Assembly: GCA_015832175.1 (NCBI GenBank)
Contig: WJXW01000017.1
Coordinates: 1,054,001 to 1,118,000 of the forward strand
Direction of reading: 5' to 3'
DNA from: Paraphaeosphaeria minitans
Lineage: Eukaryota > Ascomycota > Dothideomycetes > Pleosporales > Didymosphaeriaceae
Length of the DNA: 64,000 bases
A program made the translations under genes and the position numbers. The first letter of the stretch is position 1. Each line of letters starts with the position of its first letter. Shown piece by piece: positions 1 through 64,000 of this stretch. A model generated the notes under the pieces. It had not been told where the DNA came from and did no database searches. It worked only from the letters and a program-made list of their open reading frames with translations.

Positions 1-2297
1 TTGCGGATGAGGTGACCACCTGCGACAAGGAGTTGAAGGGGAAGATCTGACGCGGAAATGGCTAGGTTTGATCCTTCGATGTCGGCGTACCCAATCTGTC
101 GCTTTTCTCGGAGGTTTGCGTCTGTGGAGACGGCAAGGCTCTTGCGTTGAAGGTCAACCCACCGTTTGAGATTCGATACACGCTTTGCGCGGTCCTGCCT
201 GGCCCGCATGCGCGCTCTTATAACCTCTAATCTTTGCTGTTCTGTTTTCTGAAGTGCAGAAAGCTGGGCTATGGCTTCGTTGGTGCGGTCGATGTTGTCT
301 TGCTTTAGGCGGGCTTCTTGGGTGAATTGCATGCTCGCGCTTTGTAATATGCCGCTCATCACTACGTGCGTTAGTACCGGAAAACATACGAATATTGGAG
401 AAAACCTACGCGGCTGTATCTCCCGGCTGGTTTCCTCCACCTTGCTGATCGGCGCCTTTCCCTTGCTGGGACTGCTGATGGTCGTGGGGAGGTCGGCATC
501 GGCATCACTCCCAACACCAAAGTCGATGGGTCGCGTGCCCTTGTGGTTCGGTATTGTGGGGTCGGCTTGAACCTCCATTAGCTGTGAAATGATATTGCGG
601 TTCCCGATTCTTGCTGCGAGGTTCAACGCTGTATTGCCAGCCTTATCCCGAGCATTCACCATGTCCTGCATGAACCGCATCAGGCCGATGGGTTTTGCGT
701 AGTTGCCGGTGCCTTCATACGCTGACTGACTGGCGCCGATGTTACTTCGTACCAGATACTCCAGAAGTGCTTCTAGATAATATTTGCTTGAGGCGGCTCG
801 GCCTTTGATGGCGCATGTGACTGCAATATGGTGCAAGATGGTCCGTCCCTGGGCATCGCGCAGCTCGATAAGGGGTGCGAGTATCTCCAGCGTCTCCGGG
901 AAGCAGCTGTGATCAAGACTATTATTCACTGAGACAGCGCTCATCAGTGGTGTCTGACCGGCCGCGTTTCCTCTAAACATGTTTGCGCCCTTGGAAACAA
1001 GAAGGCGCATCAGAGACACACGAGCCAGTGTAGCCGCCCAGTGCAACGCAGTATTCGAGCTGTTATCAATCGGCATATCGAGATCAGTTCCGGAAAGGTG
1101 TAGTATGGCGGGATGGTTGGTAAAGTCGGTTCTTGACTGGTCGGCGAATAGATCGGTCAACATGGCCTGTTTCTCTTCGGAAATCTTGTCGCTGGGATGA
1201 GGTAACGGTGGGAGCGCGGCGGATACATCGCCATCGGGAGTGGTCACGGGCAGGCCTGTCTGGTAGAAAGACTCGTTCGGCTCGGTGGGGGAGCCATGAT
1301 GTTGCATGATTACTTCTCCCCCGTTAGGCTGCGACTGCGAGAAGGAGTCTTCCTGCGACGGCCGCATCCTTTTCCGGGGCGGCTCCTGAATGTCATCCAC
1401 GCCGGTGCCATACGCAGAGTCGGTATGACCGTTGGCAGGTCCAAAACTGCGCTCAGATGTCATACTTTGGACGCTCTGTTGGCTGCTTGCGCGGAACGAA
1501 TCCTGGCTTCCCATAGGGGCCTGGGGCGGGCGGCCCATGGATCTGCGGCCTTGCGAAGAGCTGGCGGGGCGCGGGGGTGCAGGTGAGTTTAGCCTGGCCA
1601 CTTTGTTCATGGCAGCGAGCGCACTCGTGGCTGTGGAGGAGATGTTGGAGAAGAAAGTGCCGCCGACGCTCGGACCGCCAGGGCGGCCGTCGATGCTCTG
1701 GGTGTAGAAGCGCTTTCGGTTTGCAGCCATGGCCTGCTCCTTGGTGGGGGTTTCGATTCCCTGGCCTTGGTTCCCGTCTGCACTGACGTCGTGGTCCAGC
1801 AGCGGGCGGAGAATGTCCTCGACACCGTACTGGCGGCAGAACTCCCTCCCACGACGGTAGTTGATCCAAGTGCCCTGGTACTTCCCGTAGCCGCCCTGGA
1901 CCTTTTCGTGCTCGCCGACCAATATCTCCTTCTCGAGCACCTTTGTGCGCTTGCCCTTGTCGACGCCTGCGACCTTGAGGATCTGGGTCGCGTTCAGCCA
2001 GCCGTCGGAGCGGCGGCGCATGACAGCGACACGATTCACCTCCATCTCGTACACGGACACGCCTGAGTAGACGGCCTGGAGCAGTTAGCAAGACCATGGA
2101 AACAGAGAGAGTCGCATGCGCACGGTGTAGATCTGGGGCTTGTCCATGGAGTGTGGCTGGTAGCCATTGGCGTCGGAGAAGGAGCGGTTGAACGAGGGCG
2201 CAGCCATGATGGCGTGCGGCGAGTTGGCGTACATGGCGGGCTGCGAGGAGGAGCCGGGGGGGAAGGACTGGGCAGCGGTGGAGTGCGCGACTTGCAT
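1..2297 (-). CDS. MBP1: Mbp1/Res-type APSES-ankyrin transcription factor (C-terminus cut by window edge)
   Basis: Exons 2124-2297, 410-2075 and 1-361; introns 2076-2123 and 362-409, both 48 nt. The first in-frame ATG is at 2297; upstream the frame stays open but has no ATG. After a 58-residue leader comes an APSES DNA-binding domain (about residues 59-150) with the typical stretch GWLNATQILKVAGVDKGKRT. A Ser/Pro-rich linker follows, then ankyrin repeats (about 390-565) with motifs NTALHWAA, GQTPLMSA, GRTILHHIA and GNTALNLAA, then a charged coiled coil running off the window. This is the layout of the DNA-binding subunit of the MBF complex, which drives G1/S genes with a Swi6/Cdc10 partner in the nucleus. 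The second intron is a multiple of three without a stop, so unspliced message would read through. Domain identity is firm; Mbp1 versus a paralogue is family inference. Confidence 0.9.
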
Positions 2298-2349
2298 GCT
2301 GCGGCGGGCGGGTGCGTGAAGACGGCGGGTCAGTCGGCGCGGCGCATGC

Positions 2350-2590
2350 GGGCGTGGTGGGAAGTCGCGATGGGGTGGAGGGCGTAGTGGGAAGCCACGA
2401 TGGGGTGGTGGGCGTGGTAGGAAGTCGCGGCGGGGGTGGAGGGCGTGGTGGGAAGTCGCAATGGGGTGGTGGGCGTGGTGGGAAGTCGCGATGGGGTGGC
2501 GGGCGTGGTGGGAAGTCGCGATGGGGTGGTGGGCGTGGTGGGAAGTCGCGATGGGGTGGAGTGCGTGGTGGGAAGTCGCGACGGGTTGAC
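2350..2590. repeat. GC-rich minisatellite, about 30-bp unit
   Basis: About eight imperfect copies of a 30-bp unit containing GTGGTGGGAAGTCGCGATGG, directly upstream of the Mbp1-like start codon. The block is open in the same frame as that gene and would encode a His/Ala/Pro decapeptide repeat, but there is no ATG in that frame above 2297, so it is probably 5' untranslated or promoter DNA. Confidence 0.85.
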
Positions 2591-2881
2591 GGGTTGGCGG
2601 TGGGGTTGAAGTTTGTTTGGTTTGCACTTGTGCTGGTGTCTATGCCCAGTTGGCGGTTGGCGGTTTGCGGTTGGCCGAGTGCTGCTCGCTATGCCCAGTT
2701 AGCGATTGGGCAAGGTGCTGGCGATGTAGGATGCCCGGTTGGCGGTGTGGGATGCCGGTGGGTGGGGACGTCGCGATTGCCTGCCGGGCGGAGGAGGGCA
2801 GGCGCGTCCACGACGCACACGCACGTCGGCTGGGCGCGTCCTGCAGCTGCCGCGCCGCGCTGTGATTGGACGCGTCCGAGG

Positions 2882-3006
2882 CACGTCTGACGGTAGGTAA
2901 TAACTCAATCCACGTCTGACGGCACCGACTCAATTCACGTCTGACGGCAACAACTTATCTCTGAGAACACGTCTGACCGTGATATAAATTGATTCACGTC
3001 TGACCG
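2882..3006. promoter_or_regulatory. Five-copy CACGTCTGAC(G/C)G array in a bidirectional promoter
   Basis: Copies lie at 2882-2893, 2911-2922, 2936-2947, 2968-2979 and 2995-3006, all in the same orientation, 25-32 bp apart. Several are preceded by CAATT. The last copy ends 61 bp before the ATG at 3068. A TATAAA-like stretch sits near 2984. The array lies between two divergent genes, so it could serve either. I do not recognise the factor; the element contains CACGT but is not an Mbp1 site (ACGCGT). Confidence 0.6.
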
Positions 3007-3067
3007 CAATACTTCAATTCATCACTCGCGCCGGCTGCTGCGCCAACCCCCATTCCCTCCATTCCCG

Positions 3068-4333
3068 ATGCAGACGGCGAGCCTCAAACCCATCCGCCTG
3101 CTGCGCGCCCTCCTCCGCGAGGCCTCGTACCTGCCCGACGCGAACGCCCGCAGCTTCTTTCGCCGCTACATCGTGAAACGCTTCCGAGCCTACCCGCACG
3201 TCTCGTCCCCGCTGGACGCGAAACCCCATGGCCTTGGAAAGCGAAAGGGCATATCCGTGACTGAAGAGCGCACACGTCAGTTGCGATGTCAGGGCAAGAA
3301 GGGGCTAAACTACCTGCGACGCGCCAACAATGGGGAGCACGACTGTCTCAAGAAAATCCTCTTCTTCGCCTATGGGCGCATTGGCAAGCGCAAATACACT
3401 CTGTTGGCACATCTTCTACGCCCAAATGACCCTGCTGCAGTGCTGCAGCCTTCGCAGCTGCAGAAACTCTACTATAGCAACGACCGCTTTCTCTCCTTCT
3501 TCGACGCTCCGAAGCAGGTCAATGCCACGACCTACAACATCCCCATATCGGATTACTATTGCAGATTGAGGACGACGCTGAAGGCTCAAGTTCAGAATGA
3601 AGTCGCACTGGGCCGCGAGATCAAGCGGCACCAGATCAGCACTCCCATCACCAACGTATGGGGCCGCCCCATGCCCATCAGGCGAGCTCGGAATATTGCC
3701 AGGAGGTGGTACGCCGAGACTATGACACGACTTCTCCCGCCCCTACCCACCGACGAGTTCGACAATATGCAAGCCATGGCAGACGGTCGACGGGAGATAT
3801 CCCTGGTGAAGCGCCGCTCGCCTGCCGTTGAGCTCCATCCTCGTCCGATAGAGGAGCTGCCCGCAGCAGTTCGGCTTGCAAGCCTGGTGCAGGACGCACT
3901 TGTTCTAGAAAAGCCAAGCAGGGCCGACATACGCCGCCCGCGTCAGATCGATGCGCGCATAATGAGACGCCTGTATGCCAGTGTCATTGTGTACTGCAGC
4001 AAGCTGGAGTGGAACGAGAAATACAAGAAGTGGGAATCCGTCTGGGGCCGTATGCGCGGGATGAACCCCACCTTCAATTCCGTGCCGCACCACAATGAGC
4101 TCTTTGCTGGAGTGGACGAGAAAGGCAATCTGCTCGGAGAGAAACGACCCAAATGCCCCCAACCTTCACCCCACAAAGACGACACGGAGGCCTTCCTCAA
4201 CTCCAATCTCGCAAACAGCCAGAATGCTAAGAGCAAGAGAGAAAAGCATGTCAAGGTGCCATTTTACGTCGACATTCTGCCACCGGAACATCCCACTCGT
4301 GTAATGGCAAGCAAGTTCTTAAAGAAAGTCTAA
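3068..4333 (+). CDS. LYR-motif (Cup1-like) protein, probably mitochondrial
   Basis: Single-exon gene of 421 aa starting at the ATG at 3068. The N-terminal 50 residues (LLRALLREASYLPD, then FFRRYIVKRFR) match the helix pattern of the LYR superfamily, whose members bind mitochondrial acyl carrier protein and help assemble Fe-S or respiratory-chain proteins. The rest is basic, Arg/Lys-rich and has no domain I can name; the layout matches the fungal proteins annotated as Cup1-like LYR proteins. The strongly basic N-terminus fits mitochondrial import. Family membership rests on the short helix pattern only, since the canonical Leu-Tyr-Arg triplet is not exact. It could instead be an unrelated basic mitochondrial protein. 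Confidence 0.6.
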   Translation: MQTASLKPIRLLRALLREASYLPDANARSFFRRYIVKRFRAYPHVSSPLDAKPHGLGKRKGISVTEERTRQLRCQGKKGLNYLRRANNGEHDCLKKILFFAYGRIGKRKYTLLAHLLRPNDPAAVLQPSQLQKLYYSNDRFLSFFDAPKQVNATTYNIPISDYYCRLRTTLKAQVQNEVALGREIKRHQISTPITNVWGRPMPIRRARNIARRWYAETMTRLLPPLPTDEFDNMQAMADGRREISLVKRRSPAVELHPRPIEELPAAVRLASLVQDALVLEKPSRADIRRPRQIDARIMRRLYASVIVYCSKLEWNEKYKKWESVWGRMRGMNPTFNSVPHHNELFAGVDEKGNLLGEKRPKCPQPSPHKDDTEAFLNSNLANSQNAKSKREKHVKVPFYVDILPPEHPTRVMASKFLKKV

Positions 4334-4527
4334 TCGGCAAGTGGGGCAGGAACCGGTAGTCTACCCCTCGCAAACACACCCTAGCAACAAATCGGTCAGA
4401 ACGTAGGGCGTGCAACGCATCCAGTGTCCACACCCCGAGAGCAGGCGCAGCAGACCAATAAAAATCTCAGCTCACACATTCATCTCGAATTACGATTGAC
4501 TACCTACCACAAATACAGACGAACGTC

Positions 4528-5158
4528 ATGGCTTCCGACGGGGCAACCATTCGCCACGCCACGCGTGAAGGTACGCGCAGAGCTGCTGCACACGCATTGT
4601 GCTCGGGTCGGTGATGCTACGACTCGAACTACACTCTGTGCATTGTCATATCCCTCGCTCCTGCAGCTCTGACACCTCCCAGATGTCGACACCATCTACA
4701 GCCTCGTCATTGGGCTTGCCGACTACGAAAAGGAAAAGTCGTCCGTCAAGGCGACCCCCGAGATCCTCGCCAAAACGCTCGCGTTCCACGACCCTTCCAC
4801 ACCCGACACCTTCACGCCCGGCTACGCACGCACGTTCCTGCTCGTCGCCCCCGAGGGTGAGGTAGCCGGCATGGCTCTTTACTTCTACAACTACAGCACC
4901 TGGACGGGCGTTCCCGGTGTATACCTCGAAGATCTCTTCGTCAAGCCCCAGTATCGGAAGCGCGGATACGGCAAGGCGCTCATCAAGGCCTGTGCGAAGG
5001 AATGTATCCGGATCAACGGACAGCGGCTAGAGTGGGCCTGCTTGGACTGGAACACGCCGAGCCTGGCGTTCTACGAGAGCCTGGGTGCGACGCAGAAGAA
5101 GGAATGGGTTGGGCTGAGGGCAGAGGGCGATGCGCTGGCGAAGTTGGCGGAGAATTAG
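4528..5158 (+). CDS. GNAT N-acetyltransferase, diamine (SSAT)-type
   Basis: Exons 4528-4570 and 4683-5158 around a 112-nt intron; 172 aa. The exon 1 reading frame (start MASDGATIRHATRE) joins smoothly to DVDTIYSLVIGLADYEK. The acetyl-CoA pyrophosphate loop (motif A) is visible as QYRKRGYGKAL after the beta strand VYLEDLFVKP, and the C-terminal WNTPSLAFYESLGA segment is typical of GNAT motif B. The size and the ADYEKEKSSVKATPE region fit diamine or polyamine acetyltransferases of the spermidine/spermine N1-acetyltransferase type, which transfer acetyl groups from acetyl-CoA. The exact substrate cannot be read from sequence. No signal peptide is seen, so a cytosolic enzyme is expected. Confidence 0.85.
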
Positions 5159-6124
5159 ACACAATGTACCTACAAAAAGGAGCATGGAGGGGTCGACCGA
5201 ACATGGAATTCGCACCGCCCCGCTCATTCACACACGTCCAGCGTTCCCGGCTTGCTTGTCTTCGGTGATGGATGCCTTGATGTTCTCGGACGGCCGCCAA
5301 ATGGCGGAAGATTTTTCAACCCTGCCAGCAATCACGCGGATCACGACTCGCGCACCGCCAATTCGAATTTGGCACCAAACAAAGTGCAGGAAAGTCGTCG
5401 ATGATGCGAATCGGGTTTCCAGCCCCGGTAGAGCCAGCCTGCATTGCGGGCATGCCGCATTCGTGATTCGTCCGAGCCGCCCGAAACTCTGGAAGCACGC
5501 TAGAGAGCCGATGTTTTCGCCCAGAACGCCGTCATCCGCTTGTAGCGTGGGATAGTACCCGGCGCTTGATATCGTGGTAGGGATCGTTCACTCAGGTATG
5601 GTGGGTGGCGGGCAGGTGGAGACAAGCAGGTGAGGTTCATCGTAGGGGCTACAGTGGATGAAAAATTCAAGGCAACGTGCTCTGTCGTTGTTTACACGGT
5701 ATGAGCGCATGCTCAATATCGGCTAGTACTACCTAGCGTGGTATACTTCCCGGCGCCTGAGAGTAGGGCTGGTTCACTGACACTGCCAATTCTTTAATCC
5801 GATGTAATCGATCACCAAGTAGTTTGAGTGAAACGGCGCACGGCCCACAAACCCATCACTTGACGGACGACAACAGCTCATCCCGGTCTTGCAATGATCG
5901 CCACCGGCGCGAATCCGCGGAATAATTTGGGGGTTTCCTCTGGTGAGGCAGAGGGGGCCATAATTTGCCGTCCACATAAGATGGGAGTATGAACCACCAT
6001 GGAAAAAATATCGGCCTCTTCCACGGATACTCGGATAAATTCACTCTTTTAAAGTCTTTCGGACAGTCACTCGTTTTCCTGCTCAGGGAGCATACATTCT
6101 TTGAATCCTTTTTACTTGGCAATC
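5159..6124. other. Intergenic, no gene supported
   Basis: Only short overlapping open frames without recognisable motifs on either strand. It holds the 3' flank of the acetyltransferase and the promoter of the pectin lyase gene. Confidence 0.6.
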
Positions 6125-7396
6125 ATGAAGTTCACCGCTACTGCTCTTGCGCTTGCGAGCGCTGTATCCTCTGTCGAGGGAGCTGTGCTTGGGGAGCGTG
6201 CTACGTATGCTGTTAAGGGTGCTGCTGAGGGTTGGTATACACTACCAGATGAAAAATGAATCAATTGACCCACATAACCAGGTTTCGCCAAGGGCGTCAC
6301 CGGCGGCGGCTCCGCTGCCTGCGCAGTCCCTTCTTCTACCGCGCAGCTCAAGACGTGGCTCAGCGACAGCACCGCCCGCTGCATAGTCCTCGACAAGGAG
6401 TTCAACTTCAAGGGCACCGAGGGTACCGTCACGGAGGACGGCTGCCGTCCCGCCTCCAACAAGTGCCCCGGCAACGGCGGCCAGGATGCTATCAACCAGG
6501 CCAGCTGGTGCACCAACGGCAATGCTGGCGCGGGCTCCAGCACCATTAAAGTCACCTACGACAAGGCCGGTATCAGCGGACTCACTGTCGGCTCCAACAA
6601 GTCCATCATTGGCGCTGGTAGCAAGGGTGTCCTTCGAGGAAAGGGCCTCCGCATTGCCAACGGCGCAAAGAACGTCATCATCCAGAACATACACATCACG
6701 GAGTTGAACCCACAGTACATCTGGGGCGGCGACGCCATCGCCGTCGATGGCTCGGACAACGTCTGGATCGGCGAGCCACCTCCCACTCCCTCCCACCTTC
6801 CTGTCTAACAAGCCTTTACAGACCACAACAAATTCTCCCTCATCGGGCGCCAAATGGTGGTCCTCGGCAACGGCGCCTCCAACCGCGTCACCATCTCCAA
6901 CAATGAGTTCGACGGCAGCACCTCCTGGAGCGCCACCTGCGACGGCCACCACTACTGGACCATCTACCTGACAGGCTCCAACGACCTCGTCACCCTCAAG
7001 GGCAACTACATCCACCACACGTCGGGCCGCTCCCCCAAGACCGGCGGCAACTCCCTCATCCACGCCGTCAACAACTACTGGTACGCCAACAGCGGGCACG
7101 CCTTCGACAACGGCGCCGGCGCCAAGGTCGTCGCCGAGGGCAACGTCTTCCAAAACGTCGTCACCCCGCTCCTCGACAACAAGGGCAACTTCTTCGGCAG
7201 CCCGTCCACGGGCGCAAACGCTGCGTGCTCCGCCAACCTGGGTCATGTCTGCCAGCTCAATGCGTTCGGTAGCTCTGGCTCGCTGGGTGGTACCGATACG
7301 TCCTTTTTGGGCAACTTCGCTGGGAAGAACGTGGCGGGTGCGGCTGCGGCGAGTGCGGGAACGATTCAGAATGGGGCTGGGGTTGGGAAGGTCTAG
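6125..7396 (+). CDS. Secreted pectin lyase, polysaccharide lyase family 1
   Basis: Exons 6125-6230, 6282-6770 and 6822-7396 give 389 aa, the usual length of fungal pectin lyases. Residues 1-19 are a hydrophobic signal peptide. The parallel beta-helix enzyme cleaves methyl-esterified homogalacturonan by beta-elimination outside the cell. Family landmarks are [37 protein letters not shown] and [13 protein letters not shown], the last carrying the conserved catalytic Arg region. The first intron uses GTTGGT as donor. The second (6771-6821) has a good CTAAC branch site and ACAG acceptor, but its donor is GC (GCGAGC); any GT donor nearby would destroy the conserved WIDH motif. Without splicing the frame stops at about 6807. 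Pectate lyase is less likely given the RSPK context. Confidence 0.9.
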
Positions 7397-8480
7397 CGGC
7401 TGGGGGGGGGGGGGGGGTGAGGTTTTGAGCTTGGGGGGGAATATGCGGGAAGGATTGGACAGGGGGGGAAGAGGGGGTGGTTTTGTTTTCTTCGAGTATA
7501 TATTTCGTGGATGAGGGGTTGTACGCTTGGTCGGTAGGTACATGTGCTTTGGATCTACAGAGCGGACTACTGTACATACAATTCAACCATGTTTGTCGAT
7601 GCCATTGATAGTCCGTTGTGCGTTACAGTGTCAGCGAGTCGTCCCAGGCTCTCTTTTCCACCAGGTAAGATTATTACCTAGCGGCGTCCCCCGTCTCGAC
7701 GAGCTTCCCGCTCTTGTACCTTTGTGAGGCACGCGAATATCTGAAAACTCAATAAAGAAGCGAAAGTGAATTCGCAAGAGCCCCGCACGCGAGGTGTATT
7801 CGATTGCCGTTTCAGTCGTCCCGCCTGTCTTGCAGGGGCCCTCGGAACAGTGGTGGCCTGGCCTCTCGCCTGCCGAGATCAACGATCTTTTTATTCGGGA
7901 TGGTGTTGGGTAACTGGGTGTCCTGTTTAGAGCTGTAATCTCTGGATGAGGTGCTGCTCAGGAAAGCTGAAACGTCAGCATGAGAGGCCTTGAGTTCTAT
8001 TGGGATGGCACATCACCATTGTGTGCTACGGGAGAGGTGTGCAGAAGCTTGCGGATGTAAAGACGTGTGCGATGGGCAAGGTGGAAGGAAGCTTAATGGC
8101 TGCGTGATGGGCGTTGGTGAGAGCATGTGCTTAGCTGTCCCGCAAGGTAGGTACGCCCTATGTCATACGAGAGAAGATGAAAAAGCGGAAAAATGATACC
8201 TAACACCACGCAGTCCCTTGTTTGTTTGTTTTTTGTTTAATCATTTGCAGAAATGACTGCGCTTGGATAATGTCGTGGAGACGGTCGCCATTGGAACTAT
8301 GAGACGGCTGGTCTTTTCCCTTGGCGAATCCAAGATTTGACTACAAATGTATTGTTGGTGCCTCTGCTCTGTAGAAATCCATGGTCGTCGGAGCGCCGGC
8401 GGGGCTGTGGTGGGGTGTGACAAGCACAAAAAAGAATGGTAAGACGACAAGGCGGATTGAACTGAAGCCAAACACCGCAC
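7397..8480. other. Intergenic with poly-G run, no gene supported
   Basis: A run of sixteen G occupies 7402-7417, right after the pectin lyase stop codon, within a G-rich 3' flank to about 7480. The rest has only short frames with no motif. Confidence 0.6.
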
Positions 8481-8486
8481 AAAAAA
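8481..8486 (-). terminator. RNA polymerase III T-run terminator of the tRNA gene
   Basis: Six T residues on the minus strand, 11 nt past the tRNA 3' end. They follow a perfect 14-bp palindrome, AAGAAAGCTTTCTT (8485-8498). Confidence 0.75.
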
Positions 8487-8497
8487 GAAAGCTTTCT

Positions 8498-8621
8498 TAG
8501 CTGAGCTACGTTTCGATCGTAGGTCTGTGAAGTTGTTAGTTGGGATTTAGGTCAAGTTGAGGTTGATTGAACTTACCCTCCGGGTTATGAGCCCGGCGCG
8601 CTTCCGCTGCGCCACTCAGCT
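8498..8621 (-). tRNA. tRNA-iMet: Initiator tRNA-Met (CAU), interrupted in the variable loop
   Basis: Two segments, 8577-8621 (45 nt) and 8498-8524 (27 nt), make a perfect 72-nt cloverleaf. The acceptor stem AGCTGAG/CTCAGCT has seven pairs. The D stem is GCGC/GCGC with loop AGCGGAA. The anticodon stem CCGGG/CCCGG closes loop CTCATAA (anticodon CAT). The T stem CTACG/CGTAG closes loop ATCGAAA. Pair A1-U72, three G-C pairs beside the anticodon loop and A54 in the T loop are the known marks of eukaryotic initiator rather than elongator tRNA-Met. Between the anticodon stem and the T stem lies an extra 52 nt; removing it leaves a normal five-base variable loop, AGGAC. A Pol III T-run follows at 8481-8486. 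The usual position 37/38 intron is absent. Confidence 0.9.
8525..8576 (-). other. 52-nt spliceosomal-type intron inside the initiator tRNA gene
   Basis: Read on the minus strand, the insert begins GTAAGT, has CAACTAAC 16-9 nt before the end, and ends TTCACAG. These are the donor, branch-site and acceptor features of the protein-gene introns in this window, and 52 nt is within their usual length. It lies after the third variable-loop base (about tRNA position 46), not at 37/38 where the tRNA splicing endonuclease cuts. How it is removed cannot be seen from DNA. Confidence 0.75.
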
Positions 8622-9266
8622 TTTTGAAGCTCAAGGTGAATTGATGAATAGTTTTCAAATATTATCATCTATATACACAAGATGTGTGATTTCTGCCATG
8701 AGCCAGGATACGAATTCTCCACGCTGCACATGCACTAAGGAAAGGAACTATGTCTGTTCTGTTGAGAAGTCTTTTTTGCTCCAGTGTGGGGTTCCTTTGC
8801 CCCTCGCTAAGTGCTACTGCAGCACAACGGGATGACTCAACACAAAGGACTTCCGAGCGATGAAAGCCGACACAGTTAATAAGAAGCGATATGTATCAAA
8901 GCATCACAACAAGGTATTGCCCTCTGTTTTCAAGAATTTGGGGATATGGAAATCGTTCAGTGAGAGTTTGATAGCAGGGAAGTGAATCGAGGCATTTTAC
9001 TAAGCCGACACGACCAGGTCAACGAGGAATCGCAATTAGATACCAAATTCATGACAAGAAGTACTTCGCATGACATTGCGGTTTGGCATGGCTGATGATT
9101 GCTGGCCGGCAACCGCGCCTGTATGGTGGAAGCTACGCTAGACCGATGCGGTTAAAACAGGTCACGTCGCGTGGTAACCACTTTACACGCGTCGCATCTC
9201 TAGTCCATCCATACCTCCGCTGAACTACATGCACACACAACACGCCTTCACCAAACTAAAAATCCA
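8622..9266. other. Intergenic, no gene supported
   Basis: AT-rich stretch between the tRNA gene and the CTF18 start. It holds short frames only; the last 100 bp presumably carry the CTF18 promoter. Confidence 0.6.
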
Positions 9267-12200
9267 ATGAGCACGTACTCAGACGGCATTCCGACCTCCT
9301 TCGACCCTGCGCTTCTAGACTCCGAACTCGGATCTCTCAACGCGCCCGCCTCCAACTCCTTCTCCGACGACCTCGACGCGATACAGCAGTGCTTCGCCGA
9401 AGAGAAAGCCAAGAAGACCGCCGCAGGCATAGTCATACAGCATCGTGTTTGGAGCACACTGGAAGCTTTCAGGAGCGAGGAAGACTACCCAATCGGTATT
9501 GCGGACGGTTAAAGAGCGCGAGAGCCGAACTAATCTCTTCAGACACGCCGCTGAAGCACCTAAAGAACGCGCCGCTCCAATCGACGGATATTGGGATTCC
9601 CTCCTCGCCACCAATCATGCCAATCGTTTCCTCGCCGGTGGCGTATCCGGTCAGCTCGTTACCAAACCCTAGCCCTCTGAAGAAGAGAAAGCGATCGGAC
9701 GCGGAGCGCAGCCCGCTCAAGGATGTGCCAAACAACAATGCTTCAAGAAGAGTGGGAGCCTTCTTGGACGACTCAGATGACGAGGACGACATAGCAGCGC
9801 TAAAGGAGCAGGCGCTGAAGAGAAGAGCGATCAACAGCATCAGGGACCTCCCAGCTCTGCCAGATGGCATGGACGACTACACCCCGCCCGCCAGCCAGTC
9901 AGAAATCGCAGACCCAGAGACGGTACCTATCGAGGCTCTGGATGAATACTTCAAGTCACCTTCGCCGGTCAAGCAACCTGCGGCGCCAATCGACGAACCT
10001 ACCTCAGCGCAGCCAAATCGCGGCAAGGTTGTGCGGACAGCTTCCGGGAAGCCATTCTACCTCCCTAAGAAAATTCAGCGAGAGTCTATATCATACGAGC
10101 AGCTCATCGCGGCTCGGTCTGAAGGCGAGCAAGGTCAGGCTAGACAGAGCTACTATGGTATTAACATCCACCGCCTCATAGACGATGCGAAAGCGATGGA
10201 CGAAGCAAAGGCTGTGCAACAAGAGCAAACACGCGCCGAACCCACGCGACAGTCCGTGGAACAACCTGTGTCTGGCAAGGCAAACCGAACATTGATGTGG
10301 ACTGAGAAATATCGTGCGAAGAAGTTCACAGACTTGGTCGGAGATGAACGCACACATCGCTCTGTTTTGCGATGGCTCAAGGCTTGGGACCCGATCGTTT
10401 TCCCTGGTGCAGCCAGACAGAAGCCGAAAAGTGCAAAGAAGGGGTTCGAGGAAGAGGAGCAAAAACACCGCAAGATTATGTTGCTTACCGGACCGCCTGG
10501 TCTCGGAAAGACGACCCTGGCCCACGTATGCGCTCGGCAAGCTGGCTACGAAGTGCAGGAGATCAATGCGTCCGATGAGCGCAGCAAAGATGTCGTGAAG
10601 GGCCGCATTCGCGACATGGTCGGCACCGAGAACGTCCGCGGAGTAAACACAACGACTGCAGGTGGCAAGGTTCGAAAAGCAGGCAAACCCGTATGCGTAG
10701 TTGTGGATGAGGTAGATGGTGTGGTTTCTGGCAATGGTGGCTCTGGCGAAGGAGGTTTCGTCAAGGCGCTGATCGACCTGATTAATTTGGACGAGAAGAA
10801 CTCGAAGAATGTCGGACAGGAGAACTCGACAGGACCAAAGCGAAAGAAGAAGGGTGACAGATTTCGACTGTTGCGTCCACTGATCTTGATCTGTAACGAC
10901 GTATACCATCCTTCGCTCCGACCGCTGCGACAATCATCGTGCGCTGAGATAGTCCACATCCGGAAGCCCGCGCTGAACATGGTCGTCTCTCGTATGCAAG
11001 AAGTCTTCGTCAAGGAGGGCATCCAGTGCGACTCAGACGGTGTACGGCGATTATGTGAAGCAACCTGGGGTGTCAGTACGAAGAAAGAGGGCGGCACAGG
11101 AAGTGGGACAGGCGAGGGAGACATCCGGGGCGTCATGGTGGTGGGTGAGTGGGTTGCTGGTCGCTTCAAGAGCTCCATAGATCCGAAGGAAAAAGGGACC
11201 CCGAGACTCAGTTGTCGCTGGATCGAAGACAATATCATCAACGACCTGGGGCACGGAGGTGGGGCATCTCGCAGTCTAGGACGAGGCGGTGCGAAGGACG
11301 TTGTCGATCGCGTCTTCCGTGAAGGCGCAGGCTTCCCTAAGCAGGCCGAAACGACTGGTATCGCTATCGCAACTGCGAGAGCAAAACAAGGCGTAATCGG
11401 TGTCGCTGAGACATCAAAGAAACGAGCCATGGCTCGACTCCGGGAAATGGTAGACACGAGCGGTGAAAGTGATCGCATCATAACTGGTATAAGGATCCTG
11501 TCCCATCTACTACTCCAGCTCTAACAATCTCCAGACTGCTTTTCTGCCTATCCCTTGAAGGCTTTCCAAGACGACAACTACCTTACCAAGCCCACTGTCG
11601 CATACGAATGGCTGCACTTCCACGACACACTATCATTCGCCGTCCACGGTTCTCAGGAATGGGAACTCGCGCCCTACCTCTCACAGTCTGTCCTCGCCTT
11701 CCACAATCTCTTCGCCTCGCCCCGCCAGCATTCTTCCAACCCGATCGCCGACCCCGATGTAGAGACAAGCGCATTTTCTGGTCCAAGTGCAAACTATATG
11801 GCTAGCGAAGAATTGAAGAAGAACAGAGCGCAATTGATGGCATTGCAAAGCACACTCAGTCTCCCACTCACCCGGCAATTCCGAAGTCCGGAGGAGATGG
11901 CACTTGAGTTGATACCGTACGTGCTCAGAATGCTCTCGCCAGACGTGAAGCCCGTCATTGTGAACACTGGTGCCACCGGCTCGAAATCGGTTGCCACCGC
12001 TTCTGTGCGGAAAGCGTCGGAGAAGGAGCTCGTCAAGAAAGCCGTCGAAGCCATGGCCGCGACAGGCGTCCGGTTCGAGAGAAGCAGGGTGGAACTCGAA
12101 GACGTGGCGAATCGTACAGGTGGCTGGGTCTTCCGCATGGAGCCTCCGCTAGACTCCCTCGCCGCTTTCGAAACACTAGCCGGCAAGAAAGACGACAAGG

Positions 12201-12550
12201 TGCGCTACGCAGTCCGCAGCGTATTAGAGACGGAGTGGAAGAAGGAGAGCGTGCGGATGGATGCTGAGGCCGCCAAGCGGAGAGGCGGACATATTGACAC
12301 TGATGACACTGTCGACGCCGCGAAGAAGGAAGTTGATGTGGAGAAGGCGGCGAAGGAGTATCAGAAGGCTTTGAAGCGGGACTTCTTTGGGAGGATTATC
12401 AAAGATGTCCCGGGGGGAGAGGAGGGGGGGACTGAGAAGACGGTGGTGAAGAGCCATGACGAGGGGAGGATATGGGTGAGTTTTCACGACGGGTTTTCGA
12501 ATGCGGTGAGGAAGTCTATTACCATTGATGAGCTGATGAGGGGCTTGTAA
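9267..12550 (+). CDS. CTF18: Ctf18-type alternative clamp-loader large subunit (AAA+)
   Basis: Exons 9267-9495, 9543-11486 and 11535-12550; introns 47 and 48 nt; 1062 aa. The AAA+ core has Walker A GPPGLGKTT at residues 393-401, then QEINASDERS, Walker B VVVDEVDG near residue 465 and a sensor-1 segment LILICNDVYHPSLRPLR. The long C-terminal region includes the junction DCFSAYPLKAFQDDN and YEWLHFHDTLS, as in Ctf18/CHTF18 rather than Rfc1 or Rad24. Ctf18 joins Rfc2-5, Dcc1 and Ctf8 to load or unload PCNA, supporting sister-chromatid cohesion and the replication checkpoint in the nucleus. The N-terminal 250 residues are acidic and low in complexity, with a KKRKRSD nuclear-localisation-like stretch. 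Confidence 0.93.
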
Positions 12551-13072
12551 GTCTGAGGTCTGGAATATCATGCAAGTTACGACGTTTCATGTTGACACAA
12601 TTCGCCCCCATTCCCAATGTACGACGTGACTCAATCCTCACCCTACGATAAGAAAGACTTCGGCAAGCTGACAAATCCCACTGCAACCTGGAGGGCTCTT
12701 CTGTGGTGGCAACCATAAGTAGTACGAGTGGGTCCTCCGAAGCGAGGGTATGTAAAAGTAGCAAATACGTATGCTGGGAGTTTAATATAGGAACAGCAAG
12801 AGCTCAAACTTCTTTAGGCGTTATAAAATTCTTCTGCAGAGTCTTGCCAAGAGATCTCCGCCGGGACTACTCACGGCTGCAACCACAGTGTACAAGTGAC
12901 ATGACCGGCATGCCGCTCCGCAATTCTTGGTCCCATGGGAAAAGTCAGCGTGGGAGAACTGCCCGACATAGGAGATTATTGAAGCGATGCCATCTAAACA
13001 TAAACACAACAAAAAGGACGTAGGATGTCTGATTGTTTCCCATTTCCACTCTTTCCCCCTAGCCAGCATCTC
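12551..13072. other. Convergent intergenic region, no gene supported
   Basis: Lies between the 3' ends of CTF18 and the minus-strand membrane-protein gene. No coding or structural signal seen. Confidence 0.6.
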
Positions 13073-16000
13073 CTACCGTGTCGTGCTCAACGGCCGACTA
13101 AAACACTCAAACCGCTTCAGCGTCGGCCCCGGCGACCCGCCTCCGAGGTCCTGTTGCTCCTCCGCCTCAGGCGGCGCGTAGCTAATGAATCGTCCCCCGA
13201 GTAAGTCGGACGAGGGCCGGTGGTCCTCATTGAAGGATGCACCTTGGCTCGGTCTAAACGGGGGAAAGAGGGACCTCCGCTCACCCTCGAACCCACGCTG
13301 CTGCTGCCGGCCGGGATCAGCGAACGGGTTAGGAGAAGGGAGGCGGTCGCCGGGATGCACGTCCAGGTCCCGGGAGGAGCCGAGTCTCCGCGTCTCGAAC
13401 GGGCGGCCGATGCCTGGGTCTTCTTTGCCGAGGAGGTCGGCTGTGCGGCGTTCCGCGAGGGGTGGGCGGGTAAGATTGGACGCAGGCGCCGAGTCGAAGC
13501 CAAAGGTTTGCATCGTGTTGCTGCGCTTTGGGGCTTTCTCGTTGACGTAGACGTTCCCGCCCCCGTTCAGCGCGATGCGTCGCTCCAGGATGAAACGGGC
13601 TATTAGCAGGCCCGTGGCACCGATTTGTGCGAAGAGAACGAGGTTTAGTATGCCGACGAGCATGGGGGGTGTGAGGATGGCGTCGACGATGCAGAGGGAG
13701 ATGGCGCGCAGGTCGGAGAAGCCTTGGACCCCGGAGATCATGCCGAAGCCCATGGCCTGTTGAATGAGCATGTTGGCGATGATGTGGATCTTGTGGGCGC
13801 CCTTGAGGGCGGCGAGTTGGTTTGTGAAGAGGAAAGCTGACGGTGGTGGTATGGGGATATGCGTGCGGAGGCGCATGAAACTGAGGGCGACGGCGGGGGC
13901 GATGAAGATGAGCGCGAGTAGGCCGAAGATCTGATTACCATTAGTGGATGCAACACACAGTTAGATAGAAGACTTACACTGTGTGCGGTCTGGAAATGCG
14001 CGGCCGATCCCCTTCCAACAATTCCCAGGATGATGCCAATAAAGCCAAAGAGAGCGAAGAGGAACAACACAACCATTCGCCACTTCTTCATCTTAATCGG
14101 ATTGATGGGGTGGCCGATCATGTCTGAGAAGCGCCAGATTGCTCCCAACGCAAGGTAAGTAGGCAGAGCGAAGAAGAACGCCACGGTAGATAAAAAGACT
14201 GTCATAATTAGCAAGTCACGTTGGACGATAGTTCATAACCTACTGTGCAGCCCTGTCATGGTCGCGAAAGGTTTCAACCCCATCCCGTTGATTGTCACCG
14301 TCTGGTCAGCAAGGTCGATGGTGAAATTATTGCCTTGATTCATGACTGTGAGAGGTCCTTTGGGCAGCGCAGCCAGAGTGGAGTTGTCCAGTGAAGGAGA
14401 TATGCTCATCTTGCCCTTCAAAGCTGGGCCTTGAGTAATGCCCAGCGCAAGAGCGGCGAGTCCGCCGAGGCCAGAACAGGTGATGGTGTCCACTCCGGTC
14501 TGAGCAATCCCCTCTAACGTTTGGCCGTCGACAGCTAGAGTCACGGCGTCAGCACGTCGGCTCAAACGTCGATCAGGTACTGGAGCTATTAGCATGACAT
14601 TATCTGGAAGAGCCGACTAGCTCACCTACTACGCTAGCATCAATACCTCGCCGAGCTGGCGGCGCTCCAGAGCTGTTCGTTTTCCCTTTGAGCAATTGAG
14701 AGATAAGGAGGACTCCCTCGCCGGACAGACCACGTGAAAATGCCACAACGGAGCCATTCAATGAGTCGTTGAATTGGCTCTGGGGAAGCGATGGAAGATT
14801 TGTCGCGAGCTCTGGCGGGAAGTCACCTTTGAGAACCTTTTGAATGCCACCAGCTGACGAAATTGCGCTTACACTGCCTTCCAACAAACCTCTTGCAGCC
14901 CCTTCTGCGGCTTGGGCAATGTTCCATTGGCTCGTGAGACCTCCAACTTTAGAAGTAACGGTGTCTCCGATGGCTTTGATGCCGCCATTCTGCAGCAGAC
15001 TTGCCATAAGATTCTTCGTGAACTGCTCCGTGGTCTGCTCTACGGACAGATCGCCGCCACCGGTGGCCCTCGAAGCCAGCGTTGTGCTGCTATTCCCAGG
15101 AGTGACACCCAGCCCCAGTGCGATTCCCCCGCCGATACCTTTGCCAGCCCCAGAAGCTAGCGATACAACGGTAGAACCTTCGAGGTTAAACCCGCTCCCA
15201 CCGCCCGGCATGAGCATGCTGAGGTTCGACGACTGCAAAAACGTCTGGCTAAGCCCTTCGGTAAACTTTCCTACTATGCCAGGAACATCCATCTGGGCTG
15301 GATCTATCGCAGCTTGTCGTTTCGCGATGGTTCCATTACCACCGCTCTTGCTCAGACCCAGTCCTGCGCTTGCTCCCCGTCCTAGTCCTGTTCCTGCAGC
15401 AGCAGCTATTTGCGGCAGTTGAGACATGATATCGATGGTACTACCACTTTGACTGAGCAGTCCATGTACGTCTATGTTGCTTGCAATCGGACCAGTGGCT
15501 CCAAGTCCGAAGTTCTTCACGATGGTCATGATGTCGCTCCCGTTTGTGGGCGGAAACTGCTGCTGAGTAAGGTTGAGACCGTTGGCAGTACCCTGGCCAA
15601 TGCCTTGGGCCAAGGAGAAGGCCATCATTCCGATGTCCAGGTCTCCACCACCGAGGCTGCTTAGAGAGGGGGCAAGCTGGCCGCTCAGTCCGGAACCGAG
15701 ATTCTGTGCGACGAGATTAAAGCCAGTAGCTTCTTCTCCGATCATGGCCGCTGTCTTCGTTGCAAGTGCCTTAGATTCTTCCGGTGTAGTGAAATTGAGG
15801 CCGTTCTCCGTGCCCATCCTGCAGCAAGTCAGTACGATGCATTCAAAGACTGGAACCACAACTAACCCAATGCCGATTCCCAGGAAGTAAGCAGGTGTCG
15901 CCAATCCACCAACGATCCCGTCCGTGATTCCTGAAAGTCCCTCGTTGAACAGATCGCCAAGGCTAGTCGCATTTCCGTTTCCCCCAAGCAAGCTGGACAG

Positions 16001-16462
16001 GCCTGAGAGCAAGCCCACACCGGTCTCATTTCCATCGTCTGCATCTCCTCCTCCAAATACGCTGGCCAAGCCTGAGAATAGGCCTCCACCATCTTGTTTG
16101 CTTCCGGAAAATTGCCTCTTCTTTCGACGTGGCTTCTCGACGGCCCTTATCCGCACGACCTCTGCCGACAGGCTCTTCCCGAAGTTTTCTAGTCCGCCAC
16201 TTTCCAACCTATCGCCATAGCTCAACGAGATCTTCGCAACCGTTTTCGTCAATTCCAGTATCGCATCGTGCAGGCGCGCATCATCGTATAACGCATCGAT
16301 CGTTTCCGGCGATAGGAAGTTATCCAGTGCATGCGCCGGCCGCGCCTGGCTGTTAGCCAACCACTGCGTGAAAACGAGCCCAAGTAAAATGTATAGAATA
16401 AAAGCAGCCGTCAGAAAAGCAAATGGCAGGTGCCAGCCCGCCTTGGAAGGAGAAAAGATCAT
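13073..16462 (-). CDS. Large membrane protein with cytochrome b561-like C-terminal core
   Basis: Five exons: 15867-16462, 14626-15818, 14244-14579, 13978-14198 and 13073-13930; introns 48, 46, 45 and 47 nt; 1067 aa. Residues 12-33 form one transmembrane helix. About 670 residues follow that are Gly/Ser-rich, carry many Asn-X-Ser/Thr sites and are probably luminal or extracellular. From residue 709 there are about five more helices with histidines in MIGHP, AAHFQTAHS and GAHKIHII. Their spacing resembles the haem-binding His pairs of cytochrome b561/FRRS1 domains, which carry electrons across membranes. A 165-residue Pro/Arg-rich tail is predicted cytosolic. The first intron is a multiple of three without a stop. 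The b561 assignment is inferred from His spacing; the large Gly-rich domain is unknown to me. Confidence 0.7.
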
Positions 16463-17688
16463 GCTGAAGGTTTGCTAAACAAATACATGGAAAAGGTCCA
16501 CGATCGCGGCCTGCCACGGACAGCGCCTTCGAGAACATGATGGGCGCATAGGGAGTCATATGTATTCGTGGCTCGGATGCTATGATTTGACGCCGGAGCA
16601 GGTGTTTGTGAAACAAGTGAGGTATCGCGTTTCCTTGGGGTAGGACGGACGTGCTGTCGTATCTCTATAACCGGATCACAGGCTCTCATTGGGTATGGGA
16701 TCGAAACGGGAGCGGACCTTGAGGCCCTTGGATGATTTTTTTGCAGGCATGGTATGCGCGCTTCGCTTGGCAATGCTTGCTATGAGAGAGGAGACATCAG
16801 AGCGAATCATCGGCCAGGAGAACGCCAAGTGATGAATTGCGCTTGGAACATCTAGGTACCTACCTATGCGTTTACGAACCAGCCGCCGAGCATGCACCCT
16901 GCTCTACGACAATAGGATGCCTGGTCCAGATAAGTTTCTTGCGATATAGTAGCGCGTGGATGCGACGTGTGTGAAACAACATATGCGAGCTAGGAACGTT
17001 CACCAAACGAATCGCCGCGCAATACATATTGCAGATATGTGCGCCGCGCGATCACATAGGTAGTGAAATGAGAGAAGAGGTGAAAGATAGGTCGTAATTT
17101 TACTGATCGCTTTCTGAAAGAAGTCATTCATACACTGCTGAGCGCGTATACCTAGGTATAGGTACCGGTACCTACCGTTGGAAGGTCAACTGTGGGACGC
17201 GTCGGCCAAAAGCAATGGGCGAAACGCGCTGCACAGAAACTGCGCTTGACATTCGCATCCGGGCAGACGGAGAGCTGTGATGCATATGTAGACGAAGATG
17301 CCGGTCGTGATGCTATCATACCGAGCGTAGGGAGACTCGAGGTGGTGGTTGGAACCTCGGGAAGATCGTGGCGCCAGTTTCAACGTGCCGGCGCTCGGAG
17401 GATACCTATGCATCGGCACAACCATGAATCACATCACTCTACTTCACCGACGACGCGTATATCCGCAGCCGTCACAAGTCAACACCGTGCTTCCTCTACG
17501 ATGTACATTCAAGTTTGATTCAACGTTCTCTGCGCTTGACGTCGAGAACACGCCCTGTCCTACGGTACTTGCACGTTCCTGCTTGATGAAAGAATCATGC
17601 TCATATCAATATCAAAATGAAAAGCCCGTCAATCAGCTTCATCGCTCTTCAAGAACTCCCCGAGGAGGTCGCGGAGCCGACGGGCTTC
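16463..17688. other. Intergenic, no gene supported
   Basis: Divergent to the membrane-protein gene and downstream of the next minus-strand gene. Several short frames exist on both strands, one with a 24-residue basic tail (MPAKKSSKGLKVRSR) near 16680-16750, but nothing supports expression. Confidence 0.5.
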
Positions 17689-19890
17689 CTATTCCTCGAT
17701 CTCGGGCAGCGGAAACTCCGGTGCCGCATACAATGGGGCTGTCCGCCTGATAGCCTGGATATCGTCCGCAGTGATCAAATATCCCCCAGTCTTCATATCT
17801 GCAACCATGCCATGATCCTGTTTCTTTGCTTTCTCCCGCAGCAGCTCGATGACCGTCAACTTGTCCTTGATCTTCCACTGATTCCAGAATTTCTCCTTCG
17901 CGTATCGCACTGCCATTGCCCCCTCGGTCTGATCTCTCTCCTCGACGACCTGATTCGCAAGGAAACTAAGATAGTAATCATTCGGGCGCTCGTCCTTGGG
18001 CAACGGGTGGACTTCCAAGTATTCTCGGTAGCGGTAAGTGAGGACTTCATCTCCCTTCCTCATTTCAGCAGTAAGCTCCGCTTTGAGCCTCTTCTTTCGT
18101 TCTGCCTCTTTAAGATCTTGTTCTTCTTTCTCAGCTTTGTACTTCTCCCAGGCTGCGATTTGTTGTTGGTACTCCAACTCTTCCTTTGTCTTGGTGCGAG
18201 CTTGTGGAATTGATATTGCAGCCGCTGCGTATGTGTCGGGACGATTGGAACCCGCATAGTTCGGTGTAGTGGTCTTCTTCTTATGCGGCGGCTGTTTTAT
18301 CGTTGATTGCACGGTAGCGGACTCGCTCAACTCACTATGATGGCGCTTATTGAGAGTGGTAGACCGATAACCCGAAGGAACTAGGATGCCCTGTTGGCCT
18401 GGCTGTACTTGATGTGGAACTTTTATAGAAATACTCGCAGGTTGCTGGGGCTTGGTCGTTCCGGGCATGTGTTGCCTCACCTGCTCATCACGGTCACCGC
18501 TCTCCGACATGTGAAGTTCTGGGGGTTGCTGACGGTCGACTGCGGCCCGGAATTCTGCGAAAGGTTTCATGACAGGCTTTGAATTCCGCTGCTGAGGCTG
18601 CGGCTGGGTACTGGGTCGATCGACTGGCTTTGAAATAGAACCATTGCCGACAGGTTTGTAGCCGTTCTGCTGCTGGGGCTGCGCTTGTTTCCCAGGCTGA
18701 TAGGCGGGACCTGATCTAGAATTATTGTAGATAGGTGTATATCTGTTCTGCCGCTGAGACTGTGGTGTCATTTCAGTCTGACGGGCTGGACGTGAGGTCA
18801 AACTATTGCCAAAAGGTGAGTGGTTGTGTTGCTGCGTCGGTTGCCGTGTCTTTGAGGTGGTGAAATGATTATCTTTGGCACCATTGAAAGACTCAGAACG
18901 TGCATATGGTGTCTGGCGCTGCTGCTGTATAGCCTCATGATTCGACATGACAGCAATTGGAGCGCTGTGTGGGATGCTGCGAACATCGGCGCTTTCCGGT
19001 GGGGGTACTTGTCCGTAACCAGTCACGGCATGAGAAGCCATATTTCTATTAAGGTATGGGCTGCTGTAGTTAGCACCATTGGTGGGAGGTTGGAGCATGT
19101 TTGTGGACAGGTGCGGCATGTGTCCCTGCATCATTTGCGCCCGACGCTCTTGGAGGTGTTCTTGCGCGGAACCGGATCTACAAGAGGACGAAGATGGGCT
19201 CGGCGGGTTGACGACGTTCTTAACTGCCGCATTCTCTGCGTAAGGTGAACTGGTTCGCGCCCACGATTGTGTTGGACTGCTCGATGGTACATTTGCAATT
19301 TTTGTAGGCTGCTGAACCGGGGTTGAGTAAGGTGAGAGCAGCGTGGGTGGTGACGCCGTCGTTGACCTGTCCTGAGCGAAGTCCGGGTGAAGGATATTAG
19401 TGCTCGCTGCCTGCCTTGGTTGTTGTGACCCAGAATCCGTTATAACGGCACTCTCAGCCATGGCCGAATTTTTATTCCCACCTGCTGGAAGTATGCCACG
19501 CGCCTCAGCCTCCATTTTTCTGAACACTGCTTCCGGATCGGACAGGTCCAATGTCGCCAGTCGGTCTTTGTGTTCTGAGCAATTTCTCCAGTTCACCAGA
19601 CGCTGCCTAGGGTCGCAGGCGAACTCGACCATTGCTGCAAACGATCCGACGTTGTTATTTCCTTGGAAAATTCGGAGCAGAGGTGGTAGTTTGGTTCTCA
19701 TGTATCCTTGAGCGACTAATCTATCGTCGATTCGGGCGTTGATAGCATCGTATGAGGCACGCATTTCGTGCTCTTGCGTCGATTTGGGCGTTGCTGACAA
19801 CGACCGCAGCGCGGCTCGCATAGCGTCAGCCATGTTGAACTTGGGCTTAGCGAGGCTGGTAAGAGATACGTCTGGGTATAGCTGGTCCAT
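17689..19890 (-). CDS. Unrecognised 733-aa protein, Gln/Ser-rich with charged C-terminus
   Basis: Single open exon from the ATG at 19890 to the stop at 17689. About 140 N-terminal residues look ordered (LPPLLRIFQGNNNVGSFAA, then FACDPRQRLVNWRNC). The middle, roughly 180-530, is low complexity and rich in Gln, Ser, Pro and Asn. The last 190 residues are highly charged: a predicted coiled coil around EYQQQIAAWEKYKAEKEEQ, then an ordered-looking end containing NDYYLSFLANQVVEERDQ. There is no signal peptide or membrane segment. Polyglutamine-like tracts and basic patches suggest a nuclear or cytoplasmic regulatory protein, but this is inference. I do not recognise the family. Confidence 0.75.
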   Translation of the reverse strand: MDQLYPDVSLTSLAKPKFNMADAMRAALRSLSATPKSTQEHEMRASYDAINARIDDRLVAQGYMRTKLPPLLRIFQGNNNVGSFAAMVEFACDPRQRLVNWRNCSEHKDRLATLDLSDPEAVFRKMEAEARGILPAGGNKNSAMAESAVITDSGSQQPRQAASTNILHPDFAQDRSTTASPPTLLSPYSTPVQQPTKIANVPSSSPTQSWARTSSPYAENAAVKNVVNPPSPSSSSCRSGSAQEHLQERRAQMMQGHMPHLSTNMLQPPTNGANYSSPYLNRNMASHAVTGYGQVPPPESADVRSIPHSAPIAVMSNHEAIQQQRQTPYARSESFNGAKDNHFTTSKTRQPTQQHNHSPFGNSLTSRPARQTEMTPQSQRQNRYTPIYNNSRSGPAYQPGKQAQPQQQNGYKPVGNGSISKPVDRPSTQPQPQQRNSKPVMKPFAEFRAAVDRQQPPELHMSESGDRDEQVRQHMPGTTKPQQPASISIKVPHQVQPGQQGILVPSGYRSTTLNKRHHSELSESATVQSTIKQPPHKKKTTTPNYAGSNRPDTYAAAAISIPQARTKTKEELEYQQQIAAWEKYKAEKEEQDLKEAERKKRLKAELTAEMRKGDEVLTYRYREYLEVHPLPKDERPNDYYLSFLANQVVEERDQTEGAMAVRYAKEKFWNQWKIKDKLTVIELLREKAKKQDHGMVADMKTGGYLITADDIQAIRRTAPLYAAPEFPLPEIEE

Positions 19891-20929
19891 GGCTGGTCAG
19901 CGTAGGTTTAGAGTAGTGGGAGGTGTTCCGTACCCTATATCGACCCGGGTTCGATGATACACTAACTCGACGTAATAATATGGGTGCAGAGGTGGAGTTT
20001 GACGGGGTACCATTGCGACGCGGGCGGGGAATAAATCTTGTTGGTCAGGGCAGGCCGTTGAATTATAAGCTTGCCCCGTGCGAGTGAAAGTGAAAAGGAC
20101 CGCGCAAGGGCTGCTCCTGCACGGCAGTTTTAGCAGGCAGCTGCGATCACAACTACGCCTGTATACGGAATTTGTTATAAGCAGACTACACTGGGAATAT
20201 AGACAATAATGAAATCGCATATTTCGGAAGGCTTCTGAGACAGCGATGCCCGGACTGAACCAGGAAAGATTCCTCTGAAACCTGCAAAAACAAAATTCCA
20301 AGACTTTTAATCTGTGTACTCTTCTCTATTTGGCAGAGTATTGGTATGAATGAATCATGCATGGCCGCGGGGTGCCAAGCTTTGTAGCGTGAATGCAGCG
20401 TCACGGGAAAAATTTCACATAGGTACCTCGGCGTCTGCAGGTGGCAAAGTATTCAGATATCACGATAGAACAGGGTCGCCTCTTCTCACGATAACTTCGC
20501 ATTTCTATCATCTGAACAATTATTTTCTTAATGCACGATAGCACTAAGTCTGCAGTATTCCATTACGAATCAATTAAAGGCAACAACTCATCGAACACAA
20601 CGTCACAGGGTGTGTTATAACAAGCAAACCAGGCGCTAATTAAAATCAGTACATTACATTTACTCTTATCGGAAGAGGAATAATATTGCAGCTGACTCGT
20701 TATATTCGATCCATGTACTCGTGATACCTCCATCATACGCCCAGACTGGCGCTACAGGGCAAACCTTTATCCTCACAAAAACAAACCGTCTGACGTTCCA
20801 GCCAAACACACAAGTCCGAAACAGATATTCATAAACGCCGTACATGACACCCATCCCATCTAGTTATCGCTCATGAATCCTTCCCATCGTCAACACGCAT
20901 TAAACCCGGCACCAACCTTTTCAGCCTCC
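19891..20929. other. AT-rich intergenic region, no gene supported
   Basis: Separates two minus-strand genes. No repeat, tRNA or coding signal recognised; a GGTTCGAT string at 19948 was checked as a tRNA T arm and does not fold. Confidence 0.6.
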
Positions 20930-22351
20930 TCAAATCGGCACACTAACCCCGCGCTTCATTAACTCCGCATTCACCATGTCGAACTTCTTCTCGAACGCAC
21001 GGATCCTAGACATCAGCGTCTTCCGCACCTCGCGCTCCTTCGGGCTGTACTTCTGGTTGCCAGGGCCATTGGCCTTCGTGTCGTCGTAATCCGCCAATCG
21101 CTTCTGCATGATGACCTCCAGACGGTCGCGCTCGTTGTGCCACTCGTGGATGGATTGTTTGATATCAAGCGCAGCCTGGTACAGCACTTCCGTGGTCCTA
21201 TTCTGGATGCCGCGCGTGATATTTTGGAGGAAGAGCGTGGAATCGGACTTGGGGACGGTCTTGGCCTTCTTGGCTGGGGCGCGTGTCTTCTTTTGGGCAG
21301 GTAGCTTAGCCTTGGGCGCTGAGATCGCGGGCTGCAATGCTGGCTGTGGATTGTACTGCAAGGCTGGTGGATCAGTGAGCGATGCCGGAGCGTAGCTAGT
21401 GTATGGAGAGACTGCAGCGTAGTCAGCGGGCAATGGTGCAACGTATCCAGGGAAAGACGAACCCGGGCCATGGCCCGGGTACGATGACGCTGGCTGGAGA
21501 TAGTGCGGCGACGGTGGTGGGGCGTAGGCATTATGATACAACGGTGAAGCCACATTGTACCGTGGACCCATCTGCGGACTGTTCTGGTCCGCCACCGGAT
21601 ACAGATATCGGGACGGCTCTACGTGGAACTTTCCCTCCGCTGTAAAAAAACGGGCCTGGTCTATAGGAAGCACTGCCATATAAAACGCCTGTTGATCGCC
21701 AGCATCGGCTTGCACGACCGGGAACTTTGAAGAGCTCGGCGGCGGACTAGGTAAGAAGGCATTCGCATATTGAAAGTGATGCTTCTTTGCTACATCCCCA
21801 CGTTCCGGCTCATCATTTTTGCGCTTCTTGACCATGGGGCTCTGCGCAAAGTGATGATCAACGTAGTCGTCAGAATACGGGTTCCACGAGCTGGGCCGCT
21901 CGAGCTCAGTGTTCTGCTGCTCCGACAGACCCTGGTCATCGTAGGAAGGCGTAATACCAGCTTTGTGTTGCTCCTCAGTCTGCAACTTAACCACCTGGAT
22001 CTGCTCCTGAGCCACAGGAAGCTCATCGTGATCCTGAATCTGCTCATGAGACCCAGCTTCCTGGAGCAAGTTCACCAGCTCTTGCGTCTCAGGCTCATAC
22101 TGTGGAACGTACGCGTCGCCCAAAATGGTATCCTCACCCATGATAGGATTGTTTATTGCCCAAAAGTCAACACGGCCGTAAAAATGGCGGAAGGCCTCGT
22201 CGGAAATTTGAAAGGGTGTATCATCAGGGATCGCATCCAGACGAGCATCGAAGGTGGCAGGGTTGAACTCGTGATATTGAGCAGGATACTGAGACGCCGA
22301 TGCAGAGGATGTGAGCTGCTCGTGAGCAGAAGATTGCGGTTGGTGCTCCAT
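20930..22351 (-). CDS. Unrecognised 473-aa protein, probably nuclear
   Basis: Single open exon from the ATG at 22351. The N-terminal 75 residues include FQISDEAFRHFYGRVDFW, which looks ordered. The middle is Pro/Ser/Tyr-rich (PPPSPHYLQPASSYPGH). The C-terminal 130 residues hold an Ala/Lys-rich basic stretch (KKTRAPAKKAKTVPK) resembling a nuclear-localisation or DNA-contacting tail, then a helical, charged region ending FEKKFDMVNAELMKRG. No catalytic motif, signal peptide or membrane segment is seen. A chromatin or transcription role is possible but unproven. It is flanked by two other unrecognised genes on the same strand. Confidence 0.7.
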   Translation of the reverse strand: MEHQPQSSAHEQLTSSASASQYPAQYHEFNPATFDARLDAIPDDTPFQISDEAFRHFYGRVDFWAINNPIMGEDTILGDAYVPQYEPETQELVNLLQEAGSHEQIQDHDELPVAQEQIQVVKLQTEEQHKAGITPSYDDQGLSEQQNTELERPSSWNPYSDDYVDHHFAQSPMVKKRKNDEPERGDVAKKHHFQYANAFLPSPPPSSSKFPVVQADAGDQQAFYMAVLPIDQARFFTAEGKFHVEPSRYLYPVADQNSPQMGPRYNVASPLYHNAYAPPPSPHYLQPASSYPGHGPGSSFPGYVAPLPADYAAVSPYTSYAPASLTDPPALQYNPQPALQPAISAPKAKLPAQKKTRAPAKKAKTVPKSDSTLFLQNITRGIQNRTTEVLYQAALDIKQSIHEWHNERDRLEVIMQKRLADYDDTKANGPGNQKYSPKEREVRKTLMSRIRAFEKKFDMVNAELMKRGVSVPI

Positions 22352-22785
22352 CCTGAATGCTAGGAATAGAAGTCCGCCAGATGCCTAGAATCTTCTTGCC
22401 GGGGCTGAGAAGGCAAGCTCAAGCAGCCAACTGAGGTTGAGTGCGCACAGTGAGGGTGTATGGTACATTTTGGGGAGCCATAGAGGGAGTTCATATTCAC
22501 TTGGGGAGTGGGGCAAAGGTGTTCACGGTTCGTGCCCGAGAAGTACTACGATACGCGCAGAAGGTGAAAAGAGTTGACCACATGGACACTTGCAGAATAT
22601 AAGAAACTTCAACTTAGCAAAGCTTATTAAAGTTCTGCTCTTTGAAAATATATAGTGTTCTACAACACTGCTGCAAGACATTCTTCTGCTCATTACAAAA
22701 CAACGCCCAAGTGAAAATTCATTATGTCATGTAAGCATAAACGCCGTCAGGTGGTGCTTGCTAATGCAGCAATCCAGATAGCAAC
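22352..22785. other. Intergenic, no gene supported
   Basis: Promoter side of the 473-aa gene and 3' side of the 615-aa gene. AT-rich near 22600-22700; nothing else recognised. Confidence 0.6.
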
Positions 22786-24763
22786 CTAGTCCGAGCCCGC
22801 GCTCTCAGTCTTGATAACGAACTTTTCAACCGTCCTCATCGCTTTGGTGGAAGAAGTATGGGCATCATCTCCGCTCAAACTGGTCATGTCTGAGCTGTCC
22901 TCGGGCGCAGAAGTGGCGCTCATGGTTGGAGTTGCGGGTGCCTTGCCTTTGTCAACGGTATCTCCCACATCGCCAGCATCTTTATCTCCATCTATGGCGT
23001 CAGGCATAGCAATATCCGATTGAACCCGCGAAGCGGGAAGTTCGAGCTTCTCCCTTGGGTCGGTACCGTTCGCCAACGCTTCCGCGATCAGATGAGCTTG
23101 AGATACCATGACATCCACCTGATTTTCCTGGCTCCACCGAGCACAGTCTGTGAATATGCCAGCTTGAGGACCAGAAGGAAGTTTGATCAGGTCCTTGAAA
23201 AGGCCAAGCATTGGAAAATCGCATGTGGTGTCCATCTCACTCTCTGTATGACGGATTGCATTTGTTGCCTCCATGTCGCCAGCCGTTTCGAAGAAGGCAG
23301 ACATCTGCTTCTTTCGGTCTTCTCCATTGTCGCGGATGAAAGTCTTGACGGCCTTATTGCAATGAACGCTGCACGTGTTACGTTTGTACCCATCAGGATT
23401 GACTAGACGGTGCTCGTTGATGATCTGTGCAATGTTGTTTGGGCCGCCCCGAGCATAGAGGCGGACGGCAACAATCGGTCGCGATGAAGAATTATAGAAA
23501 AACACGATCATCTCGACATCGGTAAGCGGAAGTAAGGGCAGATTCAGGTTGGACGGAGGCAGCTTGGCAGTGAGGTCGTGCTTGTCCTTCTTGTAAAGAA
23601 CCGTGCGACTACCCGGGGTGATGGGAGTCGGAGGAAACATGGCTGAAGTGCGAGGGTCTGATGTAACAGTATCCGAAGAGCTTGCGGTAGCCTCTGCAAA
23701 AGATGACCCAGTGCTAGTCGAGATCTCGCTCTTAGGAAACGTGACGCCGGTACCCGTAGAGGGCCTGCTCGGAAAGGCTAACGTCGTACCTGACAAGGTG
23801 CCCTGGATAAAATTAGAATTAATGAAAACCCCGTGACGGTAGTCATGTACTTACTGTAGAAGGTGTGAGCAAGGCACTCTTCTCGTTGATATCTAGGTTG
23901 CCAATCGCTAGGCTCAACTTGGGGACCGGTCGCTTTGCTCCACGAAGGTTCTCAACGAGGGCTTTGAGCTTTGTGTTGTCTTTCTCGAGTGAGTCTACGC
24001 GACCTCGAAGCTTCCCCACGTGCTCATAGAGCATCTGGTTGGATGCAGAAGTCCGGATGAGATCGTTGTGCATCTTCTCTATTGCGACGAACATTGCCTT
24101 GTTGATTCCATCTTGGTCTGTTGCCCCGCCATGTGAGAACATGAAATCCACGGCATCTAGATTTGTTTAGTCCGACAACGCCTGTAAAACCATCTTGCGG
24201 CCACACGGGCCAAGTTGTGCGGCGTATTGCTTACCTGTTGTGGTCTGAACCGGCTGTGCGAAAGGCACAAAGCCGTTCTCGGCATCGGAACCTGGCCAAA
24301 AGTTCTCCATCGTGCGCTTCTTGAATTGGGAAGTCGTATTCGTGTTCGCGTTCGCGTCTGTTTTTGTGTTTTTGTTTGGGACGTACGTGTTTGGGACGGG
24401 GCCAGCGAGGTCGCTGGCGTGCTTTCCAAATTTGGTTGCCCGGCCAGCGTGCTTCAACGACAATGGCCCAGCCGCTTTGTCAGAGTTGAAGAAGCGACGC
24501 AGCGGTTGACGACAGTGCTTCGCTAACACGGTCGCATAGGTGTGATCCATTTCGAAGGTCCTCTTCCGAGACTTAACATGGACACCAGCGCCTGCACCCG
24601 ATGGCATGATTGTAGGCTTCTGGCAGTTTTCTGCCGTACCGACCACAATCAGACTATCCCTAGCAGCTCCGCTGTCTGTGTGATCAGGCGGGGATTCAAT
24701 CGTCTCGATACTTGAAGCCCTCGTGAGGGGAGGGGTCGGGATGTGCTCGTCACTCGGGGACAT
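22786..24763 (-). CDS. Unrecognised 615-aa coiled-coil protein
   Basis: Exons 24235-24763, 23855-24156 and 22786-23802; introns 78 and 52 nt; all joins keep frame. Residues 60-140 are basic (VKSRKRTFEMDHTYATVLAKHC). Exon 2 encodes a coiled coil (MLYEHVGKLRGRVDSLEKDN) followed by KLKALVENLRGAKRP. Exon 3 has a compact segment, LPLTDVEMIVFFYNSSSRPI, then VRLYARGGPNNIAQIINEH, that looks like a conserved domain I cannot name. The tail is Ser/Thr/Asp-rich. No signal peptide or membrane segment. The protein may form oligomers through the coiled coil; function unknown. Confidence 0.72.
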
Positions 24764-24835
24764 GTCTGGTTGGAACTTTGAAAGTTAGCTTGGTCTAGTC
24801 AGAGTATCGCGCCACTGGCCTTCGTTTTGCGTATA

Positions 24836-25220
24836 TCATGCTGAATATCGTGGTCCACGCTCGATCAGCCATTGACGAGATAATCCACATTCTGACTAAG
24901 AGCATGCGATACAAGAGCCGGAGTGACTGAAGCAAGATTGGTCATGATAACAATAGATTACTTACGCGAACTCGCTTCTGTGGCGGTCCCTCTTCGATCC
25001 AGGGACGCGGGAGCTCGACGTACGCTGGAGCAGCCTGCTGGGTTTCCCGCTCCCAGTGGACTGGGGATTTTGCGAGAAGCAAAAGGGCGGTGGCGGCTTC
25101 GAGCTCTGCTTGGGTGCATCCGGGCTTCATCCTTGGTTGATTGTGGCTGGCCGACTTGGATGTTGCAGACGTAGCAGTGACCAACGAGGTTCTGAGGGCG
25201 CTCTCCTTGGGAAAGGCCAT
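24836..25220 (-). CDS. Possible small protein, 104 aa
   Basis: Tentative exons 24966-25220 (85 codons from the ATG at 25220) and 24836-24895, joined across a 70-nt intron with donor GTAAGT and acceptor TTAG but a poor branch site. The protein has a helical segment, CTQAELEAATALLLLAKSP, and ends in a short basic stretch. The first exon is the better supported part. I do not recognise it. If the intron is wrong, the frame ends seven codons after the donor. Confidence 0.35.
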
Positions 25221-26036
25221 GCCTGTGGCTGGGTTAGCTGGTGGTGCCACATACGTACAACGCGCCGCGAAATATATAGTAGAGAAAGGGAAGGTATTCA
25301 AGGCAACAATGTAACCAACGGACTTTCTCCGTCACCGTCACCGTCACCGGACTAGCTCGCTAAGCGCCTTCACTATCACTCTCACTTGACAAACGGAGAA
25401 GGGTCTCGAGGTGACGGGAGGGCAAGCCTGTGCGTGAGAGGTTCGGGTGCCTGGAGTGCGCCGTGAACCAACCCCACACTGGTCACAGTCATGAAAAATC
25501 TTGTTACCCAAATAGTCGCGTACGCAAGCTCTGGATTCGTATTGTATACACGGGGGCTCCGACTTACAAGGCTTGCTGCTTGAGTTGAGAGATGTGCGAG
25601 CTGGGCATGACTAGAAGGTGGCGAAAGAGCCTCCGGGCGTTTGTTCCGGCGCATTTGTGTTCGATGCCAGCAAGCAGCTCTGTTTGAAGGAGACAAGAGG
25701 ATAGAAAAGTAACATGAAGAGGAAATAAGGGTGACACCAGCGCAGTCCAACTTAGGTGCGACTACGCTAGCCTCTACCTAGCGTACCTACCTAAGACTAG
25801 CATCTTTCAGGGAAGGATCACCACAAAGTGATATCTAGAACGTTGAACAAAATCGGCTAAGCCCCTTGGGTATATCCTTTGCATCTTCGATCGATCAAGT
25901 CACTACTGAGACTTGATTAGACCATGCAATGCTGCTATCTCCTTAGAACCTACTGCTTGTCGAACGACTTCACCACAGTCCGAATAACATCCCTAACCTC
26001 CAAAGAAGACGTTTGGTTGTATAATGCCCGGACCCA
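25221..26036. other. Intergenic with short GTCACC repeat, no gene supported
   Basis: A GTCACC hexamer is repeated about three times at 25331-25348. Other frames show no motif. This is the left border of the relic-rich segment. Confidence 0.55.
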
Positions 26037-28016
26037 CTACACTCTTCGCATCAGAAATCCTACCTGCAGCAAGGCCTTCCACTTTTCTATAAAAGCTTTG
26101 CGCACAATGTGCGGAACAGCAACTTCAACCTCAGACGCGTTCGCATCGGTTACAATAGCGGCAGCAAGTTGCTGGCGCAGAGAGAGCTTCTTGCTCACCT
26201 CAACCGAAGACAGCAGCCCAATATCACCCGAGCTGTCCCTGACAACGATCCTAAACATTGGCTCTTTCACATAATCAAGTCTATCCCCCAAGCCTCGGTC
26301 TACATCCTTCAAGCCTGTGATGGTTTCCGGATCGACCCCAGAATGAATCAGCAAAGACCCGGTGCAGATTTCTCTCCGAGATGGGATACGCGCTAGCCCC
26401 CACGCCCTTATTGGGCAGTCCTCCCAGCCTGGAATAACCCTGCTTTACCTTATGCCTGACTCTAGTTACGGTACCCAGATGCACGACTGGGGTGGGGAGG
26501 CCTGTGCTTAGACGGCACTGCGCGAGGGAGGCCATGAAGGCGTTTCTGGCGTTGTAGTTCGCTTGCCTGGGATCGCCTGCAATGTACGAGAGACTAGATG
26601 TTAGGATGAAGAGTTTGAGGAGCGCATTGGAGAAGTTGTTGTGAAGGAACAGGTTTTCTTTGTCTTTGACGTCGCCGACTGCTTGGAAGGCGTTGTAGGG
26701 TATATTTGTGAAGGCTTTGTCGCGAAATACGGTCGACAGATTAATAAGACTGCCTATGAGTGGAAGCGCGAGCCTGTTGTCCGCATTGGAGGTATTGTTA
26801 GACGCCATGAAGCGATTGATTGAAGCTTCGCTAATTATTTCTGCAGGATGGAGTCGTACAACTATGCCTTTGTTACCCAAATTCTCTGCCTATGCGGACA
26901 CCGTGTCGGTGATTCAGCTGACCATGACATCGTGCTTCGCTCCGCATCTGGCCATCCACTCGCAGATAGAGCGATCAAATCTCATTAGTCCCAACTATAA
27001 GATGGGTCTTGCTTGCCTTGAACGTTACCGCCTCGGTAGCTTGACTCCAGTTCACCATGGCCGACGTGGATCGATACATGTGAGACAGTATATCATTTGA
27101 CTGGACTGCGAAACCGCCCTCAGAAAAATAGCAGAGATGGAATCATCCTTCGCAATCTCTTTCAAGCATGTCAAAACTTCTTTCTTGATAGCCTCGCCAG
27201 GCTTCAGTAGCGCCCGCTTCTAAAAGATAACATCCGTGTCTTTTGAATGAGTTGTGACGATGTTTTGATGCACAACTAGACCATACGCCGTGTTTCTTTC
27301 GTGAGAGAATTCAGAGCGAGATTCCATTGTCTTGGATCCTTCAATACCGTGCAACCGAATCATTGCATTAGCGAGGAACTGTGCGGTAGCGGATTCTGGT
27401 CCATGGATATCGAGGATCTGCAGTCGAGCGTGTCGCAACTGCGCTCAACCGCTATATTTGCATACACTGTTCTGATGCTCTTTGGGGACTTGATTTCGCC
27501 TGTCACCCATAGCATGTATGTTGCCTCGGCGAAGGGTCATTGGACGGCCTGTCGTTTCTTCCTCGTCATATTCACGACCATAGGTTCCTCGACCGATGGT
27601 AAGCACACGACGCGTGAAAAGGCTGTTGGTAGTATTTCCTCGAACTCCTTCGAGAGATTTCGACTAGTACCCAGGATCTTAAGGATTTCTCTGCTCTTCT
27701 GGAATGATGAAGATGACCTTAACGGTGAGACACTCCCATTCCCCCGGAGAAGGGACTGTGCGCCGATGAGGTATCACCGTCTGCGTGTTTCTGCGGAATA
27801 GTAGAATATCTCAGCAATCTGCTTCCACGGACGATGTACCGGTGTCCAGACAACCTCGGAATACATGTTGAAGTCTTCTTCGGCCATAGTGAGATGGTTA
27901 GGAGAAAAAACAAGCCCGTCAAATTGCACCGCCACACCCGTGTCACCGGAGTGTAATAATCCGCTCAATACTTTTTCTTCTTGGTAGCAACCCAGTATCC
28001 GGTCGGCCCGTTTCAC
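26037..28016 (-). pseudogene. Degenerate highly reducing polyketide synthase (C-terminal half)
   Basis: Fragments in shifting frames run in the expected order on the minus strand. 28016-27774 resembles the segment after the dehydratase domain (FDGLVFSPN, SEVVWTP). 27438-27220 resembles the linker before the reductase domains. 26880-26281 is a ketoreductase-like domain: VFRDKAFTNIPYNAFQ, FILTSSLSYIAG, DPRQANYNARNAFMASLAQ, PTPVVHLGTV. 26354-26037 is the segment leading to the carrier protein (TGLKDVD). A one-base frameshift near 26355 separates the last two, other breaks separate the rest, and little enoyl-reductase sequence or carrier protein remains. No intact coding sequence can be built. 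An active enzyme would have made a reduced polyketide in secondary metabolism. Confidence 0.7.
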
Positions 28017-29040
28017 GCCATACTCTTACCAAACGGTGGCCCAATACCAGAAGCTTTGTCGCTGAATTCTAGACAAATCATACTCTTGCCCATTCGACCG
28101 GAGTGAAGTATCATTTTCGACTATGAGTCTCAACCCGATCGTATAGCTACCATGCCTACCAGGGTATGGAATATCCGAGAAGATTGCTAAAGGAGAGCAT
28201 GCCACTTATGCTTCCCCTTCCAACGAATATTTCTCCAGCCTACCGAAGAAGAGACGACCATAAGCAGGTGTGTTTCCTGGTACATGTTATCCCCCTGAAC
28301 GGTCGGGGTCGGCACGCCGAAAAGCTATGTGGTTACGTGGTGGCTTATCCTGCCACTTCTCGCACGTGTAGGTATTCAGCATGAAAACGAGGGGTCGCGC
28401 TTGTGGCTTAGGTATCTACGGGTTTCATAGGAAACGAGATTTGTCCAGGCGAAGATGAAAAGACGATGTTAGATTACCCGTCGCACGTGGATGCGAGTGG
28501 GGTAGGTACCGGTACCTAACAAGCGCTAACTGTACCGTATAGGTACGTGTAGTACCACTCCACCCGCGTTCTATTGGGCAATACCTATCTCGCGGAACCT
28601 CCATTTGTCTTCCAAAAACATGTGGCACACTGTACCGTTGCCTTTTAAATCCAGTCATTATTCATCAGTTCGAATACCCAAATCTAAATGCAGCCAAGAC
28701 GCCATAAACGTGCTCGAGTTACGATTTCCTAGTTTCCAGCGAGTGTCCAACGCCAACGTGATCAGTACGAGCAACAACAAGAAAGAAAGAAAGAAAGAAG
28801 AAGCGGCAAAGAAGGCATCGCTTGGTATCTTAGTCCAAGGATTGCTCGAAAAACGTAAAACGCTTAAGCGTGGAGGAACATCTCGTCATCAAATGGTCGC
28901 GGACGCGTCTGGTGAGCCACTTCGGGGGCATGCCGAGATCGAGCAGCGGATAGGGGAGTTCGTTGAGGCTGCGAGGCAGACGACTGATGCTGAACGATGA
29001 ATGAATTGTACGAAAGACCCCGCGGAGGTACGTATGTAGC
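28017..29040. other. Degenerate or non-coding stretch between the PKS relic and the Cys-rich gene
   Basis: 28017-28200 may hold further decayed polyketide synthase sequence. A GAAA tetranucleotide tract lies near 28780-28800. A plus-strand frame to 29000 encodes a Lys/Arg-rich peptide without a good start. Nothing firm. Confidence 0.4.
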
Positions 29041-29779
29041 TTATGTAGGTGGCGTAGCTGGGTATGCAGACAGAGGGCCTCGATGGTGCTGTTCGCCTGG
29101 TGCTCGATGGTTTCGCTCGGTGTGAGAGGCAGATGGCTCTCCTCGCTCGGCCGTAAGCTCATGGAGCCCATGCCCGTTCTCGAGACAAAACCCACATCGG
29201 CTGGTCGCTTCCAAGTAGCACTCTTGATGCTTACATTCGTGGGCCTTGCAGAGTGAGGAGTCTGCGGTTGCACGCCGTTTGTTGCAACCGTTCACTGCGC
29301 AAGCGTGTCCTCTGCAGTATTTTCTTCCTGGCAGGGATATTCGATAGCAGTTGTTGCCATGTGCACCGCACTCGTGCACAACACAGTATAACGAAGATTC
29401 ATGGTCGGGTGATGGAGTGGGGCGGGTAAATCCTTCTGCGCGGCATTCGTGGCTGTAGCACAGTCTCGAGCCAGGTGCGGTGATCGATAGATTGGGGCAT
29501 TCGAGAACAGGATATCCCTTTTTGCAAGTGTCTGTGTTGCTCTAGTCGTCAACGATTGCAAATGCAATGGAATATAAACTTACGTATGATACAGTATTCC
29601 CAGTGTCCCGAGTCGGGATCTACGACCAGACCAGAACATCTCTCTGCGCGACAAGTATCTAGACCGCCGAGTTTAGCTTCACGTACCACAGACCCCGGTC
29701 TTATCGAATGGGTACACTCACGTCGGAGACACCATTGATCACCGTCGGCGCGTTTACTACTGCAGTCGATTCGTGTCGA
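29041..29779 (-). CDS. Cys/His-repeat, putative zinc-binding protein (3' exons; 5' end unresolved)
   Basis: Exons 29722-29779, 29584-29658 and 29041-29531, joined by 63- and 52-nt GT-AG introns that keep one frame. The translated part is built from a repeating unit of the form C-x(4-11)-C-x(6-12)-[WYL]-C-x2-H-x-C, seen as WCLRHTC, YCIIHTC, LCYSHEC, YCVVHEC, YCRGHAC and LCKAHEC. The frame choice at both introns is forced by this motif. The spacing suggests serial zinc-coordinating modules. The last 60 residues are polar and low in complexity. Upstream exons could not be fixed; a Cys-rich frame at about 30010-30250 may belong to it. Function unknown; DNA, RNA or protein binding are all possible. 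Confidence 0.55.
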
Positions 29780-31686
29780 CTACAGTACTTCGACTTTAGC
29801 TTCGGTCGTGCTTCACAGGTTTGCGCTGCAGCACAGACCTTCTTATGACTAGGTATCTGGAGAGATCTTTGCTTGAAAAAGGTATGGCGAAGATGAAAGT
29901 GACGAGAACGAACAACAAGAAGACAACAACTTCGATCTTGACCCCGTCTGGCTGATGTTGAGATCTAGTCATATCTTTCTAGATGCCCACATCTCCCCGA
30001 CCTGGCCGAAGTGAGTTTCCATTACTCTCAAGAAATTCGGTTTTCTTTGGTCCTTCCGCAGTAGCAGGGAATCAGAGTCGATAGATGATGACACAATTGG
30101 GAAGTATCGTCCACATGACAGCCCATAGAAGCATTGGTGCCATTGGCCAGCATACACAGGATGTGAGCGATGATTCCCAAGAGTCGAGACCGTACCGTGG
30201 AGCTGATTCGACGACGAGTGGTGCACGAGACCCCACATTCACCATCAAAACTATAAACGGTTTAGTCACTGCACCCGATAACGCTTCAGTGACGTTCTGT
30301 GGGGATAACACTCACCGCATTTTCCACTAAGCGCAGTCACGGGGCTGAGGACTGTAAGTTGTACCGTGCTGCGCGATATATGGTCGATGTCGGGATTGTC
30401 CGATGATAGCCATGGCAGGTACTGAGGTTGAGCGATTAAAGCACACTTCGTGGCTGCAGAGGCTTAGTTCGATATCCAGACGCCCAATTGTACATGTGGG
30501 ATCAATAACGTTCGTCACTATTTGCTTCTTAGAAATCGATGCCGGTGACATGTTGCGTCGGAATGGCCCACATGATATCGTGCGCAGTTCCCGAGTTATT
30601 ATTCTACCGTACCTGTGTACATAACTCTCGAGGAACAAAAGTCCTCCCCTGTATCATTTTGTGAAGCCTCGAGAAGTGTCGCGCTCCAGAGGAAGACCCA
30701 TCGTTGGGTAGACTTGTTAGCTTAGTGTCAATTAGTGTCGGATGCGCCGTAGGCATGACACAGGTCGGATGAGGGTTTCTGGGGAGGGTATCTCTAGCCG
30801 GCCATCATCGGTACAAGGGACGATGGATGTGCAGCTTCAGTCCATCTTCCGATATCGTTCGTTGCAGTCCTTCCGCCAGAAGCTTCCTGTGTCGTATCGA
30901 CGTGTGACCTGGCTGACGTCGGGTCTGCCTCTTGGCTGGGGGCCATTGCAAGTGTACGCTGGCTTGTGCAGAGATTCTGCAGGGCAGTATGTCTCTCCGC
31001 TGGGAACCCTCCATGAAGTTGGGACAAGTCGGGCCGCATCGTGGCTAGATCAGATCTGTCCGTGTCTCTCGGCATTGCTCGCAGATGACCAACGTGCTTT
31101 CCCAGAAACCATTCCCGTGGACTCGTAATATGGGGTCCATGAGATCCAGATCCATTTCAATCCAGCATGTTGGAGGTTCGGCGCTGGTTCGCACACGTCA
31201 TCTGCGGGCCACGAGTTGGTGTGCATTCGAAGCAAGCATGGCACCACGCCAATTGCCTGATGCACAGCTTGCATGTGTTGCATTGAGTGCTGCCACTGTA
31301 AGTTGATGTTCACGGAGACGGGCACGTCACTGCTCAACAGCATACACAGGATCTATTGTCGAACTAGACTGGCATGGATTGAGTCCTGCTGGAGAGGAGG
31401 GTTATGCTGCAGTGTAGTAAACAAACCCCCGCTGCGGAATTGCAGGGCGAACCGTTGGAGCCGTTCCAGACCCCTCGTCACTAGTCTAGCTCCTGCCTCG
31501 TGAAAGAACGGACACACGCGAAACACGTGACCATGTGTCAGCCAACGTCGCCACCTTCCAGGACCTCCTCTATCCAAACTCATCACGAAGCTTTGGCTTT
31601 TAAGGATCTTTTTCGGAATTTAGAAATACTCATCGAGACCGCTCACGCAGCGCTCTTTCCGACTCTTCCTAGTCGAAAGATTAACA
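29780..31686. other. Mosaic stretch with Cys-rich fragments, no full gene resolved
   Basis: Minus-strand pieces include a Cys-rich frame at about 30010-30250 and a putative terminal exon, about 31157-31296, encoding C-x2-C-x2-C-x6-C-x2-C-x2-C then a stop at 31157. A hydrophobic segment (VVVFLLFVLVTFIFAI) is encoded at about 29887-29934. I could not join these into one gene. Confidence 0.4.
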
Positions 31687-33208
31687 TCACCGTCCCGCAG
31701 CCCCCTCAACTTCCTGCACAGCATCATACCCATACAACCACGGCTGCACAACCGGACATGTCCACCTCGATGGAAACTCCACCTTGCTCTTCTCTAATTC
31801 CTCCTTTTTCCCTAACCACCCTGCAAACACCCTATCCCTCTCCTCCCGTTCCTTCCCGTCCGGCATGTGGAAGTCTTTCCGCTGCTTGAACGTCTCCCGC
31901 GCGATGGCTTCGCCCCGTGCTTTCCGAAGCGTCTGGAAGAGCTGCAAAGTGGCTGAGAGCTGGGAGGCGGAAGTGAATTTGGGATTGTGGGAGGGGGAGA
32001 GCAGAAGGCCCAGCACGGCGCCGTCTTCGATGGAGGAGTTTGCGCCTTGCGCGAGGTAGGGCAGCATCGGGTGGCATGCGTCGCCAATGAGGACGAGGTT
32101 GCTTTGCGCGTTGACCCATGACGGCAGTTCCTCGCGGTGCATGAGTTTCCACTTGTCGACTTTGTCCACGCGGGAAAGAAGCTGGGTTAGTCTAGCATCC
32201 GCCCCGTTAGCAAAAGTTGAGTAGTGGATAGGGAGGGGGAGGAGGTAGGCTACGCACATGGGATCCCATCCCTCGAACAGCGCCCGCATCTCCGCCGTGC
32301 TGCCTTCCACTTTTGCGACTCCTTCTTCGAGGTCGTCGGGCACGAGAAGAACGACGTTATACATGCTACCCCCACGCATACTATACGCGACCACATGCGC
32401 GTCAGGTCCAATCCAGAACCGCACCCCCGGCGTGCCCACCATATCCCTCAGCCGCGGGTCCAGCTCCGCAATCTGCTCCTCCCGGAGGACAATACGGTAT
32501 GCAAGGTCTCCCGTCGGAAGAGGTGCGTCGCGCCGCCCAAGCAGCACAGAGCGACACGCGCTCCACAGCCCGTCCGCCGCAACCACGAGATCGACTTCCC
32601 AAATCCGCCCATCGTCAACCTTGACCTGCACTTGCGTCCGCCCATCGTCCTCACCAACCTCCCTGTCCTCGAGTGCCAAGTCAAAGTCCAACCCGCACAC
32701 CCTCGCCCCCAGCACCACCTGCACGCCCAGCTCCCGCGCCCGCTTCACAAGCGCCTGCTGCAGATCCACACGATGACAGTCCGCGAAGGGTGCACCGTAT
32801 TTCCGCCTACAGTTCTCGGCGAAGCCGTCTTCGTGCGCGAGGACGGCGCCGCGGTAGTCCTGTACCGTGCAGGTGGCAGGCTCACAGGGGGCGTGGATGA
32901 GCGGGTAGACGGCCCAGGACTGGAGGAGGCGAGTTGCGTTAGGGGTGAGTTGGAGGCCGGCACCGATCTGGGGGCGGGTGTCAAAAGGGACAGTGAGGAG
33001 GAAGGAGGTGGGGTTTGACAGTGGCGAGAGACCGATGAATCCTCACAGGGGAAGTGGGAATGTGTCAGGGCGAGGGAAAGCATACTTCGGCGAGTTCGCG
33101 CGCGGCTTCGAGTACAGTGACACTGTGGCCTGAAAGCGCGCACTGTATCGCGGCTGCGAGGCCGGAGAGCCCCGCGCCGACTATGAGGATGGAGAGCTGG
33201 GGCGGCAT
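31687..33208 (-). CDS. FAD-dependent monooxygenase, salicylate hydroxylase-like
   Basis: Exons 33086-33208, 32258-32967 and 31687-32191; introns 118 and 66 nt; 445 aa, the usual length of class A flavoprotein monooxygenases. The Rossmann fingerprint is IVGAGLSGLAAAIQ at residues 8-21, the second FAD/NADPH motif is VVAADGLWSACRS, and the FAD-ribityl GD motif is LIGDACHPMLPYLAQGANSS. Such enzymes use NAD(P)H and O2 to hydroxylate aromatic or polyketide-derived substrates. The second intron is a multiple of three without a stop; removing it turns an aberrant insert into GWDPILTQLLSRVDKVDKW, which fits the family. It lies near a polyketide synthase relic, so a former tailoring role is possible, but salicylate-type catabolism is equally likely. 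Confidence 0.9.
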
Positions 33209-33742
33209 CGGGAGTTCAGGGCACTATCAAGGGAAGAGGAAGAGGGACATCTAAGTGTATGGCTTTTGTACGTGATTGTACAAAAATGTTTTACGTTAGC
33301 TCGGCACCTGAGGCTCATCCCGCGGCAGTCCCCAGCTACAGCGACAATTGCGCGGCAGTGTCGCAAGCGATGGGAAGGGATGCGGAGGGTGCGGGGAAGC
33401 ACCACGGGAGCTACGGGCGGGGAGCTAGACGAAACGGGCAATGAGCTTGAGCTTGGAGCTTTGATGGCGACGGTGTGTGGAGGAAGAATGAAACAGTTGA
33501 GATTTTATCCAAAAGCTCATGATCTGATATGGGCTGATCCGATCCTAGGGCGATGATACCCGTCAACGAGGTGTCTGTATCTGAGATGACCTCCAACGCC
33601 CGAACCCCCTGCGCGCCAACGCCAGGTCAAACACGTGCTGAAGAATGAAGAAAGGATACCAAAACGCCGAAGAAGCAACACTCCCACATCGTTCCCGACG
33701 CTCACATCGAATGGTCGTTTCTTTCGTCGACACTCGCCGAGC
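33209..33742. other. Intergenic, no gene supported
   Basis: Between two minus-strand genes. Contains the promoter of the monooxygenase; no motif recognised. Confidence 0.55.
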
Positions 33743-34965
33743 CTATCTCTTCAGCGCAGCGTCGTACAGGCTGACGAGCACGCCTACCAGGCTTCCGATT
33801 TGGATGCCGTAGTAGCCGCCGAGAATGTTGTCCCGCACGGTAACGACAGAGCTTTCCGAAAACGGGCCCCAGCCAGGAGTTTGCACAAGGACCGTGTTGG
33901 GCTGGCCCAAGAGCGACGCGTCGGCTGTGGTGTAGACATAGTACGCACTGTAGGCCAGGATAGCCTTTGCGATGTTGAAGGTGAACGGGTCAATGGTATA
34001 TTGGGTCTTAGAAGACTTGTGACGGGTGTTTGTGCGTAGAGTCAGGTTGAAGAAGTACGACAGGATGAGGGGCAGCGCCCAGTTGGTCAAAGACCACAGC
34101 GTCGCGGGTCCCCACCAGCCAGAGCCCGCGAGCTTGGTGAGGTTGGGAAAACGGACTTCCCTGGCACTGAAGCCAGTTGTGGCAGGAGATTCGAAGAGGT
34201 AGTGCGTGTCTGTGAGCGTGTTGTACTGCAGTGTCGCGGCTTCCAAGATCAGGATGAGGGTCTGGATTGCACTGACGGAGCTGGCGGTCTCGCGAAGCCA
34301 CTCTTTGGCTTCGTCGATGCGCGTCTTGTCCCAGATCTCAGTCGCTCGTTCCTTGACCACCTGGAATGACTCGTCGGCAAAGTCCGCGAGCTGCGCGGGA
34401 GATGCAGGCAGGTTGACTTCCGGGGCGCGTAGGTCGACTTGGGGCGCGCGCGGAGTAGCCTCACTGACGCGCCCAGAGACGCGCCGGGTCACCTGGGAAA
34501 CCTCGCGCGGAGTCTTCGCAAGTGCGCGCGAAACCACACTTGGTCTGTTGGGTGTGCTGGTGGCGTCGGGTCTGAACAACAGCTCCGTCAGCTCCGGCGC
34601 GTGACGCGCAGCTTAAGAAAACTCACGAATCCTCATTTCTGTTCAAAGTTTGGCGTCTGCTGCGTGTCTTGGTCAACACCACAGCATCGGGCGACGAGCG
34701 CTCGCGCTTTATGGGGGATCCGCCGCGGCCGTAGAAGTCGCTGAATGCGCGCTGTTTCGCGAAAGTGGTCTCGTTGGCCTCGAGCGTTTCTTCGAGGGCC
34801 GCGACCAGGTCGTCCTTCAAGAGCGTGTCCGCGCTGTTTGGCCAATGCGTTAGAGACTGAATTGTTTGCGTCAAAGCAGAGCAATGCTCACTCGGGAATG
34901 CTAGCTTTTTGCGCCAGCTCCAACAGCTCGCCTTTGCGCTTGCGCTGCAGCCAGGAATGAGACAT
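33743..34965 (-). CDS. SAP-like motif plus multi-pass membrane protein
   Basis: Exons 34892-34965, 34627-34833 and 33743-34571; introns 58 and 55 nt; 369 aa. Residues 1-45 (KRKGELLELAQKASI, then LLKDDLVAALEE) resemble a SAP helix-extended-helix motif, a DNA- or RNA-binding module. A basic, Ser-rich linker with PIKRERSSP and TRSRRQ follows. About four hydrophobic segments follow in the C-terminal half: SAIQTLILILEAATLQYN, LWSLTNWALPLILSYFFNL, NIAKAILAYSAYYVYTT and GIQIGSLVGVLVSLY. A nucleic-acid-binding N-terminus on a membrane anchor suggests an inner nuclear membrane or organelle-envelope tether, as with Heh/Man1-type proteins, though there is no similarity to those that I can see. Localisation is inference. 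Confidence 0.75.
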
Positions 34966-35481
34966 GGTGAATTCGAGCGCGATGGCGTGGTCAATGCGAC
35001 TGTGAATATGTATTCGAAAAAGCAACAGAGGCGTGGTGGGGAAGGAATGCTGGGATGGTAGTGGGCGTGTCGCGGTGATGGTGGAGGAGCTCGAGCGGGT
35101 GGTAAACAAGCCCACTGCACGTGACGGTCCCCAGCGCTTAGCCCCATCTGCTCTTACACAGGCATGCTCATTGGATGCAATTGGGACGGCTTCGCAAATC
35201 GCCCCATATCCCGCGACAAATTTGCAAGCGGCAATGTGTTTATGGCGGTGAGGTCCAGCGCCAACAATCTTCTGTGCTGCTCGCCGCCAGGGTGTTGGCG
35301 GCTTCTAGGGTCGGCTTGTCTTGGCTAAATTTTCGAACCGACGGCGACTGTCGACACCACGCTGGCCACACGTCACTCCTTCACACTCACATTCCGCATC
35401 CCCGCGTTTTCCTACTCCGTCGTTGTATTTGTTGGCTATTTCGAGCATTTCCAAGGCGCATCTCTCGTCGCTGCATTGCTG
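34966..35481. other. Divergent promoter region
   Basis: Shared upstream region of the SAP-like membrane protein (minus) and the mitochondrial carrier (plus). No further feature recognised. Confidence 0.55.
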
Positions 35482-36827
35482 ATGGTGTTTGGAAGCGCAT
35501 CCAATTGGTTCAGCCCTACGGATCCAAACAAGCTCGTGGAGGATGGTCAGAAGCCCCGGAAACCCGCGATGGAGAGCATCGGATCGGTGCCGGATATGAG
35601 GCAGGAGAGGATACCACAAGAGGCGGACGCCGAGATAGACAATGAGATGGCGCGGCCACCCTATATCCATGTATGCCGCCTTTCGGCAGACTGATGCTAC
35701 GAACGTAATTGATCGAGTTTCGCAGGCAGTTCTGGCAGGTGGGATAGGAGGCACAACGGGCGACATGCTGATGCATTCTCTCGACACCGTAAAGACGCGC
35801 CAACAGGGAGACCCGCACATGCCCCCCAAGTACACCTCCATGGGCAACACATACTACACCATATGGCGGCAAGAAGGCCTGAGTCGGGGGCTGTACGGGG
35901 GAGTGCAACCGGCATTTGTGGGATCATTCCTGGGGACATGTGCTTTCTTCGGCACGTACGAGTGGAGCAAGCGCCTGATGATAGACAACGGCATCGCGCC
36001 CTCCATCTCGTACTTCACAGCCGGTATGGGATACATGCCACCAGCTGCTTCAAGCAGTAGCTCGGTGCTTTTTCTTTTGCTCGTACTGATGTCTTTCAGG
36101 ACTCGTCGCCGACCTCGCCGCCGCACCCGTCTACGTTCCCTCTGAAGTCCTCAAAACCCGTCTCCAATTACAAGGCCGTCACAACAACCCCTACTTTAAT
36201 TCCGGCTACAACTACCGCTCCACCCTCGATGCTGCGCGCACCATCGCAAGAACAGAAGGCTTCGGAGCCCTTTTCTACGGATACAAAGCTACCCTCTGGC
36301 GCGACCTCCCCTTTTCGGCCTTGCAATTCGCCTTCTACGAGGAGGAAAGAGAGCTGGCGAAGAAGTACATGGGCTCAAACAACATTGGTCTGCCGCTGGA
36401 AATCCTGACCGCCGCGAGCGCTGGAGGCATGGCCGGCGTAATAACCACACCATTGGACGTCGTCAAGACGCGCATCCAGACCCAACAACCCAGCACAGCA
36501 GCGCCCGCACCCGCCCCGACAGCGCCGCTGTCCCCCTCCTCAACAGCAAAACACTCGACACCCTCGACATCGCATAGATCCTCGGCGCCCTCGAACCGCC
36601 CCATCTCCACCTCCTCTCCCTCCACCACGCTCAAACCCCACGGCGCCGCCACCCTCGACACATCCTCCGTAATTCGTGGGCTCCGCTTGATTTATCAGAC
36701 CGAAGGGATATGGGGCTGTTTCCGCGGCGTCGGGCCTCGCAGCGTGTGGACATCGGTGCAGTCTGGCACCATGTTGGTGCTGTACCAGACGCTGTTAAAG
36801 TATTTTGAGCAGAATGCTGCTGTGTAA
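35482..36827 (+). CDS. MME1: Mitochondrial carrier family protein, Mme1 (Mg2+ exporter)-type
   Basis: Exons 35482-35670, 35726-36023 and 36100-36827; introns 55 and 76 nt; 404 aa. Three carrier repeats are seen, each with the odd-helix signature: MHSLDTVKTRQQ (Ser replaces the usual Pro), VPSEVLKTRLQLQ and TPLDVVKTRIQTQ. GGIGGTTGDMLMHSLDTVKT, FYGYKATLWRDLPFSALQFA and GVGPRSVWTSVQS closely follow yeast Mme1, an inner-membrane carrier implicated in mitochondrial magnesium export. A Ser/Pro/Thr-rich insertion of about 50 residues lies in the third repeat, in the same place as in the yeast protein. The N-terminal 60 residues are a polar extension; a start one exon further upstream cannot be excluded. 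Confidence 0.88.
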
Positions 36828-38470
36828 AGAACATGTATGTGTATTGTAAGAAATGAAGGAGCGGATGTGTATTATATCAAGTCAGGAATGACAGGCCGGG
36901 ACATAGATGCATCAGCGGCGTTTTTGTTTGGGCCGGGGAGCCAGCTAAGGCCCCGGTAGAGATAGAAGCTAGAACAACCATGCCTTTTGTCTTTCAACTT
37001 CACGTCTGCATCCTAGAACTACCGTCCTAAGATTCAGGTTTGTCCAGGGGCTCCAACGGCACGCATTCCAACACACTAGCTCAGCCGTCCACTGCACCAG
37101 ACCACGGCAGACGTGTCAGTATGACTCGCATGCCACTGCCACGGAAGCCATTGCCGCAGCTCCTCTACACTAAATGAAGTAGGCAACATGTCGTCGTGGC
37201 CGGGTGGGACGCCTACTCCAGCGCGATGAGACACTCATGTAATCATGTAAGCATACACTGCGGTGGGATTGGTCGGAATGTCTTCGGTCGTCTAATGATA
37301 GAAGCAGCGTAGATCTCCCGTTCGCAGGCAGGCTGAGACGGGCGGCCTTCGCCTAAGGATGCGATGGCGTGTTGCCCGTCTTTGTAGATATCTTGGACCT
37401 GGCTGAAGGGAAACCGTTGCCTGGTAGGAATCGCCTGTGAGCTTCGCCATCGAGAGCAAATTCCGCACATTCGCCTCAGACAAAGTCACGCCTGCTCCCG
37501 ATGAATCCGATGCACTTGCGCCTTCTCCGAATCTATATCCGGCCCTCCGCATGCCCTTCGTTTACATCCCTACCGACCTTTTCCATCGCCACCGGACGAT
37601 GAGGCTGCAGAGACGGTTCCGGCGCCACAGACTCGAGCCACGAATAGCAACAAGCAGTACTTTCAGATCGGCGGCCCGTTGCATCCACACCTGTGGAGGT
37701 AAGACGCGACGCTTAGCAGTGGCCAGCCTCATGAGGCTATTCACGGACACTAGCACACTGGTGCCCCTTGCCACACCGCATTGTACACGGTAGACATGAC
37801 TTGGGCCCGCCTCCGAATGCCTATTTGCCCGTGTGAGCAGGTCAGGCCACGACATGGTTATACTGGCTGGACCCCACGATGGTGGAGCCGCCCTCGAAAC
37901 CGCCGCCCACCCCTTGCCGGCGATGCTAGATTCCGCGTAAACATTACCTACCCAGACGATTGGCGCTTTTGACGGGGAAGTGGTAGGGCTCAGCATACGC
38001 CATCCATTACAGTGCACGACGGCGGCATGCCTAATTTCCACATTTTCGGCTTCCGGCCATGGACTTCTCCCTAAAGCACAATGACAGGACCGTACGTGTG
38101 CGCTCAAAATTCTGCTTAGATCAACAGACGGGCCCTGCATACACACCCAGACCCCATCACATTATTTCGTGCTTCCCAGTCAGCTTCAACGGTCACTCTC
38201 GAGATGGTAACCCATTGAGTGCGGCGGTGTAAGAGCCACCATGATCGATCCTTAGACGTCAACTTTTCGGACCACTATGAAAGGACCGGTCATCCGGTAG
38301 GCAGCGACAACAGAAGCAGATCAATCTCTCTCAACATCCCTTTCAACATCCCTCTCAACATCCCTCTCTTGCCTACATATTTCGTTACTTTCCATCTTTC
38401 ATCGGCGCTATATTCTGAACGCCGCATATTCGCTCTTTTCTAGTTACGTCTTATTACAGCAGCCCACAGA
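36828..38470. other. Gene-poor stretch, no gene supported
   Basis: Minus-strand frames at 37562-38146 and 37292-37552 are fairly long but have no recognisable domain or good splice joins; they could be remnants of a decayed gene. Short CAACATCCCT repeats occur at 38335-38367. Confidence 0.45.
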
Positions 38471-40101
38471 ATGCTCCCTGGACCGCATAAACGAGGGTTC
38501 TGTAAGTTCTGTAAGGAAAACGGTGTCCAGGTGAGTTACGGCAATCTGCGATCCGATTGAAGCAGCCGCTCATACATTCTTAGTGTGACAAGAAAAAGCC
38601 GCGATGCAGTGAATGCGTTGCCACGGATAAGTCTTGCGGTGGCTACGATATGGGCCACATCTTCATCAACGTCGACTCATCAGGGCCACCACCCACGTGG
38701 AACCGTGGCCAAAGCGCACAAAAGCACCTGCTACTGGACTTGGCATCACAGCCCGCAGCTTCGCCACCCCAAACCCTAGACATGCTAGCGACATCTCTTC
38801 CTTCGACATCCGATGCCATGTCTTCGGGCTCGGTGGATGCCTCGAAGGCCATACTCGCCCTTGCGAACCCTGCAAACATCCACCGGCTAGTCGAACTTTT
38901 TCTGGACCTTTACCTCAAGCGTTACGGGCCTGGCAAGACACTTGTGGACCCACTTACGGCCGGTAACGAATGTGGGGGCTGGAGAATACTGCTTCCTTCA
39001 TGGTTGGGGCAATCTGTGATTTTGGATACCGCCATCGGGGGAATGGCCGCTTCCTTCATCGGCGCACAGTATCAAGACGTGGCTTTGTCTAACCATGGAG
39101 GGAACATGTACCTGAATGCCCTTCAGATGGTTCAGAAAGCGCTTCCAGAGCTTAACGTCTCTGAAAGGAAACACCTGCTGGCGGCAACCTTGGTCATGAG
39201 CTCTACGGAGCTGTTCATGTCCAACGGAGGCGGGTCAAGCCAATTTACCCACATCGAGGGTGCAACTCGTCTGCTGAACTTCTCGTCGGACAGTATGGAC
39301 CTGGACGAATTGCATGTCTACATACTAAACCAAGGCTTGTTTGAAGCGATATCGAGCAGGCGTCCGTACCCCTGCTCGTCTCCAGGGTTTCGCCATATAG
39401 CACGCCAGATATACTCGGTGCCCCGAACCAATCGCAACGACTTGTACTTTCAGTGGTGCGAACGCATCCTCCCCCTACCCAACATCCTGAACGCCGCCGA
39501 TAGTGTCGTCTCATCCACTGCACCAGCGCCAATGTCCGCTGTCCTATCTATCCTGGACGACCTGTCCACACTCGAACAAGTCATCGCACCCTGGTACGAG
39601 CTCCTCCAATCCAGCATATCCACCCCATGGACCCTCCCCGCCGCCCAAGCCAGCGCAGATTCCGTCCCGTTCCCCCTACAGTTCACCTCAATCGAAGCCT
39701 GCACCAACTACTGCCTGTACTGGATCTCGCAACTGCTCCTCCTCGAAGCCCGCCAAACGTTGTACGCACGGCTACCTCCTCACTCACAGACCCCCGAGCT
39801 CGCCGGCTTGCAGCCCCGCATCGCAGAGTACGCGTCGCTCGTCTGCCGCTCCGTGCAGTACTGCGCGCACGGCACGTCGTACGCTGCCACGGAAAACATG
39901 TTTCTGCCGCTGCACGTGGTCGCGGGCTACTACGTCCGGCAGGGCGACCGCGAACGCACCGGTTGGTGCGTCGCTGCGTTTGCGCGCATGAGTCGGGAGC
40001 ATAGGATCAGGTTCGGGAGCGAGATGGTGGAGGTGGAGGTGGTTGGTGTGCGGGCGGGGGATGAGGCCTGCGATGCTGATGGTGTTGGGGATCGGGGTTG
40101 A
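38471..40101 (+). CDS. Zn2Cys6 fungal transcription factor
   Basis: Exons 38471-38530 and 38584-40101 around a 53-nt intron; 525 aa. The N-terminus has a complete binuclear zinc cluster: Cys at 11, 14, 21, 28, 31 and 38 with spacing C-x2-C-x6-C-x6-C-x2-C-x6-C. The intron falls directly before the third Cys, a common place in this family. The rest (residues 90-500) is helical, with the feel of the Fungal_trans_2 (PF11951) regulatory region: LVELFLDLYLKRYGPGKT, HLLAATLVMSSTELFMSN, CLYWISQLLLLEARQTLY. It should be a nuclear, sequence-specific activator or repressor; target genes unknown. No metabolic cluster lies immediately beside it. Confidence 0.9.
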
Positions 40102-40713
40102 TGCCGTCGGCTCACGCTCACATCCTCGTTACCTATCTACTTGCGTCAGCGGTTTGTTTTCGCCCGGGGAGATTTTATTTTTCTTCATCATCACGTTCAT
40201 CCGCAGCGTAGCATGGCATGGCATGGCATAGCCTAGCATTTTGGGCATTTTCTCGGCGTTGGATACCAGGGACGGTGGGGGCACGGGGATGCGCTGGCGG
40301 CATGGGCATCTATCTGAATTGGCATTGCCGGCGTGGCTGTTTAGCACCTTTTAGACATCATCATTCGGGCGTTTCTCTTTTTTTTCTTTTTGCATCAATT
40401 CATCCTTTTTACTCTTTTCTCATTCTTTTCTTTCCTCTTTCTTTCCTTTCCCGTAGTTGGAAAGGACCCACGCCGACGACGAGGCGGGAGCGTTCGGACA
40501 GGGGGGGAAAAAGTCACTCAGTGGGATTCGCTACGATGGAAACGTGGGGAGCGAGATGGGTGTTTAAGGGGGGAAGGGAGGGCGGGCGGGCAAGGGGGAG
40601 GTAACATCTCCATCAGATCAGACTTTTTGGTGTACGTGTATGCATGCGTTTTTTGTGTTCCAGCCCAGTCCAGTCCAGTCCAGTCCAGGCCGCACCAAAC
40701 CAAGCATGGCAAC

Positions 40714-40744
<31 letters not shown>

Positions 40745-40874
40745 CGCCAATCCATGCACGAACCGCACTATGACGCTCCCTTTCGCGAACCACACGGAAG
40801 GAAGGTTTAACCCACGACTTCCCCCCCCATCCCGTCTCGTCATCATACACAGTCCAGCCCCCGCCCCCACGCGT
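40102..40874. repeat. Convergent 3' region with simple repeats
   Basis: Contains a CATGG pentamer run (40211-40229), a T/C-rich tract (about 40375-40450), a CAGTC pentamer run (40666-40688) and a GAAAAA run (40716-40744). No gene is supported between the Zn2Cys6 factor and eIF5B. Confidence 0.7.
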
Positions 40875-43800
40875 CTACATGATGTCGAAACTCTCCTTGA
40901 GCTGCTTGATGAGCTTCCACTCGTCCATGCTGACGTCGGTGCGGAAGTAGTTCTTGAGCGTGTCGATGCTCTCGCGGGAGATGTGGGAATACAGCGTGTC
41001 TTTTTCCTCGAGGTGGCGGCCGTAGAGGGGCTGGTTGGGGCCCTCGATCTTGACAGCGACGGACGGCTGGCCCTTTTTGCAGACGGGGATTTGCTTGTGG
41101 TCGCGCTCGATGGACGTGCTGTTGGTCTGATTAACATCATGACGGGGGCGTGGGGAGGAGAGGGTAGGAGAGGGGGAACATACACTCTGCCCAGGGAGAT
41201 GATCTCTTTGAGGCCGGTGACGGGGTTCTTCTTGATGGCGGCGATGGGGGTTGTGATTTTGAGGCTGCCTTCGACGACGTCGACGCCGAGGACGATGGGG
41301 TCTTTCTTGTTGAAGACGGCGATGGGGCTGAGCACGCAGGGGAAGACGGCAAGCATCTTGCTGTCCTCCTTGCGCTGCTCCTCGAGCTGCTTCATGTGCG
41401 CGGTGAACTTGTCGAAGAGGTGGTAGATGATGTCTGCTTCGAAGATCTTGACGCCGATTTCGTCGGCGTAGGCGCGCGCGTCGCGGTCGACCTTGACGTC
41501 GAAGCAAAGCATGACGGCGAATTCTTTGGCTTTTTCTAACATGATACCTGCGCGTAGGACATCTTTCTTGAAGACGGGGCCGATGGAGATGGTGGCGACG
41601 GGGATCTTGGAGACGCGCAGGAACTCGAGCAGGGCTTCAAGTGAGCCGAGCGTGGATGCTTGAACCGAGACACCACGGCCGGTCTTGGACACCTTGCTAA
41701 GCAAGTGGGCAAGATCGCCCATGACTTCGTCCATCAGATCCTCTTCGTCGTCGTCTGGGCCAACGACAAGCAGTCGCGAACCGGCAATGGCTTGGTCAAG
41801 ACCATCGGCGGCGATCTTGATACCCATGGCGGCCTTGACCTCCTTGTTGTGTACGTATTGTGACTTGACACGGAGCTCCTTCATCTCGGCAGGCGTAAGC
41901 AGAGCTCGAATGTTGGTCGCTATAGGCTCGGGATTTCCGCAGAGTACTACCCGGTCGCCCTCGTGCAGCACACCATTGGAGAGAATAACGTCGATGGTGG
42001 TGCCGAGACCTTCGATAACCTTTACTTCCAAGACTGTGCACTCCACCTCAGACAGGTACATGAGGTTGTTCGTCATACGCTCCTGAGTGAGCTTGATGAT
42101 GAGCTTGATCATATCGGGGATACCTTCTCCGGTGTGCGCAGAGGTTGGGCACACGGAGACATACCGCGACATGTTCTTGTTCCTGAAGAAGAGCTCCGAG
42201 TTGAAACCTTGTTCTTGCAGTTGCGTGTGTACCATGGACCATCGGTCGTCGAACTCCTTCTTAACGCGGTCCTTCTGTAGGCTCAACGAGTCCTCGAAAC
42301 CGTTGTTATCAATCTTCTTCCAGTCAAGGAGACGGTCGATCTTGTTGAGAGCGACGATGAAGGGTGTTCTCCGTTCTCGCAGCAATCTCATGGACTCCAG
42401 TGTCTGTGGCTCGAGACCGTGCATAATATCAATGACAAGAATAGCAATGTTGCAGAGGGAAGAACCTCGGGAGCGCAAGTTGGTGAAAGACTCGTGACCA
42501 GGGGTATCGATAACGAGGAGACCGGGGACATTGAACACGAACGAGTGGTCTTTGTTGACGACGGCTGTCTTCTTCTCCAATGCCTCAACAGGGAAGTAAG
42601 TGGCACCAATCTGCTGCGTAATACCACCAGCCTCGCCTTCCTGGACATTGGTCTGTCGGATCTTGTCCAAAAGCTTGGTCTTTCCGGTATCGACGTGGCC
42701 AAGAATACAGCAAATAGGTGATCGGAGGTTGTCACTGGATCGGGCGGCGAGTGCCTCTTCGTGCAGCTTCTTCCTGCGTTCCGCCGCGGCAGCTTTTCGG
42801 GCAGCTTCAGCGCGCTGTGTGGCAGTGCCCTCCTCGTCGGAAGATGAGTCGTCACTGTCGTCGCTGTCATCCTCTTCTTCAGAGGACTCGTCGTCTTCCG
42901 CAGATTGGGCAGCTGGCTTGCTGTTGGCGGCAGCCTCCTTCTCCTTTGCCTCCTTTGCAGCAGCAACGGCGGCCTTCGTCTTCTCTTCCTCCTCGTCGCT
43001 GTCTGCGTCCCAGCTGTCCTTGACGCCATCCATGGCATCGGCCTGGGCCTCCCAGTCTTCGGCTGAGTCACTCGCGTCGCCCTTCTTCGCCTCAGCGTCT
43101 TCACGCGCCTTCTTCGCCTCAGCCTCGGCAGCAGCAGCCTGCTCTTCGGCTATCCGGAGCTCTTCGAGTTTATTTGCTGCCTCTTCGGCCTCCTTCTCCT
43201 TCTGCAGCTCGGCCTGGTTCTTCTTCTTCTTCCTGCGGTCGTCGTAGACCGGCTTTTTCTTCTCGGTGGGCGCTTCAAGTGCATCCACCTTGGCAGTTCC
43301 GCTCTCCAGCATCTGCTTCAAGCGCAGCTCGTTCCGCGCCTTGGCCTCTTTCTGTGCCTTGGTGAGGTACTTACCCTCCTTCTTCAGCTGCTCAACCTTC
43401 TCTTTTTCTTTCTGCTTCTTGAGAGCTCTGGCCTCAACCTTCTTCTTCTCCTCTTCCTCGGCCTTGCGCTCCTCCTCCTCCATCTTGGCCTTTTCTTCTG
43501 CTTCAAGGCGCGCCAGTTCCTCTTCGCGTTTCCGTCGCTCTTCTTGTTGCTTCTGGAGTGCAGCAAGGGCGGCGGGAATTTTCTTGCCCTTCTTGCCAGC
43601 GGCGGCAGCTGGAGCGGCAGCTGGCTCGTGGGTGGGTGCTGATGGAGTGGCAGCCTTGGTCTCTGCGGGCTTCGCGGCTTCGGTCTTTGCGGGCGCGCTG
43701 GCCTTCTTCTTCGCGGCCTGTATCGAAGTTAGATTCGGTCTCCTCCAAAGTGTCTCTCTGCCGGGTGCAGCAAGAACATACCATCTCCTTCTTCCGCTGC

Positions 43801-44261
43801 TTCTCCTTTTCCTTCTTTTCCTTTTCCTTCTCCGCCTTGGTCTTCACCCTCGGCGCATCATCCACCACTGGGGCCTTCCCTGCATTCTTCACTTCACTCT
43901 GTTCCTTCCCTTCTTTCTGTTCCTGCTTGGGTTTGAAGTTGCCCGCAAACACGTCGTCATCGTCGAAGTTGGCCTCCTCGGGCGCCTTGCCTGCAAAAGG
44001 ATCGTCTGTTGCGCTGGCAGCAGGACTCTCGCCCAGTTCGGCCTCCCAATCCTCCTGCCCCCCCTTCTTGCCCTTCTTGCCCTTCTTGCCGCGTTTCGCC
44101 AGCGCAGCCATCAGACCGCTGACGGGAGCTTCTTCCTCCTCGGCGGCAGACGCCTCTACGACGGGCTCTGCGGCGGCGTCATTCTGGGGCACAATCGATT
44201 CGCCCAGGTCGTCCTCCCAGTTGTCCTGGGCCTTCTTGCTGCCCTTCTTCTTTGGCGGCAT
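40875..44261 (-). CDS. FUN12: Translation initiation factor eIF5B
   Basis: Exons 43782-44261, 41186-43717 and 40875-41126; introns 64 and 59 nt, both phase 0; 1087 aa. The first 480 residues are the low-complexity Lys/Glu/Ala-rich region typical of eukaryotic eIF5B. The IF2-type GTPase starts near residue 490 with G1 GHVDTGKT (about 498), G3 DTPGHE (about 564) and G4 NKID (about 619), followed by beta-barrel domains ([20 protein letters not shown]) and the C-terminal helix domain that touches eIF1A ([15 protein letters not shown]). eIF5B promotes 60S joining and checks the initiator tRNA on the 80S ribosome. The window also holds an initiator tRNA gene, a functional but not physical link. Confidence 0.97.
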
Positions 44262-44994
44262 TTTGGGTCGTGTATGGCGTGTGCCTTGTCGCGACGTGTG
44301 GAGCTGTTGGGCCGCAAAAATTGTACGCGGGCAGGCGAGTGTACAATGGGTTTCGAGACGGGTGGCGGGGTCAAGCAAGCGCACACTTCAGTGGCGGCGG
44401 AACTGTGGATGCAGCGTCGAAATCCGCTAAAAAGGCAGGCCGGTGGGTCTGCGAGGCGGCGCCCGAGAACTGGAGGCTCGAGCGACTGGAATTTTGTATG
44501 GCGGAGTCCAACGCACAGTGGACGTCGAAATTGGCGTGTTTGTGCATCCATTGTCGGCGGAGGGTCGCGGATGCCAAGCCTCTCGCTCGACCATCACTTG
44601 CTTCCTGGTGAGTCGAAACCAGGACGTCCCACATGTCAACGGCATCCAAGATCAGTGGGTCAAGGTGTGACTCAAACAATGCAATCGCTAATTTGGATTA
44701 TTGCTCTGCCTGCGCAGAGCTAGATCTACTCCATGCTTCCGGTCCATGCACCCATTCTCGCGACCCTTGTACAAATCCAAACATGAACGCCCAGATCCGT
44801 ATCCCGCGATGACCAAAAGGAATGCTATGCTGCAGAGGTGTGATTAGGTAGCTGTATATATAGACAAGTGTACCTTCCCCCGACCCGCGAATAAGGTAGT
44901 AAGAATGCGATAGTATCAAAGAACGAAGCGACTTTTGCTAGACCATACAATCGTGAGTGGGTAGGTACGATGCAGATGGTGAGATATCGATGCG
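44262..44994. other. Intergenic, no gene supported
   Basis: Promoter side of eIF5B and 3' side of the class V chitin synthase. Short frames without motifs. Confidence 0.6.
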
Positions 44995-47900
44995 CTACTG
45001 CGTTTGGCCGACGAGGAGCGACTCCACGGCGCTGGAGATGAAGGCCTTCTTCGGTGTGAGGTCCATGCCAAACCTGCGTCTTGTTAGTCATGTTCCACGT
45101 GGGAAGGTCGTGTTACGAACCTCGTCTCCAGTTCCAGCTTGATCTGCTTCTTGGTCACGCTCATGAGATCCGACGAAGCGAGAATGTCGCGGATCTCGGC
45201 CAGCACTGCATCGTCAGAGGGCATGCTCATGAGGTTGCCCATCTCGACGCTGCTATCGTAGCCTCCATAGCCGCTCGGGGCGAGGCTCATCCGAGATCCG
45301 TTGCCATAGGGCATGTTGAAGTGGGACATTGGCCGAGATGGCGGCATTTGCCCGTATTCAGACCCAACAACGGAGCCGCTACCGTTCATGCCCATGAACC
45401 GCTTCGTGCCGTAAGAGAGAGCAGAGATCTCGGAGCGGTCATCACGCATTGTATGTTGTTCCCACATCTCGGCCTGATAATCGTCCCACTTCTTCTTCGG
45501 GATGCTGGCGGGGTCAAATTTGCCCTCGTCGGACACGACAACCTTTTTGCCGGCCTCTCCCTGGATGATGCGAGTGTTACCCCACGAGAAATCATCCATG
45601 TGCCAGAAGGCGTATAGCGGAAGACCGAGGGAGAACACCGGGGTGGCAAGAATGTAGATGATCATCCAACCAATCATTTCCCACTTGCGGCGAATAATGA
45701 AAATGATAGCCTGCAGTCCATAGATGGCACCCAACAAAATGAATGCAGTCATGGGAACGATTCCTGGCTCGACAATGAGCTGGTAAATGAGATAACCAAT
45801 GTAGAACACGGTAACAGGCATGACAATGGTCGAGATCAAATCCAAGAAGACGACGAAACGCATGCTGAAACAGCAGAATCCACAAAGCTGCTGCAGAGGG
45901 ATGAGCTCGAGCAGGTTGTGCACCGTAGAGTTGATCCAGCGACGACGTTGAGACATGAACACCGCCCAGCTGTCAGGAGCAACAGTCCAGGCATGAGCTC
46001 GGAAAAGATACTTGGTCTTGTACTTCGAGTGGAACTTGAGAAGCAAGGTCGTCAAGTATCGGTCCTCTCCGAGGTGCAACAGGTTCTTCATATGGAGGGT
46101 GTCGACACGAATTTCCTGGTACGCTTCCAGCACTTCCTTGCTGACGAACAGAGGCTTGCCGCTCTCGGCGGCTCGGATGCGGTACATGGAGAAACAACCA
46201 GGAAGACAGGTGACGCAGCCGAACAAGCTTTCAAAGGCCTTGGTGAGGTTGTGCGAGATGAAGTATTCGTAGACCTGCATCATGGTGACAAAGGAGTGCT
46301 TGGCGTTGGTGAGCGATGTTTCTCCGCAAACACCAATCAGGCGAGTGTCGTGAAGGAAGGCGGCAACGAAACGGGTAGCTGAGTCCGGAGCGACGACAGT
46401 GTCTGCGTCGATCTGCAATATGAATTCGTAGAAAGTGGGGTTGACACCGATGATGTTACGGACCTGGTGATGCATCTCAAGCTCCAAAGGACTCATGGGA
46501 AGGTTGTAGTGGACCCTGTTCAAGAATCGCATGAGAAGGACCTGAGAATCACGCTTTCCACGGTTACCGGGCTTGGATACTTCGGACGGCTTGCCAACCT
46601 TGACCACAACCAGGAAAGGCACGATGTGACCATGCACCTCGTACAGACCAGAGTAACATTTGCCCATGTTGTGCTGCTTTTGACCTTCGCCAAGACTCTC
46701 GAAGCTCAGAGGGTCGGGATCAACGGTTTCTGATACACCAAGAATGTCCAGTACAATGCGAGGGGTGGGTTTGTCGTTGCCTTGTCCGATGATCATGCCG
46801 TCGCACACGATGACGATGAGTTTGCGCTTGTCATCGTACTTCATCCGCGCAGCCGAGTCGATGGCACGACGTAGGGAATCCTCGTCTTCGGTGTATGCTG
46901 GCACAGTGCAGATGATGAACTTGTCGATGTTCTCCGGCACGCTCTTGCTCCCGAACTGGAGCGCGGCGAAGAACTTGAATCCGATCACGCTGACGAGAAG
47001 AAGGGAGATAGCGAGCAGGAAATACTTTGCGAATTGACACTTGGCCGAGTTTCTGGTGTCGAGGTCTCCCACGTAGAACAGGTTGTCCATACAGGTCTTC
47101 ATGGCCTTCTTCTTGTCAGCGCTCAGGGTAAGTCCCTCCCAGTATTTGGCCACGTCATCTCCGGACTGCACTCTGAAAATGTCGACCAGGGAGTCGTCCA
47201 TGAAGTTGGTGTTGGTGTTGTAGTTGCTGGGCCATTTTTTGCCGTCGGCCCGTGGTTGTATGGAGCGTCCACCTATGATGTAGTCTGTGAAGTCATATAC
47301 TTTACCGTACATGTACGCGATGGACTTCCCAGACTTGGTCAGAGTCTTGAGGTACTGGGGACTGTAACCAACATGTCCCTTCATATAGTTGGACTTGAGG
47401 AAGACCTGCTGCTCGAACCACCAATCGGGGCGGGAGTCATTCCAGAACGCGCGGAAGTCGTGGAACTTGGCATTTTGATCGGTGGTGGAAATAAGGTTAT
47501 GCTGGTCGGTGTAGTTGGAGCTCCTGAAGTCGAGTTTGAGGCCAGGGTGCACTGATCCGTCGATGCCAACGCAGAGGGCGGAGACATCCACTGGGAAGAG
47601 GTTGGTAGCATCCTTTCCAGCATACTTCTCCAAAGCAGAGTCGGGGACGATGGAAGGGTAGTGAGCTGGGATGAATTTCCCGAGATCATAGACAATCCCA
47701 CGGATAGCAATGTAAGCGTCATGTTCCTTTCCATTGTACGATGTCAGCTCAGCGGTCGAGTAAACGTGCTGGGTAGGACAAATGAGCCTTGGGAAGCCGA
47801 TCATAAGGAAAACGAGCGAAGCGCAAGCGAGCCAGATGAGCATGTTGATGGCCATCTTCTCTCGCCAAGCGATCCTGACATCTTTGCGCTTGATTCTTCC

Positions 47901-50644
47901 AAACCACTTAATGAAGATGTCGGGGATGAAGAACGTCAGGGCATAAACGATGAAGAGCCAGCGCTTGCGGCTGCCAGAGACAGGCTGAACGTCCACCTCC
48001 TCCAGCGCTTTCGCCTCGGCTTTTTCGTCAAGGATCTTGGGTTGCTCCAGGCCATGGAACATGTCTCCTCCGCTGGTAATAGCAGACGGCGCCTCGGATC
48101 TGGCGTCGACGTCCTTGCTGCCAAAGTAGCTACCAGTTTTGTCATGGTAATAGTCTCCCGGAGAAGGTGCAAGAAGACCCGACCTGGAATCGCCAAAGGA
48201 TCGAGGAACATCAGGCGTCAGAGTATCGTCTGTCGGGCCATGAGCTGGAGGGGAGATATCGCCGACGTTGGCAATCTCAGTCCAGCACCGTTCGCTCAAA
48301 AAGACACCTGTGGTGCCCACTCGTACCTCCGTCTCTCGCCAAGGCTTGCTGTCAAGCACCGTCTCCGCCCGCTCCCTCTCACTACCAACGAGAGACCTAT
48401 CCAACTCGGCAAGGCCAAGGAACTCAGCAAAGGGTAGGAAGACGCTGAAGTCGGCGACATGAAGCCGTTGGCTGACCTCGGCGATGTTCAAGGACTGCAC
48501 TTGTATCCGCACGCACTTGCTGTCAAATTGGTTGGCAATCCTCCTATCGTTGGGCTTGAGGCAGAGCACAAAGTAGGGGTTGGCCTTGCGCAGGGAAGAT
48601 TCGATGGTTTTGAGAGAGCTCAGGAATTGCCCGGCAGCGCCAGTCTGTTTCGCAGAGTCGCCCTTCTTGGATCCCGACACCGCGCTGTCGGCCTCACTCA
48701 TGGCATCCTCATCAAAGACGTTGACTGGCCGACCCATCCGGCCTCCTTTTTCTGTTTTCCGGCGTGCCATGCTGGGCATCCTCATAGGTTTTGAACTGAC
48801 AGTAGCCTGTAGAATAGCAGACTTGTCCTTCTGGTGAGTCACCTTCTTCAGAGCCTCTTGTCCGAAGAGCTCTTGAACGAAAGAGCTCTGGGACGATCTA
48901 AGAAGGTTCATCATGTCGCCCGAGATAATCTCAGCGTTCTCCTCCATGAAGTTTTCAGCGTTATATTCGACTTCGCCGGCGAAATGGCGAACCGTGAAAG
49001 TGACAGACGTGTTGGGAGTCGGGAAATTGCTGCCAGGTTGCGTAACGTTGAGTTTGCCCGGCTCAATGGAGGCATTCTTGCCATCGAATCGTTTGCGGAT
49101 AGCCTCGAGGAACTGCACGTGGGTCTTACCGCGGCGTGTCTGATCATCCAAGATGCTGAGAAGACCATTTCCAGACTTCAAAAGACCCGTCTTGGCCTCG
49201 GTGTTGTCCCAGTACTGGATCTGAGGCAGATTGATCTCCTCCTGCTCGATTTCCCTCATCTGGCGCTCGAAGAAAGTCTGCGAGTAGTAGTTGTATAAGA
49301 ACTCGTTGGCTGAGTTGTTGAGCAGCTGGTCCAGATTGCAACCCGTACCCGAGTAAGGAGCAAAGCCGGGAAAATCGACCAGAGACGCCGAGTTGTTGAC
49401 CTCATCAGGCAGAGCGGCTATCTTGGAGTTCACCTGTTCCATGACATAGGCAACGAGCAGCGAGTAAAGAGTCCGGGCCATCTCATCGGCGTTGGCCCGA
49501 GCACCCTTGGGGTCGAGCATGACTGTGACGCGCTCACGGTACAATGTCTTGGTCTTGTATCGCAAGCTCTGCTCGAGATCGTTCATGGTGACCTGCAGGA
49601 AACGGGCAATGGGCTCCAATGCCTCTTTGTTCTTCACCATGGTAATCGTCTCACCTCCTTCGTGCGAGTAGCCTCCACTGTCGTCTGCCGTGGGGGTGGT
49701 AGACTGGCCACTTTCAAACTCCAGCTGGCCAATGTGGAGGATGATAGCCATGACTTCGCAGATACCAGCGATGTCCTGCTTCGAGAACTCGAGCCTGCGC
49801 AGCGCGGTCTTGAAGTCCTGGAAGCCTCGGGCATCGTCAATGCCCACCTTGAGCTGCGAGGGGTGTCCCAGGTAACGCCATCGCTTGTTGGCCGTGAGCG
49901 AGGTGCGGTTTCCAGCGCCATCGCCGACCATGTCCAGGCCTAAATGCTTCTTCTCGGCCAGACTGGTACCTTGCAGGAGATAGTACAGGATGTGATAGCT
50001 GCGCTCGCCAGTCGGAACGGTGGCGATGCGGCTGCGCTCGAGACGATGGGCCAGAAACTGGGCGCCGATGAGCGTCGCATGGTGCGAGGTTGCTGTCTTG
50101 TACTGCAGCTCTAGCAGCAGGCCAGCCTTGGAGGCCGATGGGGTGGTGGTCGATTTGGTCGTTGTAAACGCATCGAAGAGGAAGTTGGCATGCTCAATCT
50201 TCTTGGACAGCGGAGTTGCCGAGTAGGAAAGGAATGCCCTCAGCATGTGGCCGCGGATGGTGGTTTTGCCAGCACCCGACTCGCCCCTGGCAGTGGTTAG
50301 TCGCTTCCCGCCACGGTTGCACGATTCGGCGCGGGCACTTACAAGAAGACGACGGCCTGATCTTCGGAACGCAGGCCCAACCGTATGTAGGCGCGCCGGG
50401 CCATGTCTTCGGCAGCCTGCTGGGCGCTGCCATCCTTTCCCCCCTCGGGACCTCGGCTGGAATCGGTGTATGTGTTGAGAGATATTAATGCGTGGGAGGA
50501 GAGGGACGAGGTGGGCAGGTGGGCGTGGAAGCGGCTCGCGAGATGAGCCGTGAGGTGTGTATCGGACTGCAGATGCTGGCCCAGGGCGGGCAGTGACGGC
50601 TGCATGTATTGGGGCATGTTGCCGCCAAACGAAGTGCTGGCCAT
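44995..50644 (-). CDS. csmA: Class V chitin synthase with full myosin motor domain
   Basis: Exons 50343-50644, 45121-50286 and 44995-45073; introns 56 and 47 nt; 1848 aa, the normal class V length. The myosin motor-like domain has an intact P-loop, GESGAGKT, at residues 102-109. A transmembrane pair and a cytochrome b5-like segment ([12 protein letters not shown], about 960) follow. The family 2 glycosyltransferase (about 1230-1600) has the DADTV, GEDRYL (about 1508) and QRRRW (about 1545) catalytic motifs, then transmembrane helices and a C-terminal DEK-type domain ([15 protein letters not shown]). The enzyme polymerises N-acetylglucosamine into chitin at hyphal tips and septa. The 3' intron uses GTTCGT as donor; splicing it restores the [13 protein letters not shown] ending. 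It is divergent to the class VII gene. Confidence 0.95.
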
Positions 50645-51712
50645 GATGGGCGGACGCGTCCCGGGGGGAGCGTGGAGCGAAGGTGGATGTCAGACAGCTA
50701 CGGTGGAAGCTGCAGCGCGGTGGAGAGGGCTGGGTGAGGGGTGCTCTTGCGATTGGCGCTGGGTGGTGTTTTGCTGCGGAATGTAACAGATTCAGAGATT
50801 CAGGAGACACACAGGCACGCGAGCGACAAGCGACGGGCTCGGAGCAGGATTGTTGGGAACAACGAGGGTACAGAAGAGTCGACTAGAGAGCAAAAAAAAA
50901 ACGAAAGTATCACGAGTCGCAGAGGGTCGCGGGTGTGGAAAGAGTCGGACGCAGGAGTGCTCTCACAACAAAACGATGCAGGCTGGTTGGAGTGCTCGAT
51001 GCCCTAGCGAATGGAGGTCGCCGCTTTGAGGCGTCCGAGCGCCCCGCTTCTATTAAAATAGATTAATTTCATCGTATTTTATGGCCAGAAGGGGCGCGCC
51101 GCCTGTTTGACAGCTTACCCTGAGTTCTCGCGCTGGCTAGTGATTTATGCGAGCGGGCTGCTATGCTTCACAGCCCACGTAACCTCACGATAATGCGGAG
51201 GACCACGACATGTCGAGACACAGTCGGCTGGCGAGACAACCCTGGACGGCTGATGAGTTCAGAATGAGCGTGCTGCCGAATGTCGACGTCTTGCAGGGCT
51301 GGGGTAGATCGCTGCGGCTCATCGCGCTGGGATGCAGGGCGGGTGGGTTTTTCTTGCCAGCATCCACACCAGCTTCACACCAAACGCTTCACACCCAACG
51401 ACAGACGCATTCGCACCAGACGCTAGACGACCCCACCGCTGGCCAACCTCTTCAGGTGCAGGTGGTGGCACCGTGTCTAGGCAGCACGCAAGCAGCAGAC
51501 GGAGTCTCGTCCGGGACGCAGCGGACGGCGCTCAACATGGCCCGGCGATTGGGATGCCCGTTGATCGCCAAGCTCTCCTATTCCGTGCCCTCAACAGACC
51601 ACAGCGAAGCTTCCAGGATGCCCGTGACGTCAATTTAATCCTGGGCCGCAGATAGTCCCAAGAGCAGAAGCTCCAATCCAAGCACAGCAGTGTGATGGCC
51701 GAGTTCCAGTCC

Positions 51713-51852
51713 AAGCAGAGCAGGAAGCAGAGCAGGAAGCAGAGCGGGAAGCAGAGCAGGAAGCAGAGCGGGAAGCAGAGCAGGAAGCAGAGCGGGAAGC
51801 AGAGCAGGAAGCAGAGCGGGAAGCAGAGCAGGAAGCAGAGCGGGAAGCAGAG
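51713..51852. repeat. Minisatellite, 24-bp unit of two 12-mers
   Basis: AGCAGGAAGCAG and AGCGGGAAGCAG alternate for about six 24-bp periods. One frame reads as a Lys-Gln-Ser/Arg repeat; the other strand reads Leu-Leu-Pro-Ala. Neither looks like a real protein. Confidence 0.9.
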
Positions 51853-51868
51853 CACCGAGCCCGAGTTC

Positions 51869-51966
51869 CAGTCCAACCAGCGCAGTCAAAGCAGAACACT
51901 GAGCAGGCCATGGGCACCCAGTCCAACCAGAGCAGTCAAAGCAGAACACTGAGCAGTCCATGGGCA
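51869..51966. repeat. 50-bp tandem duplication
   Basis: 51869-51916 and 51919-51966 are near-identical, beginning CAGTCCAACCAG and ending CCATGGGCA. A third partial copy starts at about 51978. Confidence 0.85.
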
Positions 51967-52943
51967 GTGGGCACCCCGTCCAACCAGAGCACGGAGGCGC
52001 CCGGTCGATGGAGCTAAATGTATTGACGCGCACTGTTACGACCGTCCGCCACTGGCCGGGCACGCTAATGAGGCTCCCGAAGCTTGACTCTGCATGTGCG
52101 TGGCAGGATGAATGGCGGCGCGCCAGCCCTCTCCACCTCGCTCTATCGATAGCATAGGTAGACTACCGATCCAGTGTTTTTTTTGTGTGGTGCATGACAG
52201 CAAGAGTGATGACGTCCACGCCGCCAGCGGTATAGATGGAATTCACATCTGGCCGAAACCCCCGGAGAAAGGGCACATGGCAAAAGAAAGGAAGAAGAAA
52301 ATAACAAGAGGCCGCTAGATTAGGGGGCTGTGAAACACACCCGACGGCCGCCACCGCGCCACCGCGCCACCTTCATTGGGGGCGTGCCCTGAGGCAGTGA
52401 GGCAGCTCATCCCTGCCGCGACGGTCCAGCTGCTGCCCTTCAATGATCGCCAGACCCGATACGCCAAGCCGTAATTTACTTTGATTTCTTACCAACAACG
52501 GCCTCTAGCCCATCGCCAGTCGCGCAGGGAGTCCCGGAATGGGAGAACCTCCGCCAACAAACATCACGTCGGTAGCCTCCTCTCCTCTGCGCTGCTTGTC
52601 GACCTCTTTCGCGCCGTCACTTCGTTTTTTCTTCATACAGTCGTTTAATCAGTACCCTCGCTAGGCCTGTACGCCGCAATCACGACAAAAGGAGCTGCCA
52701 GAGCTGCCAGAGCTGCCAGAGCCGCCTGTGCTTTGCTTTGCCCGTTGCGTCCTGTCCGCAACCGAACCCCCATTCCCACCACAACCTTCGGCCTTTCCAC
52801 AAGCTTGACCCTCTCCAAGTCCTTCGCTCCACCGCCCGCTACCGTCGCTTCACCATTTCAGCTCCCTCGAAAGACTGAACCTCGCCTCGAAGACAAGTCC
52901 ACCCCACTCGCCCTCGGGGCTTGCACCCCAGCTTGCCGCCATC

Positions 52944-55900
52944 ATGAGTTTCGTCAACAACTCGCGCATGTCGGTCTACTCCACCGCCTCCAATGCTGCA
53001 ATGCGCCCCGGCAATCCCTCGTCACAGGTCTCCACCACCACACTGCTCAACAACCTGAACACATGCTTCCGGTCCAACCAGCCATTCCATCTCGAGGCGA
53101 GCACAAGCCTGGTCGTGAATACATGGGTCAACGCCCGGAGCAACATCGACGGCCGCATCGGTGGCACCGTCGACCTCGAACTCGGTCGCAAGGCCTGGGA
53201 ACATGCCCGTCGGCGTGCTGAGGACGGCTGCATTGTATTGGGGTATGTTGGTGTTCGTGTCCTATCCAATTGATCCCATGCTGAACATAATAGCTCTCTG
53301 CACGAGTCCAGCCCCTCAACATTGTCACCATTCGTCTCGGGGCTGCCTCTAGCTGTACCGATTAGCTTCTGGACGGCACTTGAGGTCCTACGTGCTTTCA
53401 CACACTGCGTGACGCCCCACAATCCTTCGTTTCCTCGCCACTCTGCCCTTGCCACCATCTTCACGATCAATCTGCAGGGCACCCTCGTGAACGCGGAAAT
53501 ACGGCTGTCGACGAGTGGAATCGACACACAGAACGGTCTGTTGAACATCCCGTCCAAGGCTGGATTCCGTGCGTTCGACGTCTTCTACTACCTCAACTCC
53601 ACCTCAGCCAGCCAAGCGGAGCGACAGTTCCTCAACTTGCAACACCCTTCAGAGTACAAGTTCCTGAGCCGGTCCGGCACTTACGATCCACCGTCGTACC
53701 TTCCCGATGTTGACGATGCCGCCGCAGCCGAGGATCTTCGTCAAAACCTCAAGGCCATTGGCATCCGCGGCCAGAAGCTGAACAACCTGATCAGCTGTCT
53801 TGCTGGTCTTCTCAAACTCGGCAACACCATCGGCTACGATGTCGACCAAGAAATGGTGCAAACCGTGTGCGAAGACTGCAGCTCTCTCCTCGACATCGAC
53901 CCTTCCCTGCTGGGACATGAGCTCAGTGACAGCGACCGCGCCACAGCCATCGGCGGTATCTACGAGGCCATCGTCGACTACGTTGTGATGCACGCCAACA
54001 CTACTATCCAAGAGGATGTGCGAAGTGGCAGGATGGGCGCTGGCAGTGAGGTAGGCCACATGACACCGCCTTCGGAGGAGGACGAAGGCGATATTGTCAA
54101 CATCACCGTGGTCGAAGTTCCCAGCCAGACACTCGGCAAGGCCATCTCGTTGCGCACTGTTTTCGACGATACTGAGGGAATCAACTCCGAGATGAAGGAA
54201 GACGGTGTTCAATTGCCTCCCGCGGGTGCTTCAGTGTTGGAGGGCATGCAACACGCCATCCAGGCTTGCGAGGCTGAACTTGGCAATGAAGGCCCAGCCC
54301 TGCAGGAGCACCGAATGGATCTAGAACGGCGCGAGCGAGTTCTGGAGCAAATTGCGTTGGAGATTCCTGACGAGGAGAACTTTGTCAGGACGGTATTGAT
54401 GCCTGTTCACGGGCAAGGCATCGTCCTTGGCAGTGCAGACGTCAATCGACTGGATTTGCCTAATGTTCTCGCTACCAGCAGAGTCTGGTTCCATCTTGCT
54501 CTGCATCCTACTGACGCCGCGCCTGAGAAGCTCACCCAAGACACCACATCCAGCTGGTCAGCTGCCACAGTGTCCAGACAGTTACGAGACTGGAGATTGC
54601 CAGAATGGGCAAATCGCCGCAATCGTTCGTCTGAATTCACTGCCGATTTCGACCATCAGGAATTTTACGATCGTTACCACGCCTTAGGATGCATGGACGG
54701 CAAGGATGGCATCCAAAACTGGATCCTGCAACGTGGATGGAGCAATGGTGAGGTTGTTGTTGGACAGCAACGTATCTGGGTCCGCGAAGGTACCTGGTGG
54801 GAAGCAGAAAACCAGCTCGACCTCAAGGCGCAGGACCTGACTGGCGCGAACATGCTGGGAAGCATGGTAGGTGCCGGTGGCCTCGAAAACAGCTACACGC
54901 CAAACAATCCTGCGATGGGCAGCGGCTTCTTCCCACCTTTGCCTGATATGAGCCCGCAGACGAGCGCAACCAACATCTTGGGCAACCAGAGCTCTGCTAC
55001 CTTGGGAGCCAAGGGCGCAACTTTTGATGCCAAATCCATTGCTCCTACCACGGCGCCTACACTTCAAGGTCGTCCCGGAGATTACGGTCTTGGTGCAAAG
55101 GGCGATGAAGACAAGGGTGTCACCTACTACGATACCGAGACCGGCGGTAACATGGTCATCACAGAAACTGCTACTACCACGACGCGAAAGCTTTGGGTAG
55201 CTTTTGTCTGGTCACTGACTTTCTGGATCCCCTCTCCTCTCCTCAAGTTTGTTGGCCGCATGAAGCGCCCCGACGTTCGAATGGCATGGCGTGAGAAGGT
55301 TGTTCTCGTACTGCTCATCTTTTTGATGAACGCCACCATCATCTTTTACATCATTGCCTTCGGAAAGCTCCTCTGTCCCAACAAGGACAAAGCCTGGAAT
55401 CGCCAACAAGTGTCCACGCATCAAGGTGACAACGACTTTTACGTGAGCCACCGTGGTGTTGTCTACGATCTGTCGGACTGGTGGAAGGTTCAGCACAGCG
55501 ATTCCAACACCAAGGTTACCACTGCAAATATGCAACCTTTGGGTGGTGCTGACATGGACCCGTACATCAGTCCTCCCCTGTACCTGGCCTGCCCTGAACT
55601 GGTCCACAGCTACCTCATTAAAATCGTCCCCAACGATACTCTTACCAATGATAATGCTGTGGCGATCCATTCGTCGGGAAACCAGTCGACCTCGACCGAC
55701 AGCAATGCCTTGAAGAAAAATGACTGGTACCCCAACGTCTTCCTACCCAAGATTAGGGAATTCCGGAAAGGCGACCTGGTCTGGGATACAAAGGTCCTTG
55801 AAGACCAAGGTAGAAATGACGGACGCCCATGGTTCCGATTAGGCAACAAGGTCTACGACCTTACACCCTATTTCTACACACTTGGTGTGCGACCCAACCT

Positions 55901-58340
55901 GCCGGAATGGGAGTACTTTGATTCCGACTTTACGGACATGGTGAATCAATTCGCCGGCCAGGATATCACCGAGCATTTCCAAAATACCCTGAACACGACC
56001 ACCCGGGACGCCACGACGCGATGTCTGGACAATACCTTCTACGTCGGCATCACCGATTTCCGCAAGTCGCCCCGCTGCCAGGTCAACGACTACATCCTTC
56101 TCGCCTGCACAATCGTTCTGTGTGCGGTCATTGTCATCAAGTTCTTGGCCGCGCTGCAGCTTGGTTCTAAACGACGACCTGCCAACCAGGACAAGTTTGT
56201 CATTTGCCAGGTCCCTGCGTACACAGAAGGTGAAGACCAGCTACGAAAGGGCCTAGATTCCCTCACCGCTTTGGCGTATGACAACAAGCGCAAGCTCATC
56301 TGTGTCATTTGCGACGGTATGATTGTCGGCGGTGGTAACGACCGTCCTACACCCAAGATCGTCTTAGACATTCTTGGTGTTGACCCCCGCGTGGACCCTC
56401 CCGCACTTCCGTTCAAGTCGGTCGGCACGGGAAGCGAGCAGCTTAACTACGGAAAGGTCTACTCTGGTCTGTACGAGTTTGAAGGCAACGTCGTCCCCTA
56501 CATCGTCGTCGTGAAGATGGGTAAAGAGACCGAGCAAAGCAAGTCCAAGCCTGGTAACCGTGGAAAACGAGACTCGCAGATTCTGCTCATGAGCTTCCTC
56601 AACCGCGTCCATCACCGTGGCGCCATGAATCCCCTCGAATTGGAGATGTTCCATCAAATCAACAACATCATCGGAGTGGACCCCGAGTTGTACGAGTATC
56701 TTCTCATGGTTGACGCCGATACGATGGTCAGGCCTGATGCGCTTACTCGACTGGTGGCAAGCTGCGCCAATGATTCCAAGATTGCCGGTATCTGTGGTGA
56801 GACGAGTCTGGAAAACGAAGACAAGTCTTGGTGGACTATGATCCAGGTCTACGAGTACTACATTTCTCACCACCTGTCCAAAGCCTTCGAGAGTTTGTTC
56901 GGCAGTGTCACCTGTTTACCCGGATGGTATGTACGTTTCCCTGCTCTGCTCATCACAACTAACTTGTACAGTTTCTCCATGTACCGTCTTCGCACCGCCG
57001 ACAAGGGCAAGCCTCTCATCATCTCCGACAAGCTCATCAAGGAATATTCTGACTGCGTTGTGGATACACTGCACAAGAAGAACCTGCTGTCTCTTGGAGA
57101 AGATCGTTTCCTGACCACTCTTATGACGAAGCATTTCCCGACCATGTCGTACAAATTCATCCCGGATGCGTACGCATTCACAGCCGCGCCGGACTCCTTT
57201 AGCATTCTCCTCTCGCAGAGACGTCGCTGGATCAACTCTACCATCCACAACTTGGCAGAACTTATGCTTCTCAAAGACATGTGCGGTTTCTGCTGCTTCA
57301 GCATGCGTTTTGTTGTATTCATCGACCTCTTCGGTACCGTCATCCTTCCATCTATCTGCGCTTACCTCGTCTACCTCATCTACATGGTCTCCTCAGGCAC
57401 TGGACAGTTCCCGATGTTCTCAATCATCATGCTTGCAGCCGTGTACGGCCTGCAGGCCATAATCTTTATCGTCAAGCGACAGTGGCAGCACGTTGGATGG
57501 ATGATCATCTATATCCTCGCCTTTCCCATCTACTCTTTAGTCCTCCCTGTCTATTCATTCTGGAAACAGGACGACTTCTCATGGGGTAACACTCGTGTTG
57601 TTATTGGCGAACAAGGCGGCAACAAAAAGATCCTCACCACGGACGACGAAGGCTTTGACCCCAAGAGCATTCCTCTCCAGCGATGGGACGACTACGCTCT
57701 TGCCAACGGCCTCCCTGGACGTCGTGGCTTGGCTGGACAGACCTCGGAGAAGGGTGGCTACAGCGCTTACGAAGACGAAGGCTACGAGATGAATGACATG
57801 CAGTCCGTATACTCCTCCGTCAAGCCCGCCTCCACCATCATGTCCAACATGCACCACATTTCCCACATGCCTCCTAGTCAGTCTCCCGGGCCGTACCAGG
57901 CAATGCAGGTGCGCCAATCTTCGTACTCGAATTTCTCCCGCTACCAAGACAACCCCAACGGCCGTCTGATGTCCATGGGCGCCATGAGCGACCACCACGA
58001 CCAGTCGCCGTACAACAGCCGGCCCAACGCCGGCGGTTTCCAGAGCTCTGACAACCTCATGACGGCCACGCCGCCGGTCCGCGGCCGCAGTCCTCTTGCC
58101 GGCGGCTACACGCAGTCGCGGCCGGGCAGCACCGTCAACTTCAACGGCATGATGAACGGCCCCAGCGACGCGACCATCATCGAGACGGTGCAGCACTGCC
58201 TGCGCGAAGCCGACCTCGACCGCGTCACCAAGAAGCAGCTCGTGGCCCTCGCGGAGCAGCGCCTGCAGACGCAGCTCACGGGCGAGCGCCGCATCTTCCT
58301 CAACCAGCAGATCGACCACGAGCTCGCGAACATGGTGTAA
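52944..58340 (+). CDS. csmB: Class VII chitin synthase with reduced myosin-like domain
   Basis: Exons 52944-53242, 53294-56926 and 56972-58340; introns 51 and 45 nt; 1766 aa. The N-terminal region resembles the short myosin-like domain of CsmB-type enzymes and lacks a P-loop, unlike its neighbour. A cytochrome b5-like segment ([13 protein letters not shown]) lies at about 815. The catalytic domain spans about 1065-1440, with [14 protein letters not shown] (about 1353) and QRRRW (about 1393). Transmembrane helices and a C-terminal DEK-type domain follow. The second intron, inside the conserved LPGCFSMYR stretch, is 45 nt with no stop, so unspliced message keeps frame with a 15-residue insertion in the catalytic core. 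It acts in cell-wall chitin synthesis at the plasma membrane. Confidence 0.95.
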
Positions 58341-59224
58341 GCCTGGCTTCTCCCACCGTGCTTGTTGTTTTATCTGCACATGCCTTTTATTAGCGCACTC
58401 ATTGTACATTGGAAGCACGTCACAGCACGTCACGTCACGTCACGACTCGAACCTTTCTATCTGCACAAAAACATCATTCCACCTCATCATCGTTCCCTAT
58501 TCATGCATTTTTTTCACGCGTCGTCGCTGGACGCAGGCGTATACTGTTGGGCGAAACTGGGTGCGACTGGTTTCCGGGCCTGGATGGTCCCGCACGGTCT
58601 CTGAGCATTGGGAGCGTCATTCCTTGGTCGAATCGGCATGTTCTTTTTTATGTCGTTGCTTAGAATGGTTGCCGTCTTGGTGGGGGGCGGGTGCGATGGG
58701 GGCTCCGTGGCCTCTGGTATACATAGCTTAATATGAGGAGTTGTACGTACACACCGTGTCTGCCTGACAGTGTGGTGTGCGATTATGTATGCCTGACAGT
58801 GTTGGGTGTGTGTATATGTGGGGTTTCGGTTCTCTGCACCGCACGTTTCCGCGTGGTAGGTAGCAGGGACGTTGCATCGCTCGCTAGATGATGAAAGGAT
58901 ATCTACGGGTTTGATCGGGAGGGTGGAGGGGAGAGAGGATGGATGTATCATGAGCGGTTGGTGAGATGCCCGTGAATGGCGAAACGTCTACGGTCGTACA
59001 CTGCTGAGTTAGCTTTCTTGCATCTCCGAGGAAAGAGTAGTATGACCGGATGGGAAACCCGTTGCCGAGGGTGGTGCGCAGGGAGTGCCAACGTGGCCGG
59101 GAAAGAGGAAAGAAAAAGAAAAAGAAAGGTGGACGTTTGGATGGATTTCTTTCTTGGAGGCTATGGACATGCAAGTCGCGGGGGTATGTATCATCTATCT
59201 ATAGCGTGTCGCGGCACCACCACT
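58341..59224. other. Convergent intergenic region, no gene supported
   Basis: A GTCAC-containing short repeat lies at about 58420-58443. Otherwise only short frames. Confidence 0.6.
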
Positions 59225-60499
59225 TCACCGACGGGCCTTCTCGTCGTCGAGCTGCCGCCGCAAATCCGCGAGCACCTCGTTGCGGCGCTCGAGGTGGCTC
59301 TGCAGCCCCTCGACCTGCTCCTTGGCCGTGTCGATGTCGTCCCGGACGCCGGCCAGCCCCTTGACGGCGCCACCGTCGCCGCTGTCCAGGTCGCGCAGCA
59401 CGCCGCGCTTGTAGTCCAGCAGCATCTCCAGCTCGCGCTTGACCAGGGCGGGGGTGCTGTCGCCGCGGCGCCCGTGCCGGCGGCGCTCGGCGTCCTTTTC
59501 CACGGCCGCCATCTTGTCCTCGAGCTCCTTGAGCTGCTTCTTCAGCCGGACCTCCTCCCAGTCCTCGGTCGTGCGGCCGCCGTGGTCGGTGCCGCGCGCT
59601 CGCGCGCCGTAGTTGTGCGCGCGGTCGCCGACGCCCAGGCGCGTGAGGTAGGCGTCGCCGAACCTAGCCTTCCTCGCTGACGCCGTGTCGTCTCCGCCGC
59701 GATCGGCCCATCTGGCGCCCGCCCGCTCGACGTCGTAGTCGATGTTGGCCTTCTCGAAGCTGGCGCGCAGACTCGGCGGCACGCTCCGGGGGACGCGGAA
59801 CCCCTCGCTCCGCTGGTTCAGGATGTGCAGGAACGCCAGCGTCGCGTCCTTGCCGATGTCGCCGCGCGCCTTGGGGTTCACCAGGTTCCAGGCGAAGCGC
59901 ACGTCCGAGTCGGGCACGCTGTCGAGGCTGTCGAAGAGCGGCTGCAGCGTGGAGAAGGAGATGCTGCCGTGGGCGTCGCGGTTCGCCGTGTAGATTTCCT
60001 CGTACTTGGCCTTGTCGGCGGGCGACATGTACCAGTCGAAGCCGTCGCGCAGGCCGGGCGTGTCGTCGTCGTCTTCTACGGTTTCTAAGGCGGGCAGGCC
60101 GCCCGTCACCGCGCGGTTCGCCTGGACGAGGTGGGCTTTGGACTCGGGGACGAGCCAGTCGGGCAGGGTGAGCGGCACGTCGGATGTCTCCTGCAGGTGC
60201 GAGTGTCAGCGGCGTAGCTCGGCCACGGCGGCGGCGGCGGCGGGCAGTGGTCTGCGTACCCCGTTGATCAGGTCGAAGATGAGGCGCATGGCGACGCAGA
60301 ACTCCTCAAAGTCGAGCTTGCCATCCTTGTCCACGTCGGCCAGGTCCCACACGCGCTCGAGCTGGTCATCGCGGAGGTGGCTGTTCTTGAGCACGGGAGC
60401 GGCCTGCGTCCCGTCGAGGTGCGTCGAGCCCTGCGAGAGGGTGCTGAAGATTTCCCAGTACTTTTCAATCTCTTGCTGTTCGATGCGCCGCGGTGCCAT
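59225..60499 (-). CDS. END3: End3, EH-domain endocytic adaptor
   Basis: Exons 60260-60499 and 59225-60190 around a 69-nt intron; 401 aa, as expected for End3. The start [18 protein letters not shown] opens an EH domain with EF-hand loop [12 protein letters not shown] at residues 55-66. A second EH-like half begins at [18 protein letters not shown]. The C-terminus is a long coiled coil ([18 protein letters not shown], then [12 protein letters not shown] at the very end). End3 works with Pan1 and Sla1 in the cortical actin patch to drive clathrin-mediated endocytosis. [10 protein letters not shown] after the first domain matches yeast LPDWLIPGSK. The intron contains a stop, so retention would truncate the protein after the EH domain. 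Confidence 0.95.
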
Positions 60500-61984
60500 T
60501 GTGACAGCGCGTGTGAAGTGTGCGTACGGGCCGTGAGGAGGAGTCGGACACGAGGAGCGAGTATATTGGGCTGCGGGATGGGGATGTTGCGGTGCATCAT
60601 GGCCGAGCTCCACCGTAGGTACGGTACCTACCTAGACCAGCCGAGGATGGCCCGACTACCACCTACCACCTACCTATCTACCTATGTAGGGACTAGTTAT
60701 GTGTTTGCACTCTTGTCAAATTCACCACTCACTTAAGACGCCCTCTCCTAAGCCATCGTCATCTTCACGCTCACATCCTAGACCTCGCAGCGCTAGAACC
60801 CGGACAACAGCTCGAAAGACGTCACACAGAAATAGCATCCTGGATTCTACGCCTGCCTACCTACCTACAGCAAAGCCGTCTGTGCCCCAGTTGTGGGGTC
60901 ACTGGAGTGTTGCATTGACTAATTAGTAGACCCAGTGCTGCGGCGCGCACATGATCGTAAGTCAGAGATCCTGCACATTGTGACATACATCAAGGGAAGC
61001 CAGATCACCAAGGGAAACAAAATCACCGAGGGAAACAAAATCACCGAGGGAAACAAAATCACCGAGGGGAAATAAAATCACCAAGGGAAACAAGATCAAG
61101 CGTTGACAGCAAGGAAACTCTTGTCAAATCTGGAAGACGTTGGGTACCATATATTGTCTCTAGAAACCTGGACTTGCTAATGAGTCCGGTATTACAACCC
61201 ATGTAGTCTGCCATACCATGTGATATAATGACTCGTTCTAAGACTAGGCGCCACATGTTATGATCTTCAGCCCGAATGATATCCCGCCAAACGTGAGCAC
61301 TGCGATTCCGATACTCCAGGCCGCGCTCTTGATGCACTTCCTCTACAACAGCAATGCAGTGAGTGCTTACGTATGTGGAGTTAGAAGAGGTTGTTCAAAG
61401 GGCCATTTCCTGGGCTAGGACCCTTTCTTTGGTACACATACTGCTACTGCGCCATGTCTGTCGAATTGTTGCTCCAATGCATATGCTCGTTATCGTGGGT
61501 CGACATGATGTGGTGTGGTTAAGCGTGATTTGTACCACGATGACACTACACGCGGATCTACCTCGTGAATCAACTCAGTGGTCTTGTGTTGCACCGGGGC
61601 ATGGTACTTGCGTCAGCACGGTAAGCACGACGAGTCAATTGTCACGAAGCCGAGCGTCCAAAGCTTTAGACCTCTGCAAGAAGGCGAAGAAGGATTGTAA
61701 AACAAACCTCGTGTCAACTGCAAATTGCCCTAAACACTGATACCAGGACTGGCATTCGCTTGTGCATCTCCCCTTAATTGAAAGCTTGGCCTAGAAGGCA
61801 GAGCAGAAGGCACTGGAGATCTGCTTCCCTACCTAACTGTAGCCCAGGCCAATTTGACTGCCTGCGCGTTGGGCGCTAATCGGTTCTGGATATCGCATAG
61901 GTACCTGCTTTCCGCTCGCCCGTACCGCGAGACAGTTTTCTAGATGCTGTTCTCTACGTCTCCAGGCTCTACCTGCCTAAAGCC
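60500..61984. other. Gene-poor, repeat-bearing stretch
   Basis: Contains short CTACCTAC runs (60620-60690) and an 18-bp tandem repeat (61003-61095). Minus-strand frame 61059-61337 and plus-strand frame 61363-61740 have no motif and are not called. Confidence 0.5.
61003..61095. repeat. 18-bp tandem repeat, about five copies
   Basis: Unit AAAATCACCGAGGGAAAC repeated with small changes (ACCAAGGG at both ends). Confidence 0.85.
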
Positions 61985-62278
61985 ATGGTCGAGCTGATAA
62001 ATCTCACACTGGAGGTGCACAGCTGCATCTTCAAGTATGCCCTTCGTACTCCCGCATCTAATTTTACCAGGTCGCCTATATCGACCGCTTCGGTTCTACG
62101 TATAAGTAAATGATGCCGCGCAGATTCTAACGACGACGACGTCAACCAGCTCGCCTTGGTCTCCAAGCAAGTTCGTGAAGAGACCAAAGGGGCTGCGATC
62201 GTACACCACACAATTACCTTTGGCGGTTATACGCTGTCTATCTCAGAATCCATCCAGACTTTCAGTAGGTGGTTGTAA
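61985..62278 (+). CDS. F-box-like protein fragment, 71 aa
   Basis: Tentative exons 61985-62048 and 62127-62278 around a 78-nt intron. The product reads MVELINLTLEVHSCIFKYAL, then DDDVNQLALVSKQVREETKG and FGGYTLSISES before a stop. The pattern of an Ile/Leu-rich helix, a tyrosine-containing helix end and LVSKQVREET is common in the large, poorly characterised F-box-like families of Dothideomycetes, which are usually 200-400 aa. This copy stops early and is probably a truncated or decayed member. The first exon and intron are guesses; the second exon is better supported. Confidence 0.4.
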
Positions 62279-63013
62279 AGACGCTGCCCAGCCTCGTTGC
62301 CGCGGGTGACCGCTGCACACAAAAGTCAACCCCAAGTTCAACAAAGATGGTAAACAAAGGAGGAAATGCTGGATTTCGACTCAACGACAATCGAAAACGG
62401 AACCGTATCTAAGCCCCAGCAGAGCATGGTATGACCAACATTGAACCAAAGGCGTGAATAGTAGGTATCGCATCCCCACTCTTGAAGCGACACAGCATAT
62501 CCAACCCTTCTCGTGGTATTGTACAACACAGGAGTCTACCCCTAGAGCAGACATATCATCGAGGTTAATAATATATATTGTACGAGCAGCCGCAGGATTC
62601 TTGCAGGGGAGTTGAATGGTAGCTAGGATGTACCGATACGATACGGTACAGTATCTTTACGATCAACGGAACAGGAACGGAGACAGTAATGTCTACCTAC
62701 TAGATTATTTGCGATGCATACACATCTTCCGCAGTCGCCGATATCAACGTACGTAGCGCACGAATAAATTTCCCGTTTGAAATCTTCCCGAATTGGAAAT
62801 AGAAGGATTTGACGTCGGCAGACGACTACTTGAAGAAAACGTAGTCCCATCCTCACGAGGAGCACCTCTCATAAACAAGACGGAGCGAGTGACGCTGAGC
62901 GCGACATCACGCATCAGGGCACCGGGACATTATAACGCGACAAGGACCATGCAGGAACGGTGTGTGATGCCTAGTACGCGCGTTTTGTAGGTAATTACGG
63001 CATGTTATTGTAG

Positions 63014-63083
63014 TGTATGTATGTATGTATGTATGTATGTATGTATGTATGTATGTATGTATGTATGTATGTATGTATGTATG
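63014..63083. repeat. GTAT tetranucleotide microsatellite
   Basis: About seventeen uninterrupted copies of GTAT/ATGT. Confidence 0.97.
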
Positions 63084-63164
63084 ACCAAACGAAACCACAC
63101 CCAAGCGCAACAGCACCCCGCGTCCCTGATGAATGGCGACCCTTTCCACGTCCTAAATTTGCAT

Positions 63165-63270
63165 CTCACAACTCACGACTCACAACTCACGACTCACGAC
63201 TCACAACTCACGACTCACGACTCACAACTCACGACTCACGACTCACAACTCACGACTCACGACTCACAAC
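63165..63270. repeat. CTCAC(A/G)A satellite-like tandem repeat
   Basis: A 7-bp word, ACTCACR, is repeated about fifteen times, arranged in a 21-bp higher-order unit in which the variable base follows a regular A/G pattern. Confidence 0.9.
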
Positions 63271-64000
63271 CCTCGGTGCGCGCTCACTCGCTCACTGCAG
63301 CCACTTCCATGTAGCTCCACGACAGCCAGCAACCCCGCAAGGTGCCGGCCTCCCCAAGTGTGGCGAGTTGTCTGCTTTGTCCACCGCACCATGCACAAGC
63401 ACGCGGTATGTACATCTGCACATCCGACCGCGAAAAGGCAGAACTACCTACGGTAGAGCAGATAGCGTGGGGAACGCGTTCTACTTTGCGAGAGCGCGAG
63501 AGCGCTCTATGCCAGGGACTACCTGCTGGCGCATTTCACGTCTAGCCTGGTGACGTCTGGGGCTAGGGAAGGTGAGATGGGGATAGTGTCTTCGAAGTGG
63601 CAAGCGTCAGATGGGTGTGAGACTGGCAGTGCCGTTGCGGGGCTCGGGAGACGAGTTCCAGCAAGGCAACGAGTTCACGATGGGCATCACCAGCAGGGTG
63701 CACTGCAGGCGAAGAAGCGCGGGAGGGTTGAGAATGTCCTGTCCTGTCCTCATCCATCCAAACGCACAGCATCCAGGAGGCCACGTCGACACAAGGAAGA
63801 GGCCAATTCCATCGCCATCTCATCGTCATGCGTTGGAGAGTGCAAGCTACAGGCGCGGACACTTCTCATCTAGGCGTTCGCCTACACAAGTCTTCCACGG
63901 AGCGAGGGCGACAGCGCGTCCAAAACCCACCCAGTCGCTTTCCCCGCCGCGTCGAGCGCCAGATTGCTCCAAGACACGACTCTGATTCGTGGCAACAACA

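What the first reader, a model, noticed from the sequence alone, without database searches (positions are those of the whole stretch)
8498..8621. Initiator tRNA-Met gene split in its variable loop by a spliceosomal-looking intron
The two outer segments form a perfect initiator tRNA (A1-U72, GGG/CCC anticodon stem, A54). The 52-nt insert starts GTAAGT, has CAACTAAC, ends CACAG, and its removal leaves exactly a five-base variable loop. Eukaryotic tRNA introns cut by the tRNA endonuclease lie at 37/38, not here. Either a Pol III transcript is spliced by the spliceosome (as known for intron-bearing U6 genes of some yeasts), or an unknown route removes it, or the copy is dead. An intron in a molecule every protein needs would tie translation start to splicing.
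Basis: partly seen in the sequence, partly recalled or inferred. Interest (0 to 1): 0.92.

Follow-up and report, generated by a model that had tools for sequence, protein, structure and literature searches.

The report
mRNA-type introns in fungal tRNA genes
In this fungus every gene found for the tRNA that starts all proteins, and several other tRNA genes, is interrupted by what looks like an ordinary messenger-RNA intron at a place where the tRNA-splicing enzyme does not normally cut, so making proteins may depend on the messenger-RNA splicing machine acting on tRNAs.

Summary
The genome is that of the mycoparasitic fungus Paraphaeosphaeria minitans. Only three initiator-tRNA genes were found, all split by GTANGT…CTAAC…YAG inserts (52, 52, 53 nt), two at 46|47 and one at 38|39; no uninterrupted copy was found. 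Of all single cuts leaving 72 nt, exactly one product is common to the three loci: a complete initiator, reached by GT–AG boundaries. A partial survey of 108 sites found nine more tRNA genes with such inserts, in acceptor, D and T arms. For Asp, Arg-ACG and Ala-CGC, GT–AG removal gives a tRNA 72/72 identical to an uninterrupted paralogue; Ser-CGA and both Val cases are weaker. The one Arg-UCU gene found is split too. Inserts resemble mRNA introns (49–68 nt, branch A 9–12 nt from the end). Pol III signals are kept; each initiator gene has a second B box downstream, as U6 does. Best reading: spliceosomal introns in Pol III tRNA transcripts. Splicing is inferred: no RNA data were available and other fungi could not be searched.

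The parts
8577..8621 (-). Exon 1 of initiator tRNA-Met (positions 1-46)
8525..8576 (-). 52-nt GTAAGT...CACAG insert, read as a spliceosomal intron at 46|47
8535..8539 (-). CTAAC branch-site-like motif; branch A 11 nt from the 3' end of the insert
8498..8524 (-). Exon 2 of initiator tRNA-Met (positions 47-73)
8604..8614 (-). A box (TGGCGCAGCGG) inside exon 1
   Evidence: sequence; consensus recalled
8510..8518 (-). Internal B box (GATCGAAAC) inside exon 2
   Evidence: sequence; consensus recalled
8670..8675 (-). TATATA, starting 54 nt before nt 1
8481..8486 (-). T6 run, Pol III terminator-like, 12-17 nt past the tRNA
8454..8462 (-). Second, extragenic B-box-like motif GTTCAATCC, 36 nt past the tRNA
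   Evidence: same at C9 (+43) and C1 (+50) and at U6

Best explanation
These are spliceosomal (mRNA-type, GT-AG) introns that have entered nuclear tRNA genes of Paraphaeosphaeria minitans. Pol III transcribes each gene from a TATA/A-box/B-box promoter to the T-run. The spliceosome then removes the insert (5' site GTRNG, branch CTNAY, 3' site AG) as it would from an mRNA, and the tRNA endonuclease separately removes the ordinary 37/38 intron where there is one. All three initiator genes found and the only Arg-UCU gene found are split, so their whole supply would pass through the spliceosome. Shown: anatomy, copy number in this assembly by the searches run, exact junctions, shared mature product, promoter signals. 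Inferred: that Pol III makes the transcript, that the spliceosome cuts it, and that the product is used.
For: Three of three initiator loci split at two places; one common 72-nt product out of all single excisions, GT-AG at each. No contiguous copy. Nine further tRNA genes with GTRNG...AG inserts outside 37/38. Compared with uninterrupted relatives over all excisions of 40-79 nt, the GT-AG product is the single best in 6 of 9 cases (for Arg-TCT the comparator is another isoacceptor), tied in 1 and not best in 2; mature tRNA 72/72 identical to a paralogue for Asp, Arg-ACG and Ala-CGC. Branch A 9-12 nt from the end in 12 of 12; lengths 49-68 nt against 45-51 nt for four mRNA introns in the window. 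TATA 36-54 nt before nt 1 in 11 of 12, also where the insert lies at 3|4 or 10|11. Extragenic B box at 3 of 3 initiator genes and at U6.
Against: No RNA evidence. Spliceosomes normally act on Pol II transcripts. For Asp, Arg-ACG, Arg-TCG, Ala-CGC and Val-TAC uninterrupted relatives exist, so those split copies could be dead. In one search Val-TAC and Val-CAC score one point below the best other cut; GT-AG is not the best product for Ser-CGA and Val-CAC, and Rfam reads L098 (Ser-CGA) as an uninterrupted tRNA at 37.2 bits. The inserts of C9 and C1 contain a second possible AG (44 and 46 nt). Five of 17 loci that some excision turns into a cloverleaf have no GT-AG solution. The four sampled mRNA introns begin GTAT, whereas 8 of 12 tRNA inserts begin GTAAG. 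U6 in the same genome has no intron.
Confidence: 0.8

Rival explanations
1. Dead copies: the split genes are pseudogenes hit by insertions, and intact genes supply the tRNAs. This is how D- and T-arm inserts in eukaryotic tRNA genes are usually read (PMC4090602, section 5 read).
For: Uninterrupted relatives exist for Asp, Arg-ACG, Arg-TCG, Ala-CGC and Val-TAC.
Against: No uninterrupted initiator gene found and no second Arg-UCU gene by DNA search. Exons identical while inserts differ. Splice signals in place in all 12; TATA kept in 11 of 12.
Confidence: 0.07
2. The tRNA splicing endonuclease, or another RNA-structure-guided route, removes the inserts.
For: The C1 insert lies only one position from 37/38. 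A red alga and nucleomorphs remove non-canonical tRNA introns (PMC4090602 section 5; PMC3978253 passages).
Against: C1 read as 37/38 would leave G38 instead of A38 and has C32 against T, whereas 29 of 32 ordinary introns have that pair. None of 12 junctions has a strict bulge-helix-bulge by a simple pairing test. It would not explain GT, CTNAY and AG at fixed distances.
Confidence: 0.06
3. Spliceosomal introns, but the splicing-competent precursor is a Pol II transcript that reads through the tRNA.
For: Spliceosomes normally act on Pol II transcripts (recalled).
Against: TATA at tRNA-gene distance, T-runs just downstream, A and B boxes kept in the initiator genes, extra B boxes as at U6. The window gene lies between ORF 6242-7543 and CTF18 starting at 9267, not inside a detected gene.
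Confidence: 0.1
4. The insert is kept as a long variable arm of an unusual initiator.
For: A variable-loop insert can be accommodated in some tRNAs (recalled).
Against: The C1 gene has its insert at 38|39 in the anticodon loop and encodes the same tRNA.
Confidence: 0.01

Closest known systems
Spliceosomal introns in Pol III-transcribed U6 snRNA genes of fission yeast and some other fungi (recalled)
   Same: mRNA-type intron in a Pol III gene, near TATA and B-box promoter elements
   Different: Here in tRNA genes; U6 of this genome is uninterrupted
Engineered yeast tRNA gene with a pre-mRNA intron, reported as spliced by the mRNA machinery (Koehrer, Vogel and Domdey 1990, recalled; not held)
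   Same: Same proposed route: tRNA precursor, spliceosome
   Different: There man-made; here natural, in 12 genes, including every initiator gene found
Canonical eukaryotic tRNA introns (37/38, tRNA endonuclease)
   Same: Present in many tRNA genes of this genome, some of them also carrying a GT-AG insert
   Different: Position, splice signals and missing anticodon-intron pair
Non-canonical tRNA introns of nucleomorphs and of Cyanidioschyzon merolae (PMC4090602 section 5)
   Same: Inserts in D and T arms
   Different: In Guillardia theta 3-24 nt by that review, and bulge-helix-bulge based in the red alga; here 49-68 nt with GT-AG and branch motifs
Introner-like elements, bursts of intron gain in fungi (recalled)
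   Same: Many short spliceosomal introns in one lineage
   Different: Known in protein genes; similarity among the tRNA inserts is only slightly above shuffles

Membership tests
Spliceosomal (U2-type) intron | GT...AG ends with donor, branch and acceptor consensus | tested here: met
   12 of 12: GTRNG, CTNAY with branch A 9-12 nt from the end, CAG/TAG/AAG, though the GTRNG...AG form was the search rule for nine of them; for the initiators the boundary came from a rule-free test
Spliceosomal (U2-type) intron | Removed by the spliceosome through a lariat | not testable with these tools
   No RNA data
tRNA-endonuclease intron | Located at 37|38 | tested here: not met
   3|4, 10|11, 15|16, 18|19, 19|20, 20|21, 25|26, 38|39, 46|47, 52|53
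tRNA-endonuclease intron | Anticodon-intron pair | tested here: not met
   C1 initiator C32 against T; 29 of 32 ordinary introns have it
Bulge-helix-bulge tRNA intron | Strict bulge-helix-bulge at the junction | tested here: not met
   0 of 12 by a simple pairing test
Pol III tRNA gene | A box, B box, T-run terminator, upstream TATA as in other tRNA genes here | tested here: met
   Initiator genes. TATA in 11 of 12 split genes and within 80 nt of 46 of 51 other tRNA calls. In Leu-CAG, Val-TAC and Arg-TCG the A box is interrupted by the insert
Pol III tRNA gene | Transcribed by Pol III | not testable with these tools
   No occupancy or transcript data
Eukaryotic initiator tRNA-Met | A1-U72, three G-C pairs next to the anticodon loop, A54 | tested here: met
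   Joined product
tRNA pseudogene | Intact synonymous gene elsewhere, decaying exons | tested here: not met
   For the initiator: no intact gene found, exons identical in three copies. For Asp, Arg-ACG, Arg-TCG, Ala-CGC and Val-TAC intact relatives do exist

The most novel reading that the evidence does not exclude
In this fungus the entire supply of initiator tRNA and of tRNA-Arg(UCU) is made by splicing Pol III transcripts on the spliceosome, and tRNA genes at large have become a landing place for new mRNA-type introns (at least eleven insertions in twelve genes). Translation start, and with it the making of the spliceosome's own proteins, would be tied to splicing capacity in a closed loop.
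Probability: 0.65. Interest if true: 0.95.

Novelty: new variant of a known kind. Interest (0 to 1): 0.9.

Why it matters
Inserts in the D and T arms of eukaryotic tRNA genes have been set aside as signs of pseudogenes because they mostly sit in one of many synonymous genes (PMC4090602 section 5). The initiator here, for which no intact gene was found, breaks that argument. If splicing is confirmed, the spliceosome would be needed to make tRNAs and translation initiation would depend on it directly. It would also give a clean test bed for how introns enter genes: tRNA exons are short and structurally fixed, and some have identical uninterrupted paralogues, so the insertion site is known to within a slip of a few bases. 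Such genes are easily missed: among 11 split loci (all but the window's own), Rfam at E up to 0.1 reports 7, one of them below its cut-off, and not the other 4.

Tried and rejected
Pseudogene reading: rejected for the initiator because no intact copy was found and exons are identical while inserts differ; left open for single split copies with intact relatives.

Endonuclease and bulge-helix-bulge readings: rejected on position, product and pairing. Retained insert as a long variable arm: rejected because of the C1 copy.

Cross-species check: the D-arm 19-mer was scanned in genome contigs (24 stretches, prokaryotic records) and, with one free base, in viral contigs (9 stretches); none of the 33 shows the eukaryotic initiator. 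An exon-plus-donor pattern in viral contigs gave 0. Fungal genomes other than the window's own are not in the collections that I could scan, so conservation is open.

Repeat origin: the C17 and C1 loci bring up no further copies of their inserts by DNA search. Interior similarity among the 12 inserts: the top three pairs are reached by 6, 3 and 11 of 300 shuffles, too weak for a claim.

Literature: ten searches (two were about the species) listed no paper that by title and abstract concerns natural spliceosomal introns in nuclear tRNA genes. Of the listed papers PMC4090602 was read in sections 5 and 18 (part 1) and passages, PMC3978253 and PMC5014426 in passages only. The library holds openly licensed PMC papers only, so this absence is weak.

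Scripts: one search stopped with an error; one search had a bug (it could not accept tRNAs without a 37/38 intron) and was replaced. In one search the tally of end dinucleotides (GT..AG among the top solutions of 10 of 17 loci, next best 6 of 17) is blurred by flexible loop lengths, so the paralogue test is the one relied on. one search was compared and for the extragenic B box.

Full report
WHAT THE WINDOW IS. The window is G000:C17:1054001-1118000 of a 47.45-Mb, 30-contig genome. Its CTF18 ORF matches a protein named from Paraphaeosphaeria minitans at 100% identity over 91% of the query; the longest contig holding that protein is 1,320,978 bases, which is the length of C17. Its chitin synthase matches the same species at 99%. 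The fungus, also called Coniothyrium minitans (recalled), is a mycoparasite of Sclerotinia (abstract in the listing).

THE OBSERVATION. On the minus strand exon 1 (8621-8577), a 52-nt insert (8576-8525) and exon 2 (8524-8498) are as described. The joined exons form a complete initiator tRNA. In standard numbering the insert lies at 46|47. It starts GTAAGT, has CTAAC with its branch A 11 nt from the end, and ends CACAG.

EVERY INITIATOR GENE FOUND IS SPLIT. The D-arm 19-mer has exactly three perfect hits (97 hits with up to 3 mismatches, 76 for the reversed control). The T-arm 21-mer with up to 3 mismatches has four hits, three perfect ones at the same loci and one with 3 mismatches elsewhere. 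The joined 72-mer as DNA query returns six pieces, two from each of these loci, and nothing contiguous. C17 and C9 are split at 46|47 (52 nt each), C1 at 38|39 (53 nt). A test without any splice rule: for each locus all single excisions that leave 72 nt were listed, and exactly one product is common to the three. At C1 its boundary is unique and is GT..AG; at C9 and C17 there are two slip-equivalent boundaries, one of them GT..AG. C1, uninterrupted at the variable loop, thus fixes the junction of the other two. The mature parts are identical in all three, while the C9 and C17 inserts agree at 32 of 52 positions: the exons are held by selection or conversion, the inserts are not.

NOT AN ORDINARY tRNA INTRON. 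Of 68 ARAGORN calls in the fetched tRNA loci 51 had an intron; 32 of these had the canonical start and 29 of the 32 show the anticodon-intron pair (the other 19 were left out because ARAGORN put the start elsewhere). Read as 37/38, the C1 insert has C32 against T and would leave G38 where the other copies have A38. None of the 12 junctions below has a strict bulge-helix-bulge by a simple pairing test, though the central helix alone can form at Ala-CGC.

OTHER tRNA GENES CARRY THE SAME KIND OF INSERT. Sites came from the Rfam tRNA search (52 matches; 62 of 1307 candidates scored) and from T-arm-plus-terminator patterns (then: 96 hits against 23 in the reversed control; 39 against 33). Seven sites and 13 that looked like chance were not fetched. 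Of the fetched loci 108 were scored with a cloverleaf test that allows a 37/38 intron; left out were L059 and L062 (mitochondrial-like), L101, L177, L207 and L208. As they stand 74 of 108 form a cloverleaf, one of them being the C1 initiator with its 53-nt insert read as a 37/38 intron. Of the other 34, 11 do so after removal of a GTRNG..AG stretch, 5 (L151, L156, L157, L172, L187) only by other cuts, and 18 not at all. With C1 that makes 12 split genes beside 73 uninterrupted ones: initiator (three); Ser-CGA L098 at 3|4; Leu-CAG L099 at 10|11; Val-TAC L178 at 15|16; Arg-TCG L166 at 18|19; Arg-TCT L164 at 19|20; Val-CAC L196 at 20|21; Ala-CGC L180 at 25|26; Asp-GTC L163 and Arg-ACG L191 at 52|53. 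In 10 of the 12 the GT-AG solution has the top score; in Val-TAC and Val-CAC it is one point below.

PARALOGUE TEST. For the nine non-initiator genes every excision of 40-79 nt was compared with the nearest uninterrupted relative. GT-AG gives the single best product for Asp, Arg-ACG, Arg-TCG, Ala-CGC, Leu-CAG and Arg-TCT (for Arg-TCT the comparator is another isoacceptor with 18 of 72 differences; for Leu-CAG it is Leu-AAG), ties with two others for Val-TAC, and is not best for Ser-CGA (50 against 52) or Val-CAC (14 against 21, no close relative). Each best product can be cut at 2 to 5 slip-equivalent places, one of which is GT..AG. Mature Asp, Arg-ACG and Ala-CGC are 72/72 identical to the uninterrupted paralogue; Arg-TCG differs at 3 of 72. 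Asp, Arg-ACG, Arg-TCG, Arg-TCT and Ala-CGC also carry an ordinary 37/38 intron, so two splicing systems would act on one precursor. Arg-TCT has no second copy by DNA search, though a divergent one could be missed. I hold the three initiators, Asp, Arg-ACG, Arg-TCG, Ala-CGC, Leu-CAG and Arg-TCT as firm and Ser-CGA, Val-TAC and Val-CAC as probable; Rfam reads L098 as an uninterrupted tRNA at 37.2 bits, which is a point against Ser-CGA.

THEY RESEMBLE mRNA INTRONS. The 12 inserts are 49-68 nt long. Donors: GTAAGT 5, GTATGT 2, GTAAGC 2, GTACGT, GTAAGA and GTGAGT 1 each. Acceptors: CAG 8, TAG 3, AAG 1. A CTNAY branch A lies 9-12 nt from the end in all 12. Four introns of CTF18 and chitin synthase in the window are 45-51 nt, start GTAT, end CAG or TAG, and have the branch A 9-10 nt from the end in the three that show the motif. 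So size and branch geometry agree; the donors differ somewhat (GTAAG in 8 of 12 tRNA inserts), on a very small mRNA sample.

PROMOTERS. TATA lies 36-54 nt before nt 1 in 11 of 12 split genes (not Val-CAC), also where the insert is at 3|4 or 10|11, so the split unit as a whole is placed like a tRNA gene. Of 51 other tRNA searches have TATA within 80 nt. T-runs follow the initiator genes. In Leu-CAG, Val-TAC and Arg-TCG the insert interrupts the A box, which is a difficulty for those three. Each initiator gene has a second B-box-like GTTCRANCC 36, 43 or 50 nt past its end, beyond the first T-run; U6 has one about 20 nt past its end. Of the 51 other searches have such a motif within 130 nt downstream (two beside another tRNA gene) and 2 upstream; the nine other split genes and three uninterrupted controls have none. 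A downstream B box is known for budding-yeast U6 (recalled). This speaks for Pol III; why only the initiator has it I do not know. U6 itself is uninterrupted.

HOW IT PROBABLY WORKS. Pol III makes the precursor, the spliceosome removes the GT-AG intron, and the usual enzymes do the rest. The first step is supported by promoter anatomy, the second by splice signals and the shared product; neither has been observed. Precedents are U6 introns and an engineered tRNA with an mRNA intron (both recalled; the paper is not held). At least eleven insertions are needed for the 12 genes, C9 and C17 sharing a site.

KNOWN OR NEW. The review PMC4090602 (sections 5 and 18 part 1; 'spliceosom' does not occur in its text) says that D- and T-arm inserts in eukaryotic tRNA genes are mostly found in one of many synonymous genes and are supposed to be pseudogenes, with real non-canonical introns in nucleomorphs and a red alga. 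My ten searches listed nothing on natural spliceosomal introns in nuclear tRNA genes. I call it a new variant of a known kind (spliceosomal intron in a Pol III RNA); interest is high because all initiator genes found are affected.

LIMITS. One genome; no RNA; the assembly may lack genes; the survey is partial (two T-arm types with a near T4, and capped Rfam scoring).

Noticed in passing
window 40613-43483 (-): A gene for eIF5B, the factor that acts with initiator tRNA in subunit joining, lies about 32 kb from the split initiator gene; probably coincidence.
   Followed up: no
window 8454-8462; L009 and L010 downstream of the tRNA; L050: Extragenic B-box-like motifs downstream of all three initiator genes and of U6, absent from the nine other split tRNA genes.
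   Followed up: partly
L110 (G000:C12, around 25201-25354): The only rRNA region found with the 5.8S model is strikingly AT-rich, as if mutated by RIP.
   Followed up: no
G000:C3:2840217-2853194 (L059, L062): Mitochondrial-looking tRNA genes within a 4.3-Mb contig: a nuclear copy of mitochondrial DNA or a misjoin.
   Followed up: no
L151, L157, L172, L187: tRNA genes with very long inserts after the anticodon (67-100 nt by ARAGORN) without GT-AG ends, probably long 37/38 introns.
   Followed up: partly
L169 and L201: TATA, a B box and T-runs without a recognisable tRNA: candidates for other Pol III genes.
   Followed up: no
L060 (tRNA-Arg CCT, G000:C9:192871-192942): A B-box-like GTTCGAATC 73 nt downstream of an uninterrupted tRNA gene.
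   Followed up: no
L193 (G000:C1:3121000-3121240): A tRNA-Ser-like 3' end with T-run joined to sequence that does not form the rest of a tRNA.
   Followed up: no
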